Of a stretch of DNA of 64,000 nucleotides, positions 1 through 64,000 are shown one piece after another. This stretch comes from Methylobacter sp. (GTDB lineage Bacteria > Pseudomonadota > Gammaproteobacteria > Methylococcales > Methylomonadaceae). Made by a program: the position numbers and the translations under genes. The stretch lies in contig JAUXXQ010000101.1 of NCBI GenBank assembly GCA_030684815.1, forward strand, positions 1-64,000. Direction: 5' to 3'. The notes beneath the pieces were generated by a model that worked only from the letters and a program-made list of their open reading frames with translations, was not told the origin of the DNA and ran no database searches. Within the stretch, counting starts at the first letter, position 1, and each line of letters begins with the position of its first letter.

Positions 1-2
1 CT

Positions 3-131
3 GAGCTTATCAGTAACTGTTACGAGCTCCAGCGTGAGTTATTTAATACTGTGGTAGCAAATTCTATCGCGACACTCATGCCTGAAATAAAAAATCTCAA
101 TCCACAATTTAGGCATTCCGTCAATGCGTAA
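3..131 (+). CDS. C-terminal end of an unidentified protein (partial)
   Basis: An open frame enters from the left edge and encodes 42 residues before a TAA stop. The residues are polar and look like a helical tail (ELQRELFNTVV then LMPEIKNL). I do not recognise the family and the rest of the gene lies outside the window. It points the same way as the arsenic operon, but about 40 bp and a promoter candidate separate them, so it need not belong to that operon. Confidence 0.4.
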   Translation, partial: ELISNCYELQRELFNTVVANSIATLMPEIKNLNPQFRHSVNA

Positions 132-171
132 GTCCTATAGTATACGAATCACCTGATCCACAAAATTATTA

Positions 172-217
172 TTGAGTTATTCAGTCTTTAAATATATGCT
201 TATGCGTATATCAATAA
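172..217 (+). promoter_or_regulatory. ars promoter with overlapping ArsR operator
   Basis: A TTGAGT box at 172 and a TATGCT box at 195 are 17 bp apart, which fits a sigma-70 promoter. An imperfect dyad ATATATGC-TTAT-GCGTATAT (191-210) covers the -10 box, the usual place for an ArsR operator. The 17-mer CTTATGCGTATATCAAT at 199-215 recurs with two changes before arsI. An upstream TTG start for arsR would fall in the -35 box, which argues for ATG 232. Boundaries are inferred by eye. Confidence 0.5.
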
Positions 218-231
218 TCGAGTTAAGCCTC

Positions 232-570
232 ATGTCGCCCGTCCTGTTGTTTAAATGCTTGTCCGATGACACGCGCTTGCGTTGCGTCACTTTATTGCAG
301 AAACAGGGCAAGCTCTGTGTCTGCGAATTAACGGCGGCATTGGAGTTGTCCCAACCCAAAATTTCCCGGCATTTAGCTTCACTGCGTCAATGCGGCTTGC
401 TCTTAGATAGCCGCGAAGGCCAGTGGGTCTATTACCGCATCAACCCTAACTTGCCTGACTGGGCTTTTCCCCTGCTCGATAATGCCCTGATGGCAGTTGA
501 ACATAGCACTGTTTTTCATCAGGACTTGGAACGCTTGCAGAACATGGAATGCCGGCCTGAAATGGCTTAG
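232..570 (+). CDS. arsR: ArsR-family arsenic-responsive repressor
   Basis: A 112-residue winged-helix repressor of the SmtB/ArsR family that leaves its operator when trivalent arsenic binds. The N-terminal helices are followed by KLCVCEL, the As(III) site of the E. coli ArsR type (Cys29 and Cys31; the usual third Cys position is Thr). The recognition helix is LSQPKISRHLASLR and the wing region is REGQWVYYRI. The frame stays open upstream to a TTG at 172, but that codon lies inside the likely promoter, so ATG 232 is preferred. It is the first gene of a six-gene arsenic operon and probably represses it through the sites at about 191-217 and 602-618. Confidence 0.9.
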   Translation: MSPVLLFKCLSDDTRLRCVTLLQKQGKLCVCELTAALELSQPKISRHLASLRQCGLLLDSREGQWVYYRINPNLPDWAFPLLDNALMAVEHSTVFHQDLERLQNMECRPEMA

Positions 571-601
571 CTGTTGCTGATTTTTAAAACCAATATATTC
601 A

Positions 602-618
602 CTTATCCGCATATCAAT
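602..618 (+). promoter_or_regulatory. Second candidate ArsR operator, before arsI
   Basis: The 17-mer CTTATCCGCATATCAAT matches the sequence over the arsR -10 region at 15 of 17 positions. It ends 14 bp before the arsI ATG, so bound ArsR could block a second promoter, or passage of polymerase, between arsR and arsI. The match is visible in the sequence; binding is inferred. Confidence 0.4.
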
Positions 619-632
619 TTATAGGTACAAAA

Positions 633-1085
633 ATGAAAAGATTACACATACATCTGGCCGTAGAAAACCTCGAACAGAACATTCGTTTTTACAGCACGCT
701 GTTCGGCTGCGAACCGACTGTGCAGCATGACGATTATGCAAAATGGATGCTCGACGATCCCCGCGTCAATTTTGCCATTTCCAACCGTAGCGCTCAGCTT
801 GGCCTTGACCATCTGGGTATTCAGGCTGAGGACGAGCAGGAATTACAAGCCATTAAACAGCAATTGGATGCGACACAAGCGCCGATTGAAGCGCAGGAAG
901 GCGCGGCTTGCTGCTATATGCGTTCCGATAAATACTGGATTACCGATCCGCAGGGGATTGCCTGGGAGTCGTTTCATTCGCTGGCTGAGGTTCCTACCTT
1001 TAACGATAAAAAAGCGCCATCCGACGGTGAAAATCCGTTCGCTTGCCGTCCAGCCGGAGATTCTGGTTCAGCGTGTTGCGGATAA
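633..1085 (+). CDS. arsI: ArsI-type C-As lyase (VOC family dioxygenase)
   Basis: This 150-residue vicinal-oxygen-chelate protein matches the ArsI/CadI branch. ArsI is an Fe(II)-dependent dioxygenase that cleaves the carbon-arsenic bond of trivalent methyl- and aryl-arsenicals. The likely metal ligands are visible: His5, His60 (GLDHLGIQ) and Glu112 (in DPQGIAWE). The adjacent Cys93-Cys94 pair in AACCYMRSDK corresponds to the substrate-binding thiols of ArsI. The C-terminus carries further cysteines (ACR, SACCG). An AGG about 7 nt upstream serves as ribosome site. Its place between arsR and the permease supports an organoarsenical role; CadI, an uncharacterised cadmium-induced relative, is the alternative label. 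Confidence 0.82.
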   Translation: MKRLHIHLAVENLEQNIRFYSTLFGCEPTVQHDDYAKWMLDDPRVNFAISNRSAQLGLDHLGIQAEDEQELQAIKQQLDATQAPIEAQEGAACCYMRSDKYWITDPQGIAWESFHSLAEVPTFNDKKAPSDGENPFACRPAGDSGSACCG

Positions 1086-1124
1086 ATAACATGCCAACAC
1101 TGCGCAGTAAAGGAGGGTAAAAAC

Positions 1125-2453
1125 ATGAATACATTCTGGAAAACCGAATGGAAATCGCTCAGTCTGATAACAGCGGTGTTTATCATCTGCTTTTATCTGC
1201 CGGTGGAATATTTACAGCAGTCGCAACGGCTAATCGATTCATTCTGGGAAGCCCTCTATCTAGTGCGCTGGTATGCGCAGGAACATGTACTGCTCTGCCT
1301 GATACCGGCTTTCATTATCGCGGGCGCCATTTCGGTTTTCATCAGTCAGGGCGCGGTGATGAAATATCTTGGCGTCAATGCCAATAAAGTGATGGCTTAC
1401 GGCGTTGCGTCGGTGTCCGGCACTTTGCTTGCGGTGTGTTCGTGTACGGTGCTGCCGTTATTTGCAGGCATTTATAAACGCGGCGCGGGCTTGGGGCCGG
1501 CCATTGCTTTTCTGTATTCGGGGCCTGCAATCAATGTGCTGGCGATTGTCATGACGGCTAAAGTGTTGGGGCCGGAGTTGGGTATCGGCCGTGCTGTCGG
1601 CGCAATTTTATTCAGCGTGGTGATTGGTCTATTGATGAGCCTGATTTTCCGCAAAGAAGAACAGGCGAAAGCGGCCATCTCAGCGAATCTGATCATGCCT
1701 GATGAAGATGAAAACCGGCCGCTTTGGCAAAATGCCTTGTTTTTCTTTGTCATGGTCGCGATTTTGGTTTTCGCCAACTGGGGCAAACCGATTGAGTCGA
1801 GCGGAGTTTGGTACGGCCTTTATGCCGGAAAATGGTGGATAACCGCTTTCTTCGGGCTTATTTTCGCGGGGCTGCTGGTACTCTGGTTTAACTTGAAAGC
1901 CGTTCTGGTTGCGCTGGTCGCCAGCATTGTTGCTGTAGTGGCGTTTGTCTTTCCTGAGCAACCCTTAGCGGCGTTTACCGTCGCCGTAATCGGTTTTACG
2001 CTGCTGACATCGGCAGCGCAGAACGAAGCGGGCGATTGGTTTTCGGCGAGTTGGGAGTTCGCCAAACTGATTCTGCCGTTATTGCTGATGGGTGTGGTCA
2101 TAGCAGGTTTCCTGCTCGGTCGCTCCGGTCACGAAGCGTTGATTCCTGCCGAATGGATAACAAAAATGGTCGGCGGCAATTCCTTTTTTGCTAATTTCTT
2201 CGCCTCGTTTGCCGGTGCCTTCATGTATTTTGCCACCCTGACGGAAGTCCCCATTCTGCAAGGCTTAATGGGGAACGGTATGGGCAAAGGCCCTGCTTTG
2301 GCTTTGTTGCTGGCAGGCCCCGCGCTGTCCCTACCCAATTTATTGGTGATACGGACGATTTTAGGTAATGCCAAAACCGTCGTATTTTTACTGCTGGTGA
2401 TCGTGATGGCTACGTTCACCGGCATGATTTTTGGCTCAATTGTAGGAAATTAA
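1125..2453 (+). CDS. arsP: ArsP/YraQ-type permease (COG0701, former DUF318)
   Basis: A polytopic inner-membrane protein of 442 residues with about ten hydrophobic segments in two halves. The first half carries AVCSCTVLPLFAGIYKRG (Cys105 and Cys107) followed by SGPAINVL; the second carries the related EVPILQGLMGNGMGKGPALA and AGPALSLPN. This is the COG0701 permease pattern, which includes ArsP, the exporter of trivalent methylarsenicals. Classical ArsP is nearer 315 residues, so this longer form has an extra middle part and its substrate is less certain. An ideal AAGGAGG precedes the start, suggesting strong translation. Its neighbours ArsI and a CXXC protein point to arsenic; some relatives are assigned Cu/Zn efflux. 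Confidence 0.72.
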   Translation: MNTFWKTEWKSLSLITAVFIICFYLPVEYLQQSQRLIDSFWEALYLVRWYAQEHVLLCLIPAFIIAGAISVFISQGAVMKYLGVNANKVMAYGVASVSGTLLAVCSCTVLPLFAGIYKRGAGLGPAIAFLYSGPAINVLAIVMTAKVLGPELGIGRAVGAILFSVVIGLLMSLIFRKEEQAKAAISANLIMPDEDENRPLWQNALFFFVMVAILVFANWGKPIESSGVWYGLYAGKWWITAFFGLIFAGLLVLWFNLKAVLVALVASIVAVVAFVFPEQPLAAFTVAVIGFTLLTSAAQNEAGDWFSASWEFAKLILPLLLMGVVIAGFLLGRSGHEALIPAEWITKMVGGNSFFANFFASFAGAFMYFATLTEVPILQGLMGNGMGKGPALALLLAGPALSLPNLLVIRTILGNAKTVVFLLLVIVMATFTGMIFGSIVGN

Positions 2454-2454
2454 A

Positions 2455-2697
2455 ATGAAAAAATTACAGATATTAGGCACGGGTTGTAAAAAATGCGTGT
2501 TGTTAGCGGAAAACGCCGAAGCGGCTGCCAAAGAGCTGGGCATAGACTACGAAATCGAGAAGATTACCGATATTGGCCAAATAACCGACATGGGCGTGAT
2601 GATGACGCCTGCGCTTGCCATTAACGATACTGTCGTGCTATCGGGTAAAACGTCGTCGCAGGAAGAAATCAAAACGATACTAAAAAACCTTCAATAA
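2455..2697 (+). CDS. Small CXXC redox protein (TM0996/MTH895 thioredoxin-like)
   Basis: An 80-residue mini-thioredoxin with GTGCKKC near the N-terminus (Cys11, Cys14) and the cis-proline segment MMTPALAIN. It fits the family called redox-active disulfide protein 2. It begins one base after the permease stop, so the two are probably translationally coupled. This pairing with ArsP-type permeases recurs in arsenic operons, and the protein may shuttle electrons or bind As(III) for the permease or for ArsC. The exact role is inferred from position. Confidence 0.8.
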   Translation: MKKLQILGTGCKKCVLLAENAEAAAKELGIDYEIEKITDIGQITDMGVMMTPALAINDTVVLSGKTSSQEEIKTILKNLQ

Positions 2698-2710
2698 TAA
2701 GGAACTCGTG

Positions 2711-3190
2711 ATGTTAAATGTATTTGTAATTTGTACCGGCAACTCCTGCCGCAGCGTGATGGGCGAGGCCTTATTCAACCATCTCGGTCAAGGCCGTATC
2801 CAGGCTTTTTCGGCCGGCAGCCACCCGATTGGCCGAATCAACCAGGGCGCATTAGCCACTTTAAAACGCCACGGTTTGCCAACCGAAGGCTATCAAAGCC
2901 AGTCCTGGGATGACTTTGAACACCAGCCGATGGATATTGTCATTACTGTCTGCGACAACGCCGCCGGTGAAACCTGCCCGGTTTATTTGAGCAAGGCGGT
3001 TCGGGCGCATTGGGGCGTATCCGATCCGGGGCATGTTGAAGGCAGCGAGGAAGAAAAAATCGCCGCGTTTGAAGAGACTTTTCGTATCCTAACCTTGCGG
3101 GTTAACAAAATGTTGGCGCTGCCTTTGGAAACGATGCCGCCCGACGCATTGACTGCCGAACTTAACACCATTGGCCAATTGACGGCTTAA
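2711..3190 (+). CDS. arsC: Arsenate reductase, LMW-phosphatase type (thioredoxin-coupled)
   Basis: This 159-residue enzyme reduces As(V) to As(III) in the cytoplasm for export by Acr3. The P-loop CX5R is CTGNSCR (Cys8 to Arg14). Cys81 and Cys89 in VCDNAAGETCP match the second and third cysteines of the triple-cysteine relay known from Staphylococcus ArsC. The conserved DPGH segment follows. ATG 2711 is chosen over GTG 2708 because AGGA at 2700 is then 7 nt away. The small CXXC protein upstream may serve as reductant, though cellular thioredoxin is the known partner of this class. Confidence 0.88.
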   Translation: MLNVFVICTGNSCRSVMGEALFNHLGQGRIQAFSAGSHPIGRINQGALATLKRHGLPTEGYQSQSWDDFEHQPMDIVITVCDNAAGETCPVYLSKAVRAHWGVSDPGHVEGSEEEKIAAFEETFRILTLRVNKMLALPLETMPPDALTAELNTIGQLTA

Positions 3191-3205
3191 AATCCGGAGG
3201 ACAGC

Positions 3206-4381
3206 ATGACTGAACATAAACATGACATGGGTTATTTTGAGCGTTATCTGACGCTGTGGGTGGGCTTGTGTATCGTTATCGGCATTCTGCTCGGCGTCTA
3301 TGCGCCGCAATTTGCCAGGACGCTCGACGGCATGAGCATCGATGTCAACGGCGCGCCGGTGGTGTCGATTCCGATTGCGGTCTGTTTGTTTTTCATGATG
3401 TACCCGATCATGGTGAAGATTGATTTTGCCGAAGTGGTCAAGGCCGGTAAAAGCATCAAGCCGGTGACGCTGACCTTGATTGTCAATTGGGCGGTCAAGC
3501 CTTTCACCATGTACGGCATCGCTTATCTTTTTTTAGGCGTGCTGTTTCAGCAATTGATCGGCGCTGATGCGGTTGATTTGGTCAAGATGCCGTTCGGTCT
3601 GGATTTGCCGCTCGGCAGCGATTACGGTTCCGGCACGGTAGTCATGCACGAAGGCGTCAAAATGCTGGAAGTGCCGTTATGGCGCAGCTATCTGGCCGGT
3701 TGCATCCTGTTGGGCGTGGCGCCTTGTACCGCAATGGTGCTGGTCTGGGGCTATCTGGCCAAAGGCAATGCCGGACATACTTTGGTCATGGTCGCGATCA
3801 ATTCACTGGCAATGTTGTTTTTATATGGCCTGATCGGCGGCTTTTTGCTCGGCGTCGGGCAGTTGCCTGTGCCCTGGGAAGCCTTGTTATTATCCATTGG
3901 CATCTATGTCGCGTTGCCGTTATTTGCAGGCTATTATTCCAGGAAATGGATCGTCGCCCATAAAGGCCTGCTTTGGTTTGAACAAAAATTTTTGCACCTG
4001 CTGACCCCAATTACGATTATTGCGTTATTGCTGACTTTGGTGCTGTTATTTTCCTTCAAGGGCGACGTGATTACCGCCAATCCGTTGACCATTGTATGGA
4101 TTGCGATACCGCTGGCGATACAGACGGTATTGATTTTTGCTATCACCTATGTGGCTGCCAAATTTTGGGGCTTTTCCTATGAAAACGCCGCGCCGTCGGC
4201 ATTGATCGGCGCGTCCAATCATTTTGAAGTTGCCATTGCCACCGCTGTGATGCTGTTCGGCTTGTCATCCGGTGCGGCTTTGGCGACTGTGGTTGGCGTA
4301 TTGATTGAAGTACCTTTAATGCTGGCGCTGGTGGGCTTTTGCAAGCGCACCAAAGGTTGGTTTGCTACCGGTTCCCGGTAG
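3206..4381 (+). CDS. acr3: Arsenite efflux permease, Acr3 family
   Basis: A 391-residue membrane carrier with about ten transmembrane segments that extrudes arsenite. The family signature [19 protein letters not shown] includes Cys174, the essential cysteine of Acr3 proteins. A GGAGG lies just upstream of the ATG, 15 nt after the arsC stop. Between the fourth and fifth membrane segments sits a soluble insertion of about 35 residues (ending [10 protein letters not shown]), as in longer Acr3 members. It is the last gene of the operon and takes the product of ArsC. Confidence 0.9.
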
Positions 4382-4589
4382 GTGGTTTGCTGAAAAATAT
4401 AGCGAAAAAAGGGCACAATAAATGGGGGTATCTTTGGCCGCCCCAGCAATATGTTTGTGTGAGCATACGGCGCTGGATAGGGAGGTAGTGCGGTATTGAT
4501 CATGGAAAATATGGCCTATTACCAGTCGGCGGATTATATTTGGTCGCACCGCTTGAGCCGGTATCAGTAGCTGTATTTGTTCCGGCTTT

Positions 4590-4753
4590 CCCGTTCCCAC
4601 GTGTTATCTGTGGGGGCTACCAACTTAAGCCGGGACAGTTTTAAATGGGTGGCCGGGAACGCCAAGCCCCAGCTTGGCGCGAACACTCGCCAAGCTGGGG
4701 CTTGGCGTTCCCAGTTTGTCCCGGCTTAAGTTGGTAGCCTCTGTGGGAACGGG
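4590..4753. repeat. Triple nested palindromic repeat
   Basis: Three concentric perfect inverted repeats are visible. The outer pair is an 11-bp CCCGTTCCCAC (4590) with its complement at 4743. The middle pair is 23 bp (4615-4637 with 4717-4739) and begins GGCTACCAACTTAAGCCGGG. The inner pair is 25 bp (4655-4679 with 4688-4712), built on GCCAAGCCCCAGCTTGGCG. The middle arm recurs in diverged form at 7606 around a different core. It lies between the convergent acr3 and patZ genes and could also act as a terminator. I see no gene in the remaining 4382-4589. Confidence 0.75.
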
Positions 4754-4777
4754 GTAACTGCCAGGGAATACGCGATA

Positions 4778-7459
4778 TTATTGCCGCAAATCCTTAACAA
4801 CGCGTACCACTTCCTGGTCACCGGCGATGGTTTCGATGCTGAAACCGAGTTTGGTCACCAGCGACAACATCGGTTTGTTCACGGCCAAGACTTCGCCTTC
4901 AAAAAATAGCATGCCTTTAGCTTTGGCTGTTTGCAGCAAGGTTTTCATCAACCGGGTGCCGATGCCCAGGTGCTGGCAGTCGTCGGCAACGACCAACGCA
5001 AATTCTACCGAATGGCCGTCCGGGTTGACCATGTAACGGCCTACGCCCAATTCATTGGGCATGTTTTTGTCATCGGTGACTGCAACAAAAGCCATTTCAC
5101 GGTCATAATCGATTTGGGTAAAACGCACCACCATTTCCGGCGTCAGTTCCTGCAATGACTGCATAAAACGGAAGTATTTAGTGCGTTCGGATAAGCGCAG
5201 CACAAAATCTTTTTCCATGCTCGCATCTTCCGGGCGAATCGGCCTGATGGTGACGCTGCTGCCGTTGGCTAATTGGTAATGTTGGGTCAATTCATGCGGG
5301 TAAGGATGAATCGCCATGTGCGAATAAGGCGAAAGCTGATGCGATGTTTCCGCTTTAATGCGCGCATCAACCGCCATCACGCCGTGTTCGTCGACGATCA
5401 GCGGGTTAATGTCCAGTTCCAGAATTTCCGGCAGCTCGCTGACCATGGTCGAGATGTTCAGCAACACATTGACCAAGGCCTTTTTGTTGGCGGGCGGCAA
5501 TTGGCGGAAGGCATCCAGGTATTTGGCGGCCTTGGTTTTGGTGATCATTTGCTCAACCATATAGGCATTCAGCGGCGGCAGCGCGACCGCGCTGTCTTGC
5601 AAAATTTCCACCATAGTGCCGCCAAGACCGACGCTGATGGCCGGGCCGAATACCGGATCCCGGACTACACCGACCATCAGCTCGCGGCCGCTAGGAGACT
5701 TGAACATGGCTTCAACTGTCATGCCGACTTCGGTGATTTCGGGGTGTTTTTGTTTGATCGCAGCTTCCATTTCCATGAAATTGCGCGAAATTTCCTGCAC
5801 GCTGTTGATGTTAAGGCGCACGCCGCCAATATCCGATTTATGGCTGAATTCGGCCATGTTGACTTTTAATACTACCGGGAAACGCAAGGTTTCGGCGGCA
5901 ATCATCGCGTCTTTGGCGTTAGAAACCTTAATGGTCTGGTTGACCGGAATATGGAATGCGGCCAGGATGGCTTTAGATTCCTGTGCAGTTAACACCTGGC
6001 GGCCTTCCGACAATACCCGCTCAATAATCAAACGCGCACCGGCAACATCCGGGGCCGCCAATTCATCGGTAGGTGAGGGGATTTGTTTCAACAGGATTTG
6101 GTTTTGGTTGTAGCTGGCCAAGAATGCAAACGCATCGACAGCGATTTCCGGGGTGCTGAAATGCGCCACTTTGCTGTTGTCGAACAGATCGCGACCTTGC
6201 TGGACACGGGAGCCGCCAGTCCATGAGGCCAGCACCGGTTTTTTGCTGGTTTTGGCCGCCTCAATGACGCATTCAGCCACTTGGGTTGGATTGGTCATCG
6301 CCTGCGGGGTCAAAATCACCAATATGCCGTCGATGTTTTTGTCTTTAAGGCAGACTTCCAGCGCTTTTTGGTAACGTTCGGCAGTCGCATCGCCGAGGAT
6401 ATCGACCGGGTTGGCATGGGACCAATGCACCGGCAACGCTTCATCCAGCGCAGCGATGCTGGCCGGGCTGAGTTCCGCCATTTGTATGCCGACATCTTCG
6501 GCGCGGTCGGTGCTCATCACGCCGGGGCCGCCGGCATTGGTGATAATGGCCAGCCGGTCTTTTTTGACCACATAATTGTTGGCCAAGACACGGGCTGCGG
6601 AAAACAGTTCATTGATGCTGTAGGCCCTGACTACACCGGCTCTTGCAATTGCTGCATCGAACACATTATCGCCGCCGACCATGGCGCCGGTGTGCGACAT
6701 TGCTGCTTTGCAACCGGCTTCATGGCGGCCTGATTTAATTAAAATAACCGGCTTTAACCGCGCCGCCGCTTTGAGTCCGCTCAAAAAACGGCGGGCGTCG
6801 CGGATGCCTTCGACATACATCAAAATACCGGTGGTTTTACTGTCGGTCGCCAGATAATCCAGCACTTCGCCGAAATCAATATCGGCCGCGCCGCCCATCG
6901 ACACCACGGTTGAAAAGCCGATGCCTTGCGATTTGGCCCAGTCCAGGATCGCCGTACATACCGCGCCGGATTGCGATAACAGCGCCAGATTGCCGTCTTG
7001 GATAGTGCCGTCGCCGAAAGTCGCGTTCAGTTGTGCGCTAGGACGCGCAACGCCCAGACAGTTCGGGCCGATGATGCGGATGCTGTAACGGTGGGCAATG
7101 TCCAGGACTTCCTGTTGTAGCCGTTTGCCTTCCGCGCCCAGTTCGCCGAAACCGGCGCTGATAATGATGACCGAGGTGACGCCTTTTTCGCCGCACTGGC
7201 GCATGACGCTGGGGACGCTGGGCGCAGGTGTCGCAATCACCACCAGCTCAAGTTCTTCAGGGACGGCATTGATATCGGGATAGGCTTTTAGGCCTAATAA
7301 AGTGTCGCGTTTGTTGTTGACCGGATACAGGCCGCCCTGAAAACCGGCTTCCTGCATGTTTAGCAGCAGTCGGTAGCCCACGCTTTCTTCGCGTTCGGAG
7401 GCACCGACGATAGCGACAGATTTGGGGGTGAAAAAACGGTTCAGATAATGAGGGCCCAT
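4778..7459 (-). CDS. patZ: PatZ/Pat-type protein lysine acetyltransferase (acyl-CoA synthetase-like plus GNAT)
   Basis: An 893-residue fusion. Residues 1-130 form a CoA-binding fold (FTPKSVAIVGASEREESVGY), followed by two succinyl-CoA-ligase-like domains with the SHTGAMVGGD motif. An ATP-grasp domain covers roughly 460-680, and a GNAT acetyltransferase covers the last 150 residues (acetyl-CoA loop around DCQHLGIGTRLM). Proteins of this build acetylate lysines, classically acetyl-CoA synthetase, and so tune acetate metabolism. The frame runs 33 codons further upstream, but the ATG at 7459 has GGAG about 7 nt before it and begins MGPHYLNRFF, as family members do. It appears monocistronic. Acetate-CoA ligase (ADP-forming) activity is possible but less likely given the GNAT tail. 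Confidence 0.85.
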   Translation of the reverse strand: MGPHYLNRFFTPKSVAIVGASEREESVGYRLLLNMQEAGFQGGLYPVNNKRDTLLGLKAYPDINAVPEELELVVIATPAPSVPSVMRQCGEKGVTSVIIISAGFGELGAEGKRLQQEVLDIAHRYSIRIIGPNCLGVARPSAQLNATFGDGTIQDGNLALLSQSGAVCTAILDWAKSQGIGFSTVVSMGGAADIDFGEVLDYLATDSKTTGILMYVEGIRDARRFLSGLKAAARLKPVILIKSGRHEAGCKAAMSHTGAMVGGDNVFDAAIARAGVVRAYSINELFSAARVLANNYVVKKDRLAIITNAGGPGVMSTDRAEDVGIQMAELSPASIAALDEALPVHWSHANPVDILGDATAERYQKALEVCLKDKNIDGILVILTPQAMTNPTQVAECVIEAAKTSKKPVLASWTGGSRVQQGRDLFDNSKVAHFSTPEIAVDAFAFLASYNQNQILLKQIPSPTDELAAPDVAGARLIIERVLSEGRQVLTAQESKAILAAFHIPVNQTIKVSNAKDAMIAAETLRFPVVLKVNMAEFSHKSDIGGVRLNINSVQEISRNFMEMEAAIKQKHPEITEVGMTVEAMFKSPSGRELMVGVVRDPVFGPAISVGLGGTMVEILQDSAVALPPLNAYMVEQMITKTKAAKYLDAFRQLPPANKKALVNVLLNISTMVSELPEILELDINPLIVDEHGVMAVDARIKAETSHQLSPYSHMAIHPYPHELTQHYQLANGSSVTIRPIRPEDASMEKDFVLRLSERTKYFRFMQSLQELTPEMVVRFTQIDYDREMAFVAVTDDKNMPNELGVGRYMVNPDGHSVEFALVVADDCQHLGIGTRLMKTLLQTAKAKGMLFFEGEVLAVNKPMLSLVTKLGFSIETIAGDQEVVRVVKDLRQ

Positions 7460-7605
7460 TGATGCTCCAGAGATGTTAAGGGATATGAAATGCGTTTGGT
7501 GATGCAAAATTCTAGCATTGTTAGCCTGTTTGTCGGGTGAAATTTTAGTGACAGGCATGGATGAATTAGGTTTTGAAACTGTAATTTCTCATGTCCGACA
7601 CGGGG

Positions 7606-7696
7606 GGCTATCAACTTAACACGGGACAGACCTTCCAGGTTTTAAAAACCTGGAAGGTCTACTTCGGCATACTTGTCCCGCTTTAAATGAGAAGCC
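7606..7696. repeat. Nested palindromic repeat, same outer family as 4590-4753
   Basis: Outer arms 7606-7628 and 7674-7696 match the middle arms of the 4590 element (GGCT..CAACTTAA..CGGGACA) with several changes. The loop contains a different perfect hairpin, AGACCTTCCAGGTTTT and its complement (7628-7660). That inner hairpin also occurs alone at 13106-13138 and, altered, at 20475-20507. The element lies upstream of patZ, in the gap to the GH17-like gene. Confidence 0.75.
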
Positions 7697-7770
7697 TCCG
7701 ACGGGGGCATTAGGGATGCTTAAATTGAAATGGGGTCGGATTCAACACGGAATGAGAAGTTATCTATTTT

Positions 7771-7799
7771 TAGTATGTTCTTTTTAGGAAATCACCTAA
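7771..7799. repeat. Right end of the TTAGGTGATTTCC repeat family
   Basis: The stretch ends TTTTTAGGAAATCACCTAA, matching the right terminal inverted repeat of fuller copies at 29135-29277 and 41696-41832. No left half is seen next to it. It abuts the 3' end of the GH17-like gene, and a left-half copy lies beyond that gene's 5' end at 8869. Confidence 0.55.
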
Positions 7800-7807
7800 G
7801 CAGTTAC

Positions 7808-8788
7808 TTAAAATTTCATGCAGCTATAAGGCGGGTCGCCTTGGCAAATCCCCCAGAAACGGCCGAAATCGCCTTCATCGCCGGTTTTCCAATTTTCTGA
7901 AAAGGCCTCAAACACAGTGCCGCTCCAGCCTTTTGCCGCCAATTTTTTGAAGGTTGATTTGACCACCAGCGCCTGGTTTTTTTTGCTGGCAATGCTGCAC
8001 GGTTGTTGGGTAAATTTATTGCTCTCAATACTGCCTTCCGGGCCGTTCGGCCAGCCGAATTCAGTCAGCATGACCTCTTTTCCTGGATAGGTTTTGCGCA
8101 CTTGTCCAATGCGGGCAATATGAAAATCGGCAGCTTTGTTGGCCGGTGTGCAAGGCAGTGTGTCCGAATATTTGTTTTCCCACCACGGGAAAACATTGAT
8201 GCCTATCCAATCGACTTGCGTGCCGAAATTGGTTATGTGGCAAGGCGACTCCCGGTTGCACCATTCCCACCAGGTATCGATGGTGGTGATGGGTTGCGCT
8301 ACACCGGCTTCGCGCAAGGCGCTGATGCAACGGCTAATTTCGCCATCGAAGGCGTAATTGTGGCGGGTTCTGACTTCGGAACCGCAGCTTAATTTGATGA
8401 TGGTGTTGGGGTAGGCTTTGGCGGCTTCAATGCCTGCGCTTATCGAGCGTGAATTGACGGTAATGTCATCATCAAGCCAGATTATCGCAATGACTTTAAG
8501 GTGCCTTGCTTCAGCGGCGGCAAAGGTGTGTTCGAGGCCGTTGATGACGCCATAGGTCATGATGCAGCGGAAAGGCGTGTCTTTGACTAATTTATCCAGC
8601 AGTTGCCCGATTAATGCTTTGGATGGATGTGCGCCGTAATCAGGGTTCAATTTCCCGACATAAGGGCTAAAAGCGGCGCATTGCAAGGCGTTTTTGTTGG
8701 CGGGTTTGATGGTTTTTGTACGTGCGGATGCGTTTTGGCATACAAACAGCGCAATCAAAACGGTAAGGGATAACAGTCGTTGTTTCAT
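7808..8788 (-). CDS. Exported glycoside hydrolase family 17-like protein
   Basis: A 326-residue protein with a signal peptide (MKQRLLSLTVLIALFVCQNASA). The TIM-barrel pattern resembles GH17 beta-1,3-glucanase and COG5309 proteins. The probable acid/base is Glu138 in SCGSEVRTR and the probable nucleophile is Glu243 in MLTEFGWPNGP, the hallmark GH17 segment. WIGINVFPWW and FEAFSENWK also fit the sugar-binding cleft. Several cysteines suggest a periplasmic or secreted enzyme. Substrate is probably a beta-1,3-linked glucan or a related wall or capsule polymer; transglycosylase activity is possible. It is a single gene flanked by halves of the same repeat family. Confidence 0.75.
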   Translation of the reverse strand: MKQRLLSLTVLIALFVCQNASARTKTIKPANKNALQCAAFSPYVGKLNPDYGAHPSKALIGQLLDKLVKDTPFRCIMTYGVINGLEHTFAAAEARHLKVIAIIWLDDDITVNSRSISAGIEAAKAYPNTIIKLSCGSEVRTRHNYAFDGEISRCISALREAGVAQPITTIDTWWEWCNRESPCHITNFGTQVDWIGINVFPWWENKYSDTLPCTPANKAADFHIARIGQVRKTYPGKEVMLTEFGWPNGPEGSIESNKFTQQPCSIASKKNQALVVKSTFKKLAAKGWSGTVFEAFSENWKTGDEGDFGRFWGICQGDPPYSCMKF

Positions 8789-8868
8789 TGAATTGATAGC
8801 TTATATTGAGGTGAAGTAACTTCCCATTACCGATAGGCGGCGTCAGAGAAAATGGCCATTAAAAGCAT

Positions 8869-8966
8869 TTAAGGGGATTTTCGAGAAACAACATCCCTTG
8901 ATGATCATGGTCTGTAAAATATAGAGCCCACATTTAACACGAAAGCCACGAAATTTCATTCAATCT
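8869..8966. repeat. Left part of a TTAGGTGATTTCC-family repeat
   Basis: The sequence GAGAAACAACATCCCTTGAT followed by GATCATGG and AACACGAAAGCCACGAAA matches the left half of the full copy at 29135, while the right half is missing. Just before it, GTAACTTCCCATTACC (about 8816) is shared with the copy near 22240. It lies in the divergent gap between the GH17-like gene and the membrane hydroxylase gene. Confidence 0.6.
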
Positions 8967-9118
8967 TTTGACTTGTTGTCCAATCAAAAGAATTTTGCAG
9001 TGCTTATGGGGACTTGTCCATCAATGCGTTATGATATTTTCTGGATTCTGGGGTTTGGGTTAACCACTACGTTGGCACAGACCCGCAGTGATTGGCCATA
9101 CTTTATCGAGGGACAGTT

Positions 9119-9910
9119 TTGGAAAGCATCATCCGTTTAAGCGCCGCGTTAGGCATTTTTTGTATCATGATAGTCTGGGAATATCTCAGTCCCAGAAGAG
9201 TCCAGCGGGTCGCCCGCAAACAACGTTGGCCGGTTAATCTGGGGCTTGCCGCGTTTAATGTCGGCGTTATGCGTTTGGCCTTCGGCAGCCTGGCCTATCT
9301 GAGTGCGGTGAGTGCTGGGGAGCAAGGTTACGGCCTGCTCAACCACTGGCCGGTCGCCGACTGGCTGTCGGTCATTGTCACTTTGCTGTTGCTTGATTTT
9401 GCCATTTATTGCCAGCATATCGTGTCACACAAATGGCTGTTGTTATGGCGTTTGCATCAAGTGCATCATACCGATCTGGAATTCGACGCCACCACTGCGG
9501 TACGTTTCCATCCGTTGGAAATCATAATTTCGATGCTGTACAAAGTGCTGTGCATTGTGCTGATTGGCGCCAACCCGTGGGCTGTCATTGCTTTTGAGGT
9601 TATTCTCAACGGCGCGGCGACTTTTAACCATAGCAACATCAATATCCCACCGGCCATTGATAAAAAATTGCGCTGGCTGATCATTACGCCGGATATGCAC
9701 CGCATCCATCATTCGCCTTTCCCAACCGAAACCGACAGCAATTACGGATTTTCCATTTCCTGTTGGGATCGGCTGTTCAGAACCTATGTTGCCACCCCCC
9801 GGCAACCGGTAGCGACAATGATGATTGGCTTAAAGCCTTTTCGCCAGCAACAGGAATTAGGTTTTGTGAAATTATTGCAGCTGCCTTTTAAGGCGCTACG
9901 AAAAAAGTGA
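9119..9910 (+). CDS. Fatty acid hydroxylase/sterol desaturase superfamily membrane protein
   Basis: An integral-membrane diiron enzyme of about 263 residues with four to five hydrophobic stretches. The eight-histidine pattern is present: HIVSHKW, HQVHH and HRIHHSP, plus FNHSN. The superfamily hydroxylates or desaturates lipids, sterols or carotenoids; the substrate here cannot be read from sequence. No ATG fits the N-terminus. TTG 9119 has GAGGGA 5 nt upstream and is preferred to TTG 9092, which lacks a good ribosome site. It stands alone between two minus-strand genes, so no pathway is implied by the neighbours. Confidence 0.75.
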   Translation: MESIIRLSAALGIFCIMIVWEYLSPRRVQRVARKQRWPVNLGLAAFNVGVMRLAFGSLAYLSAVSAGEQGYGLLNHWPVADWLSVIVTLLLLDFAIYCQHIVSHKWLLLWRLHQVHHTDLEFDATTAVRFHPLEIIISMLYKVLCIVLIGANPWAVIAFEVILNGAATFNHSNINIPPAIDKKLRWLIITPDMHRIHHSPFPTETDSNYGFSISCWDRLFRTYVATPRQPVATMMIGLKPFRQQQELGFVKLLQLPFKALRKK

Positions 9911-9993
9911 TTGCGCCAATAGCCCGTAAAGGCATTTTTCCCGGAAATTTTTTATCTGGCATTTATGGGGCGTCAAAAAGGGTCGGCATAACT

Positions 9994-10476
9994 TCAAAAA
10001 AACAACCACATTCCCTCAATCGCACCAGCCACTGTTTGCGCCCGGATTTGCCGCCGGTTGCCTGAAAATTGCTTTTTGACCACCTGGGCTTTGCCGTTCT
10101 TATCGACCCAGGCGATGAACACGGTGCCGACCGGTTTCTCCGTTGTTCCTCCATCGGGGCCTGCTATGCCGGTCACGGCAATGGCAACATCGGCCACGCT
10201 GTGAGCTAAGGCACCCGTCGCCATTTGTGCAGCGGTTTCGGCACTGACCGCACCGTAGTGTTCCAATGTTTGCGGGCTGACGCCCAGCATTTGCATTTTG
10301 GCGGCATTGCTGTAAGTGACAAAGCCCCGGTCGAACCACGCCGAACTGCCCGGAATGTCGGTTATTGTTTGTGCAATCCAGCCGCCGGTGCAGGATTCCG
10401 CTGTGGCTATTGTTTTTCCGTCGGCTTTTAATAAGCGCCCCAGTTGTTCGGCCAGTTTAAATAATTCTGAGTCCAT
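9994..10476 (-). CDS. pncC: Nicotinamide-nucleotide amidase PncC (CinA C-terminal domain)
   Basis: This 160-residue protein is a stand-alone CinA C-terminal domain. It deamidates nicotinamide mononucleotide to recycle NAD breakdown products. The conserved segments ATAESCTGG (catalytic serine), GSSAWFDRGFVTYSN and AVTGIAGPDGGTTEKPVGTVF are all present. The frame continues 87 codons upstream into mutS-proximal sequence, but ATG 10476 (MDSELFKLAEQLG) matches family starts. It diverges from mutS with only 36 bp between them, so the two share a promoter region. Confidence 0.92.
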   Translation of the reverse strand: MDSELFKLAEQLGRLLKADGKTIATAESCTGGWIAQTITDIPGSSAWFDRGFVTYSNAAKMQMLGVSPQTLEHYGAVSAETAAQMATGALAHSVADVAIAVTGIAGPDGGTTEKPVGTVFIAWVDKNGKAQVVKKQFSGNRRQIRAQTVAGAIEGMWLFF

Positions 10477-10512
10477 GATGTGACCTTGTGCGAGTTCGGA
10501 TAAAATACCGCC

Positions 10513-13083
10513 ATGAGTATAAAACAAAAAACCACTGACCCACATACGCCAATGATGCAGCAATTTTTGCGCATTAAGGCTGAACACCCCGATACTTTGT
10601 TGTTTTACCGTATGGGGGATTTTTACGAACTGTTTTTCGATGACGCCAAAAAAGCGGCGCAGCTGCTGGATATTACCCTGACCAGCCGGGGGCAATCGGG
10701 CGGGCTGCCGATTCCAATGGCGGGCATCCCTTATCATGCCGCCGAAGGCTATCTTGCCAGACTGTTAAAACACGGCGAATCCATTGCGATCTGCGAGCAA
10801 ATCGGCGACCCGGCAACTTCGAAAGGCCCGGTTGAACGCAAGGTGGTGCGCATTGTCACGCCCGGCACCGTCACCGATGAAGCCTTGCTGGAAGACCGCA
10901 AAGATAATCTGCTGGTTGCTGTGTGCTCGTTTCCAAACTCGCAACACGGCATCGCCAGCCTGGATTTGACCAGCGGCCGTTTTGTGTTGCAACAGGTTGA
11001 ATCGATAGATCAATTATTAAGCGAAATCGGCCGCCTGAATCCAGCCGAATTGCTGTTTGGCGAAGACTGGCCGCTGCCTGCCAGTTTAAAGCAGCGCGGC
11101 GGTTTATGCCGCAGGCCGCCCTGGCATTTTGACGCGGAAAGCGCCAGGCAACTGGTGTTGAAGCAATTTAACATCCTGGATTTAAAAGGCTACGGTTGCG
11201 AAAACATGCCTGCCGCGATTGCCGCTGCCGGCGCTTTGCTGCAATATGTCAAGGACACCCAGCAAAGCGCGCTGCCGCATATCCAAGGTATAAAAACAGA
11301 AAGCAGCGACGACAGCATTTTGCTGGATGCCGCCAGCCGCCGCAATCTGGAACTGGATTTTCATCCATCCGGCCAGCTGCAATACACGCTGTTCGGGGTG
11401 CTGGACAAAACCGCCACCGCAATGGGCAGCCGCTGTTTGCGGCGCTGGATTAACCGGCCTTTACGCGACCACGGCATTTTGAACAACCGCTATGCCTGTA
11501 TCGATACTTTGCTTAATGTCTTGTTGTACCGCGACATCCAAAACCATCTACGCCAGGTCGGCGATATTGAACGGATCAGCTCGCGTATTGCATTAAAATC
11601 GGCGCGTCCCCGCGATTTGCTAGTGTTGCGCAATACGCTAGAAGTATTGCCCGCGCTGCAACAGGCGCTGTCCGGCGGCGATAACCCGCAGCTTAGCGCT
11701 TTATGTGCGCAGATCGGCGAACAGCCTGAGTTATTACAGCTGCTGCAAAGCGCCATCATTGACAACCCGCCGGTATTAATTCGCGACGGTGGCGTGATTG
11801 CGCCCGGTTATCATCCCGAACTCGATGAACTGCGCAACTTGAGCCAGAACGCCGACCAGTTCCTGATTGATATGGAAAACCGCGAAAAAGCGGCGACCGG
11901 CATCAGTACGCTGAAAGTCAATTACAATCGGGTGCATGGTTATTACATCGAGATTTCCAATCTTCATGCAAACAAAGTCCCCGCGCATTACACCCGCAAG
12001 CAGACTTTAAAAGGCGCGGAACGCTACATTACCGAAGAATTAAAAGCGTTTGAAGGCAAGGTGCTTAGCGCCAAGGAAAAATCGCTGTCGTTTGAAAAAG
12101 CATTGTACGAGGAACTTCTGGGCATTATCGGCGCGTCGTTAACTCCGTTGCAACAGTGCGCTGCCGCATTAGCCGAGCTGGATGTCGTGGTCAACTTTGC
12201 CGAACGCGCTGAAACCTTGAATCTGGCGCAACCGACACTGGCCGACAAATCCGGTATCACCATTGAGGCCGGTCGGCATCTGGTGGTTGAGCAGGTAAGT
12301 GATATTCCATTTGTGCCCAATGATTTGTCGTTTTCCAGCCAGCGCCGGATGCTGATCATTACCGGCCCGAACATGGGCGGTAAATCGACTTACATGCGCC
12401 AAGCCGCGCTGATTGTGTTAATCGCCCACATCGGCTGTTATGTTCCGGCAAAAACATTGACCTGCGGGCCTGTCGACAAAATTTTCACCCGTATCGGCGC
12501 ATCGGACGACTTGGCTAGCGGACGCTCTACGTTCATGGTGGAAATGTCGGAAACCGCCAATATCCTGCATAACGCCACGTCAAAAAGCCTGATTTTAATG
12601 GACGAAATCGGTCGCGGCACCAGCACTTTTGACGGCCTGTCATTGGCCTGGGCCTGCGCCGACCATCTGGCCAAACAAACCCAGGCATTCACGCTGTTTG
12701 CGACGCATTATTTTGAGTTGACCACGCTGCCTGAAGAACAAAAAACCATCGCAAACGTGCATTTGGATGCAGTGGAACACGGCGACAAGATTATTTTTTT
12801 ACATGCGGTAAAGGATGGCCCGGCCAGCCAGAGTTACGGTTTGCAGGTGGCGTCATTAGCCGGTGTGCCGCGTTCGGTGATTGATAAAGCCAAAGCCAAA
12901 TTGCGGCATTTGGAAGACCATGCTTACAGCGAACAGCAGGCGGAAACCGGCGTTAATCAGCTGGATTTGTTTTCATCGAAGGAATGCCATCCGGCGGTGG
13001 GTTTAATCGAAGATACGAACCCGGATGAACTCAGCCCAAAACAGGCTTTGGACTTGCTTTATCGGCTTAAGGGGATGGTGTAG
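10513..13083 (+). CDS. mutS: DNA mismatch repair protein MutS
   Basis: The 856 residues match the usual length. MutS binds mismatches and recruits MutL. The mismatch-reading [11 protein letters not shown] motif is near the N-terminus. The ATPase carries Walker [10 protein letters not shown] at about 618-626, Walker [17 protein letters not shown] and the signature ATHYFEL. The C-terminus keeps the helix-turn-helix and the tetramer tail region. It is divergent from pncC and ends against a perfect hairpin that separates it from the oppositely oriented acnB. Confidence 0.97.
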
Positions 13084-13105
13084 CGGAATGGAACACAGCG
13101 TAGCA

Positions 13106-13138
13106 AGACCTTCCAGGTTTTTAAAACCTGGAAGGTCT
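13106..13138. repeat. Perfect hairpin repeat between mutS and acnB
   Basis: AGACCTTCCAGGTTTT pairs perfectly with its complement across a one-base gap. The same palindrome is the inner core of the 7606 element and, altered, lies at 20475. Here it is alone between two convergent genes, where it may work as a terminator for both. Confidence 0.7.
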
Positions 13139-13151
13139 GTATTTTAACGGT

Positions 13152-15698
13152 CTAACTTTTCTGATAACCCGCCATTTTGTCAAAATTCAAATAACGGTAG
13201 GTATCATCAGCCGTTTCGTTAATTTGATTGGCATAGTGCATATACTCGTCGAAAGTCGGTATTTTGCCCAGGATCGAACACACCGCTGCCAGTTCGGCCG
13301 ATGACAGATACACATTGGCGCCATCGCCCAGACGGTTGGGGAAGTTGCGGGTCGAGGTTGACACCACGGTGGCGTTTTCGGCAACCCGCGCCTGATTGCC
13401 CATGCATAACGAACAGCCCGGCATTTCGGTGCGCGCTCCGGCTTTGTCGAAAGTGCTGGAATAGCCTTCCTCGGTCAATTGGCGTTGATCCATTTTGGTC
13501 GGCGGTGCAACCCACAACTGGGTTGGCAGTTTGCCGGGTTGTTTTTCCAGCAATTTACCGGCGGCACGAAAATGACCGATGTTGGTCATGCACGAACCCA
13601 AAAACACTTCGTCGATTTTAGTCCCGGCCACGGCGGACAGCGTTTTTACGTCATCAGGGTCGTTGGGGCAGGCCAGCAGCGGTTCCTTGATTTCGCTCAT
13701 GTCGATGTCGATGATTTCAAAGTATTCGGCATCGGCGTCAGGCGTAAGCAATACCGGGTTAGCCAGCCAGTCTTCCATGGCTTTGATTCGGCGCTCTATC
13801 GTGCGCACATCGCCGTAACCTTCGCTAATCATCCATTTCAGCAGGGTGATGTTGGAGTTCAAATATTCGCGGATCGGCGCTTCGTTCAAACGCACCGTGC
13901 AACCACCGGCAGAACGTTCCGCCGACGCGTCGGACAATTCAAATGCCTGCTCGACTTTCAAATCCGGCAAGCCTTCGATTTCCAGGATACGGCCTGAAAA
14001 CACGTTCTTTTTGCCTTTCTTTTCAACGGTCAGTAAGCCGCGCTGTATCGCTGCATAAGGAATGGCATTGACCAAGTCGCGCAGAGTAATACCCGGCTGC
14101 ATCTCGCCTGTAAACCTAACTAAAACCGATTCGGGCATATCCAACGGCATCACGCCGGTGGCGGCGGCAAACGCAACCAGACCGGAACCTGCCGGAAAGG
14201 AAATGCCGATAGGGAAACGGGTGTGCGAATCGCCGCCGGTGCCGACAGTGTCGGGCAACAGCATTCGGTTCAGCCAGGAATGGATGATGCCGTCGCCGGG
14301 ACGCAGCGACACGCCGCCGCGATTCATGATGAAATCAGGCAAGGTGTGCTGCATGGTGACATCAATCGGTTTCGGATAGGCGGCGGTATGGCAGAATGAT
14401 TGCAGCACCAGGTCAGCAGAAAAACCCAGGCAGGCCAAATCTTTCAATTCGTCGCGGGTCATCGGGCCGGTGGTGTCTTGTGAGCCCACGGTAGTCATGC
14501 GCGGTTCGCAATAGGTGTTCGGACGGACGCCTTTGACGCCGCAGGCTTGACCGACCATTTTTTGCGCCAGTGTAAAGCCTTTGCCGCTGTCTTCAGCCGC
14601 AACAGGACGGTTAAAAACCGTAGAGGCAGGCAAGCCCAGCACCTTGCGCGCGCGGTCAGTCAAGCCCCGGCCAATGATTAGCGGAATACGGCCACCGGCG
14701 CGCACTTCATCCAAAATCACCTCGGTTTTTAGTCCGAATTTGCAAATCAGTTCGGAGGTGTTGTGATTTTTAACTTCGCCTGCATACGGATAAATGTCGA
14801 TCACATCACCCATCGCCATAGTCGTTACATCGCATTCAAAGGGTAGGGCGCCTGAATCTTCCATGGTGTTGAAGAAAATCGGCGCGATTTTGCCGCCGAT
14901 GCAAACACCGCCTTCGCGCTTGTTAGGAATGTAGGGAATGTCATTGCCCATGAACCACAATACCGAATTGGTCGCTGATTTACGCGACGAGCCGGTGCCG
15001 ACCACATCACCAACATAAGCGACTGGGAAGCCTTTTTGTTTCAATTCGTTAATTTGCTGCTCGGCGTTAGTAATGCCTTCGCGCGGCATTTTTAACATGG
15101 CTTTGGCATGTAATGGAATGTCGGGGCGTGACCAAGCGTCGGGCGCTGGCGACAAATCGTCGGTATTGGTTTCGCCGGTGACTTTGAATACGGTCACCGT
15201 CAGTTTTTCAGGCACTTTCGGCTTGCTGGTGAACCATTCAGCTTCCGCCCAGGAATTCAGTACCTGTTTGGCGAACAGGTTTCCGGCATCGGCTTTTTCC
15301 TGCACATCGTGGAAAGCGTCGAAAATCAGCAAGGTGTGCGACAGCGCTTTGGCGGCAATCGGTGCCAGCGTTTCGTTATCCAGCAAATCGATTAATGGCG
15401 CGATGTTGTAACCGCCCAGCATCGTGCCCAAGAGTTCGGTGGCGCGTTGGGCATTCAGGATTGGCGAATTGACTTCGCCTTTGGCGATAGCCGCCAAAAA
15501 TCCCGCCTTAACATAAGCCGCCTCGTCAACACCGGCAGGGATACGGTTAGCCAGCAGGTCGAGGATAAATTCGCTTTCCCCGGCAGGCGGTTGTTTAATC
15601 AGTTCAACTAAAGCGGCGGTTTGTTCGGCATCCAGCGGTTTGGGCACGATGCCTTCGGCTGCGCGTTCTGCTACGTGTTTACGGTATTGTTCTAGCAT
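13152..15698 (-). CDS. acnB: Aconitate hydratase B
   Basis: The 848-residue enzyme interconverts citrate and isocitrate in the TCA cycle and in many bacteria also hydrates 2-methylaconitate. AcnB order is seen: an N-terminal HEAT-like domain, the swivel domain ([16 protein letters not shown]), then the cluster-binding core. The 4Fe-4S ligands lie in [11 protein letters not shown] and [12 protein letters not shown]. The start [16 protein letters not shown] is typical and has AGGA upstream. It lies downstream of the isocitrate dehydrogenase gene on the same strand, separated by a palindromic repeat, so two consecutive TCA steps are neighbours. Confidence 0.96.
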
Positions 15699-15731
15699 GG
15701 GGAATTCCTAGGAGATGGTTTAAAACATTTA

Positions 15732-15851
15732 ATCGTTCCCACGCTCCAGCGTGGGAATGCAGTAGGCGATGCTCCAGCGTCGCATTCAACATCGGTCACT
15801 GGACGCTGGAGCGCCCAGGGCTGCATTCCCACGCCGGAGTGTGGGAACGAT
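15732..15851. repeat. Palindromic repeat between idh and acnB
   Basis: ATCGTTCCCACGCTCC at the left faces GGAGTGTGGGAACGAT at the right with one mismatch. The interior holds further short palindromes (CCACGCTCCAGCGTGG, and GATGCTCCAGCGTCGC with a diverged partner). CGTTCCCAC is shared with the outer arm of the 4590 element. It could form a long hairpin in an idh-acnB transcript. Confidence 0.65.
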
Positions 15852-15855
15852 GTCG

Positions 15856-16869
15856 TTACTTCATCGCCGCAACAATCGCATTGCCCATTTCAACCGTGCC
15901 GCAGTTTGATTGCGGATTAAGGTCAGGGGTCACAAATTGTCCTTCATTGACCACTTTTTCAACGGCGGTTTGGATTTTATCCGCTGCTGCGTGTTCGCCA
16001 AGATGATGCAGCATCATCACACCGGCCATGATGACAGCGGTTGGATTAGCCAGGTTTTTGCCGGTGATGTCGGGCGCGCTGCCGTGTACGGCTTCAAATA
16101 ACGCCGCATCCGCGCCGATATTGGCGCCGGGAATTAAGCCCAAACCACCAACCAGGCCAGCGGTCAAGTCGGACAGGATGTCGCCAAACATATTGGTACA
16201 GACGATGACGTCGAACTGGGTCGGATCCATCACCATGTGCATACAGGCGGCGTCGATAATTTTTTCGTCGAACTGGATGTCGGGGTATTTCGGCGCAATT
16301 TCACGGGCAACGTCGAGGAACAAGCCTTGGGTATATTTTAAAATATTGGCTTTATGGCACACGGTGACTTTTTTGCGGTCGTTGTCCCGGGCATATTTAA
16401 AGGCGTATTCGATAATCCGTTCCGAACCTGCTCTAGTGACCACGGCCAGACTTTCGGCAATATCCTTTTTCGGCGTCAAATAATGCTCAAGCCCGGCGTA
16501 AAGCCCTTCGGTATTTTCCCGGACGATCACAATATCGACATTGTCGAAACGCGTTACGACGCCCGGCCAGTTTTTGGCGGGGCGCACATTGGCATATAAA
16601 TCGTATTTTTGCCGCAATGCCACATTAATGCTTCTAAACCCGGTGCCGCCAACGCCGGTGGTCAACGGGCCTTTGAATGCTAAACGGGTTTTGTCGATTG
16701 AAGCCATCGTTTCATCAGGCAATGGCGTGCCGAATTGTTCGAAAGCAGCCATCCCGGCATAGGCTTCTTCCCATTGGATTTTTACGCCGGACGCGTCGAT
16801 AATTTTAACCGCCTCTTCCATGATTGAGGGGCCGATACCGTCGCCTTTTATTAACGTAACCGCGTGCAT
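15856..16869 (-). CDS. Isocitrate dehydrogenase, probably NAD-dependent
   Basis: A 337-residue enzyme of the isopropylmalate/isocitrate dehydrogenase family that yields 2-oxoglutarate. GDGIGP opens the protein, ENTEGLYAG holds the phosphorylation-loop region and NMFGDILSDLTAG binds the metal. The coenzyme loop LFEAVHGSAPDITGKNLANP is preceded by GADAA; lack of the Lys-Tyr pair of NADP enzymes there favours NAD. Short NAD-type enzymes are known from type I methanotrophs. It precedes acnB on the same strand. Homoisocitrate dehydrogenase is a less likely reading, since no partner lysine genes are near. Confidence 0.85.
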   Translation of the reverse strand: MHAVTLIKGDGIGPSIMEEAVKIIDASGVKIQWEEAYAGMAAFEQFGTPLPDETMASIDKTRLAFKGPLTTGVGGTGFRSINVALRQKYDLYANVRPAKNWPGVVTRFDNVDIVIVRENTEGLYAGLEHYLTPKKDIAESLAVVTRAGSERIIEYAFKYARDNDRKKVTVCHKANILKYTQGLFLDVAREIAPKYPDIQFDEKIIDAACMHMVMDPTQFDVIVCTNMFGDILSDLTAGLVGGLGLIPGANIGADAALFEAVHGSAPDITGKNLANPTAVIMAGVMMLHHLGEHAAADKIQTAVEKVVNEGQFVTPDLNPQSNCGTVEMGNAIVAAMK

Positions 16870-16913
16870 TCATTTCTCCATCAGTGTCAAAAATGCGGAT
16901 TATCGCATAATTT

Positions 16914-16930
16914 GCCGCTTTTTAGGCGGC
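16914..16930 (-). terminator. Short hairpin after hypF, ahead of idh
   Basis: GCCGC and GCGGC pair around a 7-base loop between idh and hypF. Reading the minus strand, the sequence after the stem is AAATTATGCGATAAT, so no uridine run follows on that strand. It may be a weak end to hypF transcription; GATAAT there may be a -10 box for idh. Confidence 0.3.
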
Positions 16931-16953
16931 TGATTATTTGTTTGCAAGATGGC

Positions 16954-19272
16954 TTAAAGGCTTCGAGCTGCCGCAATCACCGCTTGCCCCAAGGCCAGGC
17001 CGCCGTCGTTCATCGGGTATTGTTGCGGGATTAGCACGCGCTTGCCTTGTTGCTGTAACTGCTCGCTTACGCCTTCTAACAGCAATTTGTTTTGAAAAAC
17101 GCCGCCGCTGAGCGCGATAGTCGTGATGCCGGTTTGCTGGCTCAGTTGCTGCAATAATTCGACCGTTGCGGCAATCAGGCTGTGGTGTATGCGGGCGGCA
17201 ATCTTTGCTTTATCAATATGTTGATGAAGATCGTTTAGCACCGCCAGCCACAAGCCTTGCCAATTGATGATAGACCTGTTTTCGCTATCGCCGATTGTCC
17301 CTGCGTGCGGGTAAGATTGTTCGCCTGCAAACTGCGGCGTTGCCAGTATTTCCAGCGCAATCGCGGCCTGGCCTTCGTAATCGACTTGTTCGCGGTGCAA
17401 ATTCAGCACAGCGGCAAAGGCGTCGAACCAGCGACCGGCGGAAGTGCAGGGCGGCGAGTTAAGGTTTTTGCTGATCATGGCATCGAGCAGAGGTAACGGT
17501 TTGCCTGCTAGAAACTGCATGATGTCAAGACTGCCATAATCGTGTTGCAGCGTTTGCCAATCGAAATAATGCAGTAGTTGAGCATAAGTATTGCGCCACG
17601 GTTCGCGCATGGCCTGAGTGCCGCCGGGCAGGGCAATCGGCTGGAAATGGCCGAGCCGGGTGCAGTTTTTATAATCGCCCAGCAGAAACTCGCCGCCCCA
17701 TAACTCGCCATTTTCGCCCATGCCTAAGCCGTCGAAAATGGCGGCCAACACTGGTTGCGCATCCAGCGCGATTCCGTGTTCGGCCAGACAGGCGGCCAAA
17801 TGGGCATGATGGTGTTGAATCGATATTAAGTTGGCGGCATCGGTTTCGGCCAGCGTTTGCCCGTATTGCGTCGATAAATAGCCGGGATGATGGTCGACAG
17901 CAATGCAGTCGGCTTTGAAGCGGTACAGGTTTTGGTATAGCTCGATGGCGTTGCGGTAATCGTGCTGGACGGCGGCGTTTTCCAGATCGCCGATGTGCTG
18001 GCTGACGATGGCCTGGCCGTTTTTTAACAGACAAAAGCTGTTTTTGAGTTCTGCGCCTGCGGCTAGAAGAGTAACGGCTTGATCGAAGCCAGGGGGCAAC
18101 GCCAGCGCTTCTGGGGCGTAACCGCGCGCGCGGCGTAATAGGCGCATTTTTCCGGCCATCAGCCGCATGACTGAATCGTCCAGCCGGTTGGCGATGTCGC
18201 GGTCATGCAGCAGCAGAGTGTCGGCAATGTCGGCTAATTTTTCCCGCGCTTCGTTGTTGCCTGTGCATTGCGGCTCGTCGCTGATATTGCCGGAAGTCAG
18301 CACGATAGGCGCGTCCAGGTGTTGCAATAACAGTGTGTGCAGCGGCGTGTAGGGCAGCATGAAGCCGAGTTTGTCGTCATTTGGCGCGACGCCGGGCGCG
18401 AGTGTTTCGCCGTGTGCTTTTAACAATACGATGGGGGCGGCTTTGTCGTGCAGCGCTTGGTTTTCCTGCTCATTCAGCAACGCATAGCGGGCAATCATGT
18501 CGGTATCTTTAGCCATTAACGCAAACGGTTTGGCATAACGGCGTTTGCGTTCGCGTAACCGGTTGACGGCATCGGCAGCCAGCGCATTGCAGGCCAGATG
18601 GAAACCGCCCAGGCCTTTGATCGCTATGATATGGCCTTGTTGCAGCAATTTTGCGGCCTGTGTTAGCGGGTCGGTGCTTTCTAGTCGTTGGCCGTGGCTA
18701 TCCTCCAGCCAAACTTTGGGGCCGCAAGCCGGGCAGCAATTGGCCTGGGCGTGAAAACGGCGGTCGGCGGGATCGTCGTATTCCTGCTGGCATTGCTGGC
18801 ACATAGGAAATGCCGCCATGCTGGTGTGGCAGCGGTCGTAAGGTACAGAGCGTATGATGGACAGGCGCGGGCCGCAATGGGTGCAGTTGGTGAAGGGATA
18901 ACGGTAACGGCGGTTTTTGGGATCGGCGATGTCGGCAAGGCAGGCGGGGCAGGTGGCGGCATCGGCAGTAATCGGCGTCTGTATGTTGTGGTCTGAATGG
19001 CTGGCGATGATACGAAAATCGTTGTCTTGCGTTTGGCTATCCAGCGCCTGTACTTCAAGGCTGTCGAGCCTGGCCAACGGCGGCAGTTGCAGCGGTATTT
19101 GCTGGATGAAAGACTCAATATTTTCCGCGCTGCCGAAGGCATGAATCATCACGCCTTGTTCGTCATTCCAGACCGTGCCGGTCAGTTGATGTTGCTTGGC
19201 CAACCGCCAGATTGTCGGCCTAAAGCCTACGCCCTGGACAATGCCGCGAACCCGAATCGCCTTTCCAGACAT
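16954..19272 (-). CDS. hypF: Carbamoyltransferase HypF (NiFe hydrogenase maturation)
   Basis: A 772-residue protein that turns carbamoyl phosphate into a carbamoyl group and hands it to HypE for cyanide ligand synthesis. Domains in order: acylphosphatase (VRGIVQGVGFRP), two zinc fingers (CPACLADIADP..CTHCGP and CQQCQQEY..CCPACGP), a YrdC-like domain, and a Kae1-like domain with HHHAHLAACLAEHG. The start at 19272 overlaps the hypE stop as TAATG, indicating translational coupling. Twelve more codons are open upstream but lie inside hypE. No hydrogenase or other hyp gene is in the window. Confidence 0.95.
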   Translation of the reverse strand: MSGKAIRVRGIVQGVGFRPTIWRLAKQHQLTGTVWNDEQGVMIHAFGSAENIESFIQQIPLQLPPLARLDSLEVQALDSQTQDNDFRIIASHSDHNIQTPITADAATCPACLADIADPKNRRYRYPFTNCTHCGPRLSIIRSVPYDRCHTSMAAFPMCQQCQQEYDDPADRRFHAQANCCPACGPKVWLEDSHGQRLESTDPLTQAAKLLQQGHIIAIKGLGGFHLACNALAADAVNRLRERKRRYAKPFALMAKDTDMIARYALLNEQENQALHDKAAPIVLLKAHGETLAPGVAPNDDKLGFMLPYTPLHTLLLQHLDAPIVLTSGNISDEPQCTGNNEAREKLADIADTLLLHDRDIANRLDDSVMRLMAGKMRLLRRARGYAPEALALPPGFDQAVTLLAAGAELKNSFCLLKNGQAIVSQHIGDLENAAVQHDYRNAIELYQNLYRFKADCIAVDHHPGYLSTQYGQTLAETDAANLISIQHHHAHLAACLAEHGIALDAQPVLAAIFDGLGMGENGELWGGEFLLGDYKNCTRLGHFQPIALPGGTQAMREPWRNTYAQLLHYFDWQTLQHDYGSLDIMQFLAGKPLPLLDAMISKNLNSPPCTSAGRWFDAFAAVLNLHREQVDYEGQAAIALEILATPQFAGEQSYPHAGTIGDSENRSIINWQGLWLAVLNDLHQHIDKAKIAARIHHSLIAATVELLQQLSQQTGITTIALSGGVFQNKLLLEGVSEQLQQQGKRVLIPQQYPMNDGGLALGQAVIAAARSL

Positions 19273-20315
19273 TAACAAATACGCGGTAATTGCTCGCCGA
19301 CCGGCCAATCGACGATGCGCCGTCCGCCGAATGCGGTGGTCATTTGTACAAAATGATGTTCATCGCTAATCACTTCGCCAATTATCGCGGCATCGCGTCC
19401 CAGCGGATGTTGCCGCATCACTGTCAGCAGCGTTTCGGCGGCAGCGGCCGTGCAGATACAGACTAGTTTGCCTTCGTTGGCGACATAGAGCGGATCCAAA
19501 CCCAGAATTTCGCAGGCGGCTTTGACTTCGGCTTTAATCGGAATTTGCGTCTCGTCAATGACCATGCCGACGCCGGATTGCTGCGCCAGTTCGTTTAATG
19601 CGGTCGCCAAACCGCCACGGGTCGGGTCGCGCAAACAACGTATGCCTTCGGGGGCGGCGCTGACCAAATCAGCAACCAGCGTATTCAGCGCGGCAGAATC
19701 GGAAATAATCGTGGTGTCGAATTGCAGGTTTTCCCGTCCGGCCATGATGGCAACGCCATGGTCGCCAATCGAGCCGCTGACTAAAATCGCACAGCCCGGT
19801 TGCGCAAGGTTGCCGGAAATATTGACGCCTTCAGGCACGATGCCGACGCCGGTGGTGGTGATGAACACGCCATCGCCCTTGCCGCGTTCGACCACTTTGG
19901 TGTCGCCGGTAACGACCGGCGTACCGGCGTTTTTGGCGGCGGCGGCCATGCTGATGACGATTTTTTCCAGATCGGCCAGCGGGAAGCCTTCTTCCAGAAT
20001 AAAGCCCGCCGCCAAATACAAAGGCTGTGCGCCGGACATGGACACATCATTGACGGTGCCATGCACGGCCAGCGAGCCGATATTGCCGCCGGGGAAAAAT
20101 AGCGGTGAAATGACGTGTCCGTCGGTGCTGATAACCAGCCGTCCCGCAGGCACGGTAAACAGGGCTTGGTCGTTGCGTTGGCGCAGCAAGTCGTTGTCGA
20201 AATGCTTGATGAATAACTCGTCGATCAGTTGCGCCATGGCGCGGCCGCCACCGCCGTGGCTGAGGTCGACTTTGCCGCTAACTAGATTTAATTTTGTTGT
20301 GTAAGAATTGGGCAT
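19272..20315 (-). CDS. hypE: Carbamoyl dehydratase HypE (NiFe hydrogenase maturation)
   Basis: A 347-residue ATP-dependent dehydratase of the PurM/SelD fold. It converts a carbamoylated C-terminal cysteine into a thiocyanate, the source of the Fe-CN ligands. The C-terminus PRIC provides that cysteine. LSHGGGGRAM near the N-terminus and RDPTRGGLATALNELA are family motifs. The frame extends 21 codons upstream into a repeat element; ATG 20315 (MPNSYTTKLN) fits better. A repeat of the TTAGGTGATTTCC type ends 39 bp upstream, so the promoter is either inside or beyond that element. Confidence 0.95.
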   Translation of the reverse strand: MPNSYTTKLNLVSGKVDLSHGGGGRAMAQLIDELFIKHFDNDLLRQRNDQALFTVPAGRLVISTDGHVISPLFFPGGNIGSLAVHGTVNDVSMSGAQPLYLAAGFILEEGFPLADLEKIVISMAAAAKNAGTPVVTGDTKVVERGKGDGVFITTTGVGIVPEGVNISGNLAQPGCAILVSGSIGDHGVAIMAGRENLQFDTTIISDSAALNTLVADLVSAAPEGIRCLRDPTRGGLATALNELAQQSGVGMVIDETQIPIKAEVKAACEILGLDPLYVANEGKLVCICTAAAAETLLTVMRQHPLGRDAAIIGEVISDEHHFVQMTTAFGGRRIVDWPVGEQLPRIC

Positions 20316-20353
20316 GGGAATGATTTTTGTGTGGTTTGTCTTGTTGGCATCGT

Positions 20354-20775
20354 TTAGGTGATTTCCGAGAAACAACATCCTTTAATGGGCACCCATCTTT
20401 ATACACAAGTAGCTACGGGCTGTCGTCATTCCGGAGATTCTTGTCTGGCGTAACCGTGAAACAGGCTGAACTGCAGACCTTCCTGTTTTAAAAAACCTGG
20501 AAGGTCTAACTTGCTTCGCCCTAAATAGTTGGCTGTTTCAGGATGTGTATAACGGCGAGTAATGAAAAAAGTTGGTAACTGCTCAGTCACCAGTAAAAAA
20601 TAATTAAATGGAATTCGGCAATTACCCCTGTATCCCTGCAGTCGACGGATTACAGAGATTTTTTAAAATATACCGTACTTTATCAGTGATTATCCGTTTG
20701 ATCAGTGCCATCCGTGTTCTATTTCCGTTTTCACTGAGTAGTTACAAAAATTGTCTTGTTCAGGAAACCACCTAA
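20354..20775. repeat. Composite repeat with TTAGGTGRTTTCC ends (422 bp)
   Basis: TTAGGTGATTTCC at 20354 and GGAAACCACCTAA at 20763-20775 form the inverted ends. Other copies are about 140 bp, so this one has gained sequence. Inside are a diverged copy of the AGACCTTCC hairpin (20475-20507) and, at about 20695-20748, a half copy of a second family (GCCATCCGTGTTCTATTTCC, CACTGAGTAGTTAC). No gene is seen here. It fills most of the gap between hypE and the small gene at 20973. Confidence 0.65.
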
Positions 20776-20792
20776 TTTGCCGACCTTTAAAA

Positions 20793-20831
20793 ACAACCTG
20801 GATTGCCGATAAAAAGCAATAGGGAGGTTGT
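20793..20831 (+). promoter_or_regulatory. Stem-loop ahead of a small gene
   Basis: ACAACCT and AGGTTGT pair, with an inner ATTGC/GCAAT stem. A possible GACC/GGTC-like extension lies outside. It is followed by an AT-rich 140-bp stretch leading to the gene at 20973, so it may be a structured leader, a terminator from upstream or part of a small RNA. Function is not evident. Confidence 0.3.
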
Positions 20832-20972
20832 CGGTTTATTGTCACCCTCCAAGCAAAAAATACATAAAAAATCGCTAACATTATGTCGTAAAAGGATATT
20901 TTTTAAATCGGCATTTTTTATGCTGGGTACTTTAAGGGTATCTTTTAATTAACAGTTTTTTGGAGAACGACA

Positions 20973-21176
20973 ATGGCAACACAATATACCAACACAGCAG
21001 ATTCATCTTGGACAGTATTTGTTGAAATATTAAGCGACGAATTCACTGCGAGAACCGGATTTGGGGTTTATGCGCACATCACGCCAGTCGATGTTGACCA
21101 AGCCTATCAGGCATATCAACAGCGCAATGCATCGATGCGGCTGTTCGTCCGCGATTATGTCCGGTCTTATGTTTAG
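20973..21176 (+). CDS. Small protein of unknown function (67 aa)
   Basis: I do not recognise this protein. It has a good ribosome site (TTGGAG, 7 nt before ATG), balanced codon use and a clear stop, so it looks real. The sequence is soluble, without signal peptide or membrane span, and ends in an amphipathic aromatic and Arg-rich helix (MRLFVRDYVRSYV). The middle, TGFGVYAHITPVDVDQAYQAY, may be a small alpha/beta unit. It is monocistronic, with a long AT-rich leader and an upstream stem-loop, and faces a convergent deacetylase gene. Confidence 0.6.
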   Translation: MATQYTNTADSSWTVFVEILSDEFTARTGFGVYAHITPVDVDQAYQAYQQRNASMRLFVRDYVRSYV

Positions 21177-21239
21177 ATTCGTATCTGACACATTTGACTC
21201 AATACAGGGCAGTTTATCTTTTGCAGGTTAGCTTATCCG

Positions 21240-22166
21240 CTAACCTGCCATCAGTGCCTTAATATGGATGGCGGCGCTCGCTGCCAATGCATTGAGATTA
21301 TAACCGCCTTCCAGCGCTGAAATAATCCGCCCATGACAATAGCTGTCGGCAATACCCATAAGCTCCTGGGTAATCCAGGCAAAATCAGCTTCAACCAAAC
21401 CAATAGATGCCAACGGGTCATCTTTGTGCGCATCAAAGCCCGCTGAAATCAGCAGCAGCTCGGGTTTGAACTTTTCCAGCGCAGGTAAAATAATACGCCT
21501 GTATTTCTGCCTGAACTCATTGCCTGAATCGCCTGCGGCCAGCGGCACATTGATGATGTTACCGGCGCCGGTTTCTTCCGGGTATCCGGTGCCGGGATAA
21601 TGCGGCATTTCATGGCTGGAAGCGTAAAGCACATTGGGCTGATGGTAAAAAGCCGCCTGTGTTCCGTTGCCGTGATGGACATCAAAATCAACAATGGCGA
21701 TACGCTCAAGTTGGTGATGTTGCTGCGCATAAGCGGCGGCAATGGCAATATTGTTGAACAGGCAAAAACCCATGGCTAAGGCCGGTTCGGCATGATGCCC
21801 AGGCGGGCGTACCGCGCAAAAGGCATTGTCCGCTGTACCGGCCAACACGTTGTCAACAGCATCGCACACAGCGCCTACAGCGCGAAATGCGGCTTTTCCA
21901 GAGCCGGTCGACAACACCGTATCCTGATCCAAATAATGCGTGCCTTGCTCGGGAATGGCCGCAACGATGGCGTTAATATGAAACTGCGGATGAATCAGCC
22001 GGACTTGCTGTTCGCTGCCGAGTGGCGGATTTTGCCTGATTAAACCGGCAAAATCTTGCCCGGACACAGCCCTGTCTATGTAGGCGATCCGATCCGGGCA
22101 TTCAGGATGGCCTGCGCCGGTTTGATGAAAAAGAAAATCAGGGTGGCTGTAATAAAGTGTCTTCAT
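21240..22166 (-). CDS. Histone deacetylase-like amidohydrolase
   Basis: A 308-residue zinc amidohydrolase of the class II HDAC/AcuC/acetylpolyamine amidohydrolase group. The catalytic His pair is in RPPGHHAE; zinc ligands are in DFDVHHGNGTQ and AGFDAHKDDPL, and the transition-state Tyr is in EGGYN. The fold is complete and of typical length. Bacterial members remove acetyl or other acyl groups from lysines or polyamines. The natural substrate is unknown, though a PatZ-type acetyltransferase in the same window makes protein deacetylation a reasonable idea. It appears monocistronic. Confidence 0.88.
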   Translation of the reverse strand: MKTLYYSHPDFLFHQTGAGHPECPDRIAYIDRAVSGQDFAGLIRQNPPLGSEQQVRLIHPQFHINAIVAAIPEQGTHYLDQDTVLSTGSGKAAFRAVGAVCDAVDNVLAGTADNAFCAVRPPGHHAEPALAMGFCLFNNIAIAAAYAQQHHQLERIAIVDFDVHHGNGTQAAFYHQPNVLYASSHEMPHYPGTGYPEETGAGNIINVPLAAGDSGNEFRQKYRRIILPALEKFKPELLLISAGFDAHKDDPLASIGLVEADFAWITQELMGIADSYCHGRIISALEGGYNLNALAASAAIHIKALMAG

Positions 22167-22216
22167 TTGGCCTCGCTTAGCTAACCAAGATGGCTCCCTG
22201 CAAATGCCCGGGAATT

Positions 22217-22366
22217 GTCCACGCTTATCACGAAAACGGGTAACTTCCCATTACCCCATAGGCAGTATTCAATATCTAAACACTGAATTGTTTTATTTAC
22301 CACGAGGGCGCGAAGTTTCATTCTTCGTGCCCTTCGCGATTAAGCGTGGGCTCTATTTTTCTACAG
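22217..22366. repeat. Internal part of a TTAGGTGATTTCC-family repeat, inverted arrangement
   Basis: GTCCACGCTTATCACGAAAA at the left faces GCGATTAAGCGTGGGCTCTA at the right; both are core pieces of the family in opposite orientation. Between them is GGGTAACTTCCCATTACC, also seen at about 8816, and an imperfect hairpin around CGAAGTTTCATTCTTCG. The terminal TTAGG ends are not found. The element occupies most of the gap between the deacetylase-like gene and ispA. Confidence 0.5.
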
Positions 22367-22395
22367 TGGGCGGATAAAAATGGGCAAGATGCGGG

Positions 22396-23292
22396 TTAAT
22401 GGTCGCGCTGAATGATATAAAGCGACAAATCGCGCAATAAATCGGCTTCGCTGCCGAAAATGCTCAGGTTGTCCAAGGCTTGTTCATGCAGTTCCTGCGC
22501 TTTTTGTTTGGCGCCGACCAGGCCTAATAGGGAGGGGTAGGTGGGTTTGTTGTTGTCTTGGTCTTTACCCTGGGTTTTACCCAAAGTTGCGGTGTCGCTT
22601 TCTTGGTCGAGGATGTCGTCTTTGACCTGGAACGACAGACCGATGCACTTGGCGTAATTGTCCAGTTTCTTGGCAATATTGGGGTCTATATCGGCTTTTG
22701 CCAGTGTCGCCATGTTGACGCTGGCGCGGATCAGCGCGCCGGTTTTGTGGATATGCATGTTTTCCAGTTCGGGCAGGGTCAGGCTAGTCCCGACCGATTC
22801 CAAATCAATCGCTTGGCCGCCGACCATGCCTTGCGAGCCGCTGGCTTTGCTTAAAATGGTGATCATTTTCAAGCGGTTTTCCGCGCTTGCAGTGATGCCG
22901 GGGTCATTGGCGAGTATTTCAAAGGCCAAGGCTTGCAGCGCATCGCCGGTTAAAATCGCGGTGGCTTCATCAAAGGCTACGTGGCAAGTGGCTTTGCCGC
23001 GTCTGAGTTCGTCATCATCCATAGCTGGAAGGTCGTCGTGGATCAGCGAATAAACATGGATAAATTCGACCGCACAAGCTGGGCCATCCAGTGTTTCCGG
23101 GGCAAGCCCCAATACTTTTCCGGTGCAATAGGTCAGCATCGGGCGCATCCGTTTGCCGCCGTCCAAGGTGCTGTAACGCATGGCCAAATGCAGTTTTTTC
23201 GGCAGGATGTTGTCACTGGGCAGGCGGGCATCCAGTGCCCTTTCCACACGGTTTTGACAAAAATCAAGATAGTCTTTTAACGCATTACTCAT
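22396..23292 (-). CDS. ispA: (2E,6E)-farnesyl diphosphate synthase
   Basis: A 298-residue short-chain prenyltransferase that condenses isopentenyl diphosphate to C15. The first Asp-rich motif is [19 protein letters not shown] and the second is [22 protein letters not shown] and GGQAIDL are also present. ATG 23292 ([13 protein letters not shown]) overlaps the xseB stop in ATGAGTAA, a coupled arrangement usual for xseB-ispA. The open frame runs 13 codons further but inside xseB. dxs, often next, is not here; a repeat lies downstream. Confidence 0.95.
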
Positions 23293-23518
23293 CGGTAAAT
23301 GGCTCCAGGGTTTGAGTGCCGTTTTTTTCAATTAAAATTTGAACTTTCTGCTCGGCCTCTTGTAGGGCTTTTTGACAGGTGCGGGTCAGGTTAACCCCGC
23401 GCTCAAATGACGTTAACGATTCTTCCAGCGAAAGTTCGCCTTGTTCAAGTTGATTAACCAGTTGTTCAAGTTCGGCGAGGGAGTCTTCGAATAAAGTCGG
23501 GGGTTTCTTTTTCGGCAT
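23285..23518 (-). CDS. xseB: Exodeoxyribonuclease VII small subunit
   Basis: A 77-residue helical protein that assembles with XseA into the single-strand nuclease exonuclease VII. The pattern [30 protein letters not shown] is diagnostic; SLAELEQLV and GELSLEESL define it best. ATG 23518 ([10 protein letters not shown]) is the natural start; an upstream one lies in repeat-bordering sequence. It overlaps ispA by 8 bp and diverges from parE. Confidence 0.95.
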
Positions 23519-23547
23519 GAGATAAAAATATTTAGTTTCGGAAAAAT

Positions 23548-23643
23548 AGAACACGGATGGCACAGATTTTAACTGATGGCTGCGGATAACAACATGGTTT
23601 TAAAATCCGTTTAAATCCGTCTAATCTGTGGCATCCGTGTTCT
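23548..23643. repeat. Inverted-repeat element of the AGAACACGGATG family (96 bp)
   Basis: 21-bp arms, AGAACACGGATGGCACAGAT plus T and its complement with a single mismatch, sit at 23548-23568 and 23623-23643. The interior has two direct AAATCCGTTT-like blocks. Related sequence is at about 20695-20748 and 46784-46925. It lies between divergent xseB and parE and leaves 77 bp for the parE promoter. Confidence 0.7.
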
Positions 23644-23720
23644 ATTGTCCTATTAATGATACGATGTATAGCTTAAATGCAGCATTATATATGAATTTGA
23701 ATTGTGAGTGATTAGGAAGT

Positions 23721-25613
23721 ATGAGCAACGAATATAACGCATCGGCTATTGAAGTTTTAAGCGGATTGGAGCCGGTACGCAAGCGCCCCGGCATGTACAC
23801 GGACACGACACGGCCCAACCATTTGGTGCAGGAAGTTGTCGATAACAGCGTTGATGAGGCGATGGCGGGTCATGCCTCGGTTATTGATGTGGTGTTGTAT
23901 AAAGACGGCTCGGTGCTGGTCAGCGACAATGGCCGGGGTATGCCGGTCGATATTCATCCCGAACAGGGCATTCCCGGTGTTGAAGTGATTTTGACCCAGC
24001 TCCATGCGGGCGGCAAGTTCTCCAATAAAAACTACCAGTTTTCCGGCGGCTTGCACGGTGTCGGTGTGTCTGTGGTCAATGCCTTGTCGGCCAAGTTGGA
24101 TATAGAGGTCAAACGGAACGGCAAAATTTACCAAATGGAGTATGCCGATGGCGAAAAACAAACTGAGCTGATTGAGACCGGCACGGTCGGCAAAAACAAT
24201 ACCGGCACGTCTATCCGTTTTTGGCCGAATGAAAAATATTTCGATTCCAATAAAGTATCGGTGTTAAAGCTCAAGCACGTATTGCGCGCCAAGGCGGTGT
24301 TATGTCCGGGTCTGAAAATTTCGCTGAAAGTCGATCAAACCGACGAAGAGTATTTTTGGTGTTATCAGGATGGGCTAAAAGAATACTTGCTCGACCGCAT
24401 CGGTGATATTGATTACTGCCCCGAACACCCGTTTATGGGCAACATGGCGGCCAATCACGAAGCGGTTGAATGGGGCATTGTCTGGGCGCTTGAAAATCCG
24501 GCGGAAGTGCTGGCCGAAAGTTATGTGAATCTGGTGCCGACCGCGCAAGGCGGAACCCACGTTAACGGCTTGCGTGCAGGTCTGACCGAGGCCATGCGCG
24601 AGTTTTGCGACATCCGCAATATTCTGCCGCGCGGCGTTAAAGTCGCGCCGGAAGATGTCTGGGAAAACTGCCATTTCGTGCTGTCGGTCAAACTGGAAGA
24701 CCCGCAGTTTTCCGGGCAAACCAAGGAGCGCTTGAGTTCCCGCGAATGCGTGGCTTTTGTCTCCGGCGTGGCGAAAGACAGCTTCAGCTTGTGGCTGAAC
24801 CAGCATCCTGCTGAAGGCGAGAAAATCGCCGAAATCATCATTTCCAGTGCGCAAAAGCGGCTGCGTTCCAACAAAAAAATCATCCGTAAAAAAATCACTT
24901 CAGGCCCTGCGTTGCCGGGCAAATTGGCTGATTGTTCGGCGCAGGATTTATCCCGTACTGAATTGTTTTTGGTTGAAGGCGATTCGGCGGGCGGTTCGGC
25001 TAAGCAGGCGCGGGAACGCGATTTTCAGGCGATTATGCCGTTGCGCGGCAAGATTTTGAATACCTGGGAAGTCGAATCCGCACAGGTGATGGCGTCGCAG
25101 GAAGTCCATGATATTGCCGTGGCTTTGGGCATAGAGCCAGGTTCGTCTGATTTGCAGAATTTGCGTTACGGCAAGGTGTGCATCCTGGCCGATGCCGATT
25201 CCGACGGCAACCATATCGCCACGCTGATTTGCGCGTTGTTTTATCAGCATTTCAAAGCACTGGTTGAAGCCGGCCATGTCTTTGTCGCGATGCCGCCGTT
25301 GTACCGGATTGATGTCGGCAAACGGGTGTTTTATGCGCTGGATGAAGCGGAGCGCCAAGGCGTGTTAGATCGCATCGCCGCCGAAAAACTCAAAGGCCAG
25401 ATTAATGTACAGCGCTTTAAAGGTTTGGGTGAGATGAATCCGAGCCAACTTCGGGAAACCACGATGAACCCGGACACCCGTAGGCTAGTGCAATTGACGG
25501 TTGCTGAAGATGACGATACCCGAGGCCAGCTGGATTTGTTGTTGGCTAAAAAACGCTCGCAAGACCGGAAAGTGTGGCTGGAAACCAAGGGTAATTTGGC
25601 TGATATTGTTTAG
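23721..25613 (+). CDS. parE: DNA topoisomerase IV subunit B
   Basis: A 630-residue type IIA topoisomerase ATPase subunit that, with ParC, decatenates daughter chromosomes. The GHKL ATPase shows EVVDNSVDEAMAG, DNGRGMPVDIHPE and GGLHGVGVSVVNALS. The Toprim domain has EGDSAGGSA at about residue 419 and DADSDGNH at about 490. Length about 630 and FQAIMPLRGKILNTWEV distinguish ParE from the longer GyrB. AGGAAGT precedes the ATG. parC is not in the window. Confidence 0.95.
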   Translation: MSNEYNASAIEVLSGLEPVRKRPGMYTDTTRPNHLVQEVVDNSVDEAMAGHASVIDVVLYKDGSVLVSDNGRGMPVDIHPEQGIPGVEVILTQLHAGGKFSNKNYQFSGGLHGVGVSVVNALSAKLDIEVKRNGKIYQMEYADGEKQTELIETGTVGKNNTGTSIRFWPNEKYFDSNKVSVLKLKHVLRAKAVLCPGLKISLKVDQTDEEYFWCYQDGLKEYLLDRIGDIDYCPEHPFMGNMAANHEAVEWGIVWALENPAEVLAESYVNLVPTAQGGTHVNGLRAGLTEAMREFCDIRNILPRGVKVAPEDVWENCHFVLSVKLEDPQFSGQTKERLSSRECVAFVSGVAKDSFSLWLNQHPAEGEKIAEIIISSAQKRLRSNKKIIRKKITSGPALPGKLADCSAQDLSRTELFLVEGDSAGGSAKQARERDFQAIMPLRGKILNTWEVESAQVMASQEVHDIAVALGIEPGSSDLQNLRYGKVCILADADSDGNHIATLICALFYQHFKALVEAGHVFVAMPPLYRIDVGKRVFYALDEAERQGVLDRIAAEKLKGQINVQRFKGLGEMNPSQLRETTMNPDTRRLVQLTVAEDDDTRGQLDLLLAKKRSQDRKVWLETKGNLADIV

Positions 25614-26849
<1,236 letters not shown>

Positions 26850-26905
26850 TGGCGAACTTTTTTAATGGCTACACTTTTTTATAATAATAAATTACGAGGA
26901 TAACT

Positions 26906-27256
26906 ATGAGTTTTTTTATGTCTGATGCGCTAGCCGCAGCGGCGCCTGCCGCCCAATCACCCGGCATCGAGGGTATGCTGTTTCCGTTGGGAATATTGGT
27001 GTTTTTTTACTTCTTGTTTTTGCGTCCGCAATCCAAGCGCGCCAAAGAAAAAAAGGAAATGATAGCCAAGATAACCAAAGGTGCCGAAGTGGTCACTTCC
27101 GGTGGCATTTTGGGTAAGATCGTTGATCTGGATGATAATTTCGTCAAAATCGAAATCTGCGACAATACCTTTATTCAAGTACAGCGGCATAATATCGAAA
27201 CGATGATGCCGAAAGGAACTTACAAGGCGATCACCAAAAAAGTCGTTAAAGTTTAA
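26906..27256 (+). CDS. yajC: Sec translocon accessory protein YajC
   Basis: A 116-residue inner-membrane protein with one transmembrane segment (GMLFPLGILVFFYFLFL) followed by RPQSKRAKEKKEM and a small cytoplasmic domain (GAEVVTSGGILGKIVDL). It joins SecDF in the holotranslocon and also associates with AcrB in E. coli. ACGAGG precedes the ATG, and TATAAT-like sequence lies about 30 bp upstream. It starts 56 bp after tgt. Confidence 0.95.
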   Translation: MSFFMSDALAAAAPAAQSPGIEGMLFPLGILVFFYFLFLRPQSKRAKEKKEMIAKITKGAEVVTSGGILGKIVDLDDNFVKIEICDNTFIQVQRHNIETMMPKGTYKAITKKVVKV

Positions 27257-27290
27257 TATTCAGGACATCGTTAAATTGTTGGAATAACAC

Positions 27291-29138
27291 ATGCAAAACC
27301 GTTTCCCGCTTTGGAAAAATCTATTAGTCCTGATCATTTTTGTGGTCGGGATTATTTATGCGTTGCCGAACTTGTACGGCGATGATCCTTCTGTGCAGGT
27401 GTCGTCGACACGCCCAGATAAATTGGCGCAGGAACAGGCCAATCAAATCGAGTCTGCGATTAAGACGGCGGGCTTTGCTGTCAAGGATTTTGAGTTTAAA
27501 GACGGCCTTGTTTTAGCGAGGCTTAATAGTGCGGATGACCAGCTTAAAGTCGCTGATTTACTCCGGGATCAATTGGGCGACGACTATAACGTGGCCTTGA
27601 ATCTGGCGCCGACAACACCCGCCTGGTTAAGGTCGCTCGGTGCGGAAGCCATGTATTTGGGTCTAGATTTACGCGGCGGGGTGCATTTTTTGTTGGAAGT
27701 GGATATGGATGCCGCGGTTAAGCAGGCCGAAGACCGCTACAACGACGATGTGCGGCTGGCGTTAAGGACGGAGAAGCTGCGTTATCAATCCGTGTCTAAA
27801 GACAATGGCTTTATTAAAGTTAAGCTCAATTCGGCGGACGATAAACCCGCGTTCTTGACTTTGCTGGGTAAAGATTTTCGCACACTGGATGTCACCGAGC
27901 CGAGCGAGCAGGATCAAGTTTGGTTGAAATTGTCTGAAAAAGAAGTGCGCGACATCAAAAAGTTTGCCGTTGCACAAAACATGACCACCTTGCGTAACCG
28001 CGTCAACGAGTTGGGTGTGGCGGAACCGGTGATACAGCAACAAGGCGAAAACCGTATCGTCGTGCAGTTGCCGGGCGTGCAGGACACCACCCGCGCCAAG
28101 GAAATTTTGGGCACGACCGCGACCTTGGAATACCGTTTGGTTGATACCGAACACGATGTGCAAAGGGCGGTTGAAGGTCATGTACCGGTTGGCAGTCGTT
28201 TGTACACCGACAGGAAAGGCGCGCCCATTCTGCTGGATAGGCGGGTTATCGTCACCGGTGATCAAATTGTCGATGCCTCGTCTGGCGTGGATCAGGACGG
28301 GCGGCCTTCGGTCAATATTTCGCTGAACGGCGTCGGCGCGGCGAAAATGGGTAAGCTGACCCAAGCCAATGTCGGCAAGCCGATGGCGGTGGTGTTTATC
28401 GAATATAAAGTTGAAACCAAGCTGATTGACGGTAAAAAAGTCCGTCATAAACAGAAGGTTGAAAAAGTCATCAACGTGGCGACCATTCAAGGCGTGTTTA
28501 GCCATCGCTTTCAGACCACCGGTTTAGACAGTCCGCAAGAAGCGCGTAATCTGTCGTTGCTGCTGAGGGCAGGGGCACTGGCTGCGCCGGTTGATATTGT
28601 TGAAGAACGCACGGTCGGGCCAAGCCTGGGGCAAGATAATATCAACAAGGGCATGTTGTCTTTTGTTGTCGGTTTTGCGCTGGTTGTACTGTTTATGATC
28701 GGCTATTACCGTCTTTGCGGCGTGATTGCGAATGTGGCGCTGGCGTTTAACGTGGTCATCATTCTGGCTGTGTTGTCGATGTTGCAAGCGACGCTGACCT
28801 TGCCGGGCATTGCCGGGATCATCCTGACTGTGGGTATGTCGGTTGATGCTAACGTGTTAATTTTCGAGCGGATTAAAGAAGAAATCAGGAATGGCAATAC
28901 GCCGCAGGCGGCTATCTACGTGGGTTTTGAAAAAGCCTTTGCCACCATTCTGGATTCGAATATCACCACCCTGTTAGTCGCGGTCATGTTATTCGGTTTT
29001 GGTACCGGTTCGGTCAAAGGTTTTGCCGTAACACTGATAATCGGTATCTTGTCGTCGATGTTTACTGCCATTACCGGCACCCGGATGATTATGAATTGGG
29101 TATACGGTAACCGCAGGGTTGAGAAGCTATCTATTTAG
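27291..29138 (+). CDS. secD: Protein translocase subunit SecD
   Basis: A 615-residue RND-type membrane protein that uses proton flow to help pull exported proteins to the periplasm. One N-terminal transmembrane helix is followed by the large periplasmic P1 region (YLGLDLRGGVHFLLEV marks its start), then five membrane helices with GMSVDANVLIFERIKEE. The TAG stop at 29136-29138 lies within the left end of a repeat element, so the last residues (KLSI) and the stop may have been changed by that insertion. The usual close spacing to secF is broken by the 143-bp element. Confidence 0.96.
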   Translation: MQNRFPLWKNLLVLIIFVVGIIYALPNLYGDDPSVQVSSTRPDKLAQEQANQIESAIKTAGFAVKDFEFKDGLVLARLNSADDQLKVADLLRDQLGDDYNVALNLAPTTPAWLRSLGAEAMYLGLDLRGGVHFLLEVDMDAAVKQAEDRYNDDVRLALRTEKLRYQSVSKDNGFIKVKLNSADDKPAFLTLLGKDFRTLDVTEPSEQDQVWLKLSEKEVRDIKKFAVAQNMTTLRNRVNELGVAEPVIQQQGENRIVVQLPGVQDTTRAKEILGTTATLEYRLVDTEHDVQRAVEGHVPVGSRLYTDRKGAPILLDRRVIVTGDQIVDASSGVDQDGRPSVNISLNGVGAAKMGKLTQANVGKPMAVVFIEYKVETKLIDGKKVRHKQKVEKVINVATIQGVFSHRFQTTGLDSPQEARNLSLLLRAGALAAPVDIVEERTVGPSLGQDNINKGMLSFVVGFALVVLFMIGYYRLCGVIANVALAFNVVIILAVLSMLQATLTLPGIAGIILTVGMSVDANVLIFERIKEEIRNGNTPQAAIYVGFEKAFATILDSNITTLLVAVMLFGFGTGSVKGFAVTLIIGILSSMFTAITGTRMIMNWVYGNRRVEKLSI

Positions 29139-29277
29139 GTGATTTCCGAGAAAGAATGTCCCTTGATGATCTTGGGCTGTAGAAAAATAGAGTCCACGCT
29201 TATCGCGAAAGCCACGAAAATTTCGTGTTTTTTCGTGTCTTTCGTGGACAATTATTCTTTTCAGGAAATAGCCTTAG
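29135..29277. repeat. Full-length TTAGGTGATTTCC repeat between secD and secF
   Basis: This 143-bp copy has left end TTAGGTGATTTCCGAGAAA and right end TTTTCAGGAAATAGCCTTA, imperfect inverted repeats. The middle carries GTCCACGCTTATCGCGAAAG and a strong AT-rich hairpin CACGAAAATTTCGTG. It contains no ORF of note. It looks like a non-autonomous mobile element or a long palindromic repeat, and it provides the secD stop codon. Confidence 0.75.
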
Positions 29278-29299
29278 TCCACTTTTAGAAGATTAAATC

Positions 29300-30229
29300 A
29301 TGTTTAAAACAAATATAAATTTCATCGGTAACCGCAACATCGCGCTGATATTTTCTGCAGTGTTATCGATTATCGCGATAGGATCCCTGGCTGTACGCGG
29401 CTTGGAAATGGGTATTGATTTCACCGGCGGTACCTTGATTGAAGTCGGCTATCAACAGCCTGCCGATTTGACCGAGCTGCGCAATACATTGAATACTGAA
29501 GGCTTTAGCGATGCTACGGTGCAAAACTTTGGTACCACTAAAGACGTATTGATTCGCTTGAAGCCCCATGAAGGCGTCAGTAGCGCCGATTTAAGCGCGA
29601 AAGTGCTTAATGCCATTAACAAGACTACTAAAGAACCCGCCATTGTGCATCGTGTTGAATTTGTCGGTCCTCAAGTGGGCGACGATTTGGCGGAAGACGG
29701 CTTTTTGGCCTTGTTGTATTCAACTATAGGTATATTGATTTATGTGGCCTGGCGTTTTGAGTGGAAATTTTCTGTTGGCGCTATTATCGCGACATTCCAT
29801 GACGTGATTATCACGCTGGGATTATTTTCCGTGTTAGGTCTGGAATTCGACCTGACGGTATTGGCGGCTATTTTGGCGCTGATCGGTTATTCCCTGAACG
29901 ACACCATTGTTATTTACGACCGTATCCGTGAAGATTTTCGCTTATTGCGCAATAAATCCACCGAAGAAATCATGAATAGCGCGATTAATGTAACTTTAAG
30001 CCGTACTATTATTACCTCGCTCACGGTATTTCTGGCGCTGGTTTCGTTGTTTTTTCTGGGCGGACAGGTGATTCATAACTTCTCAATTGCACTGTTGTTC
30101 GGCGTGGTTTTCGGTACTTATTCTTCTATTTTTATCGCCAGTCCTGCGGTTTTACTGTTGGGTCTTAACGCAGAAGACTTGATGGTTCCGTTAAAAGACG
30201 GTGCCGAATTGATGGACGACCGGCCTTAA
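29300..30229 (+). CDS. secF: Protein translocase subunit SecF
   Basis: A 309-residue partner of SecD with six membrane segments. The motif GLEMGIDFTGGTLIEV after the first helix and the C-terminal block LAAILALIGYSLNDTIVIYDRIRE are diagnostic. The start ATG (MFKTNINFIGNRNI) is preceded by AGAAG. It is 161 bp from secD because of the repeat element; whether it has its own promoter or is read through the element is not evident. Confidence 0.96.
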   Translation: MFKTNINFIGNRNIALIFSAVLSIIAIGSLAVRGLEMGIDFTGGTLIEVGYQQPADLTELRNTLNTEGFSDATVQNFGTTKDVLIRLKPHEGVSSADLSAKVLNAINKTTKEPAIVHRVEFVGPQVGDDLAEDGFLALLYSTIGILIYVAWRFEWKFSVGAIIATFHDVIITLGLFSVLGLEFDLTVLAAILALIGYSLNDTIVIYDRIREDFRLLRNKSTEEIMNSAINVTLSRTIITSLTVFLALVSLFFLGGQVIHNFSIALLFGVVFGTYSSIFIASPAVLLLGLNAEDLMVPLKDGAELMDDRP

Positions 30230-30317
30230 GGGCATCAGGTATTTTCAAAAAATAGCGGTTGATTCAGGTATAATCCGCCGCTTATAACTATTTATTCATA
30301 ATTTGGAGTTTTACAAA

Positions 30318-30749
30318 ATGGCGATAGAACGCACTTTCTCAATCATTAAACCGGATGCCGTTGCAAAAAATGTTATCGGCGAAATTTACAGCCGTTTTGA
30401 AAAAAACGGTTTAAACATCGTTGCGGCAAAAATGCTGCATTTGACGAAAGAACAAGCCGAAGGTTTTTACGCAGAACATAGTGAACGCGGCTTCTTTAAT
30501 GATTTGGTTGCCTTCATGATTTCAGGCCCTGTCATCATGCAGGTGTTAGAAGGCGAAAACGCAGTGCTGAAACACCGCGACATCATGGGTGCCACTAACC
30601 CTAAAGAAGCCGCTGCCGGTACTATCCGCGCCGATTTCGCCAGCAGCATCGACGAAAATGCTGTACATGGTTCCGATGCGGTCGAAACAGCTCAAAGGGA
30701 AATTGCTTATTTTTTCTCGGCTAATGAAATCTGTGCAAGAACCCGTTAA
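30318..30749 (+). CDS. ndk: Nucleoside diphosphate kinase
   Basis: A 143-residue enzyme that balances nucleoside triphosphates through a phosphohistidine. The active-site segment [20 protein letters not shown] contains the catalytic His. [15 protein letters not shown] opens the protein. ATG 30318 has TTGGAG 9 nt upstream; the in-frame codon at 30303 lies before that site. Its last 26 bp overlap the start of rlmN, and ndk-rlmN-pilW is a conserved run in gammaproteobacteria. A TATAAT at about 30269 is a possible -10 box. Confidence 0.96.
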
Positions 30750-31836
30750 TAGCAAAACCATCAATTTGCTCAATTTCGACAGAAAAGGCCTCGCTGCCTT
30801 TTTTGTCGAGTTAGGCGAAAAGCCTTTTCGGGCGACGCAATTGCTCAAATGGATCTATCAGGAAGAGGTTGAAGACTTCGACCTGATGACCAATTTGAGC
30901 AAGTCTTTACGCGCCTATTTATCGGAACATTGCTATCTGGCAACGCCGGACATTGCGTTGGAAAAAGTCGCCTCCGACGGCACCTGCAAATGGGTGATGC
31001 AAACCGATTGCGGCAATCGCGTAGAAACGGTGTTCATTCCCGAAGAAGGGCGCGGCACTCTTTGTGTGTCCTCGCAAATCGGTTGCGCGTTGGCGTGTAC
31101 CTTTTGCTCGACTGCCCAGCAAGGCTTTAACCGCAATTTAACCACGGCGGAAATTATCGGCCAGTTAATCGTGGCGCAAAAACGCTTAGGCTCGGCACAA
31201 AAAATCACCAATGTGGTGATGATGGGCATGGGCGAGCCGTTACTGAATTTCGACAACGCCGTTGCCGCGATGAATTTGATGATGGACGATTTTACCTTTG
31301 GTTTGTCTAAACGTCGGGTGACCATCAGCACTTCCGGCGTGGTGCCGGCGATGTATCGGCTCACCGAGGTCTGCGATGTCAGTCTGGCGGTGTCGTTACA
31401 TGCGGTGACTGACGAACTGCGCGATGAGCTGGTGCCGATCAATAAAAAATATCCATTAAAGCTATTAATGGAGGCGTGCCGCGATAACGCCAAGATAGCG
31501 CCACGGCGCACAGTTACTTTTGAATATGTGATGCTCGATGGCATTAACGATTCAATGCAGGATGCGCGGGGCTTGATCAAGCTGTTAAAAACCGTCCCGG
31601 CAAAAATTAATTTAATACCGTTTAATCCGTTTCCCGGTTCCAGTTACCGCTGTTCTGACAAAGACACGATTAATCGCTTTAAAACCGTGTTGAATGATGC
31701 CGGCATCGTGACCACGATCAGAAAAACGCGCGGCGAAGATATTGATGCCGCCTGCGGGCAGCTGGTCGGGCAAGTCAAAGACAAGAGCCGACGGCACTTA
31801 AAGCTGCAACAGGAAGATTCAGGCCGTGCGGCTTAA
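30724..31836 (+). CDS. rlmN: Dual-specificity RNA methyltransferase RlmN
   Basis: A 370-residue radical SAM enzyme that methylates C2 of A2503 in 23S rRNA and A37 in tRNA. The cluster motif is CALACTFC, inside [20 protein letters not shown]. The methyl-carrying Cys is in DIDAACGQL near the C-terminus. ATG 30724 ([10 protein letters not shown]) is inside ndk; GTG 30733 is an alternative. The frame is open farther upstream in the ndk shadow and that part is discounted. Confidence 0.95.
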
Positions 31837-32590
31837 ATTAGCCAAACTCATTAATTACATGCTGCTGGGTTTGCTGATGATAGCTTTACCCGGCTGCGGT
31901 TTATTTAGTAGCAGTGCCAAGCGTGTTGACGCTAGCGACATTCATTTGCAGTTAGGCGTGCGCTATCTGGGCATGAACAAGCTGGAACTAGCGCGGGAAA
32001 ATTTGCTGTTGTCATTAAAAGGCAATTCGGATAATGCCCAGGCGCATAATGCCTTGGCTTTTTTGTACGAAAAGTTAGGCCAACATGACAAGGCTAAAGA
32101 CCACTACGAAACTGCGCTGAATTTGCTGCCTAACGATTTGAGCGTCAAAAACAATTTTGGCCGTTTCCTGTGCGAACATGATGAGCTTGAAGCAGGTATG
32201 GTCTTGTTGTCACAGGCCAGTTCAAGTCCGTTAAATGATAGGTCATGGCTGGCATTAACCAATGCCGGACGTTGTCAGTTGGGTATGGGACAAAAACAGT
32301 TAGCCGAGAATTATTTTAAACAAGCGTTGCAATACAATAAAACCTATTCTCCAGCCTTGGCGGAAATGCAAAAGATCGCTTACCAAAACGGCGATTTTTG
32401 GGCATCGAAGGGCTATTTGCAGCGCTATCTGGGTGTGGCAAACCATACCGCTGAGACTTTGTTGTTTGCCGCCCAAACTGAGCAGGCTTTAGGCAATAAA
32501 GAGCTGGCACGGGAATATAAAAACTTGTTGCTGGAAAAATTTCCGCTTTCAAATGAAGCACAAAAAATCGTCGGGCTTAAAGGTCTTTAA
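31826..32590 (+). CDS. pilW: Type IV pilus assembly lipoprotein PilW/PilF
   Basis: A 254-residue outer-membrane pilotin that helps the secretin PilQ assemble. The lipoprotein signal ends LPGC with Cys24. At least five TPR units follow (for example [20 protein letters not shown]). GTG 31826 overlaps the rlmN end by 11 bp; the next ATG would leave too short a signal. In relatives rodZ and ispG often come next, but here hisS follows directly. Confidence 0.88.
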
Positions 32591-32613
32591 GCACTAAAAA
32601 ACCTCTATTCAAT

Positions 32614-33909
32614 ATGGCCACTAATATTCAAGCAATTCGCGGGATGCACGATGTGCTGCCCGAACAGACGCCACTCTGGCAGTTTGCCGAAAAAGTTATC
32701 CGGGACGTGCTAGGCGCTTACGGTTACAGCGAAATCCGGCTGCCGATCGTGGAAAAAACCGAGCTGTTCAAACGCTCCATCGGTGAAGTGACCGACATCG
32801 TCGAAAAAGAAATGTACACCTTTGACGACCGCAACGGCGATTCTTTGACCTTGCGCCCTGAGGGCACAGCAGGTTGTTTAAGAGCCTGCCTGGAGCATGG
32901 TTTGTTGCATAATCAGGTGCATCGTTTGTGGTATTACGGGCCGATGTACCGGCATGAGCGCCCGCAAAAAGGCCGTTATCGTCAGTTTTTCCAGCTCGGT
33001 GTGGAAACCTACGGCATGGCAGGACCCGATATTGATGTGGAATTGATTTTGATCATGGAGCGCTTATGGAAGAAATTGGGCATCCGCGACAAAGTGCGTT
33101 TGCAGCTCAATTCCTTGGGCACGATTGCGGAGCGTATGGTTTATCGTGACAGTCTGGTCAGCTACTTTCAAGGCCATCTGGAGCAATTGGATGAAGACAG
33201 TTTGCGTCGGCTGGAGACCAACCCGCTACGCATTTTGGACACCAAAAATCCGGCGATGCGCGATGTTGTCGCCAATGCGCCGGAATTGATGAATTATTTG
33301 GGGGATGGCAGCCGCGAGCATTTCAACACCATCACAACCCTATTGGATGATTTGGGCATCAGCTACGAGCTTAATTCCCGCTTGGTGCGCGGTCTGGATT
33401 ATTACAGCAAGACTGTTTTTGAATGGGTTACCGATGAGCTAGGTTCGCAAGGCACAGTCTGCGCGGGCGGACGTTATGACGGTTTGATCGAACAGCTAGG
33501 CGGTAAACCGAATCACGCGGTCGGCTTTGCGATGGGCATAGAACGCCTGTTGGCCTTGGTGGAAACGTTGGACACTGTGCCGTTGGCAAACCCCGTCGAT
33601 GTTTATATGATTCGGGTCGGCGAGATTGCCGAACAACAAGGGCTGCGCTTTGCCGAAAACATCAGAAATGAAATTCCCGGTTTGAAGTTGCAGGTTAATT
33701 GCGGCGGCGGCAGTTTTAAAAGCCAGTTCAAAAAAGCCGACAAAAGCGGCGCCGAATTTGCGATCATTTTAGGCGACGATGAAGTCAATCGCGGCGAAGT
33801 CAGCATCAAGCCGTTGCGTAATGCTGAGCAACAGCAACAGAATATGACACAGCAACAGGCGCTTGAGTTTTTACAAAACAACGTAAAAGCGCTAGAACCC
33901 ATGATATAA
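32614..33909 (+). CDS. hisS: Histidyl-tRNA synthetase
   Basis: A 431-residue class II synthetase that charges tRNA-His. Motif 2 region is [18 protein letters not shown]; the histidine-specific motifs are [15 protein letters not shown] and [15 protein letters not shown]. The C-terminal anticodon-binding domain follows from about 330. It begins 23 bp after pilW and heads the conserved run hisS-yfgM-bamB-der. Confidence 0.97.
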
Positions 33910-33963
33910 AAATGGGACGTTATCTTTCCTGATTTTTTTAAACATTAAACAAGAGAACAACAC

Positions 33964-34611
33964 GTGGAAATGTACGATACAGAAGAAGAACAGGTCGAGG
34001 CCTTAAAAAGATGGTGGCAGGAAAACGGAACCTCTGCCATTGTTGGTTTAGTTGTTGGCATAGTCGTTATCGTGGGCTGGAATTATTGGCAGGATCATAA
34101 AAAAGCACAGGCGGCCGAGGCTTCAGCGGCTTATGGTCAATTGCTCAAAGCGCTGGATGAAGATAAAAAAGACAACGTCAACAAGCTCACAGGACATATT
34201 CAGGAGCAATTTAAAGGCTCCGAATATGCGACCTACAGCGGCTTGATGCAGGCCAAATTAAAAGCCGAACAAGGCGATTTTGATGGCGCCAAGCAGATTT
34301 TGAAAACGATTGCGGCAGAATCGAACAAGCATCTGGGCAATATTGCCAAGATTAGGCTAGTGCGTCTAATGCTTGCTACCGGCGACTATGAACAGGGTTT
34401 GCAGATCATTAATAGCGTCGATGCCAAAGCGGCAGCTAGCTATTCGGCCAATTATGATGAATTGGTCGGCGATTTGTATGTGGCTCTGGATCGTTTGGAT
34501 GAGGCGCGCACGTCTTATCAAAATGCGTTGAGAAACGGGCATCCATCACCGCTGTTGCCGTTTAAGATTGATGACCTGACCGCCCAAGAAAAGCTAGACA
34601 CGCAAAAATAA
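33964..34611 (+). CDS. yfgM: YfgM-type ancillary translocon subunit (TPR)
   Basis: A 215-residue inner-membrane protein with one N-terminal membrane helix (IVGLVVGIVVIVGWNYW) and a periplasmic TPR domain. E. coli YfgM binds SecYEG with PpiD and passes clients to periplasmic chaperones. GTG 33964 has AAGAG 8 nt upstream; ATG 33970 is the other possible start. Its stop overlaps the bamB start as TAATG. Confidence 0.9.
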   Translation: MEMYDTEEEQVEALKRWWQENGTSAIVGLVVGIVVIVGWNYWQDHKKAQAAEASAAYGQLLKALDEDKKDNVNKLTGHIQEQFKGSEYATYSGLMQAKLKAEQGDFDGAKQILKTIAAESNKHLGNIAKIRLVRLMLATGDYEQGLQIINSVDAKAAASYSANYDELVGDLYVALDRLDEARTSYQNALRNGHPSPLLPFKIDDLTAQEKLDTQK

Positions 34612-35861
34612 TGGTTAATCATGTGATCCGCCTACATCAGGCGCAAGGCGAAAGAACCACGGTTAAGCGTTTTGCGGCCTTTTGCCTTGCCTTTTCTTTC
34701 GCGTTTTTATTAACCGGCTGCACCGCTGTCGAAACGATTGGCGAAGGTGTTTCCGGGATTACCGATTACTTTTTGGGCGGTGAAGACAATGCCGATCCGC
34801 CGAGTGTTTTGCTTGAATATGCCGCTGAAATAGAACTCGAAACGATTTGGAAAAAATCGGTCGGCGTCGGCGCCGACAAACAGTCGGTCAGTTTGGTTCC
34901 GGCCATCGGTAGCGGAAAAATACTAGCGGCAGACCGGGACGGATTAGTGCAAGCCAGAAGCCCGACCACCGGCGATTTAATCTGGGAAACTGAAACCGAC
35001 ATTGATTTGTCAGCAGGTCCCGGCCTTGGCGACGGCACGGTGATTTTAGGTTCCAGCGATGCCAAAGTGGTTGCCTTAAGCATTGAAACCGGCGCGGTGC
35101 TCTGGACTACCCTGGTTTCCAGTGAAGTGTTGTCAGTGCCGGTTGTCGCTAATAATATCGTGGTCGTCCGTACCACTGATGGTGCTGTCACCGCGCTTGA
35201 TGAAAAAACCGGCGGCAAACGCTGGAGCTATGATCACGATGTGCCGGCCTTAAGTTTGCGCGGCACCGGTTCACCGCTGATTATTGAAGACAATGTGGTC
35301 GGCGGCTATGATAACGGCAAATTAATCGCCTTGCGCCTTCTGGACGGCAAATATGTTTGGGAAACCAGCATTGCCATTCCTAAAGGGCGTTCCGAAGTGG
35401 AGCGGCTGGTCGATCTTGATGTCGACCCTATTGTGGTCAACGGCGTTATTTATGTGGCCAGCTATCAAAGCGGCATGGCCGCCGTATCGGAAGTGGATGG
35501 CGATGTGTTATGGCGTAATGAAACCATTTCATCGCATTCGGGTTTGAGTAACGACTACCGCTATTTATACCTGACCGACTCGGTCAGTCATGTCTGGCAG
35601 ATGGATCAACGTAGCGGCGCCTCCTTGTGGAAGCAGCAAGATTTACATCAACGGCGTTTGACCGCCCCGGTCGCCTACGAAAATTATGTTGTCGTCGGCG
35701 ATTTTGAAGGTTATGTACATTGGCTGTCCGGCACCGACGGCAGGCAGATGGCGCGAGTGCAGGTGGCAAGCGATGGCATTGATGCCAGGCCTGTCGTGGT
35801 CGACAATGTCGTTTATATTTATGCAAAAGACGGCACTCTTGCCGCGTTAAAAGTCCGATAA
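34611..35861 (+). CDS. bamB: Outer-membrane assembly lipoprotein BamB
   Basis: A 416-residue eight-bladed beta-propeller of PQQ-like repeats ([32 protein letters not shown]) that supports BamA in outer-membrane protein insertion. The lipobox is LLTGC at about residue 37, preceded by an unusually long, charged N-terminus, so a later start such as GTG 34623 is possible. The TAATG overlap with yfgM favours 34611. Confidence 0.93.
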
Positions 35862-35865
35862 AAAT

Positions 35866-37263
35866 ATGTTACCTGTCATCGCCTTAGTAGGCCGCCCCAA
35901 TGTGGGGAAATCCACTTTATTCAATTATTTAACGCGCAGCCGCGATGCCCTGGTTGCGGATTTTTCAGGCCTAACCCGAGACCGGCAATATGGCCGGGTT
36001 AAGCTTGGCGACCGCCCTTATTTGGTCGTCGACACCGGCGGTATCGCCGATGACGCCGAAGGTATCGAAAGCTTTGCCAGAAAGCAGGTGCAAGTGGCGC
36101 TGGAAGAAGCCGATGTGGTGTTCTTCATGGTCGATGCCCGCGAAGGTTTGAGCGCTTCCGACAAGGTGATTGCCGATACCCTGAGAAAATTGCAAAAGCC
36201 GGTTATTCTGGTCACCAACAAGGTTGACGGCTTGGATGCCAGCACGGCGGCGTCGGATTTCTATTCGCTGGCGCTGGGCGAACCGGTGCAGATTGCCGCA
36301 TCCCACGGCCGTGGCATTCCCGAATTGCTGGAAAAAGTGAACCAACTGCTGCCGCCGGATCAAGGCGATGTCGAAGAGGCGCATGGCGGCATCGGTATCG
36401 CCGTGGTCGGGCGGCCTAATGTCGGCAAATCGACGCTGGTCAACCGTCTGTTGGGCGAAGAACGGGTTATCGTATTCGATGAGCCGGGCACCACGCGCGA
36501 CAGCATCTACATTCCCTTCGAGCGCAACGGCAAGCTGTTTACCTTGGTCGATACCGCTGGTATGCGCAGACGCTCGAAAATAGCCGAAACCATTGAAAAA
36601 TTCAGCGTCATCAAGTCCTTGCAGGCGATTGAAAAATCCAATGTTGTGATCTATCTGATTGACGCACGCGAAGGCATCACCGATCAGGACGCGCATTTGT
36701 TGGGTTTGGTGTTGGAGGCCGGACGCGCCCTGATTATCGGGCTGAATAAATGGGACGGCATCAGTGCCGACCAGAAAGCCACGATTTACCGGCAATTGGA
36801 TGTCAAATTGGCCTTTCTTGAATTTGCCGAAAAACACCCGATTTCCGCATTGCACGGCAGCGGCGTCGGCAAGATGTTCGATGTGGTGCAGCAATTGTAC
36901 GCGGCAGCCATGCTCGACATGTCCACGCCGGTGCTGACCCGCATCCTGAAAGAGGCCACCGCCGCGCATCAGCCGCCGATGATCAACTCGCGCCGGGTTA
37001 AATTAAAATATGCCCATCAAGGCGGCCGCAATCCGCCTATTGTGGTAATACACGGCGTACAAACCGACGCACTGCCGGAATCTTACAAACGCTATTTAAT
37101 GAATTACTACCGCGACAAAATGGGGCTGGTAGGGACGCCGATCCGTTTGGTGTTCAAGTCTGCACTTAATCCATTTGAAGGCAAAAAGAACAAGTTGACC
37201 GATTGGCAGGTAAAGAAAAAAGAACGCTTGATGCGACGGGTGAAAAGCAAAAAGAGGGATTGA
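35866..37263 (+). CDS. der: Ribosome-assembly GTPase Der (EngA)
   Basis: A 465-residue protein with two tandem G domains, each with GRPNVGKST and each with its NKXD motif ([16 protein letters not shown]), and a C-terminal KH-like domain ending in a Lys/Arg-rich tail. It is needed for late 50S subunit assembly. It begins 5 bp after bamB and closes the hisS-yfgM-bamB-der run. Confidence 0.97.
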
Positions 37264-37345
37264 AAGGTGCAAGATACAGGGTACAGGGATTTGGCTTCGC
37301 TGAAACTGACGTTTGTTATTAGATCAACATTAACAGGAAAAAATT

Positions 37346-37840
37346 ATGGCTACTATTAAATTTCAAGGTAAACCGCTTAATACCTGCGGCGAATTGCCCG
37401 CAGTCGGCACTCAGGCTCCCGCGTTTAGTCTCGCTAGCCGCGAGTTAGTCGATGTGACGTTGGCAACTTACGCAGGTAAACGCAAAGTGCTGAATATCGT
37501 ACCGAGTCTGGACACGCCGACTTGCGCCGCCTCAACGCGTAAATTTAACCAGAAAGCAGGGGGGTTGGATAATACCGTGGTGCTGGTCGTTTCTGCCGAC
37601 CTGCCTTTTGCACAGAATCGTTTCTGCGAAACGGAAGACTTAAAAAACGTCATTCCGCTGTCAACCTTCCGTTCCAGTTTTGCCAATGATTACGGTGTCA
37701 ATATTGTCGATACTTTTCTTGCCGGACTGACGGCGCGGGCGATAGTGGTCATCGATGAAAACGATCAGGTGATTTATACCGAATTGGTCGCTGAAGTCGC
37801 CGATGAGCCGGACTATGAAAGCGCATTGGCGGTTTTGTAA
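37346..37840 (+). CDS. tpx: Thiol peroxidase Tpx
   Basis: A 164-residue atypical 2-Cys peroxiredoxin that reduces lipid and other hydroperoxides with thioredoxin. The peroxidatic Cys is in SLDTPTCAASTRKF and the resolving Cys is in NRFCETEDLKNV, the spacing expected for Tpx. AACAGG precedes the ATG. It has its own position after der and before a repeat-rich gap. Confidence 0.95.
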   Translation: MATIKFQGKPLNTCGELPAVGTQAPAFSLASRELVDVTLATYAGKRKVLNIVPSLDTPTCAASTRKFNQKAGGLDNTVVLVVSADLPFAQNRFCETEDLKNVIPLSTFRSSFANDYGVNIVDTFLAGLTARAIVVIDENDQVIYTELVAEVADEPDYESALAVL

Positions 37841-37990
37841 GGTGATTGGTTTGGGAGCGCTAATGTACCAAGCAATTGCCTACGAAAGCTAAAAACAAGT
37901 GGCACGAACGCAAATTAATCACATTATCACAGAAGCACGCAAAGCTCAGGAAGGATGGAACTTCATGCTCTCTGTGCCTTTTGTGGTGAA

Positions 37991-38047
37991 TAAGGTTATT
38001 TCCTGAAAAAGACATACCAAAAATTGTCCACGCTTAGCACGAAAAAA
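37991..38047. repeat. Partial TTAGGTGATTTCC-family repeat upstream of moxR
   Basis: AAGGTTATTTCCTGAAAAAG then ACATACCAAAAATTGTCCAC and GCTTAGCACGAAAA match the end and core of copies at 41696 and 43280. The other end is not seen. The rest of the 280-bp gap between tpx and moxR holds nothing I can name. Confidence 0.55.
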
Positions 38048-38120
38048 CACCTCATGCTGTCTTTTTAGGCAAAAAGCCGTATGAGCGCTAGGATTTCACT
38101 TCGGAGTTGAGTCCGCCTTT

Positions 38121-39026
38121 ATGAATAACACCTTAAACAATCTACTGGCGGCGGCCAATCAAATCATCCTCGGCAAAGACCGGCAAATCCGTTTGGCGGT
38201 TTGCTGTCTGCTGGCAAAAGGCCATTTGTTAATCGAGGATGTGCCGGGCGTGGGCAAAACCACGCTGTCGCACACGCTGGCAAAATTATTCGGTCTGGAT
38301 TACCAGCGCATTCAGTTTACCAGCGACATTTTGCCCGCCGACATCATCGGTTCGTCGGTGTTTATTGCCGACCAGCAGCAGTTTAAATTCCATCTCGGCC
38401 CGATTTTCAGGCAAATGATTCTGGCGGATGAAATCAATCGCGCCACGCCCAAGGCGCAGAGCGCTTTGCTGGAGGCGATGGAAGAGCAACAGGTCACTGT
38501 GGAGGGCAAAACATATACCTTGCCGAAGCCGTTTTTTGTCATTGCCACACAGAACCCTTCCTTTCATATCGGTACTTTTCCGTTGCCGGAATCGCAGTTA
38601 GACCGGTTTTTGATGCGCATTGAACTGGGTTATCCCGATCAGCGGGCGGAACGCGAATTACTGGCCGGGCAGCTGCGTTATGAGTTGCTGGAAAATTTGC
38701 CGGTGCAAATGTCGGTTGAACAATTGCTGGACTTGCAACAGGCGGTCAGGGCGATTTATGCGGCACCGGCGTTGCTGGATTATGTGCAAGCGATTATCAA
38801 TTTTACTCGCCAATCGGGGCACTATCATTGCGGCCTGTCGCCGCGCGCCGGTTTGGCCTTGCTGACCGCCGCTAAAGCCTGGGCCTTGATGGACGGTCGC
38901 GATGCGGTCGTTCCCGAAGATGTGCAGGCGGTGTTGGCGGCGGTTGCAGGCCACCGTATCCGTTCAGGTTTAGGCGATTCAGAGGCGATTGTGGCGCCGA
39001 TTTTGACTCAGGTCGCGGTGATATAA
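38121..39026 (+). CDS. MoxR-family AAA+ ATPase
   Basis: A 301-residue AAA+ protein. Walker A is VPGVGKTT, Walker B is LADEINRATPKAQSALLEAM, with a helical lid following. MoxR ATPases act as chaperones that mature other proteins, often metalloenzymes or envelope complexes, together with DUF58 and VWA proteins. The DUF58 gene follows 12 bp later, but the usual third partner, a transglutaminase-like membrane protein, is absent. A 67-bp decayed copy of part of this gene lies at 40452-40518. The ribosome site is weak. Confidence 0.9.
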   Translation: MNNTLNNLLAAANQIILGKDRQIRLAVCCLLAKGHLLIEDVPGVGKTTLSHTLAKLFGLDYQRIQFTSDILPADIIGSSVFIADQQQFKFHLGPIFRQMILADEINRATPKAQSALLEAMEEQQVTVEGKTYTLPKPFFVIATQNPSFHIGTFPLPESQLDRFLMRIELGYPDQRAERELLAGQLRYELLENLPVQMSVEQLLDLQQAVRAIYAAPALLDYVQAIINFTRQSGHYHCGLSPRAGLALLTAAKAWALMDGRDAVVPEDVQAVLAAVAGHRIRSGLGDSEAIVAPILTQVAVI

Positions 39027-39038
39027 AAAAGGCGAGCG

Positions 39039-39998
39039 GTGGAACAATCCAAACTAACCTTTAAACAACGCTTTCAGCTCAGCCGTTTTTTTAAAGGCGA
39101 GCCGCCGGTTAGCGGTGCGGTGCAATTGACTCAGCGCCGGGTTTTTATCCTGCCGACGCGGCGGGGTTTGGGCATGGTACTGACGATTGTGCTGCTGTTG
39201 CTGATTGCCTTTGTTTATAACAATAATCTGGTCTATTTGCTCGGTTTTTTGTTGGCGAGCGTTTTTTTTATCACCATTTTGCACACTTTCAAGGCGCTGG
39301 CAGGACTGGTGCTGCAGGCCGGTTTTGTGCCGCCGGTGTTTGCAGGAGAAAGTGCAGGCTTTACGCTGACGGTGACTAATCCAGGCAATCAGGCGCGCAT
39401 GGCTTTAAGCGCAAGTTTGGAAACGGAACAGACGTTTAGCTTGGACGCTTACGCCAGCAAGACCTTGACGCTGTATGCGGCAACGCAAAAACGGGGTTGG
39501 CAATCTATTGATACCGTCACCTTGTCCAGCTGTTATCCCTTGGGCATATTCCGCGCTTGGTCGCCACTTCGGTTCGATAGCAAGGTGCTGGTTTATCCCA
39601 AGCCCAGCGCTTTTTCATTGCCTTTTCCAGACGGTTCAGGCCAACAGCAATCAGGGCTGCGCTACAGCAATCGCGCCGGTGATGATGATTTTAACGGCAC
39701 CCGCGCTTATCAGGCAGGCGATCCGCTGCGGCAGATTCACTGGAAAGCTTATGCCAAAGGCCAAGGCTTGCTCAGCAAGCAGTATGCCGCCGATGTGGGC
39801 GGCACCGAGTTGTGGCTGGATTACCAGAACACGCCGGGCGCCGATGTTGAACAGCGCCTGAGCCAGCTGTGCCGTTGGGTTGTCGATGCGGAAAATGCCG
39901 CTTTGTTTTATGGTTTGCGGCTCCCGGATTGCGAAATTGCGCCCGGTTGCGGCCTAAAACACCGCGCTGCCTGTTTAGAGGCGTTGGCGTTGTTTTAA
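39039..39998 (+). CDS. DUF58 membrane protein, MoxR partner
   Basis: A 319-residue protein with two N-terminal membrane helices (MVLTIVLLLLIAFVYNNNLV and the following LLGFLLASVFF) and a cytoplasmic or periplasmic beta-rich part. The DUF58 signature is GDDDFNGTRAYQAGDPLRQI followed by HWKAYAKG. It starts with GTG shortly after moxR. DUF58 proteins are thought to be substrates or partners of MoxR; their molecular function is not established. Confidence 0.87.
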   Translation: MEQSKLTFKQRFQLSRFFKGEPPVSGAVQLTQRRVFILPTRRGLGMVLTIVLLLLIAFVYNNNLVYLLGFLLASVFFITILHTFKALAGLVLQAGFVPPVFAGESAGFTLTVTNPGNQARMALSASLETEQTFSLDAYASKTLTLYAATQKRGWQSIDTVTLSSCYPLGIFRAWSPLRFDSKVLVYPKPSAFSLPFPDGSGQQQSGLRYSNRAGDDDFNGTRAYQAGDPLRQIHWKAYAKGQGLLSKQYAADVGGTELWLDYQNTPGADVEQRLSQLCRWVVDAENAALFYGLRLPDCEIAPGCGLKHRAACLEALALF

Positions 39999-39999
39999 T

Positions 40000-40018
40000 G
40001 CCGTGCGGTGAGCACGGC
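40000..40018 (+). terminator. Hairpin after the moxR-DUF58 pair
   Basis: GCCGTGC and GCACGGC pair around a GGTGA loop, just after the DUF58 gene stop. A uridine tract is lacking (GGTTAAATATTG), so termination strength is uncertain. Confidence 0.4.
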
Positions 40019-40089
40019 GGTTAAATATTGTAAATGTTTGCTGTCACTTACAATTAAATCCTTTATCACCCTATTTTTGAGAGAAATCG

Positions 40090-40407
40090 ATGAACCTAAT
40101 AAGATTGGCTGTTTTTGTGCTAGCTGTTTGTTTTACCTCCACCGGCTTTGCTGAGTCGAAAGCCATAAAAACAGATGGCTATGATGTCTTAACTGAGACG
40201 TTTTTACGTCCTTTAAGCTTTATGGGAATGGTTGGCGGAACCGGCGCTTTTGTCATATTAAGCCCACTAACCGCGCTGGCCTCAATACCTTCACTAAAAA
40301 GCGACGCTTTTGAAGAGTTAGCTGACACACTCATTGTAAAACCTTATAAATACACTTTTGTCAGGCCTTTAGGCGATTACGATTATAACGAGGGACTGAA
40401 AAAATAA
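40090..40407 (+). CDS. Small exported or membrane-associated protein, unknown
   Basis: I do not recognise a characterised family. The 105-residue product has a signal peptide (MNLIRLAVFVLAVCFTSTGFAE) and one further hydrophobic stretch (FMGMVGGTGAFVILSPLTALA). The end, TFVRPLGDYDYNE, recalls small proteins found in other gammaproteobacteria under the loose name multidrug transporter, without functional proof. GAGAGAAATCG precedes the ATG. It ends just before a repeat fragment fused to a moxR remnant. Confidence 0.6.
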   Translation: MNLIRLAVFVLAVCFTSTGFAESKAIKTDGYDVLTETFLRPLSFMGMVGGTGAFVILSPLTALASIPSLKSDAFEELADTLIVKPYKYTFVRPLGDYDYNEGLKK

Positions 40408-40418
40408 TATAACGCCAC

Positions 40419-40450
40419 GGCTTCCCATTTAAAGCGGGACAAGCATACCG
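40419..40450. repeat. Half of the nested palindromic repeat family
   Basis: This 32-bp stretch, beginning GGCTTCCCATTTAAAGCGGG, matches the complement of 7665-7696 at 29 of 32 positions. The opposite arm is not found. It is joined directly to the moxR fragment that follows, in the place where other copies carry their inner palindrome. Confidence 0.65.
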
Positions 40451-40451
40451 A

Positions 40452-40527
40452 ATCGGCTCGTCGGTGTTTATTGCTGACCAGCAGTAGTTTAAATTCCATC
40501 TTGGCCCGATTTTCAGGCGGATGAAAT
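40452..40527 (+). pseudogene. Decayed duplicate of an internal moxR segment
   Basis: Positions 40452-40518 match 38346-38412 of the intact moxR gene at 63 of 67 bases; all four differences are C/T transitions. One turns a Gln codon into TAG. The match resumes with GGATGAAAT after loss of 13 bp (38413-38425). It covers the codons just before and at Walker B. The copy is non-coding and lies about 2.1 kb downstream of its source in the same orientation. Confidence 0.8.
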
Positions 40528-40530
40528 TAA

Positions 40531-40555
40531 CGCAAACAATCACGTGTTGTTTGCG
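40531..40555 (-). terminator. Hairpin terminator candidate for tag-gloA
   Basis: CGCAAACAA and TTGTTTGCG form a 9-bp stem around a 7-base loop, 30 bp past the gloA stop. On the minus strand the stem is followed by TTAATTTCAT, a moderate T-rich tail suited to intrinsic termination. Confidence 0.45.
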
Positions 40556-40584
40556 CCGGGAGAATTTATTTAGCGGGGGAGGGC

Positions 40585-41025
40585 TTACCAACTTCCGGTA
40601 TTTTCCATGGACTGCCACGGTTCGGCCTGTGCCAACGCGCTGCCTCTTTGTAAAAGTTCGATAGAAATGTTGTCCGGTGAGCGTATAAATGCCATGTGCC
40701 CGTCACGCGGCGGGCGGTTGATGACGACGCCTGCAGCCATCAGTTTCTGGCAGCTTTGATAAATGTTATCGACTTCATAAGCCAGATGGCCGAAGTTCCG
40801 CCCGCCGTCATAATCCTCGGTATCCCAGTTATAGGTCAGTTCCAGTAATGGCGCGTCCGTTTTTGCGGCTTGCTCGGCATCCAATGGCGCATGTAAATAG
40901 ACCAGGGTAAAACGGCCAACGGGGTTGTCTATGCGTTTACATTCAACCAAGCCCAGTTTGTTGCAATAAAAATCAAGCGATTCATTCAGGTCACGAACCC
41001 GAACCATAGTGTGTAGGTAACGCAT
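40585..41025 (-). CDS. gloA: Lactoylglutathione lyase-like VOC protein (glyoxalase I)
   Basis: A 146-residue VOC protein that fits glyoxalase I, which turns the methylglyoxal-glutathione adduct into lactoylglutathione. Metal ligands are His5 ([10 protein letters not shown]), a Glu in LLELTYNWD, His in NFGHLAYEV and Glu in [20 protein letters not shown] and the Asn-Trp pair of LTYNW are typical. It lies 11 bp after tag, so they are probably co-transcribed. The last dozen residues extend beyond common family ends. Confidence 0.88.
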
Positions 41026-41036
41026 CTTATGACTCC

Positions 41037-41615
41037 TCAGTAGTGGGTTTTAATTTCAGCATGGCGGTAGCAATCGGTAGTGTGGTCGTTGACCATGCCG
41101 GTTGCTTGCATGTAAGCATAACAAATGGTGCTGCCGACAAATTTAAAGCCTCGTTTTTTAAGATCCTTGCCCATTAACTCGGAGGTTGGCGTAGCTGCGG
41201 GGATTTCGGCAGCTACGCCCCAGTTATTGTGCAAGGGTTTGTGGGCAACAAAGTGCCAAATATAAGCATCAAAACAGCCAAATTCCTGCTGTATTTTTAA
41301 AAAAGCCCGGGCGTTGCTGATAGTGGCACTGATCTTTAGCTGGTTTCTGACAATGGCCGGATTAGCCATCAGTGCGTTGATTTTGCAGTCATCGTAAACG
41401 GCGATTTTGTTGGCGTCAAAATGGTCGAAAGCTGTTCTGTAGCCGTCGCGTTTGTGCAGAATTGTTGACCAGCTTAAACCGGCCTGCGCGCCTTCAAGTA
41501 TCAAAAGCTCAAACAGCAGCCGGTCGTCATGCACCGGCACGCCCCATTCATGGTCGTGATAGTGTTCCATGTCCGCACTGGCTAGCGCCCAAGCGCATTT
41601 TTTTAGTGTGTTCAT
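41037..41615 (-). CDS. tag: DNA-3-methyladenine glycosylase I
   Basis: A 192-residue HhH-like glycosylase that removes 3-methyladenine from [23 protein letters not shown] carries the zinc-binding Cys and His at the N-terminus, and the C-terminal His and Cys-type ligands lie in [27 protein letters not shown] is also diagnostic. ATG 41615 is chosen; 16 further open codons upstream lack homology. AGGGG lies about 10 nt before it. Confidence 0.94.
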
Positions 41616-41695
41616 CACGTTAATCCCCTTGCTTTGTCGGGCGGAAATTATGATAGTCCCCATTAAATGGTCATTGAAAGTATTTATTCACCACG

Positions 41696-41832
41696 AAGGC
41701 TATTTCCGGGAAATAACATCCCTTGATGATTGTGTGCTGAAAAAAATAGAGTCCACAAAAAACATGAAATTTTCGTGTTTTTCGTGCCTTTCATGAACAA
41801 TTTTTGGTATGTCTTTTTTCAGGAAATCATCC
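41696..41832. repeat. Full-length TTAGGTGATTTCC-family repeat before tag
   Basis: Left end AAGGCTATTTCCGGGAAATA and right end TTTTTTCAGGAAATCATCC are imperfect inverted repeats. The core has CATCCCTTGATGAT, GAGTCCAC and AATTTTCGTGTTTTTCGTG as in the other copies. It separates tag from phrB, and its right end is 8 bp from the phrB stop. Confidence 0.7.
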
Positions 41833-41839
41833 AATCTTT

Positions 41840-43237
41840 TTACCTGTTATTTAAGTCATCATCCTGAACCGCTTGAGTTGCAACCTGCATTCCCTTAAAC
41901 CGAGTTTTGCTGAGCTGGCTCTCGCGGGCATGGTCAACAATCGGTGCGGGATAAGCGCAAGCGCTGTGTTTTTTGCCCCATTGATGCAGGATTTTCGGCG
42001 CAAAGTCTTGCAGTTCGGGCAGCCAGCGATAAATATAACGGCAGTCCTTATCGAATTTAAGTTGCTGTAGCCAGGGGTTAAAAATTCTGAAATACGGCTG
42101 CGCATCACAACCGGTCGAGGCCGCCCATTGCCAGTTGCCGTTATTGACGCAAGGGTCGTAATCGGCCAGATGCTGGGCAAAATAGCGCTCGCCCCAGCGC
42201 CAATCAATATGCAGGTCTTTGACCAAAAACGAGGCGACAATCATGCGCACCCGGTTATGCATAAAACCGGTAGCGTTTAATTCACGCATCCCAGCATCGA
42301 CAATCGGAAAGCCGGTTTTGCCTTCGCACCAGGCTTGAAAATAATCGCCATTGTTGTCCCACGGCACGCTTGCAAATCGTTCCAAAAATGCGCGCCCGAA
42401 AACGGCCGGAAAGTGATACGCGACATGGGTAAAAAAATCGCGCCAGTACAATTGCCGGATCAACGGATGTTCACTGCCGAGCTGTTCGGTAATCGCGTAA
42501 AACACTTCCCGCACCGAACAGGTGCCGAATTTTAAATGCGCAGACAGTTTGCTGGTCGCGTCCAAAGCCGGAAAATCACGGTTTTGTTGGTAATCTGCGC
42601 AATCGCTAAGTTGTTCCACTATTGCCAACGCCTGCTGGCGGCCGCCTTTAACTGCCGCTTGTTCGGTTAATAAACCCAGCTGCTCGATAGTCAATTCTGA
42701 CGCTACCGGCAAAAAATTCGCTTGCCCCAACGCCTGCGGCAAAGCAACCGGGAACTGCCTGGCATGATTATAAAATGCGGTGAACACTTTATAAGGCGTG
42801 TTGTCGCTTTTCACTGCCTGTTCCGGCTCATTAAGCAAAGCATCCGCCAGCACATGCAAGGCAATGCCCAGTTGCCCGCACACAGCGGCCAGTTCATCAT
42901 CACGTTGTCGGCTGAAGGGGGTGTAATCGCGGTTGATAAACACCGCTTGTATTGCTTGCTGTTCGGCGAGCTGTTTGATGACCTCTCCCGGCGCGGCATG
43001 ATAAAGCGCCAATTTGCCGCCTGCGGCTTGCAATTGCTGCTCAAGATCATTAATGGATTGCAACATAAATTGCAAGCCCGGCAGGCTTTGGTAAGGGTGC
43101 GGCTGAAGTTGCCGGGGGTCGAAAATAAAACAGGGAATAACTTGGGACGAAAGCCGCAACGCTTCAAGCAGCGCGCTATTGTCATGCAGGCGCAGGTCGC
43201 GCCGGAAGATAAACAGCGAGCATGGGTAGTGGGTCAT
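41840..43237 (-). CDS. phrB: Deoxyribodipyrimidine photolyase
   Basis: A 465-residue FAD enzyme that repairs cyclobutane pyrimidine dimers with blue light. FRRDLRLHDN opens the antenna-binding Rossmann part. The FAD domain has QLYWRDFFTHVAYHFP, GMRELNATGFMHNRVRMIVA and DYDPCVNNGNWQWAASTGCD, the class I photolyase pattern, with Trp residues for electron transfer. It appears monocistronic between two repeats. Confidence 0.94.
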   Translation of the reverse strand: MTHYPCSLFIFRRDLRLHDNSALLEALRLSSQVIPCFIFDPRQLQPHPYQSLPGLQFMLQSINDLEQQLQAAGGKLALYHAAPGEVIKQLAEQQAIQAVFINRDYTPFSRQRDDELAAVCGQLGIALHVLADALLNEPEQAVKSDNTPYKVFTAFYNHARQFPVALPQALGQANFLPVASELTIEQLGLLTEQAAVKGGRQQALAIVEQLSDCADYQQNRDFPALDATSKLSAHLKFGTCSVREVFYAITEQLGSEHPLIRQLYWRDFFTHVAYHFPAVFGRAFLERFASVPWDNNGDYFQAWCEGKTGFPIVDAGMRELNATGFMHNRVRMIVASFLVKDLHIDWRWGERYFAQHLADYDPCVNNGNWQWAASTGCDAQPYFRIFNPWLQQLKFDKDCRYIYRWLPELQDFAPKILHQWGKKHSACAYPAPIVDHARESQLSKTRFKGMQVATQAVQDDDLNNR

Positions 43238-43279
43238 CGAAGTCTTTTCTTAAATGGCGAAAAAAATTAAGGTGATGTT

Positions 43280-43380
43280 TAGGCGGTTTCCTGAAAAGGG
43301 CATACCAAAAATTGTCCACGCTTAGCACAAAAAAAACGAAAATTTCGTGGACTCTGTTTTTTTACAGCCCATGATCAATC
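43280..43380. repeat. Partial TTAGGTGATTTCC-family repeat upstream of phrB
   Basis: TTAGGCGGTTTCCTGAAAAG starts the element, followed by GGCATACCAAAAATTGTCCA and ACGAAAATTTCGTG. It fades after ACAGCCCATGATCAAT with no second end. Orientation is opposite to that of the 29135 copy. Confidence 0.6.
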
Positions 43381-43423
43381 AATAAGTAGGTAAGCCTATT
43401 TCTTTTAACATTTACATTGGAGT

Positions 43424-43469
43424 CCAATAGCTTTAGCTATTGGCGGTAAAACAGCTAAAGCTGTTTTAC
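43424..43469. repeat. Two adjacent short palindromes
   Basis: CCAATAGCTTTAGCTATTGG (43424-43443) and a GTAAAACAGCT/AGCTGTTTTAC hairpin (43446-43469) lie back to back, both centred on an AGCT-rich core. GGAGT and ACTCC flank the pair. They are 34 bp past the rsmD stop and may terminate it on the minus strand. Confidence 0.55.
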
Positions 43470-43502
43470 TCCCAACTTGTTTGTTAAGAAACTTTTGAAT
43501 GA

Positions 43503-44069
43503 CTACTTAGTTGCGACTGGAGATCGCCCAAACAAATGATAAGCGACTTCGCCAGCATTCTTGCTTTTCAATGGCCGCCAATTTTCGGGCATGCCGGAAA
43601 AATCAAAATGCAGCTCGGTTTCGACATAAATCTTGGCCTGTTTTGCCAGCCAGCCGTTTTGTTCCAACAGCTGACAAGTTTGTACAACCAAATCAAGGCC
43701 GAACGGCGGGTCGAGGAACACCACGTCGAAAACCTGCGCTTGTCCTGCCAGATAGCGGAACACATCACTTTGCACCGCTGTTATCTGCGTCGCAGACAAG
43801 GCCAGCGCATTGTCTTTTAGACTGCGGCAGGCGTGGACGTTGTTTTCCACCTGGACGACTGACTTGGCGCCTCGGGAAGCGGCTTCAAAGCCCAAGGCGC
43901 CGCTGCCTGCGTACAAATCAAGACACCGTTTGCCGACTATCTCATACTGCAACCAGTTGAATAGCGTTTCCCTGACTCTAGCCGGGGTCGGCCTTAAGCC
44001 CGGCGCATCGACAAAACTTAATTGCCGGCTGCGCCAGTCGCCACCGATAATCCTGAGCTTATTTTTCAC
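43503..44069 (-). CDS. rsmD: 16S rRNA (guanine-966-N2) methyltransferase RsmD
   Basis: A 188-residue Rossmann methyltransferase. GLRPTPARVRETLFNWL is the family start region, LDLYAGSGALGFEAASRGA binds SAM and VVFLDPPFG is the catalytic NPPF-type motif for N2-guanine methylation. It overlaps the upstream M16 gene by 11 bp, the third gene of a coupled trio. coaD, often next, is absent. Confidence 0.94.
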   Translation of the reverse strand: MKNKLRIIGGDWRSRQLSFVDAPGLRPTPARVRETLFNWLQYEIVGKRCLDLYAGSGALGFEAASRGAKSVVQVENNVHACRSLKDNALALSATQITAVQSDVFRYLAGQAQVFDVVFLDPPFGLDLVVQTCQLLEQNGWLAKQAKIYVETELHFDFSGMPENWRPLKSKNAGEVAYHLFGRSPVATK

Positions 44070-45372
44070 TGCTGTTAGCGCTCCCGCCGACGGTGATGGT
44101 CTGCATTAACTGCGGATTAACGCGGCGCTTAAAGGCCTCTTTTATCGACGCGACCGTGACCTGCTCGACGTTTTGCCGGAAAGTGTCCAGATAATCCAGC
44201 GGCATGTCATAAAAACCGATCATCGACACATAGCTGGCCAGTTCTTTGTTGGTATCGAAACGCATCGCAAAACCGCCGGTGATGTTTTTCTTGGCGGCAA
44301 TCAACTCGGCTTCGGTCGGCCCCTGATTGATAAAATCGGCCAGGGTAAGATTGAGCACGTCTAAGGCTTGTCCGGTTTGATCGTTGCGGGTTTGCAGGCT
44401 GACCGTGAACGGCCCCGCCCGGAACATCGGCGCAAACGAACTGCGTGCGCTGTAGGCCAAGCCGCGTTTTTCCCTGACTTCATCAAACAACTTGGACACC
44501 AGCCCGCCACCGCCGAGAATATGGTTGCCGACATACAGCGCAAAGTAATCGGGGTCTTTGCGGTAAGAGCCGGGCATCCCGACCAGAACATGGGTTTGCG
44601 AGGAAGGGAATTCGATATGCTGCTTGCCTGCTTTGACCGGCATCACCACGTCCGGCAACACGTCCGGCTTGGTGCCCGTCGGCAAACCGGAAACTAACAT
44701 TTCAGCGGTAAGCTCGGCCTGTTTTTTAGACAAGTCGCCGACAATCACCACCATTGCATTGGCGGCGACATAATATTGTTGGTAAAAACTGCGCAAATCC
44801 GCTGTTTCGAAACCGGAGACAGTGACGATTGAGCCGGAACTGGGATGCCCGTAAGGATGGTCGCCGTATAAGGCCTTATAAAAGGCGATGCTGGCCAAGT
44901 CGCCCGGCGATTCTTCCTGTTGTTTTAAACCGGCCAGAGTGCGGCTTTTTTCCCGCTGAAAATCGGCTTCATTGAAATTAGGCTGGGTCAAAATAACCCG
45001 CATCGTTTCCAGCGCCTTATCGAACAAAGGCTTATCGGTTAAGGTACGCAATGAAACCGACGCCATATCGTTGGAGACGCCGGTACCGAATTGCGCACCG
45101 ACGCTTTCAAAGCGTTGGGCGATGTCATCGGCACTCCACTGCCCTGCACCGCTGTCGAGCAAGGCTGAGGTTAATGCCGACAAGCCAAACTGATAGCCGT
45201 CGCGGGCGCTGCCGGCATCGAAAGCAACCTGAATGTCCACCATCGGCAAGCCTTCGGTCTGCACATAATAAACCCGGCTGCCTTGCGGCGTTTGCCAGTG
45301 TTCGATTTTTGCAACGGCCCAAACCGATTGGCTAACAACTAAAAAAACAAGACTTAACAGATGGATACGCAT
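44059..45372 (-). CDS. M16 family zinc-peptidase-like protein, inactive-type subunit
   Basis: A 437-residue protein with a signal peptide (MRIHLLSLVFLVVSQSVWA) and the M16 fold (FDAGSARDGYQFGLSALTSALL). The HXXEH zinc motif is absent where it should be, so this is probably the non-catalytic partner of the gene just upstream. FNEADFQREKSRTLAGLKQQ and GLVSKLFDEVREKRGLAYSA are conserved in the family. Start overlaps the upstream stop as TAATG. Such pairs form periplasmic heterodimers; the substrate is unknown. Confidence 0.87.
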   Translation of the reverse strand: MRIHLLSLVFLVVSQSVWAVAKIEHWQTPQGSRVYYVQTEGLPMVDIQVAFDAGSARDGYQFGLSALTSALLDSGAGQWSADDIAQRFESVGAQFGTGVSNDMASVSLRTLTDKPLFDKALETMRVILTQPNFNEADFQREKSRTLAGLKQQEESPGDLASIAFYKALYGDHPYGHPSSGSIVTVSGFETADLRSFYQQYYVAANAMVVIVGDLSKKQAELTAEMLVSGLPTGTKPDVLPDVVMPVKAGKQHIEFPSSQTHVLVGMPGSYRKDPDYFALYVGNHILGGGGLVSKLFDEVREKRGLAYSARSSFAPMFRAGPFTVSLQTRNDQTGQALDVLNLTLADFINQGPTEAELIAAKKNITGGFAMRFDTNKELASYVSMIGFYDMPLDYLDTFRQNVEQVTVASIKEAFKRRVNPQLMQTITVGGSANSSEK

Positions 45373-46736
45373 TATTTAGCTCCTTTTTGGGTGTTGGGTT
45401 CGCTGGCACTTTCATTAATCGGCAAAGGCTCCAAATAAGCGACGCTCAACTTATCTTCAAGCAAATATTTACGCGCCACGTCGCGCACCTGTTCGGCGGT
45501 GACTTTGTTGACTTTAGTGACATAGTCATCGGCTTTTTGCCAGCCCAAGCCCACTGTTTCCAACATGCCCAACTGCATGGCCTGATAAAAATTGGAATCG
45601 CGCTCGTAGACAGCGGCGGCCAAAACCTGCGCCTTAATGCGCTGCAATTCAACTTTGTCGACCAATTTGATTTGCAGGTTGGTGATTTCGTTCTTTAATG
45701 CAGCCTCCAAGTCCCACACGGTTTTCCCGGCTGCCGGTGTGGCATCGAGCATAAATAACCCTGATAATCTTGAAGCCAAGCCATAACTGGCGCCGGCAGA
45801 AACTGCCAGTTGCTTGCCGCGCACCAGCCCCGAGGATAACCGGGCGCTGCTGCCGCCATCAAGCACACCGGCCAGAACTTCCAGCGCGTAGGCTTCCCAT
45901 TCGTGTTCGGCAGTTTTTAATGTCGGCACTTTGTAGCCCATTAACAAATACGGCAATTTGGCCGGTAATTTGACGGTCATCTTACGCACGCCAAGCTGTT
46001 CGACTTCATCCTGCGGCTTGACCGCTTTAATGTCGCTGGGTTTGAGTGGGGCAAAATATTTTTCCGCCAGCGCAAACACCGCTTTAGGTTCGACGTCGCC
46101 CGCGACTACCAAGGTGGCATTATTGGGCGCATACCAGCGCTGGTACCAGGCCTGCAAATCTTCAACCGTGTAATTGGCGATGTCGGAAGGCCAGCCGATC
46201 ACAGGATTTTTATACGGGCTATTGCTATAAGCCATGGCCATAAAATGTTCCTGCATTTTTGCCTGCGGGTTGTCGTCAGTGCGCATTCGGCGTTCTTCGG
46301 TGACCACTTCGAGTTCTTTTTTCAATTCCTCGGCGAGCAGATGCAAATTGCGCATCCTATCGGCTTCCAGTTCAAAACTGACCGCCAGCCTTGAGGCTTC
46401 CATGGTTTGGAAATAAGCGGTGTAATCGGTGCCGGTAAAAGCATTTTCGTCGCCGCCATTTTCGGCGACAATGCGTGAAAACTCACCGGCGGGATGTTTG
46501 TCGGTACCTTTAAACATCATGTGTTCAAGCATGTGCGAAATGCCGGTAATGCCGCCCGGCTCATAACTTGAACCCACTTTGTACCAGACCTGGGACACGG
46601 CGACCGGCGAGCGGTGATCTTCTTTAACCAGCACTTTTAAGCCATTGCCCAGCACATGCTCAGACACTTTAATATCGGCATGGCTGGCAAAAATCGGTAG
46701 CCACAGCAAGGCGGCGTAGAGTAATCGATTGTTCAT
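45372..46736 (-). CDS. M16 family zinc peptidase, catalytic-type subunit
   Basis: A 454-residue exported peptidase with the inverted zinc motif HMLEH (GISHMLEHMMFKGT), and ENAFTGTDYTAYFQ plus a downstream Glu completing the site. The signal peptide is LLYAALLWLPIFASHA. ATG 46736 has GAGGG at good distance. It is the first gene of a coupled run M16-M16-rsmD. M16 enzymes cut short peptides in an enclosed chamber. Confidence 0.92.
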   Translation of the reverse strand: MNNRLLYAALLWLPIFASHADIKVSEHVLGNGLKVLVKEDHRSPVAVSQVWYKVGSSYEPGGITGISHMLEHMMFKGTDKHPAGEFSRIVAENGGDENAFTGTDYTAYFQTMEASRLAVSFELEADRMRNLHLLAEELKKELEVVTEERRMRTDDNPQAKMQEHFMAMAYSNSPYKNPVIGWPSDIANYTVEDLQAWYQRWYAPNNATLVVAGDVEPKAVFALAEKYFAPLKPSDIKAVKPQDEVEQLGVRKMTVKLPAKLPYLLMGYKVPTLKTAEHEWEAYALEVLAGVLDGGSSARLSSGLVRGKQLAVSAGASYGLASRLSGLFMLDATPAAGKTVWDLEAALKNEITNLQIKLVDKVELQRIKAQVLAAAVYERDSNFYQAMQLGMLETVGLGWQKADDYVTKVNKVTAEQVRDVARKYLLEDKLSVAYLEPLPINESASEPNTQKGAK

Positions 46737-46783
46737 GGTTCCCTCTTGGGTCAATTAAAATAGTTCTTGAAAAGTAACTACTC

Positions 46784-46929
46784 AGCGAAAAAAGAAATAA
46801 AACACGAATGCCAAAAGTAGGCGCCTCTAGGCGACACGGATAGGACAGATTGACACAGATTTTTTTAGAATGTGCTGTGCTTTTAATCAGTGACTAGCCG
46901 TTTAATCAGTGTAATCCGTGTTCAATTTA
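46784..46929. repeat. Diverged repeat related to the AGAACACGGATG family
   Basis: GTAACTACTCAGCGAAAA at the left is shared in complement with 20730-20748. AACACGAATGCC and GACACGGATAGGACAGATT (about 46850) resemble the left arm of the 23548 element, and AATCCGTGTTCAATTT at the right resembles its right arm. It fills the gap between the M16 pair and rlmA. Confidence 0.5.
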
Positions 46930-46937
46930 AAGTTTAA

Positions 46938-47762
46938 TTAAACTGACTTTATCGCCAGCGTCAACATAAAATCGGTTTCTATTTCAAAGTCATTAGCCTT
47001 TTCAATGGCTTGTTGAACCTGTTCATTGGCGCGCCAGGCAAAAGGTGTCATGTGCAACAGGGCGAGCCGTTGTTGCGGATTCGGGGTGATTTTGTAACTG
47101 ATGCGCTGTGTGTCAAGGCGCTCGAAACCTGGCGGCAGCGGGTTTTCCAAGGCATGTTCCCTCACCTCGGCATAGATAAATTGTTTTAATTGCCATAAAT
47201 GCCGGGGGCCGGGTGTCACAGCCAGCAACAAACCTGACGGTTTCAGCACGCGCGCCAGTTCGGCATCATTTGATGGGGCAAATATTCTCAGCACCGCATC
47301 GAAAAACTGGTCGGGATAAGGCAAACGGTTGGCGCTGGCAACGATAAAGCGGGCATTGGCCTGTTTTTTGGCGGCGGCAGCAATGGCATATTTGGCAATG
47401 TCGACGCCGTGCAAGCTCATCGTATGAGGACAAAAGGCTTCGAGTTGGCGGCTGTAATAGCCTTCGCCACTGCCCAAGTCAAGCAGTTGTTCAGGTTGGC
47501 TTGCGGCTATCATCATCGCGGCGGCTTTGGCCATTGGTTCATAATGACCGGCTTCCAAAAACGCGCGTCTGGCCTGCATCATTTGCTTGTTATCACCTGG
47601 CTCAGACGAGTGTTTAAACTGCACCGGTAACAGGTTCAGATAGCCTTCTTTAGCCAAGTCAAAGTGATGGTTGTTTGCGCAAACGTAGCTTTTTTGCTTT
47701 AACTGTAACGGGACAGCGCAAAGCGGGCATAGATAACAGGAGGGTGGCTGAGCTTGATGCAT
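46938..47762 (-). CDS. rlmA: 23S rRNA (guanine-N1) methyltransferase RlmA
   Basis: A 274-residue enzyme that methylates N1 of G745 (gammaproteobacterial type). The N-terminal zinc site is CYLCPLC..YVCANNHHFD, followed by the diagnostic KEGYLNLLPVQFKHSSEPGD and MMQARRAFLEAGHY. LLDLGSGEGYYSRQL binds SAM. It appears to be transcribed alone. Confidence 0.93.
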   Translation of the reverse strand: MHQAQPPSCYLCPLCAVPLQLKQKSYVCANNHHFDLAKEGYLNLLPVQFKHSSEPGDNKQMMQARRAFLEAGHYEPMAKAAAMMIAASQPEQLLDLGSGEGYYSRQLEAFCPHTMSLHGVDIAKYAIAAAAKKQANARFIVASANRLPYPDQFFDAVLRIFAPSNDAELARVLKPSGLLLAVTPGPRHLWQLKQFIYAEVREHALENPLPPGFERLDTQRISYKITPNPQQRLALLHMTPFAWRANEQVQQAIEKANDFEIETDFMLTLAIKSV

Positions 47763-47832
47763 GAAAACAGGGTGTTTTACTGGGTCAGGCCGTGCAAAAA
47801 TGCTGGAGGGGTTGAACGGTAGTTTTTAATGA

Positions 47833-47866
47833 AAGGCAGGGGCAACTTAAAGCTGACCCCTGCCTT
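47833..47866 (-). terminator. Intrinsic terminator candidate for the SmbP-like gene
   Basis: AAGGCAGGGG and CCCCTGCCTT form a perfect 10-bp stem with a 14-base loop, 24 bp beyond the minus-strand gene at 47891. On that strand TTCATTAAAAA follows, a modest tail. Confidence 0.5.
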
Positions 47867-47890
47867 GAAATAAAAAGTCGGCTCTAATGC

Positions 47891-48220
47891 TTAGAGTGAC
47901 TTGTAAATTTCTAATGCTTTGTTTAATTCTTCAATAGCTTTTGGCTCATCAGCACTTTTACCGATGATTTGAGCTTTAATAAGGCTATCGAGGCCTTGTT
48001 TTACCAGAGCTTCGTTGCCTACGATTTCATCAGAAGCGCTACGTGCCGCTTTTTCATGGATATAAGCGGCATTGAAATCATGTTTGTTGATTTCAGCGAT
48101 TGCAGCTTCAATATGTGCAACAACTTCAGCAGCTTTTGCATCTTCTGCGAAAGCTACGTTAGTGGCACCTAAAGAGATAGCCATAGAAAAAGTGAGTATT
48201 GCTTTTTTGATTAAATTCAT
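47891..48220 (-). CDS. SmbP-like small exported helical protein
   Basis: A 109-residue protein with a clean signal peptide (MNLIKKAILTFSMAISLGAT, cleaved near AFA). The mature part is all helical, with Ala, Glu, Lys and a few His (AAEVVAHIEAAIAEINKHDF, AAYIHEKAA). This resembles SmbP, the small periplasmic metal-binding four-helix protein of Nitrosomonas, though with fewer His. ATG 48220 gives better spacing from AGG than the adjacent ATG 48223. Metal binding is inferred from similarity only. Confidence 0.6.
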   Translation of the reverse strand: MNLIKKAILTFSMAISLGATNVAFAEDAKAAEVVAHIEAAIAEINKHDFNAAYIHEKAARSASDEIVGNEALVKQGLDSLIKAQIIGKSADEPKAIEELNKALEIYKSL

Positions 48221-48391
48221 CATATACCTAACGTGTTTTGATGTGATTTCAGACGGTATCTGAAAATAAATGAGTGGAAAGGAAAATCGCTTTCCGGGCA
48301 CTATGATATACGAATAACCGCCATTTTATACAAGCAATTTAAAATTAAACGCAGAACAAGCGGCGATGAGTTGATTATTTTCAGGTTTCGG

Positions 48392-49468
48392 TCAATGGGT
48401 GGCAGGGGCGACGATACATAAATACTGCTGGGAACGGCCATTCTCAAACATGACTATTCGATTGACGATGTCCTCGGCGCTGCTGTTGCCTATCGGGCCT
48501 GCGGTAATGCGTCCGGTTGCGGCGCTAACCAGATGCACGTAACTCTTATGTGGGCCGCCCGCCAACGGTGAATTAATTAACAGCCCGGTTTCATCTTTCT
48601 CGATCATTTTTATCGGGGCCGCGCTACCGGGGTTGCAGGCGCCGAAAAAAATCAGGCCATCTTCCGATGTCAGTGAATTCAATGAATCGGCGAAATGCAG
48701 GAACCGTTCCGGCGAGATGGTCGCCGATACTTTTTGCTCGAACAGGGGTTCCCGGCAAATTTGTTCGCAGAGCTGGAGACGGTAGGAATGCTGGTGTACC
48801 GGGCTGGTGGCGAGCTGATCCGGTGAGCAATATTGCTTAAAACAGGCCTGATCCAGCGGTTGCAGCTGTTTTTCAAGGTCTTTAAGCCGCCGCCAGATGA
48901 TGCTTGGATTCAGCTCTTCCAACTCGCTCCAGCGGGTCGCCATATAGTCGCTGAACAGACGGTTCTTTTGGGGGTCGTAGGTAATCGATAAAGCATTTTT
49001 AAGCCCAGGCTGCGACTCGGAAAGTTGTTGCAGCGTGCCTTTGTTGGCGCTTATCTGAAAGTCTTGCCAAAAGACCGCATTGTTCAGTACTGGGCCGTCG
49101 AAACCGCCGTGGCTGATAAAAATAACCCGGTCGAAAGGTGGCTGTTGTTGCTGTATTAACTCGACTTGCCGGTAATAATCGGCCCAACTCCAAACATCGC
49201 GAAGCTGGGTCACTTTGGCATGAAAGCGCTTGCGGTAAAAGGCCGCCAAAATGCGTGCGGGTTGTTCCGACCAGCGTGGGCTTTCGTTACTATGTGGCTC
49301 CTTGCTCAACAACGGCACCAGCAGCACTCGCAGAGGCGGGCGCTGCAATGCGAGGTCATCCAATTTGCCGTAAAAAGAGCGGCATGACCTCAAGTGGTTA
49401 TCATTGCTGTAAGCTGTGGCAACGTAAATGCACAGCAGTAATAGGCAAATCAGATGCTTGATATGCAT
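48392..49468 (-). CDS. Exported protein with a possible clan CD (caspase-fold) His/Cys dyad
   Basis: I do not recognise a named family. The 358 residues begin with a signal peptide (HLICLLLLCIYVATAYS). Two blocks look like clan CD cysteine peptidases: a hydrophobic strand then His-Gly (RVIFISHGGFDGP, His120) and a hydrophobic strand then Ala-Cys (GLIFFGACNPGS, Cys278). The spacing of 158 residues is much longer than in caspases, so a large Cys-rich insertion would lie between. The end resembles a substrate loop (SPLAGGPHKSYVHLVSAATG). It starts 3 bp after rnhA and is probably in its operon. The peptidase idea is an inference. Confidence 0.5.
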   Translation of the reverse strand: MHIKHLICLLLLCIYVATAYSNDNHLRSCRSFYGKLDDLALQRPPLRVLLVPLLSKEPHSNESPRWSEQPARILAAFYRKRFHAKVTQLRDVWSWADYYRQVELIQQQQPPFDRVIFISHGGFDGPVLNNAVFWQDFQISANKGTLQQLSESQPGLKNALSITYDPQKNRLFSDYMATRWSELEELNPSIIWRRLKDLEKQLQPLDQACFKQYCSPDQLATSPVHQHSYRLQLCEQICREPLFEQKVSATISPERFLHFADSLNSLTSEDGLIFFGACNPGSAAPIKMIEKDETGLLINSPLAGGPHKSYVHLVSAATGRITAGPIGNSSAEDIVNRIVMFENGRSQQYLCIVAPATH

Positions 49469-49471
49469 GGT

Positions 49472-49921
49472 TTAGGTGGTGCTCGATTTTAAAGCGGTGA
49501 TGCCCAGATTAGCCAACTCATCGGCCCGGTCGTTATTTTTGTCTCCCGAATGGCCTTTGACCCAAGCCCATTCAATCGTGTGTGCCTGAATGGCGCCATC
49601 CAGTCTGCGCCACAGGTCTTCATTTTTAACCGGCGCTTTAGACGCTGTTTTCCAGCCGCGTTTTTTCCAGTTGACCATCCACTCGGTGATGCCCTGCATG
49701 ACATATTTTGAGTCGGTATTGATCTGCACGGCACAAGGCCGGGTCAGCGCTTCCAAGGCCTGTATCGCTGCCATCAATTCCATGCGGTTGTTGGTGGTGG
49801 CAGGGTCGCCACCGTAAATTTCCTTAACGCTGCCTTTGTAGCTGAGTATGGCGCCCCAGCCGCCCGGCCCCGGATTGCCTTTGCAGGCGCCATCGGTATA
49901 AATAATGACGGAGTCAGTCAT
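49472..49921 (-). CDS. rnhA: Ribonuclease HI
   Basis: A 149-residue nuclease that removes RNA from RNA-DNA hybrids. [20 protein letters not shown] has the first catalytic Asp, [11 protein letters not shown] the Glu, [11 protein letters not shown] the second Asp and [17 protein letters not shown] the His and last Asp. Its start overlaps the methyltransferase stop by 8 bp, the usual order methyltransferase-rnhA. Confidence 0.96.
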
Positions 49922-50633
49922 GTCTGTTGATTTGTGTGGTGGGTGAATTGAGTGAGTTTGTAAGTATTAAGCGGGGATTTAATATCGGTACCGGAGTTAG
50001 CGGAATCAGGCTGTAACGGCGTTTGATAGCCTTAACGGCATAGGCGGTCGAAGTAAAAGAGTGACTTCGGGTGATAAATTTCCCATGCGTTGATTTTACC
50101 GTATCCAACCCAAATTCGGATAACACAGTCACTTCAAAATTTAATAATTTCAGCCAATCCAAAATTCTTGGGCGGGAAATAAAATGCCCCCGCCATGAAT
50201 CAGCCATTTTTTTGTCCCATAAAAATTGGTATCTGACCCATAAACTCCACGGATTAAAATTCAGCACCAATAATAGGCCTTCGGGTTTTAACACGCGCTC
50301 GACTTCGCGCATGGTCTGAAAACGGAAAGCATCAAACTCCAGTAAATGCGGCATGATAATCATATCGACAGAGTTGCTTTGCAAAGGCAAGGTGTAGGCT
50401 TTAGCCTGGATTTTCCTCGCCTTATCGCAGCCCAGATTTTTAGCGTCAAGTATGGTAAAACTTTTGTATAAGCTGCAGTCAATGAACTCATTTTCCCAGC
50501 CTAACCCGCCAATCTGCAAAATAGTCTGCTGACAACTGACGGTAATGGAACGCCGTAAATAGTCCGCCTCAAGCTGTTGCAGCAGTTTGCCTCGTGGCGT
50601 TTGATACCAGGCAAATAAGAAATTACGTTTCAT
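49914..50633 (-). CDS. Class I SAM-dependent methyltransferase (YafS-like)
   Basis: A 239-residue protein with a methyltransferase type 11 domain: [13 protein letters not shown] replaces the usual glycine-rich loop, [14 protein letters not shown] and [20 protein letters not shown] follow. It is the conserved neighbour of rnhA and, divergently, of mltD in gammaproteobacteria (yafS in E. coli). The substrate is not known. Confidence 0.82.
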
Positions 50634-50682
50634 GGGTAGACCCTACGCTATCTGTCTTTGATGATTTTCAATAAAAACAAGC

Positions 50683-50688
50683 TATAAT
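50683..50688 (+). promoter_or_regulatory. Possible -10 box for mltD
   Basis: A perfect TATAAT lies about 45 bp before the mltD start. TTGATG at 50658 is 19 bp upstream and is the nearest -35 candidate, at a slightly long spacing. Confidence 0.35.
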
Positions 50689-50729
50689 GATAACATTCTA
50701 ATAACAAACTTCACTTTATAAAGGGTTAT

Positions 50730-52337
50730 ATGATGCGCGTTAACTTTAACAGGTCGATTAAATCTTTATCAGTATTGACCTTTTTAATCGCAACCGGTTG
50801 CTCCACAACGCCCAAGCCCCCCCTTAATGACAGGCCGCCTACCGTCTCCAAAACAGACGGCAATTATGTCAAGTTTTCACGCTTAAACTTGGGCAAGAAA
50901 AAGCACTCATTACCGATAAGATACAAAAATTCAGTTTGGGAGCGGTTGTTATCTTTATATTCGCTGCCCGAGATTGAAAACGAACGGATTGACCGCGAAT
51001 TAAACTGGTACCTACGGCATCCTGCCTATCTTGCCAGGATTCAACAGCGGGCTGAACCTTATCTGCACCTTATCCTTAATGAAGTTGAAGCAAAGCGCAT
51101 TCCCGGCGAACTGGCCTTATTACCGGTGGTTGAAAGCGCGTTTATACCGGATGCGTATTCAAAAAGCGATGCCTCAGGGCTTTGGCAATTCATACCGGCT
51201 ACCGGCCGCTTGTACGGCCTAAAACAAAATGCCTGGTACGATGGCCGCCGCGATGTTTATGCCTCAACGAGGGCCGCAACTTCTTTCCTAAAGCACTTGG
51301 GCGAACATTTTAATGGCGACTGGTATTTGGCGTTGGCTTCTTATAATTTCGGTAAAGGCAATGTAGGCAAGGCGATTGCAAAAAACCAAGAGCTGAACCG
51401 GCCGACTGATTATTGGTCATTAGACTTGCCTAAAGAAACGACAGATTATGTGCCACGGTTGTTGGCCATAGCCAAAATATTCGCCAATGTCGAAAAATAT
51501 AATATCGACTTAAAATACATCCCTAATAAACCGTATTGCGAGCTTGTCGACGCCAAATCCCAGTTGGATTTAAGCAAGGCGGCGGAGCTGGCCAACACAC
51601 CGCTGAACGAATTTTTAAAATTAAACCCCGGCTTCAACCATTCCAGCACCGCGCCGGAAGGCCCGCATCATTTGTTGATTCCGGTTGCCAACGCGCAATC
51701 ATTTAAACAAAAACTGGCTCAATTGCCTTATGACCAACGCGTCAACAAGCAACGTTACTATCAAGAAACAATAGCAAAAACTCAGGCTGCACCACTCCAA
51801 ACACACATACCCGGGCAGTATAAAGTCAAGGCGGGGGACAGCCTTTCCATAATTGCCGATAAAAACCATACAACGGTCAAGTCAATCCGGGACAGCAACC
51901 ACCTGGCAGGCAATACGGTCAAATCGGGTATGCTGTTAAAAATGCCGGTACCGCAAACAACAGCTAACCCGGCAAAAACAGCTAAACCTAATAATATGGG
52001 CGGCGTCCAAGTCTATGTGGTCAAACCAGGCGACACCGTCTGGAATATCGCCCAGCGCTTTTCAGTCAGCGTCAGCGACATTACAACCTGGAATAACATG
52101 GCTCCAAAATCGGCATTGCTCTTAGGCCAAAAGTTGACTATTAAGGGCGGCAACCAGCAACGAGCCTCTTCTGCACCAGTCCGTTCAATCAGTTACACCG
52201 TCAAAAAAGGCGATTCACTGGCACAAATTTCGCGAAAATTTAATGTCTCAATTGCCGACCTGCGCAAATGGAACCCACCGGTCATTAGCAATAACCTTGT
52301 CCCTGGCGCAAAGCTGGTTGTGATACTTGACACCTGA
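50730..52337 (+). CDS. mltD: Membrane-bound lytic murein transglycosylase D
   Basis: A 535-residue outer-membrane lipoprotein (lipobox IATGC, Cys24) that cleaves peptidoglycan glycan strands. The SLT domain carries the catalytic Glu in LLPVVESAFIPDAYS and the motif ASGLWQFIPATGRLYGL. Three C-terminal LysM domains bind the wall: YKVKAGDSLSII, YVVKPGDTVWNIA and YTVKKGDSLAQIS. AAAGGG is 7 nt from the second ATG (50733), the more likely start. Confidence 0.94.
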   Translation: MMRVNFNRSIKSLSVLTFLIATGCSTTPKPPLNDRPPTVSKTDGNYVKFSRLNLGKKKHSLPIRYKNSVWERLLSLYSLPEIENERIDRELNWYLRHPAYLARIQQRAEPYLHLILNEVEAKRIPGELALLPVVESAFIPDAYSKSDASGLWQFIPATGRLYGLKQNAWYDGRRDVYASTRAATSFLKHLGEHFNGDWYLALASYNFGKGNVGKAIAKNQELNRPTDYWSLDLPKETTDYVPRLLAIAKIFANVEKYNIDLKYIPNKPYCELVDAKSQLDLSKAAELANTPLNEFLKLNPGFNHSSTAPEGPHHLLIPVANAQSFKQKLAQLPYDQRVNKQRYYQETIAKTQAAPLQTHIPGQYKVKAGDSLSIIADKNHTTVKSIRDSNHLAGNTVKSGMLLKMPVPQTTANPAKTAKPNNMGGVQVYVVKPGDTVWNIAQRFSVSVSDITTWNNMAPKSALLLGQKLTIKGGNQQRASSAPVRSISYTVKKGDSLAQISRKFNVSIADLRKWNPPVISNNLVPGAKLVVILDT

Positions 52338-52392
52338 TGTTGCGCAGGCATTGGAAAACCTGAAAACATGACCGTTCAAAATTAACAGCCCT

Positions 52393-52483
52393 TGAGTAGT
52401 TACGAATGCACGAAAATTTCGTGGCTTTCGTATTAAGCGTGGATTTTATTTTTTACAGGCGATGATCATCAAGGGATGTTATC
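52393..52483. repeat. Partial TTAGGTGATTTCC-family repeat, reverse orientation
   Basis: The complement contains AACATCCCTTGATGATCATC, CCTGTAAAAAATA, ATCCACGCTTAATACGAAAG and CACGAAATTTTCGTG, the left half and core of the family. GAGTAGTTAC at 52394 is shared with the second family. It follows mltD; the rest of the gap to rimI shows nothing. Confidence 0.55.
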
Positions 52484-52589
52484 CCCCCTCAACCGGCCAG
52501 GCAAGTGCTGATCCCCAAAGCTGACGGATAAACCCGCCCATTGGGGATTCCCACGGTCAATGACCGGGTGGCGCAAATAACCGTCAAAA

Positions 52590-53132
52590 TTAAAAAATTT
52601 CCAAAGCCAGCATAATTGCGTCTTCGCGGCCATTTTTAGCCGGGTAATAGCCTTTTCTGATGCCGATTTCGTTAAAGCCCATATCTTCATACAGGGCGAT
52701 GGCGACGGCGTTGGATGGCCTTACTTCCAAAAATAAGGTTTCTGCCCGGCCTCTGGACATCTCGATAAGATTTTCCATCATTTTACGGCCTATGCCTTGT
52801 CCCTGTTCGGCGGGCGCTACACAGATATTGAGTACATGCGCCTCGCCAACAGCCATGGCGAGTATGCAGTAACCCAAGATGTTATCGCTTTCTTCGCAGA
52901 CCCAGCAACTGTAGTTGGCCTTAAAGCAGTCTTTGAAAATGTCTTCTCCCCAAGGAAATTGATAATTGGCTCTTTCAATTGCCAGCACGCCGGGCAGATC
53001 CGAGCTGCGCATTTTTCTCAGGCGCATTAAATCTTTCCGGCCCACCGAGTCGGGAAATACTTTTGCGTAGAATTCCCTATCGGCATCGTAAACCACAAAG
53101 TCTTTTATTTTTTCCAGCATCATTCCGAACAT
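52590..53132 (-). CDS. rimI: Ribosomal protein S18-alanine N-acetyltransferase RimI
   Basis: A GNAT enzyme of 180 residues as written; E. coli RimI has 148. The acetyl-CoA loop is VAPAEQGQGIGRKMM, and LEVRPSNAVAIALYEDMGFNEIGIRKGYYP plus GREDAI are diagnostic. The first 35 to 40 residues lie outside the RimI domain. A start at 53027 (MRLRKMRSSDLP), with GGAAAG just before it, would give the normal length. The gene follows udg with the stop and start nearly touching. Confidence 0.9.
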   Translation of the reverse strand: MFGMMLEKIKDFVVYDADREFYAKVFPDSVGRKDLMRLRKMRSSDLPGVLAIERANYQFPWGEDIFKDCFKANYSCWVCEESDNILGYCILAMAVGEAHVLNICVAPAEQGQGIGRKMMENLIEMSRGRAETLFLEVRPSNAVAIALYEDMGFNEIGIRKGYYPAKNGREDAIMLALEIF

Positions 53133-53134
53133 GG

Positions 53135-53788
53135 TCAACCTTTAATATTTTTAACTGTTTGCACTGCGAGTTTCAAATCCGCCCAGGCTTTACGCTTGTC
53201 CAGCGGCGCTCTTAACAAATGTGCGGGGTGATAGACTACAACAACCGGCGTTTCATTTAAAGCGTGTATTTTTCCTCTGAGCTTGCCTATCGGCGCGTCT
53301 GTATCGAGTAAGGTTTGTGCGGACACGCGCCCTAAAGCTACGATGATTTTTGGCTTGATCAGCGCTAGTTGGCGTAGTAGGTAAGGCTTGCAGGTTTCGA
53401 TTTCGCTGGGTTTCGGATCGCGGTTGGCAGGAGGGTGGCATTTTAAGATATTGGCGATAAAGACCTGTTCCCGATCAAGGTCGATGGCTCTGAGCATTTC
53501 GGTCAGCAGTTGGCCGGCGTTGCCGACGAAAGGCAAGCCTTGCTGATCTTCGCTTTGTCCGGGGGCTTCGCCAAGAAATACCCAATCAGCGTTTTTATTG
53601 CCCGAGCCGAAAACGGGTTGGTTGCGGGTTTCACATAAGCCGCATAGTAAGCAACCCATCACTTCGGCTTGCAACGTTTCCCAGCTGTCTTCTATGACAG
53701 CGGCTTGTTCGTCATTACCAGAGACTCTGGGCAACCAAACATCAATGCCCATAGCCTCTAGGTATTGCAGGCGTGTCGCGTTATCCAA
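53135..53788 (-). CDS. Uracil-DNA glycosylase, family 4 (iron-sulfur)
   Basis: A 217-residue glycosylase that removes uracil from DNA. Motif A is GEAPGQSEDQQGLPFVG and motif B is VYHPAHLLR. The 4Fe-4S ligands are CLLCGLC at the start and Cys in ETCKPYLLR with one more Cys (LKCHPP). The N-terminus has an extra 35 residues (MDNATRLQYLEAMGIDVWLP) seen in many gammaproteobacterial members. It lies between leuA and rimI. Confidence 0.92.
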   Translation of the reverse strand: MDNATRLQYLEAMGIDVWLPRVSGNDEQAAVIEDSWETLQAEVMGCLLCGLCETRNQPVFGSGNKNADWVFLGEAPGQSEDQQGLPFVGNAGQLLTEMLRAIDLDREQVFIANILKCHPPANRDPKPSEIETCKPYLLRQLALIKPKIIVALGRVSAQTLLDTDAPIGKLRGKIHALNETPVVVVYHPAHLLRAPLDKRKAWADLKLAVQTVKNIKG

Positions 53789-53807
53789 AACCGTGTGCCT
53801 TAACTAG

Positions 53808-55352
53808 TCAAACATCGCCTTTTTGCGGATGCCGACGTTGGTCGGGGCTGTGCAACTTATTCAGGGCGTTGATATAAGCCTTGGCCGAGGCGATCACAAT
53901 ATCGGTATCTGCGCCCAAGCCGTTGACGATGCGGCCTGCTTTTTCCAGGCGGATGGTGACTTCGCCCTGCGCATCGGTGCCGTTGCTGATGCTGTTCACC
54001 GAATACAGCTCCAGCGCGGCTTCCGACTGCACCAGTTTTTCAATGGCTTTCAGGCTGGCATCGACAGCGCCGCCGCCGCTGGCTGTGCCGGTGACTTCTT
54101 TATTGTCCAGCCGTAGCGTCACCGTTGCGTTGGGAATTTCGCCGGTTTCCGAACACACTTTCAACGCAATCAGTTTGACGTGTTCATCTTCCGCCTCAAA
54201 TCCGGCTTCCGAGATCAAGGTTTGCAAATCTTCATCAAAGATTTCGTGTTTTTTATCGGCCAATTGCTTAAAGCGGGCAAAGGCCTCGTTCAATTCTTCT
54301 TCCGAACCGAACTCAAAACCCAATTCGGTGATGCGGCTTTTGAACGCATTGCGGCCGGAATGTTTGCCCAATACCATGCGGTTAGCAGACCAGCCCACAT
54401 CTTCGGCGCGCATGATTTCGTAGGTTTCACGGCTTTTCAAGACGCCGTCCTGATGAATGCCCGCTTCATGGGCAAAGGCATTAGCGCCGACGATAGCCTT
54501 GTTAGGCTGTACCGGAAAGCCAGTGATAGACGACACCAGTTTCGAGCAAGTCAAAATTTCGCGGGTGTCGATCCCGGTTTGGCAGGTGAATACGTCTTTA
54601 CGGGTGCGCACCGCCATCACCACTTCTTCCAGCGACGCGTTACCGGCGCGCTCGCCCAAGCCGTTAATCGTGCATTCGACCTGGCGTGCGCCGTTCATGA
54701 CCGCCGACAGCGAATTGGCGACCGCAAGTCCCAAATCATTGTGGCAATGCACGGAAAAAATCGCTTTGTCCGAGTTGGGGATACGGCGGATCAAGTTGGC
54801 AATGGTGGCGCCGAATTGTTGCGGAACGCTGTAACCTACAGTATCCGGGATGTTCAGTGTGGTGGCACCAGCGTCAATCACCGCTTCCAATATCCGGCAC
54901 AAAAAGTCTTCTTCGGAACGTCCGGCGTCTTCCGGCGAAAACTCGACATCATCGGTATATTGCCGCGCGCGTTTGACCGCTTTCACTGCATACTCAATCA
55001 CTTGTTCCGGCTGCATCTGCAACTTCATCTGCATGTGGATCGGCGAGGTGGCAATGAAGGTGTGGATACGCGAGCGGTTCGCACCTTTCAGCGCTTCGCC
55101 GGCGCGGTCGATGTCTTTGTCCAAAGCGCGGGCTAATCCGCAGACCGTGCTGTCTTTAATGACATTGGCGACGGCCTGCACGGCCTCAAAATCGCCGGGA
55201 CTGGCAGCAGGAAAACCAGCCTCGATCACATCGACTTTCAGCCGTTCCAGTGCCTTGGCAATACGAATTTTCTCATCGCGGGTCATCGACGCACCGGGGC
55301 TTTGCTCGCCATCGCGCAAAGTCGTATCAAATATTATTAACTTGTCATTCAT
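53808..55352 (-). CDS. leuA: 2-Isopropylmalate synthase
   Basis: The 514-residue enzyme commits 2-oxoisovalerate and acetyl-CoA to leucine synthesis. [13 protein letters not shown] holds the metal Asp and catalytic Arg; [13 protein letters not shown] and the C-terminal regulatory domain (leucine feedback) follow. ATG 55352 ([10 protein letters not shown]) has GGAG 6 nt upstream. It follows pssA after a 220-bp gap that contains a leader peptide rich in Leu codons, implying attenuation control. Confidence 0.96.
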
Positions 55353-55442
55353 AAAAACTCCATTCATGGAGAAGCATCAACGCTGACGTTGAATTAGGAA
55401 AGTAGGGGGATTTAATTTAAGTGGAAAGAAGATAAATGCCCA

Positions 55443-55529
55443 TCAGGGCAAGAATCTTAAAAGCAGGCACAACCACGCAGATAAAGCGTTAACACTGTTT
55501 TGCAAGGCATGATTGATATAAATAAACAT
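55443..55529 (-). CDS. Candidate leucine leader peptide upstream of leuA
   Basis: A 28-codon frame that begins ATG at 55529 and ends WLCLLLRFLP then TGA, with Leu at five of eight consecutive codons (TTG, CTG, CTT, TTA, TTG). The stop codon sits in the loop of a TGCCC/GGGCA hairpin followed by TTTATCTTCTTT. TGCC inside the Leu run could pair with the same GGCA instead. These are the parts of a ribosome-mediated attenuator. The frame begins only 8 bp past a promoter -10 box, so it may be translated from a leaderless or slightly different start. Confidence 0.45.
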   Translation of the reverse strand: MFIYINHALQNSVNALSAWLCLLLRFLP

Positions 55530-55536
55530 GGTCGTG

Positions 55537-55565
55537 ACTATACGCCAATGGCTGTGCGGCCTCAA
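55537..55565 (-). promoter_or_regulatory. Promoter candidate for the leader peptide and leuA
   Basis: Reading the minus strand, TTGAGG and TATAGT are 17 bp apart, just beyond the pssA stop. Transcription would begin near 55530, at the first codon of the leader frame. This is the best sigma-70-like pair in the pssA-leuA gap. Confidence 0.45.
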
Positions 55566-55572
55566 GCAGATT

Positions 55573-56313
55573 TTAAGATTTGCGGCCCTGTAGCCTGCGT
55601 CTGCGCATGACCAGGGTAAAAACCGGGCCGGAAATCGCGTAGCCTAAAAACAACAAAAATAACATCGTTTGCGGCTGCGCCATGACAAACGCGATACCGA
55701 GCATCGCGGAAATGGCGACAAAAAAAGGCACCTTGCCTTTCAGGTCGATATTTTTGAAACTCGAATAGCGGAAATTGCTGACCATTAGCAAGCCGGTGCT
55801 GATGGTTAAACCCAGCGCAAAATATTTGAACAGCTCAATATCGTAATCATATTCCAGACAAATCCAGATAAACCCGGCAAGAATAGCGGCGGCAGCAGGG
55901 CTGGGCAGGCCTTGAAAATAATTCTTATCGGCTGTGGTTAGTTGGGTATTAAAACGCGCCAACCGTAATGCGCCGCCTGCGGTATGGACGAATGCTGCAA
56001 ACAGACCCAAACGACCCATGCTGGAAAAAGCCCATAAATACATCACCAAGGCCGGTGCCGCACCAAAAGAAATCATGTCGGATAGGCTGTCGTATTGCGC
56101 GCCGAATTCGCTTTGCGTATTGGTCAACCTGGCTACCCGGCCATCTAAGCCGTCTAAAATCATCGCAACAAAAATGGCGATGACAGCGGTTTCAAAACGC
56201 CCGCCCATCGCCGACGTGATCGCATAGAAACCGGAAAACAAAGCGCCCGTGGTGAATAAATTAGGTAACAAATAAATTCCACGGCGACGGGTTGAGCGTT
56301 TTTCTTGGAGCAT
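55573..56313 (-). CDS. pssA: CDP-diacylglycerol-serine O-phosphatidyltransferase
   Basis: A 246-residue membrane enzyme with about eight hydrophobic segments that makes phosphatidylserine, the route to phosphatidylethanolamine. The CDP-alcohol phosphotransferase motif is DGLDGRVARLTNTQSEFGAQ followed by YDSLSD. It is the integral-membrane type, unlike the peripheral PssA of E. coli. It is upstream of leuA, an order common in many proteobacteria (ilvC-pssA-leuA). Confidence 0.94.
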   Translation of the reverse strand: MLQEKRSTRRRGIYLLPNLFTTGALFSGFYAITSAMGGRFETAVIAIFVAMILDGLDGRVARLTNTQSEFGAQYDSLSDMISFGAAPALVMYLWAFSSMGRLGLFAAFVHTAGGALRLARFNTQLTTADKNYFQGLPSPAAAAILAGFIWICLEYDYDIELFKYFALGLTISTGLLMVSNFRYSSFKNIDLKGKVPFFVAISAMLGIAFVMAQPQTMLFLLFLGYAISGPVFTLVMRRRRLQGRKS

Positions 56314-56478
56314 ATTTAATTAATCCTTAAAGTTAAGCAGACAGTAAAAAAGTGCGCCGAATTATACAATGAGCCCGCAAACCGCACCTAGATTAATCAA
56401 AATCTATTGTGTTGACGGCCAGGAGTGCGGCGGCTACAGTGAGCCAACATTCAGACCACTCTAGCAAAGGTATTCGTC

Positions 56479-56988
56479 ATGAAAATTTTATTGATATGGG
56501 CGCTTAGTGTGCTGACAGGCTGTACCGGTATCCCTGAGGGGCTAAAGGCCGTTGACGGTTTCGACATCAATCGTTATCTGGGCACTTGGTATGAAATCGC
56601 CCGGCTGGATCATCGCTTTGAACGGGGCTTGGAGAAGATTTCGGCGACTTATACGTTGCGTGAGGATGGCGGCGTTGATGTGCTGAACAAGGGCTGGGAT
56701 GTAAAGGCTAGCGAATGGCAGCAGGCGCAGGGCAAAGCCTATTTTGTTGAACAGCCGGATCAAGGCAGGCTGAAAGTGTCTTTTTTCGGGCCGTTTTACG
56801 GCGGCTACAACATCATTGAGCTGGATAAGAATTACGCCTATTCGATGGTGACAGGGCCAGATCGCTCTTATTTTTGGATACTATCTCGAACTCCGCAATT
56901 GCCCGAGGCTGATTTGCAGGCCTTGCTTGAGCGCGCCAAAGCTCTGGGTTTTGCCACAGAGCAGCTTATTTTTGTCAGGCACGATTAG
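56479..56988 (+). CDS. blc: Bacterial lipocalin lipoprotein Blc
   Basis: A 169-residue outer-membrane lipoprotein with lipobox LTGC (Cys15). The lipocalin motif is YLGTWYEIARLDHRFERGL, and the second conserved block is YGGYNIIELDKNYAYSMVTG, ending with SRTPQLPEADLQALLERAKALGF in the usual place. Blc binds lysophospholipids and fatty acids and helps maintain the envelope. It is a single gene. Confidence 0.93.
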   Translation: MKILLIWALSVLTGCTGIPEGLKAVDGFDINRYLGTWYEIARLDHRFERGLEKISATYTLREDGGVDVLNKGWDVKASEWQQAQGKAYFVEQPDQGRLKVSFFGPFYGGYNIIELDKNYAYSMVTGPDRSYFWILSRTPQLPEADLQALLERAKALGFATEQLIFVRHD

Positions 56989-57185
56989 CTTTTTTTTGTG
57001 GGTGTTTATGCACATCAGCCTAAGGGATGCGTTTTTTCCGAAATTAGCTAAAGTTTTAACGGTTAGTTTCGATATGTTAAGCTCGGTGAAGTAAGTTGTA
57101 AGTGTTGTATACCTAATATTTATGGACAGGACATAAGGTTGTTGCCGGTTGTCAGCTCTATCTGTGTAACTTTAAGGGGGAAACT

Positions 57186-57782
57186 ATGTTTAATTATAAA
57201 TCATTGTCGCTGATTCCATTATTGGTGATGTTTGGCTTTACAGCTAATGTACAGGCCGAATCGATAAAAGTCGCAGCCAGTTTTCCTAAAGGCAGTGCGG
57301 GGGAGAAAGTTGCCAAATCATTGCCGGTAACGACTAAAATAACACCTTGCGAACCCTTAAAACATGATGCCGCAACATTTACGGTAACTTATGATGCAAA
57401 GCAAGGTGAGAAACTCCTCGATGTTTATGTGCTCTTTTACAATCCTGGGGGAGAGAATCAGTTTTACTCGCTGAGTAAAACTAATTTGGCGAGCGGCGTC
57501 ACTGTGGACGCTTATCCTGACGTAGCCTCTTTAACGGCGGGCGCAGATCCTTATGTACCTGCGGGCTTGAATTTTTCGAGTGGTTCAGTTACCGAGTCGT
57601 TATTCGGTTCTTCTATTATAGTTGATGGCTTAGATACGGGTACATGGCAGCTGATCGGCATTTTGGCGGATCCGAACAACGCTATTGATTTTGATAACCC
57701 TGGCACATGGGTCGCTTGGGATGTCCAGACGGTCATGTTTGGCATGCCCTGGAAAGGTGCATCATTCGCAACTTGCGTTTAA
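57186..57782 (+). CDS. Exported protein of unknown function (198 aa)
   Basis: I do not recognise this protein. A signal peptide (SLSLIPLLVMFGFTANVQA) is followed by a soluble, beta-rich, Gly/Asp/Thr-rich sequence (ATFTVTYDAKQGEKLLDVYV), consistent with an immunoglobulin-like or jelly-roll fold. Two cysteines (TPCEPL near residue 55 and CV at the end) could form a disulfide. AAGGGGG before the ATG suggests strong expression. Its stop overlaps a convergent gene by 4 bp. The 200-bp gap upstream shows no other feature. Confidence 0.65.
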   Translation: MFNYKSLSLIPLLVMFGFTANVQAESIKVAASFPKGSAGEKVAKSLPVTTKITPCEPLKHDAATFTVTYDAKQGEKLLDVYVLFYNPGGENQFYSLSKTNLASGVTVDAYPDVASLTAGADPYVPAGLNFSSGSVTESLFGSSIIVDGLDTGTWQLIGILADPNNAIDFDNPGTWVAWDVQTVMFGMPWKGASFATCV

Positions 57783-58087
57783 TCCAAATCACTCAAATAC
57801 AAGTCCTCAATCAGTTTCCTTTCTTCTTGCGTCAGTAAAATCATGGAGAATTTTTTTTCGGAACGGCGTTGTTCGGACAGCTGTTGCAGTCGCCGCTCCT
57901 GGGCGCGCCTTTCATCGGAGCGTCGGCTATTGGTGCGTCGATTGGCTTTTGGCCAGGCCAGATAATATTTTTTGATATTTTCTATCCATTCCGCCGAGCC
58001 GAAGGGGTAGTGAATTTGGCGCCGGTCGGCGCTGCGCCGGGTCGCTGTCGCCCGGCGCGGTTGGCGTCGTAAATCATATAGATTCAT
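57779..58087 (-). CDS. Arg-rich protein of unknown function (102 aa)
   Basis: I do not recognise the family. The product is very basic and charged (RRQPRRATATRRSADRRQIH, RRTNSRRSDERRAQERRLQQ) with a short C-terminal acidic helix (QEERKLIEDLYLSD). GGAGG stands 8 nt before the ATG, which makes it likely to be translated. The basic repeats suggest nucleic acid or polyanion binding, but this is a guess. It converges on the exported protein gene with a 4-bp overlap. Confidence 0.55.
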   Translation of the reverse strand: MNLYDLRRQPRRATATRRSADRRQIHYPFGSAEWIENIKKYYLAWPKANRRTNSRRSDERRAQERRLQQLSEQRRSEKKFSMILLTQEERKLIEDLYLSDLD

Positions 58088-58158
58088 GGTAGATAGCCTC
58101 CGTCGGCCGATTTTTTGTTAAGAAGAAAGTTTATTATTGGCTATCTAACGGCTACGGT

Positions 58159-60456
58159 CTATAAGTTCTCATACCTATTCATATCAAATAAGCCCCAGCT
58201 TTCGGGCTGTTCATGCTGGTATTTTTGATTAAACCAGTCGTAATAATCCCATATTTCCGGGTTGCTGCGGCGGATGCCGTAAGTGCTGTAAAACAAGTTC
58301 GAATCAGCTGTGCTTTGGCTGTGCTTGAGTTGCTCAATAAACGCCGGCAGTTGGGCTTCGGTGACGCCGAAAAACATATTGGGGTAACTGCCCAAAAAGC
58401 CCGGTATCACGGTCAGCGTGTCTTTTTCCGGTTCCCGTCTTAAGTTTTCGCCGAAAATAAACGAGACATTCAATAGTTTTTGGTTGCGCACTAAGGTATA
58501 GACCCGGTCTTTGGCCGGATTGGCGGTTTTGATGCGCAAAAACGACAGCTCCGGCAAGATGCCAATTTCCTTGCCTTTCAAGTCGGCCAATTGGCGCATT
58601 AGCACATCAATCTGGCTGGCGTCGTTACACGTTGTTTGCGCACAGCGGTTGATTAAGTCGGGCTGCCCGCCGGCGCGGCCTAAACGTTGTTGCAGGCGTT
58701 GAAAAAATTCATCTTTATAGGCCGTAGTTTGATAAGGGATAGCCGGTTCTTTGTCGGTGTTAAAGGTCGGCGTTTCAAAAAAGTTGAAAATCTTTAGGTC
58801 AATGCCTTCGTACCAGCTGTCATGCAAGGCTTTGCGCTGGTTGAGCGGGATGAATTTAAGGAAATTGTTTTCCGCTTCCATGCGCAAAAAATCCATGTAC
58901 AGCCGCGTACTGATCTGATGGCCGATGGTACCCGAGACATTAAAACCGGCGGCGAGCAGATAATGGATGCGTTCAAATAAGGGATAATCGACCACCCAGG
59001 CGGTCAACGGCGGTTTGCCCAGCCAACCTTTGACCACCGTGGCACTGTCGAAATGACGGAACACTGTCAGCAAGGCGTTGTCGTTATCGCCGCCGCCATC
59101 CCAGAGCAGGTTTAAGTCAACCGGCTGCTGTAATGCGGTGTTGAATATTTCTTTTTGTTGCAGATAATGCCGTTGCCATGGGTTATATTCGCGCCATTCG
59201 AGAAAGCCGATATTTTCACCATCGGATGCGGGCATTTGCAGATAGCGGCTATGGTTGGCGAGAAACTCGGTGTATTGCCGATCAACTGCGGTTTGCGGTT
59301 TGACAAAGGCGACCCAGAATTGGTCGCGGATCACATTCAATGACGCCTGGCCGCGACAGACCGGGCCTTTAATGAAGCCGGAAAAGAAATACTGCGCGTC
59401 ATCAAGCAGGAATTGGTAGCGCGATGCCGCCGGTAATTGGCTAAAGGTTTTAAACGGGTTGGCGGCGGCTTGCGACTCATAACCCGGCAGTTGTGTGATA
59501 CGGTAATCGGGTTTTAAAAACAGCGCCTCAAAACGCTGCATTTTGTTGTCGCTCAGTTCAAACACAAAATGGTTCTTGTCGACAATGGTTGAGGTGAGCG
59601 GGCGCAGCCGGTAATAAAACCGCGCAACACCGGGCGCATCAAAAGGGCGCACGCTTTTAAGCTCATCAAGCGGCTGGCCTGTCGGCGTTTTAGAGCGCAC
59701 CAGCTTATAAAATTCATGGTTCGGGTGGCCTTTAAAATGCAGGTCGCCGATGTACAAATGCTCGTACCAATAACGCGCGCTGAGTTGCTGCTTTAGCGAT
59801 GTGCCGTTAAAAAACCGCTCCCATTTGTTAATTTCAGCAGCGGCTTGCGCCGATAAGGCCGGTTTAGCCGCGTCTGAGTTCGCGCCCTGTTTGAGCCAGT
59901 TTAACAGCGTGGTTTCTTCTGTTTGGCTCAGTGCGGGCAGGCCGTAAGGCATTCCCCACAGCGGGTGATTTTGTTGATGTTTGGCAAATTCATCCGGCGT
60001 GGGGCACTGTAAAGAACGCTCCAATTCCAGCTCGATGGCTTTGGGCAATTTGCCCTCGGGTAGCGGATTCTCGCGTTTCAGTAGCAGCGTTTTTGCCAGC
60101 AGCGCCTTCTCGATATTCGCTTCCGGCGATTGCGCCTGTTCATTCAATACAGGGAAAAAACCTTTATTGCGCCAGCCGGCTGTGCTGGTTTCATCAATAA
60201 AAAGTCGGCTCGGTTCCACCGCACGGAAGCGTTGATGATCGTAAACCGGATTTTTGCTGGCACCGCGTTGCAATCCTTCAAATGCGCTGAGATTAAGCTG
60301 GCACGGCGAATCGAAACAGGCATGGCAAGCGACGCAGCGGGAATCCAAAATCGGTTTGACGTCTTTGGTGTAAGAAACCGCTTCAGCGGCCAGCAGCGTG
60401 GCATTGTAAAGACTGCAAACGATGAAAAATAAATAAAAAACAGTTTTGTTAATCAT
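58159..60456 (-). CDS. cti: Fatty acid cis/trans isomerase
   Basis: A 765-residue periplasmic haem protein that converts cis-unsaturated phospholipid acyl chains to trans, a fast membrane-stiffening response to solvents or heat. The signal peptide is FYLFFIVCSLYNATLLAA. The c-type haem motif CVACH (Cys41, Cys44, His45) lies in DSRCVACHACFDSPCQLNLS, typical for Cti. The length matches Pseudomonas Cti. It is apparently alone, downstream of a palindromic mobile repeat. Confidence 0.94.
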   Translation of the reverse strand: MINKTVFYLFFIVCSLYNATLLAAEAVSYTKDVKPILDSRCVACHACFDSPCQLNLSAFEGLQRGASKNPVYDHQRFRAVEPSRLFIDETSTAGWRNKGFFPVLNEQAQSPEANIEKALLAKTLLLKRENPLPEGKLPKAIELELERSLQCPTPDEFAKHQQNHPLWGMPYGLPALSQTEETTLLNWLKQGANSDAAKPALSAQAAAEINKWERFFNGTSLKQQLSARYWYEHLYIGDLHFKGHPNHEFYKLVRSKTPTGQPLDELKSVRPFDAPGVARFYYRLRPLTSTIVDKNHFVFELSDNKMQRFEALFLKPDYRITQLPGYESQAAANPFKTFSQLPAASRYQFLLDDAQYFFSGFIKGPVCRGQASLNVIRDQFWVAFVKPQTAVDRQYTEFLANHSRYLQMPASDGENIGFLEWREYNPWQRHYLQQKEIFNTALQQPVDLNLLWDGGGDNDNALLTVFRHFDSATVVKGWLGKPPLTAWVVDYPLFERIHYLLAAGFNVSGTIGHQISTRLYMDFLRMEAENNFLKFIPLNQRKALHDSWYEGIDLKIFNFFETPTFNTDKEPAIPYQTTAYKDEFFQRLQQRLGRAGGQPDLINRCAQTTCNDASQIDVLMRQLADLKGKEIGILPELSFLRIKTANPAKDRVYTLVRNQKLLNVSFIFGENLRREPEKDTLTVIPGFLGSYPNMFFGVTEAQLPAFIEQLKHSQSTADSNLFYSTYGIRRSNPEIWDYYDWFNQKYQHEQPESWGLFDMNRYENL

Positions 60457-60538
60457 TGGCCTTGGTCGAAATCTGTTGTTGAACGGCCTGCGGGCAGGTG
60501 CTTAAAGCAGGGTACAATGCTTTAGGAATGAAAATTTA

Positions 60539-60692
60539 TTACAGCGTTTTCAAATTCGGTTAATTACTAAAAAAACATCAAAACAATAACATGGCTGGAG
60601 TGCAGGCTTTGCCTGCCAGAGCAGGCAAAGCCTGCACTCCAGCGATAATGACGACATAGGTTAGTAACTCATTTAAATTGAAAACGCTGTAA
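60539..60692. repeat. MITE-like element with inner palindrome (154 bp)
   Basis: TTACAGCGTTTTCAA and its exact complement end the element at 60539-60553 and 60678-60692. TTACTAA/TTAGTAA extends the pairing to 32 bp with a mismatched middle. In the loop is a second perfect 22-bp hairpin (60595-60616 with 60621-60642, starting CTGGAGTGCAGG, 4-base loop). No coding capacity. It is a different family but shares the palindrome-in-palindrome plan. Confidence 0.75.
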
Positions 60693-60788
60693 CTTGTACA
60701 AAAAATAACGCATTAGGCTTAGTCTCTGTCTTTGCATGCGCAATTGTTCAAGTTGTTTTATTTTCATTCCTAAATCGGCGATTTTTAT

Positions 60789-61400
60789 TTATTTTATCAA
60801 CTGCAATTTGCACGACTCCAAAATAGAAACTAATACATTAAATAATGTATCTAACTCCTCAATCACAAATCGCTTGTTATAAAAAACAAATTGTTGATTT
60901 TTAAGCGTTGCAATTTCCCAAATTTCACCGTTTGAAACCAGTCCATAAACCCCCAATTGTTCGTCATTATTGATTTTTTGAATCGCAACCATTTCTAACG
61001 CACATTGCGCCCAACCTGCTGAAAAGTTGTCTTTTTTCGCTTCTACGACCGCGAGCAAAGGCGAGTCAAAAATAATTTTCCCTAAATCGGAGCGTTTAGA
61101 AATTAAATAATCTGGAATCCCTGTTAGTTCATCATCGTATTCAAGCGCGGCATGGCTCCAAATTGCAAAAATATTGGCATAGAGTTTCCAGGCTTCTTTT
61201 AAAACGGGATAAATTAAATTCTCACAAATGGCGGCTTCTGAAACGTCATAAGCGACTTCTTTAAGAGTAAAAAAAATGTCTTGGCGCACAGATTCATTGA
61301 GCGTTGCGGTTTTAATTATTTCAAAATCAGCTTCCTTATAATGAATTTGATAATGTTTTAAAACTGCCGCCAGCGATTTAAATTGATTGGTAAATGCCAT
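60789..61400 (-). CDS. PD-(D/E)XK nuclease-like protein (203 aa)
   Basis: I recognise only the probable fold. IPDYLISKRSD (Asp97), then AVVEAKKDNFSAGWAQCALEM (Glu120, Lys122), fits the PD-(D/E)XK nuclease core with a following Gln/Cys helix. No DNA-binding domain or partner gene is seen, and the sequence is more AT-rich than its neighbours. GGGAGAA precedes the ATG, in the end of a small upstream ORF. It may be a remnant or solitary part of a restriction or defence locus; this is inference. Confidence 0.6.
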   Translation of the reverse strand: MAFTNQFKSLAAVLKHYQIHYKEADFEIIKTATLNESVRQDIFFTLKEVAYDVSEAAICENLIYPVLKEAWKLYANIFAIWSHAALEYDDELTGIPDYLISKRSDLGKIIFDSPLLAVVEAKKDNFSAGWAQCALEMVAIQKINNDEQLGVYGLVSNGEIWEIATLKNQQFVFYNKRFVIEELDTLFNVLVSILESCKLQLIK

Positions 61401-61402
61401 TT

Positions 61403-61507
61403 TTATTCTCCCGTTTGCGAATTAATAGTTTCCATTGCGGTTTGTTCATCCGTTTCAATGGCGATTTCTACAGAGCGTTTGGCAGCCAAATGCTGGTTAT
61501 TACTCAC
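61403..61507 (-). CDS. Small ORF or gene remnant upstream of the nuclease-like gene
   Basis: A 34-codon frame from a GTG at 61507 ends AIETDEQTAMETINSQTGE, two bases before the next gene's ATG. It has protein-like composition but no clear ribosome site, so it may be the tail of a larger lost gene whose front was replaced when the transposase remnant arrived. It carries the ribosome site of the next gene. Confidence 0.3.
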   Translation of the reverse strand: MSNNQHLAAKRSVEIAIETDEQTAMETINSQTGE

Positions 61508-61600
61508 AGCCAACTAAGACCGCTAATCGCCAGAAATTCCCGCTATATCTAAAAAACATTTATAATCATAGCATTACATCATTAGTCACTGTGCAAAAAA

Positions 61601-61794
61601 ATGCCTAAAAAACGTCCAGCCATCCCTCCGTTGGGCAGCCTAAAGCTGCAAAAAACCCTTTCAATGCCAAGTTTATTGGAACGCATACGCGGCCAGTTTG
61701 AAAGCATCCCCGAAACAAAAAAGCGGACTACCCTTTAACGGATGTGCTGATGTCTGCGCTGGCGATGTTCTTACTGAAAGACGGCTCATTTTAA
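61601..61794 (+). pseudogene. Transposase N-terminal remnant, frameshifted
   Basis: The first frame (61601-61738) reads KRPAIPPLGSLKL and SMPSLLERIRGQFESIPETK. A shift near 61723 is needed to continue ADYPLTDVLMSALAMFLLKD before a stop at 61792. This is the start pattern of a large DDE transposase (MSALAMFLLK resembles the ISNCY-like group). The rest of the gene is missing. It lies just upstream of the truncated DUF389 gene. Confidence 0.6.
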
Positions 61795-61922
61795 GCACAA
61801 TGCCACCGATTTTAGCACAGCCCATCGAATAGCCGTGGTCATGGTATGCTTGGTTTTAAGCTTTTAATTGGGGGCAGGGTTTGTTCCTGTTTACGCCTTT
61901 TTTTTATTTTTCGTATACGCCC

Positions 61923-63194
61923 ATGCAATCACAAAACCTGTATTTAATCCATTCCGACAGCCTTGATGCCAAGCAGGTATCCCTTATCACCAAGCATCCT
62001 TTGATGGCCGAATACAATGTTGATATTCGCCCCATTAAATTGATGAACCTTAATGCCCTAAATATTAACGAAAAGCGAAATCAGGCCTTGGTGTGGGTTA
62101 GTCAAGCCGAGTTGCAATGTGTCATTACGGCAGCCTACAACAAGAAACTAACCTTAAGTTTTTTACCGTTGCCCAATGATAGCCGACCTGTGTTTTTTGA
62201 CCATTTTGACCTACCCGTTAAACTGAATGATTGCTTGGTTTTGGCGTTAACGACAGAGCCTGTTGCTGTGGATTTGATCCGCTGTAACGGGGAGTTGCTC
62301 AGCCAAGACATTGGCCTGATGGGGCAAACGGCCTTTGCCGAATTGGTCGAGTCCGGCAATAACCAACGCTTTTGGAAAAAAAACATAGCCAATATCCAGC
62401 GATTGCTACATGCATTTAGCCTGAGACCCATCCCAATACAACTTGAAACAGCCAAAGGCAAATCGGTAAAAACCGCCATCGTTGGCTTTTATTTGCTGGA
62501 TATGGCCAAAACCTCGGCATTCACCAAACTCTTTGACGATTCGGTTTCATTAAAGGATGGCCGTATTTCCTTAATGCTGTTTGCCCCGCAATCTATCCTA
62601 GGCTATATCCAATCGTCCTTGCCCTTTGTGCCCTCTACCCAAAAGAAATTGACGGAACAGTTGGGTTTTGTGCGCAGTACGTCGGTGCGCCTGACTACGC
62701 AGCATGATACGGATTATTGGATAGAAAACAAAATTGTCAGAACCCGTGAGTTGGTTATAGAAAACATGAAAGGTGCACTCAACATCCATGTTGGCAATAA
62801 ATTTAGGGAAATCAAGCCGCAAAGTGATGATAAGGAAAATTTTAGCGTTGAATATTTGCCCCAGCAGAATGCGCGCCTTAAATATCTGAGCAAAACACTG
62901 CCATTTTTCCAACATGCGCTGGAATCCGATTTTAAGGATTTATTTTTAATTTTAAAAAACAACGCTAAGACGACAAACACTTACTTGTTGTTGATGGTGT
63001 TGAGTTCCTTATTGGCGACCTTAGGCTTATTTCTCAACAGCCCGTCTGTCGTTATCGGCGCCATGGTACTAGCGCCGTTGATGGCGCCTATCATTTCTCT
63101 GTCCATGGGCTTGCTGCGTTCCGATAAAATTTTGGCTCAGCAATCCGTTCTTACCTTAATCTCGATGTTCCAGTTTTTAAGCTTAGAAAAATAA
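61923..63194 (+). pseudogene. DUF389 membrane protein with kinase-like N-terminus, truncated by an IS
   Basis: The 423 residues begin with a soluble part of about 330 residues whose second half resembles the lipid kinase (DAGK/YegS) C-terminal fold (VDLIRCNGELLSQDIGLMGQ, VKTAIVGFYLLDMAKTSAF, DGRISLMLFAP). The DUF389 block follows (LNSPSVVIGAMVLAPLMAPI and SMGLLRSDKILAQQSVLTL). Family members have four or more further membrane helices, which are missing. The last residues (FQFLSLEK) come from sequence at the edge of the adjacent insertion sequence. Start uncertain; TTG 61881 is also open. Confidence 0.65.
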
Positions 63195-63244
63195 CTAAAA
63201 AACGGATAAGCTAACCAATGTAAACTTCCGTTCATTTCAGCGCT

Positions 63245-64000
63245 ATGTTGATGCATGAACCGGCACACTTTATAAAAACATTTGTCAGTGATTTAGATAC
63301 CTCCTTGGGCCAGCTAAAACCCAATGCCAAGCTGACACAGCTACAAAAGATTTGGCTTGGATTTTGTCTGACTGGGATACTGCTGACCCATTCGGTGTGC
63401 TGGGCAAAATTCGAACGTGCGAGTTTGGGCGGTTATAAAATCGGGGCGCTGTCCTGGATGTTTCGCGAAGCCAAAATAGCCTGGGACACTTTACTGTTGG
63501 CGAGCGTCACCTTGGTTTTGGAACGGTACGGGGTCACTGAAGGCGTGCTGGTCCTTGATGAATCCGACCGGGCGCGGTCAAAGCGAACCCAACGGATTCA
63601 TGGTGTACATAAACAAAAACACAAGGCTTCAGGTGGCTACGTCAACGGGCAGACAGTAGTGTTATTGTTGCTGGTCACACAGTCAGTGACTTTGCCGGTG
63701 GGCTTTGCTTTTTACCAGCCTGATCCGGCGTTGACAGCCTGGGCAAAAGAAGACAAACGCTTGAAAAAAGCAGGCGTGGTGAAAAAAGAGCGTCCTGTCC
63801 AGCCTGAGCGTGATAGCCGTTACCCGACTAAAACGCAGCTTGCCTTACAGCTGCTGCAGGCCTTCAAGGCTGCCCATGGTGCCATTAAAATCAATGCCAT
63901 ATTAGCGGATGCCCTGTACGGTGAAGCGAAGTTTATGGACCAGGCGTCACAGCTATTTGATGGCGCCCAGGTTATCAGCCAGTTGCGCGAGAACCAGAAT
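63245..64000 (+). mobile_element. IS transposase (DDE, IS4-like), 5' part, continues beyond window
   Basis: An open frame of 252 codons from ATG 63245 to the right edge. VLVLDESDRARSKRTQRIHG has the first catalytic Asp, and NAILADALYGEAKF has the second, with QVISQLRENQN following as in IS4-superfamily transposases. The left end of the IS probably lies near 63160-63190, inside the DUF389 gene, but I could not define its inverted repeat because the right end is outside the window. Confidence 0.8.

Follow-up and report, generated by a model that had tools for sequence, protein, structure and literature searches.

In the gap between pssA and leuA of the aerobic methanotroph Methylobacter sp., a short leader ORF rich in Leu codons precedes the gene for 2-isopropylmalate synthase. 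This leader probably controls leuA as a ribosome-mediated leucine attenuator, a reading to which we assign a probability of about 0.6, and it probably senses leucine shortage. The unit lies within the window, the 64,000-nt stretch of DNA that was analysed, and its elements are listed in Table 1.

Table 1. Elements of the leader unit and its neighbours in the window
Feature	Position	Strand	Remarks
pssA end	55573	-	upstream side of the pssA–leuA gap holding the leader unit
-35 element TTGAGG	55560..55565	-	promoter scan; TTGAG in 19/19 genus leaders
-10 element TATAGT	55537..55542	-	17 bp from the -35 element, 7 nt before the leader ATG
Leader ORF, MFIYINHALQNSVNALSAWLCLLLRFLP	55443..55529	-	28 codons, ATG 55529, TGA 55445-55443; probably leaderless translation
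Terminator-like unit	55423..55458	-	outer stem around hairpin A, then T-rich tail CTTTCC
Outer stem of the terminator-like unit, AAGAT/ATCTT	55458-55454 / 55433-55429	-	MFE and centroid prediction
Hairpin A, TGCCC-TGAT-GGGCA	55437..55450	-	loop holds the stop codon; fold and scan
G-poor, C/T-rich spacer	55372..55436	-	possible Rho loading region; read from sequence
Small hairpin CTCCATGAATGGAG with the leuA Shine-Dalgarno	55358..55371	-	predicted fold and scan
leuA (2-isopropylmalate synthase)	53808..55352	-	start probably the second ATG, 55352

An earlier note on this DNA had described the leader frame, the C-terminal end WLCLLLRFLP of its peptide, a TTGAGG-17 bp-TATAGT promoter and a stop-codon hairpin with a T-rich tail, and each of these was recovered in place. 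The leader frame is also open as a 40-codon version from a TTG start in the ORF list, where leuA begins at 55367. The leuA start is most likely 55352, since for many homologues the alignment begins no earlier than about residue 4–8 of the longer ORF, and the distance from the leader stop to this likely start is 90 nt. The promoter match is weak on its own, as 0.7 ± 0.9 such sites are expected in shuffles. The scan found two terminator-like sites against 0.6 ± 0.6 expected, and the leader RNA folds better than its own shuffles (z −3.2; 1 of 200 shuffles was equally good). A stem between the start codon and the Leu codons, predicted for the window alone, is absent from the genus consensus fold and was discarded. 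We regard conservation, not the promoter match by itself, as the main evidence that the leader is real.

Close LeuA matches were found in 22 of the 23 genus genomes; G006 has distant paralogues only, and L001 and the LeuA-like paralogues L024–L031 were excluded from the counts. The promoter TTGAG...TATAGT-N7-ATG, together with an intact Leu-rich frame ending in LP-stop, is present in 19 of 22 genus leuA upstreams by this promoter-based reading and in 16 of 22 by strict Leu counting. The earlier note had named a lack of conservation of the frame and Leu run beside leuA in close relatives as one ground for rejecting its proposal, and in these 19 loci both are conserved. The remaining three upstreams (L015, L019 and L022) lack the promoter–leader unit and have pssA–leuA gaps of 102, 99 and 67 nt, respectively. 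Genus leader frames are 28, 31, 33 or 35 codons long, and the length changes preserve the frame. Hairpin A occurs in 19 of the 19 sequences of the genus alignment, and pssA stands before leuA in the majority of the genus loci and named records inspected.

Leu columns were followed in an alignment of 21 leaders, 19 from the genus and two from neighbours. All 21 leaders have Leu at the two columns closest to the hairpin, and the other four columns hold Leu in 13–19 of 21; certain distant Leu codons are swapped for Q or P in L011, L012 and L016. RNA stems that share the same bases may partly account for the constancy of Leu24 and Leu27. A further neighbour, L034, was omitted from the alignment because its promoter-adjacent ATG opens a different, 9-codon frame; its Leu-rich frame begins at a later ATG. 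Differences by codon position in the leaders were 0.165/0.194/0.235, with 680 synonymous and 1782 nonsynonymous codon differences, compared with 455/2045 and 434/2130 in the shifted frames. The third-position excess is modest and in the expected direction. The distance from leader to leuA is not fixed, since six genus members (L010, L011, L012, L013, L016 and L020) carry about 50–105 nt more; in some of these the extra stretch includes a repeated ATTGCCGAG-like segment.

The spacing of the promoter bears on how the leader is translated. TATAGT stands exactly 7 nt before the ATG in all 19 genus leaders. Of the 98 leaders outside the genus, 51 carry a −10 box (≤1 mismatch) 3–10 nt before an in-frame ATG, mostly at 6–8 nt, and by this rule a near −10 box is absent from the remaining 47; for the other ATGs of these regions the figure is 48 of 1094. 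In none of these 51 leaders was a Shine-Dalgarno-like site found between the box and the leader ATG. With the −10 box so often 6–8 nt before the ATG and no Shine-Dalgarno site between them, the leader ORF is probably translated leaderless. These spacings support the earlier suggestion that the ATG sits at the predicted transcription start.

To follow the leader beyond the genus, 211 leuA upstreams were gathered from the genus, named records and a class sample, and 201 were kept once 10 duplicates of the last 150 nt had been dropped. In the class sample, 63 of 185 genomes had no LeuA at E ≤ 1e-200, and 12 of the 122 with LeuA were not included. An ORF with an ATG start and at least four Leu among its last 12 codons is found in 143 of the 201 distinct upstreams, compared with 15–26 in ten dinucleotide shuffles and 21 on the reverse strand. 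When the stop codon must also fall within or next to a hairpin loop, 114 of 201 remain (genus 16/22, named records 39/78, class sample 59/101), against 1–6 in the shuffles and 2 on the reverse strand. A Leu-rich leader with a stop hairpin before leuA is not a chance arrangement. What recurs is a conserved short ORF with a Leu-codon run directly before a leucine biosynthesis gene, and together with the 19 of 22 genus upstreams these counts support the earlier proposal of a leucine attenuator before leuA that is unlike enteric leuL.

The stem of hairpin A varies between relatives with its pairing retained (CTGCC/GGCAG, TTGCCC/GGGCAA, TGCGCC/GGCGCA and CTGCGCC/GGCGCAG). Stem pairing seems to be more important than the peptide, because the TGCGCC/GGCGCA stem and its longer CTGCGCC form give a peptide end of RR instead of LP. 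Between families, likeness lies mainly in the Leu-rich end and the hairpin, and by eye the N-terminal parts differ. In the betaproteobacterium Cupriavidus campinensis (L252), a Leu-rich ORF at 443–604 (...SSSLLLDLPTGCRA) also stands before the other LeuA type, which hints at a broader use of leader ORFs.

The Leu codons crowd towards the hairpin. Among the 98 leaders outside the genus, Leu frequency is 0.81 at the second and 0.88 at the third codon before the stop, 31–69% at the fourth to eleventh and 0.16 at the twelfth. Because these leaders had been selected by a rule of four or more Leu among the final 12 codons, the levels are biased. The gradient itself is not forced by this choice, though a CTGCC-type stem fixes part of it. 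The footprint of a ribosome extends roughly nine to ten nt past the A site. With that footprint, a stall at Leu24 hides the outer stem plus the initial 5′-arm bases of hairpin A, and a stall at Leu27 hides its 5′ arm and loop. This geometry fits direct occlusion of hairpin A by the ribosome.

The proposed attenuator would work as follows. The promoter in the pssA–leuA gap would start a transcript with the leader ATG as its first bases, and the conserved spacing suggests that leaderless translation begins once this RNA emerges. With ample leucyl-tRNA, the ribosome would translate up to the UGA within the hairpin A loop and then depart, so that hairpin A and the outer AAGAU/AUCUU stem could fold ahead of the U-rich tract and RNA polymerase would terminate about 100 nt from the start. 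With scarce leucyl-tRNA, the ribosome would wait with Leu24 (UUA) or Leu27 (UUG) in the A site; judging from the geometry, its footprint would block hairpin A and leuA would be transcribed. The stalled ribosome would then itself be the antiterminator, making an alternative RNA hairpin unnecessary. Since a ribosome at the stop codon also covers the hairpin, the fed state would need ribosome release before polymerase passes the U-tract.

A U-tract was scored where, in the 16 nt that follow hairpin A, some 8-nt window held five or more T. It is present in 16 of 16 genus leaders tested and in 14 of 98 outside, and at least five of the 14 are Methylococcales. In Methylobacter, hairpin A therefore resembles an intrinsic terminator. 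As a mechanism common to all the leaders, intrinsic termination is excluded, because 84 of the 98 leaders outside the genus have no U-tract. Their lack of it also favours Rho-dependent attenuation, in which a leader ribosome, stalled or at the stop, would mask a Rho loading region, poor in G and rich in C, that lies beyond hairpin A; when leucine is present the ribosome would leave, Rho would halt transcription before or early in leuA, and hairpin A would serve as a pause site or spacer. In the 60 nt after hairpin A, the 16 genus leaders have a mean G content of 8.5% and a C/G ratio of 2.85, with C exceeding G in 16 of 16, and C exceeds G in the post-hairpin region of 87% of the 98 leaders outside the genus. 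There, however, the C excess is mild (C/G 1.48) and near that of loci with no leader call: from −100 to −30, the 98 leader loci have C.278 and G.229, compared with C.256 and G.245 at 58 loci without a call. The genus hairpin does have a U-tract, and the spacer is just about 90 nt long. Rho-dependent attenuation is, in our judgement, unlikely but deserves to be weighed.

Many relatives carry a further RNA element between the leader and leuA. A hairpin CCY-GRCG-RGG is found in 58 of the 201 upstreams (57 by a stricter stem rule), and the linker before ACGY is most often four nt (32/58). The search placed no constraint on the fourth stem pair, which is intact in 52 of 58 sites (shuffle mean 27, maximum 38) and is represented by all four Watson–Crick types. 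When the loop was left open, 52 sites had the loop GGCG, followed by ACGC (44), ACGT (6) or ACGG (1), and five had GACG, followed by ACGT (5) and never ACGC (0). These combinations are as predicted for pairing of loop RCG with CGY (G-C or G-U, A-U, never A-C); the other two loop pairs are invariant and were fixed by the search pattern. The hairpin with CGY occurs at 57 loci, that is 57 of 179 upstreams outside the genus, and is absent from the window and its genus (0 of 22 upstreams). A Leu ORF was called at 56 of the 57 loci, and the other one, L083, lies at a contig edge and shows the ORF end. One or two sites, for example L216, may be chance; loci that carry the pseudoknot include L055, L058, L064, L071, L085, L086, L106, L124 and L174, and the pseudoknot alignment (A1) holds 40 of 42 loci. 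Sorting the 98 stop-hairpin leaders from outside the genus by pseudoknot and U-tract gives 43 with the former, 14 with the latter, 3 with both and 44 with neither. The covariation points to an H-type pseudoknot between the Leu leader and leuA in many Gammaproteobacteria.

The exact pseudoknot pattern gave 24 matches in 22 of the 185 class genomes, compared with 3 for a reversed-pattern control, and 19 of the 24 lie directly upstream of LeuA. Of the five others, three are inside ORFs of 121–477 aa, one is an orphan leader and one has no leader ORF. The orphan (L221; G104:C96:3000-6500, site 1429) combines a Leu leader, stop hairpin and pseudoknot with no leuA ORF in the 2 kb that follow, in a genome that also carries a leuA-linked copy (L194); it could be a free-acting RNA or a relic. 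At L222 (G085:C1, near 2285385), a pseudoknot-like site follows a strong hairpin and no leader ORF was seen; the next ATG frame has 41 codons and is not LeuA. A covariance model (R1) run on 398 genomes of the phylum gave 13 matches at E ≤ 0.01, under strict filters that may have lost true matches. A LeuA motif accompanies only the match in G105; the other 12, whose loci lack the motif, are probably chance.

A classical attenuator of the enteric type would require the Leu codons, or the 3′ arm of hairpin A, to pair with another segment on stalling. Its loop-borne stop codon makes hairpin A similar to the protector hairpin of trp and leu leaders, the genus fold places another, weak hairpin over the Leu codons, and strong pairing of the Leu run occurs at a few loci outside the genus (L146, L175 and L095). 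The statistical tests, however, found no conserved antiterminator or mutually exclusive pairing. Outside the genus, an apparent antiterminator signal between the Leu run and downstream sequence (z −6.7 by simple swaps) was gone with GC-matched partners at the 98 loci (z −0.20, s.e. 0.12), and was weak against own-sequence shuffles (−0.35, s.e. 0.10); the positive control, arm against arm, gave z −8.1. The 3′ arm of hairpin A showed no excess pairing with downstream sequence (−7.00 own, −6.98 swapped), and within the genus neither the Leu-run nor the 3′-arm test gave an excess. Two-sided change is seen in just 1 of 15 pairs of the genus fold, and the comparison with Rfam described below gave no match. 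These results make an enteric-type switch distinctly improbable.

The earlier note had also proposed that TGCC within the Leu codons competes for the GGCA of the hairpin. Counted in the 33 nt before the hairpin, TGCC is present in 16 of 19 genus leaders, which agrees with the proposal and with a classical attenuator, but in only 31 of 98 leaders outside the genus and 2 of 9 other Methylococcales tested, so that this competition is not a family feature. Pairing of the Leu codons with the leuA Shine-Dalgarno is likewise not conserved in the genus or, with GC-matched partners, at the 98 other loci; L146 is the single locus that has it.

The Shine-Dalgarno could instead be controlled directly, held in a CTCC...GGAG hairpin that leader translation opens. 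A pattern search found a palindrome over the leuA Shine-Dalgarno in 14 of 22 genus upstreams, and the hairpin appears in the predicted fold. The ~50–105-nt insertions of six genus members, however, part the leader from the Shine-Dalgarno, and the palindrome persists in L015 and L019, which have no leader, so we consider translational control of leuA very unlikely. That the ORF encodes a peptide with its own function and that regulation is incidental is hardly credible: the orphan copy L221, with no leuA ORF in the stretch examined, speaks for it, but the families are alike mainly in the Leu-rich end and hairpin, their N-termini differ by eye, and the leaders are found directly before leuA.

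Direct occlusion of hairpin A thus remains the preferred reading for the window. A wider reading, which we hold at even odds, is that the leader belongs to an unnamed class of leuA control RNA across Gammaproteobacteria, consisting of a leaderless Leu ORF, a stop-codon hairpin and often a pseudoknot, mostly with no U-tract. Such RNAs would act by occlusion of one hairpin, with the pseudoknot acting on polymerase or Rho and no antiterminator, and Methylobacter would have made the stop hairpin into an intrinsic terminator. If this is true, leucine attenuation in many non-enteric Gammaproteobacteria is built unlike the textbook leuL, without an antiterminator, with a leaderless start and with the sensing codons merged into the hairpin, and the leader offers a compact leucine sensor. 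The covarying pseudoknot of the relatives would be a concrete new RNA element whose function is testable in cultured relatives.

The layout of the E. coli leu leader serves as the enteric comparator. Like the enteric leuL of E. coli/Salmonella and Shewanella, the present locus has a Leu-rich ORF before leuA and, on our reading, ribosome-mediated control of the transcript. In contrast to the enteric leader, the Leu codons here adjoin the hairpin, the stop lies inside it and translation probably begins leaderless; neither an antiterminator nor a matching Rfam model was found. Mycobacterial amino-acid leaders are leaderless short ORFs with runs of the regulatory codon, but for another amino acid and in another phylum, and we know of no stop-codon hairpin in them.

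Neither the window nor 20 relatives gave an Rfam match at gathering. At E ≤ 10, the window matched a snoRNA model alone, on the other strand (E 9.7). A permissive search of 12 loci gave three sub-gathering matches, two microRNA models in L215 and anti-hemB in L152; the latter spans the L152 leader region at 22.0 bits, compared with a gathering threshold of 49.5 (E 0.11).

A search of the literature outside subscription found no description of the gammaproteobacterial leader or pseudoknot form. A terminator, antiterminator and anti-antiterminator are described for the Shewanella leuA attenuator in the accessible part of that paper (PMC2659441). The accessible portions of papers on the Corynebacterium leuA leader (PMC4046766) and on leuL pausing (PMC9291695), and of PMC2965389, contain no gammaproteobacterial form. 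For Streptomyces lividans, leuL1 is given as leaderless and without a typical terminator, in the part of the paper available (PMC8079986).

As far as the available text of Seliverstov 2005 (PMC1262725) goes, the nearest published analogue is the actinobacterial LEU element, which is differently built. It shares with the Gammaproteobacteria a Leu-run ORF before leuA, a pseudoknot and the missing typical terminator. Its Leu codons are said there to pair with the leuA Shine-Dalgarno; the window has neither this actinobacterial pairing nor the CCY-GRCG-RGG-n-ACGY pseudoknot. Of seven actinobacterial LeuA loci, three (L245, L247 and L249) have a Leu-run ORF and four have none by the same rule, and the gammaproteobacterial pseudoknot is not among the sites listed for the seven. 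By eye, the Leu codons of L245 and L247 are able to face the leuA Shine-Dalgarno, and both loci have a long hairpin. Taken together, these comparisons suggest that leucine attenuation of a known kind has here a new build, with the Leu run fused to a stop-codon hairpin, a probable leaderless start, no antiterminator found and, in many relatives, a pseudoknot.
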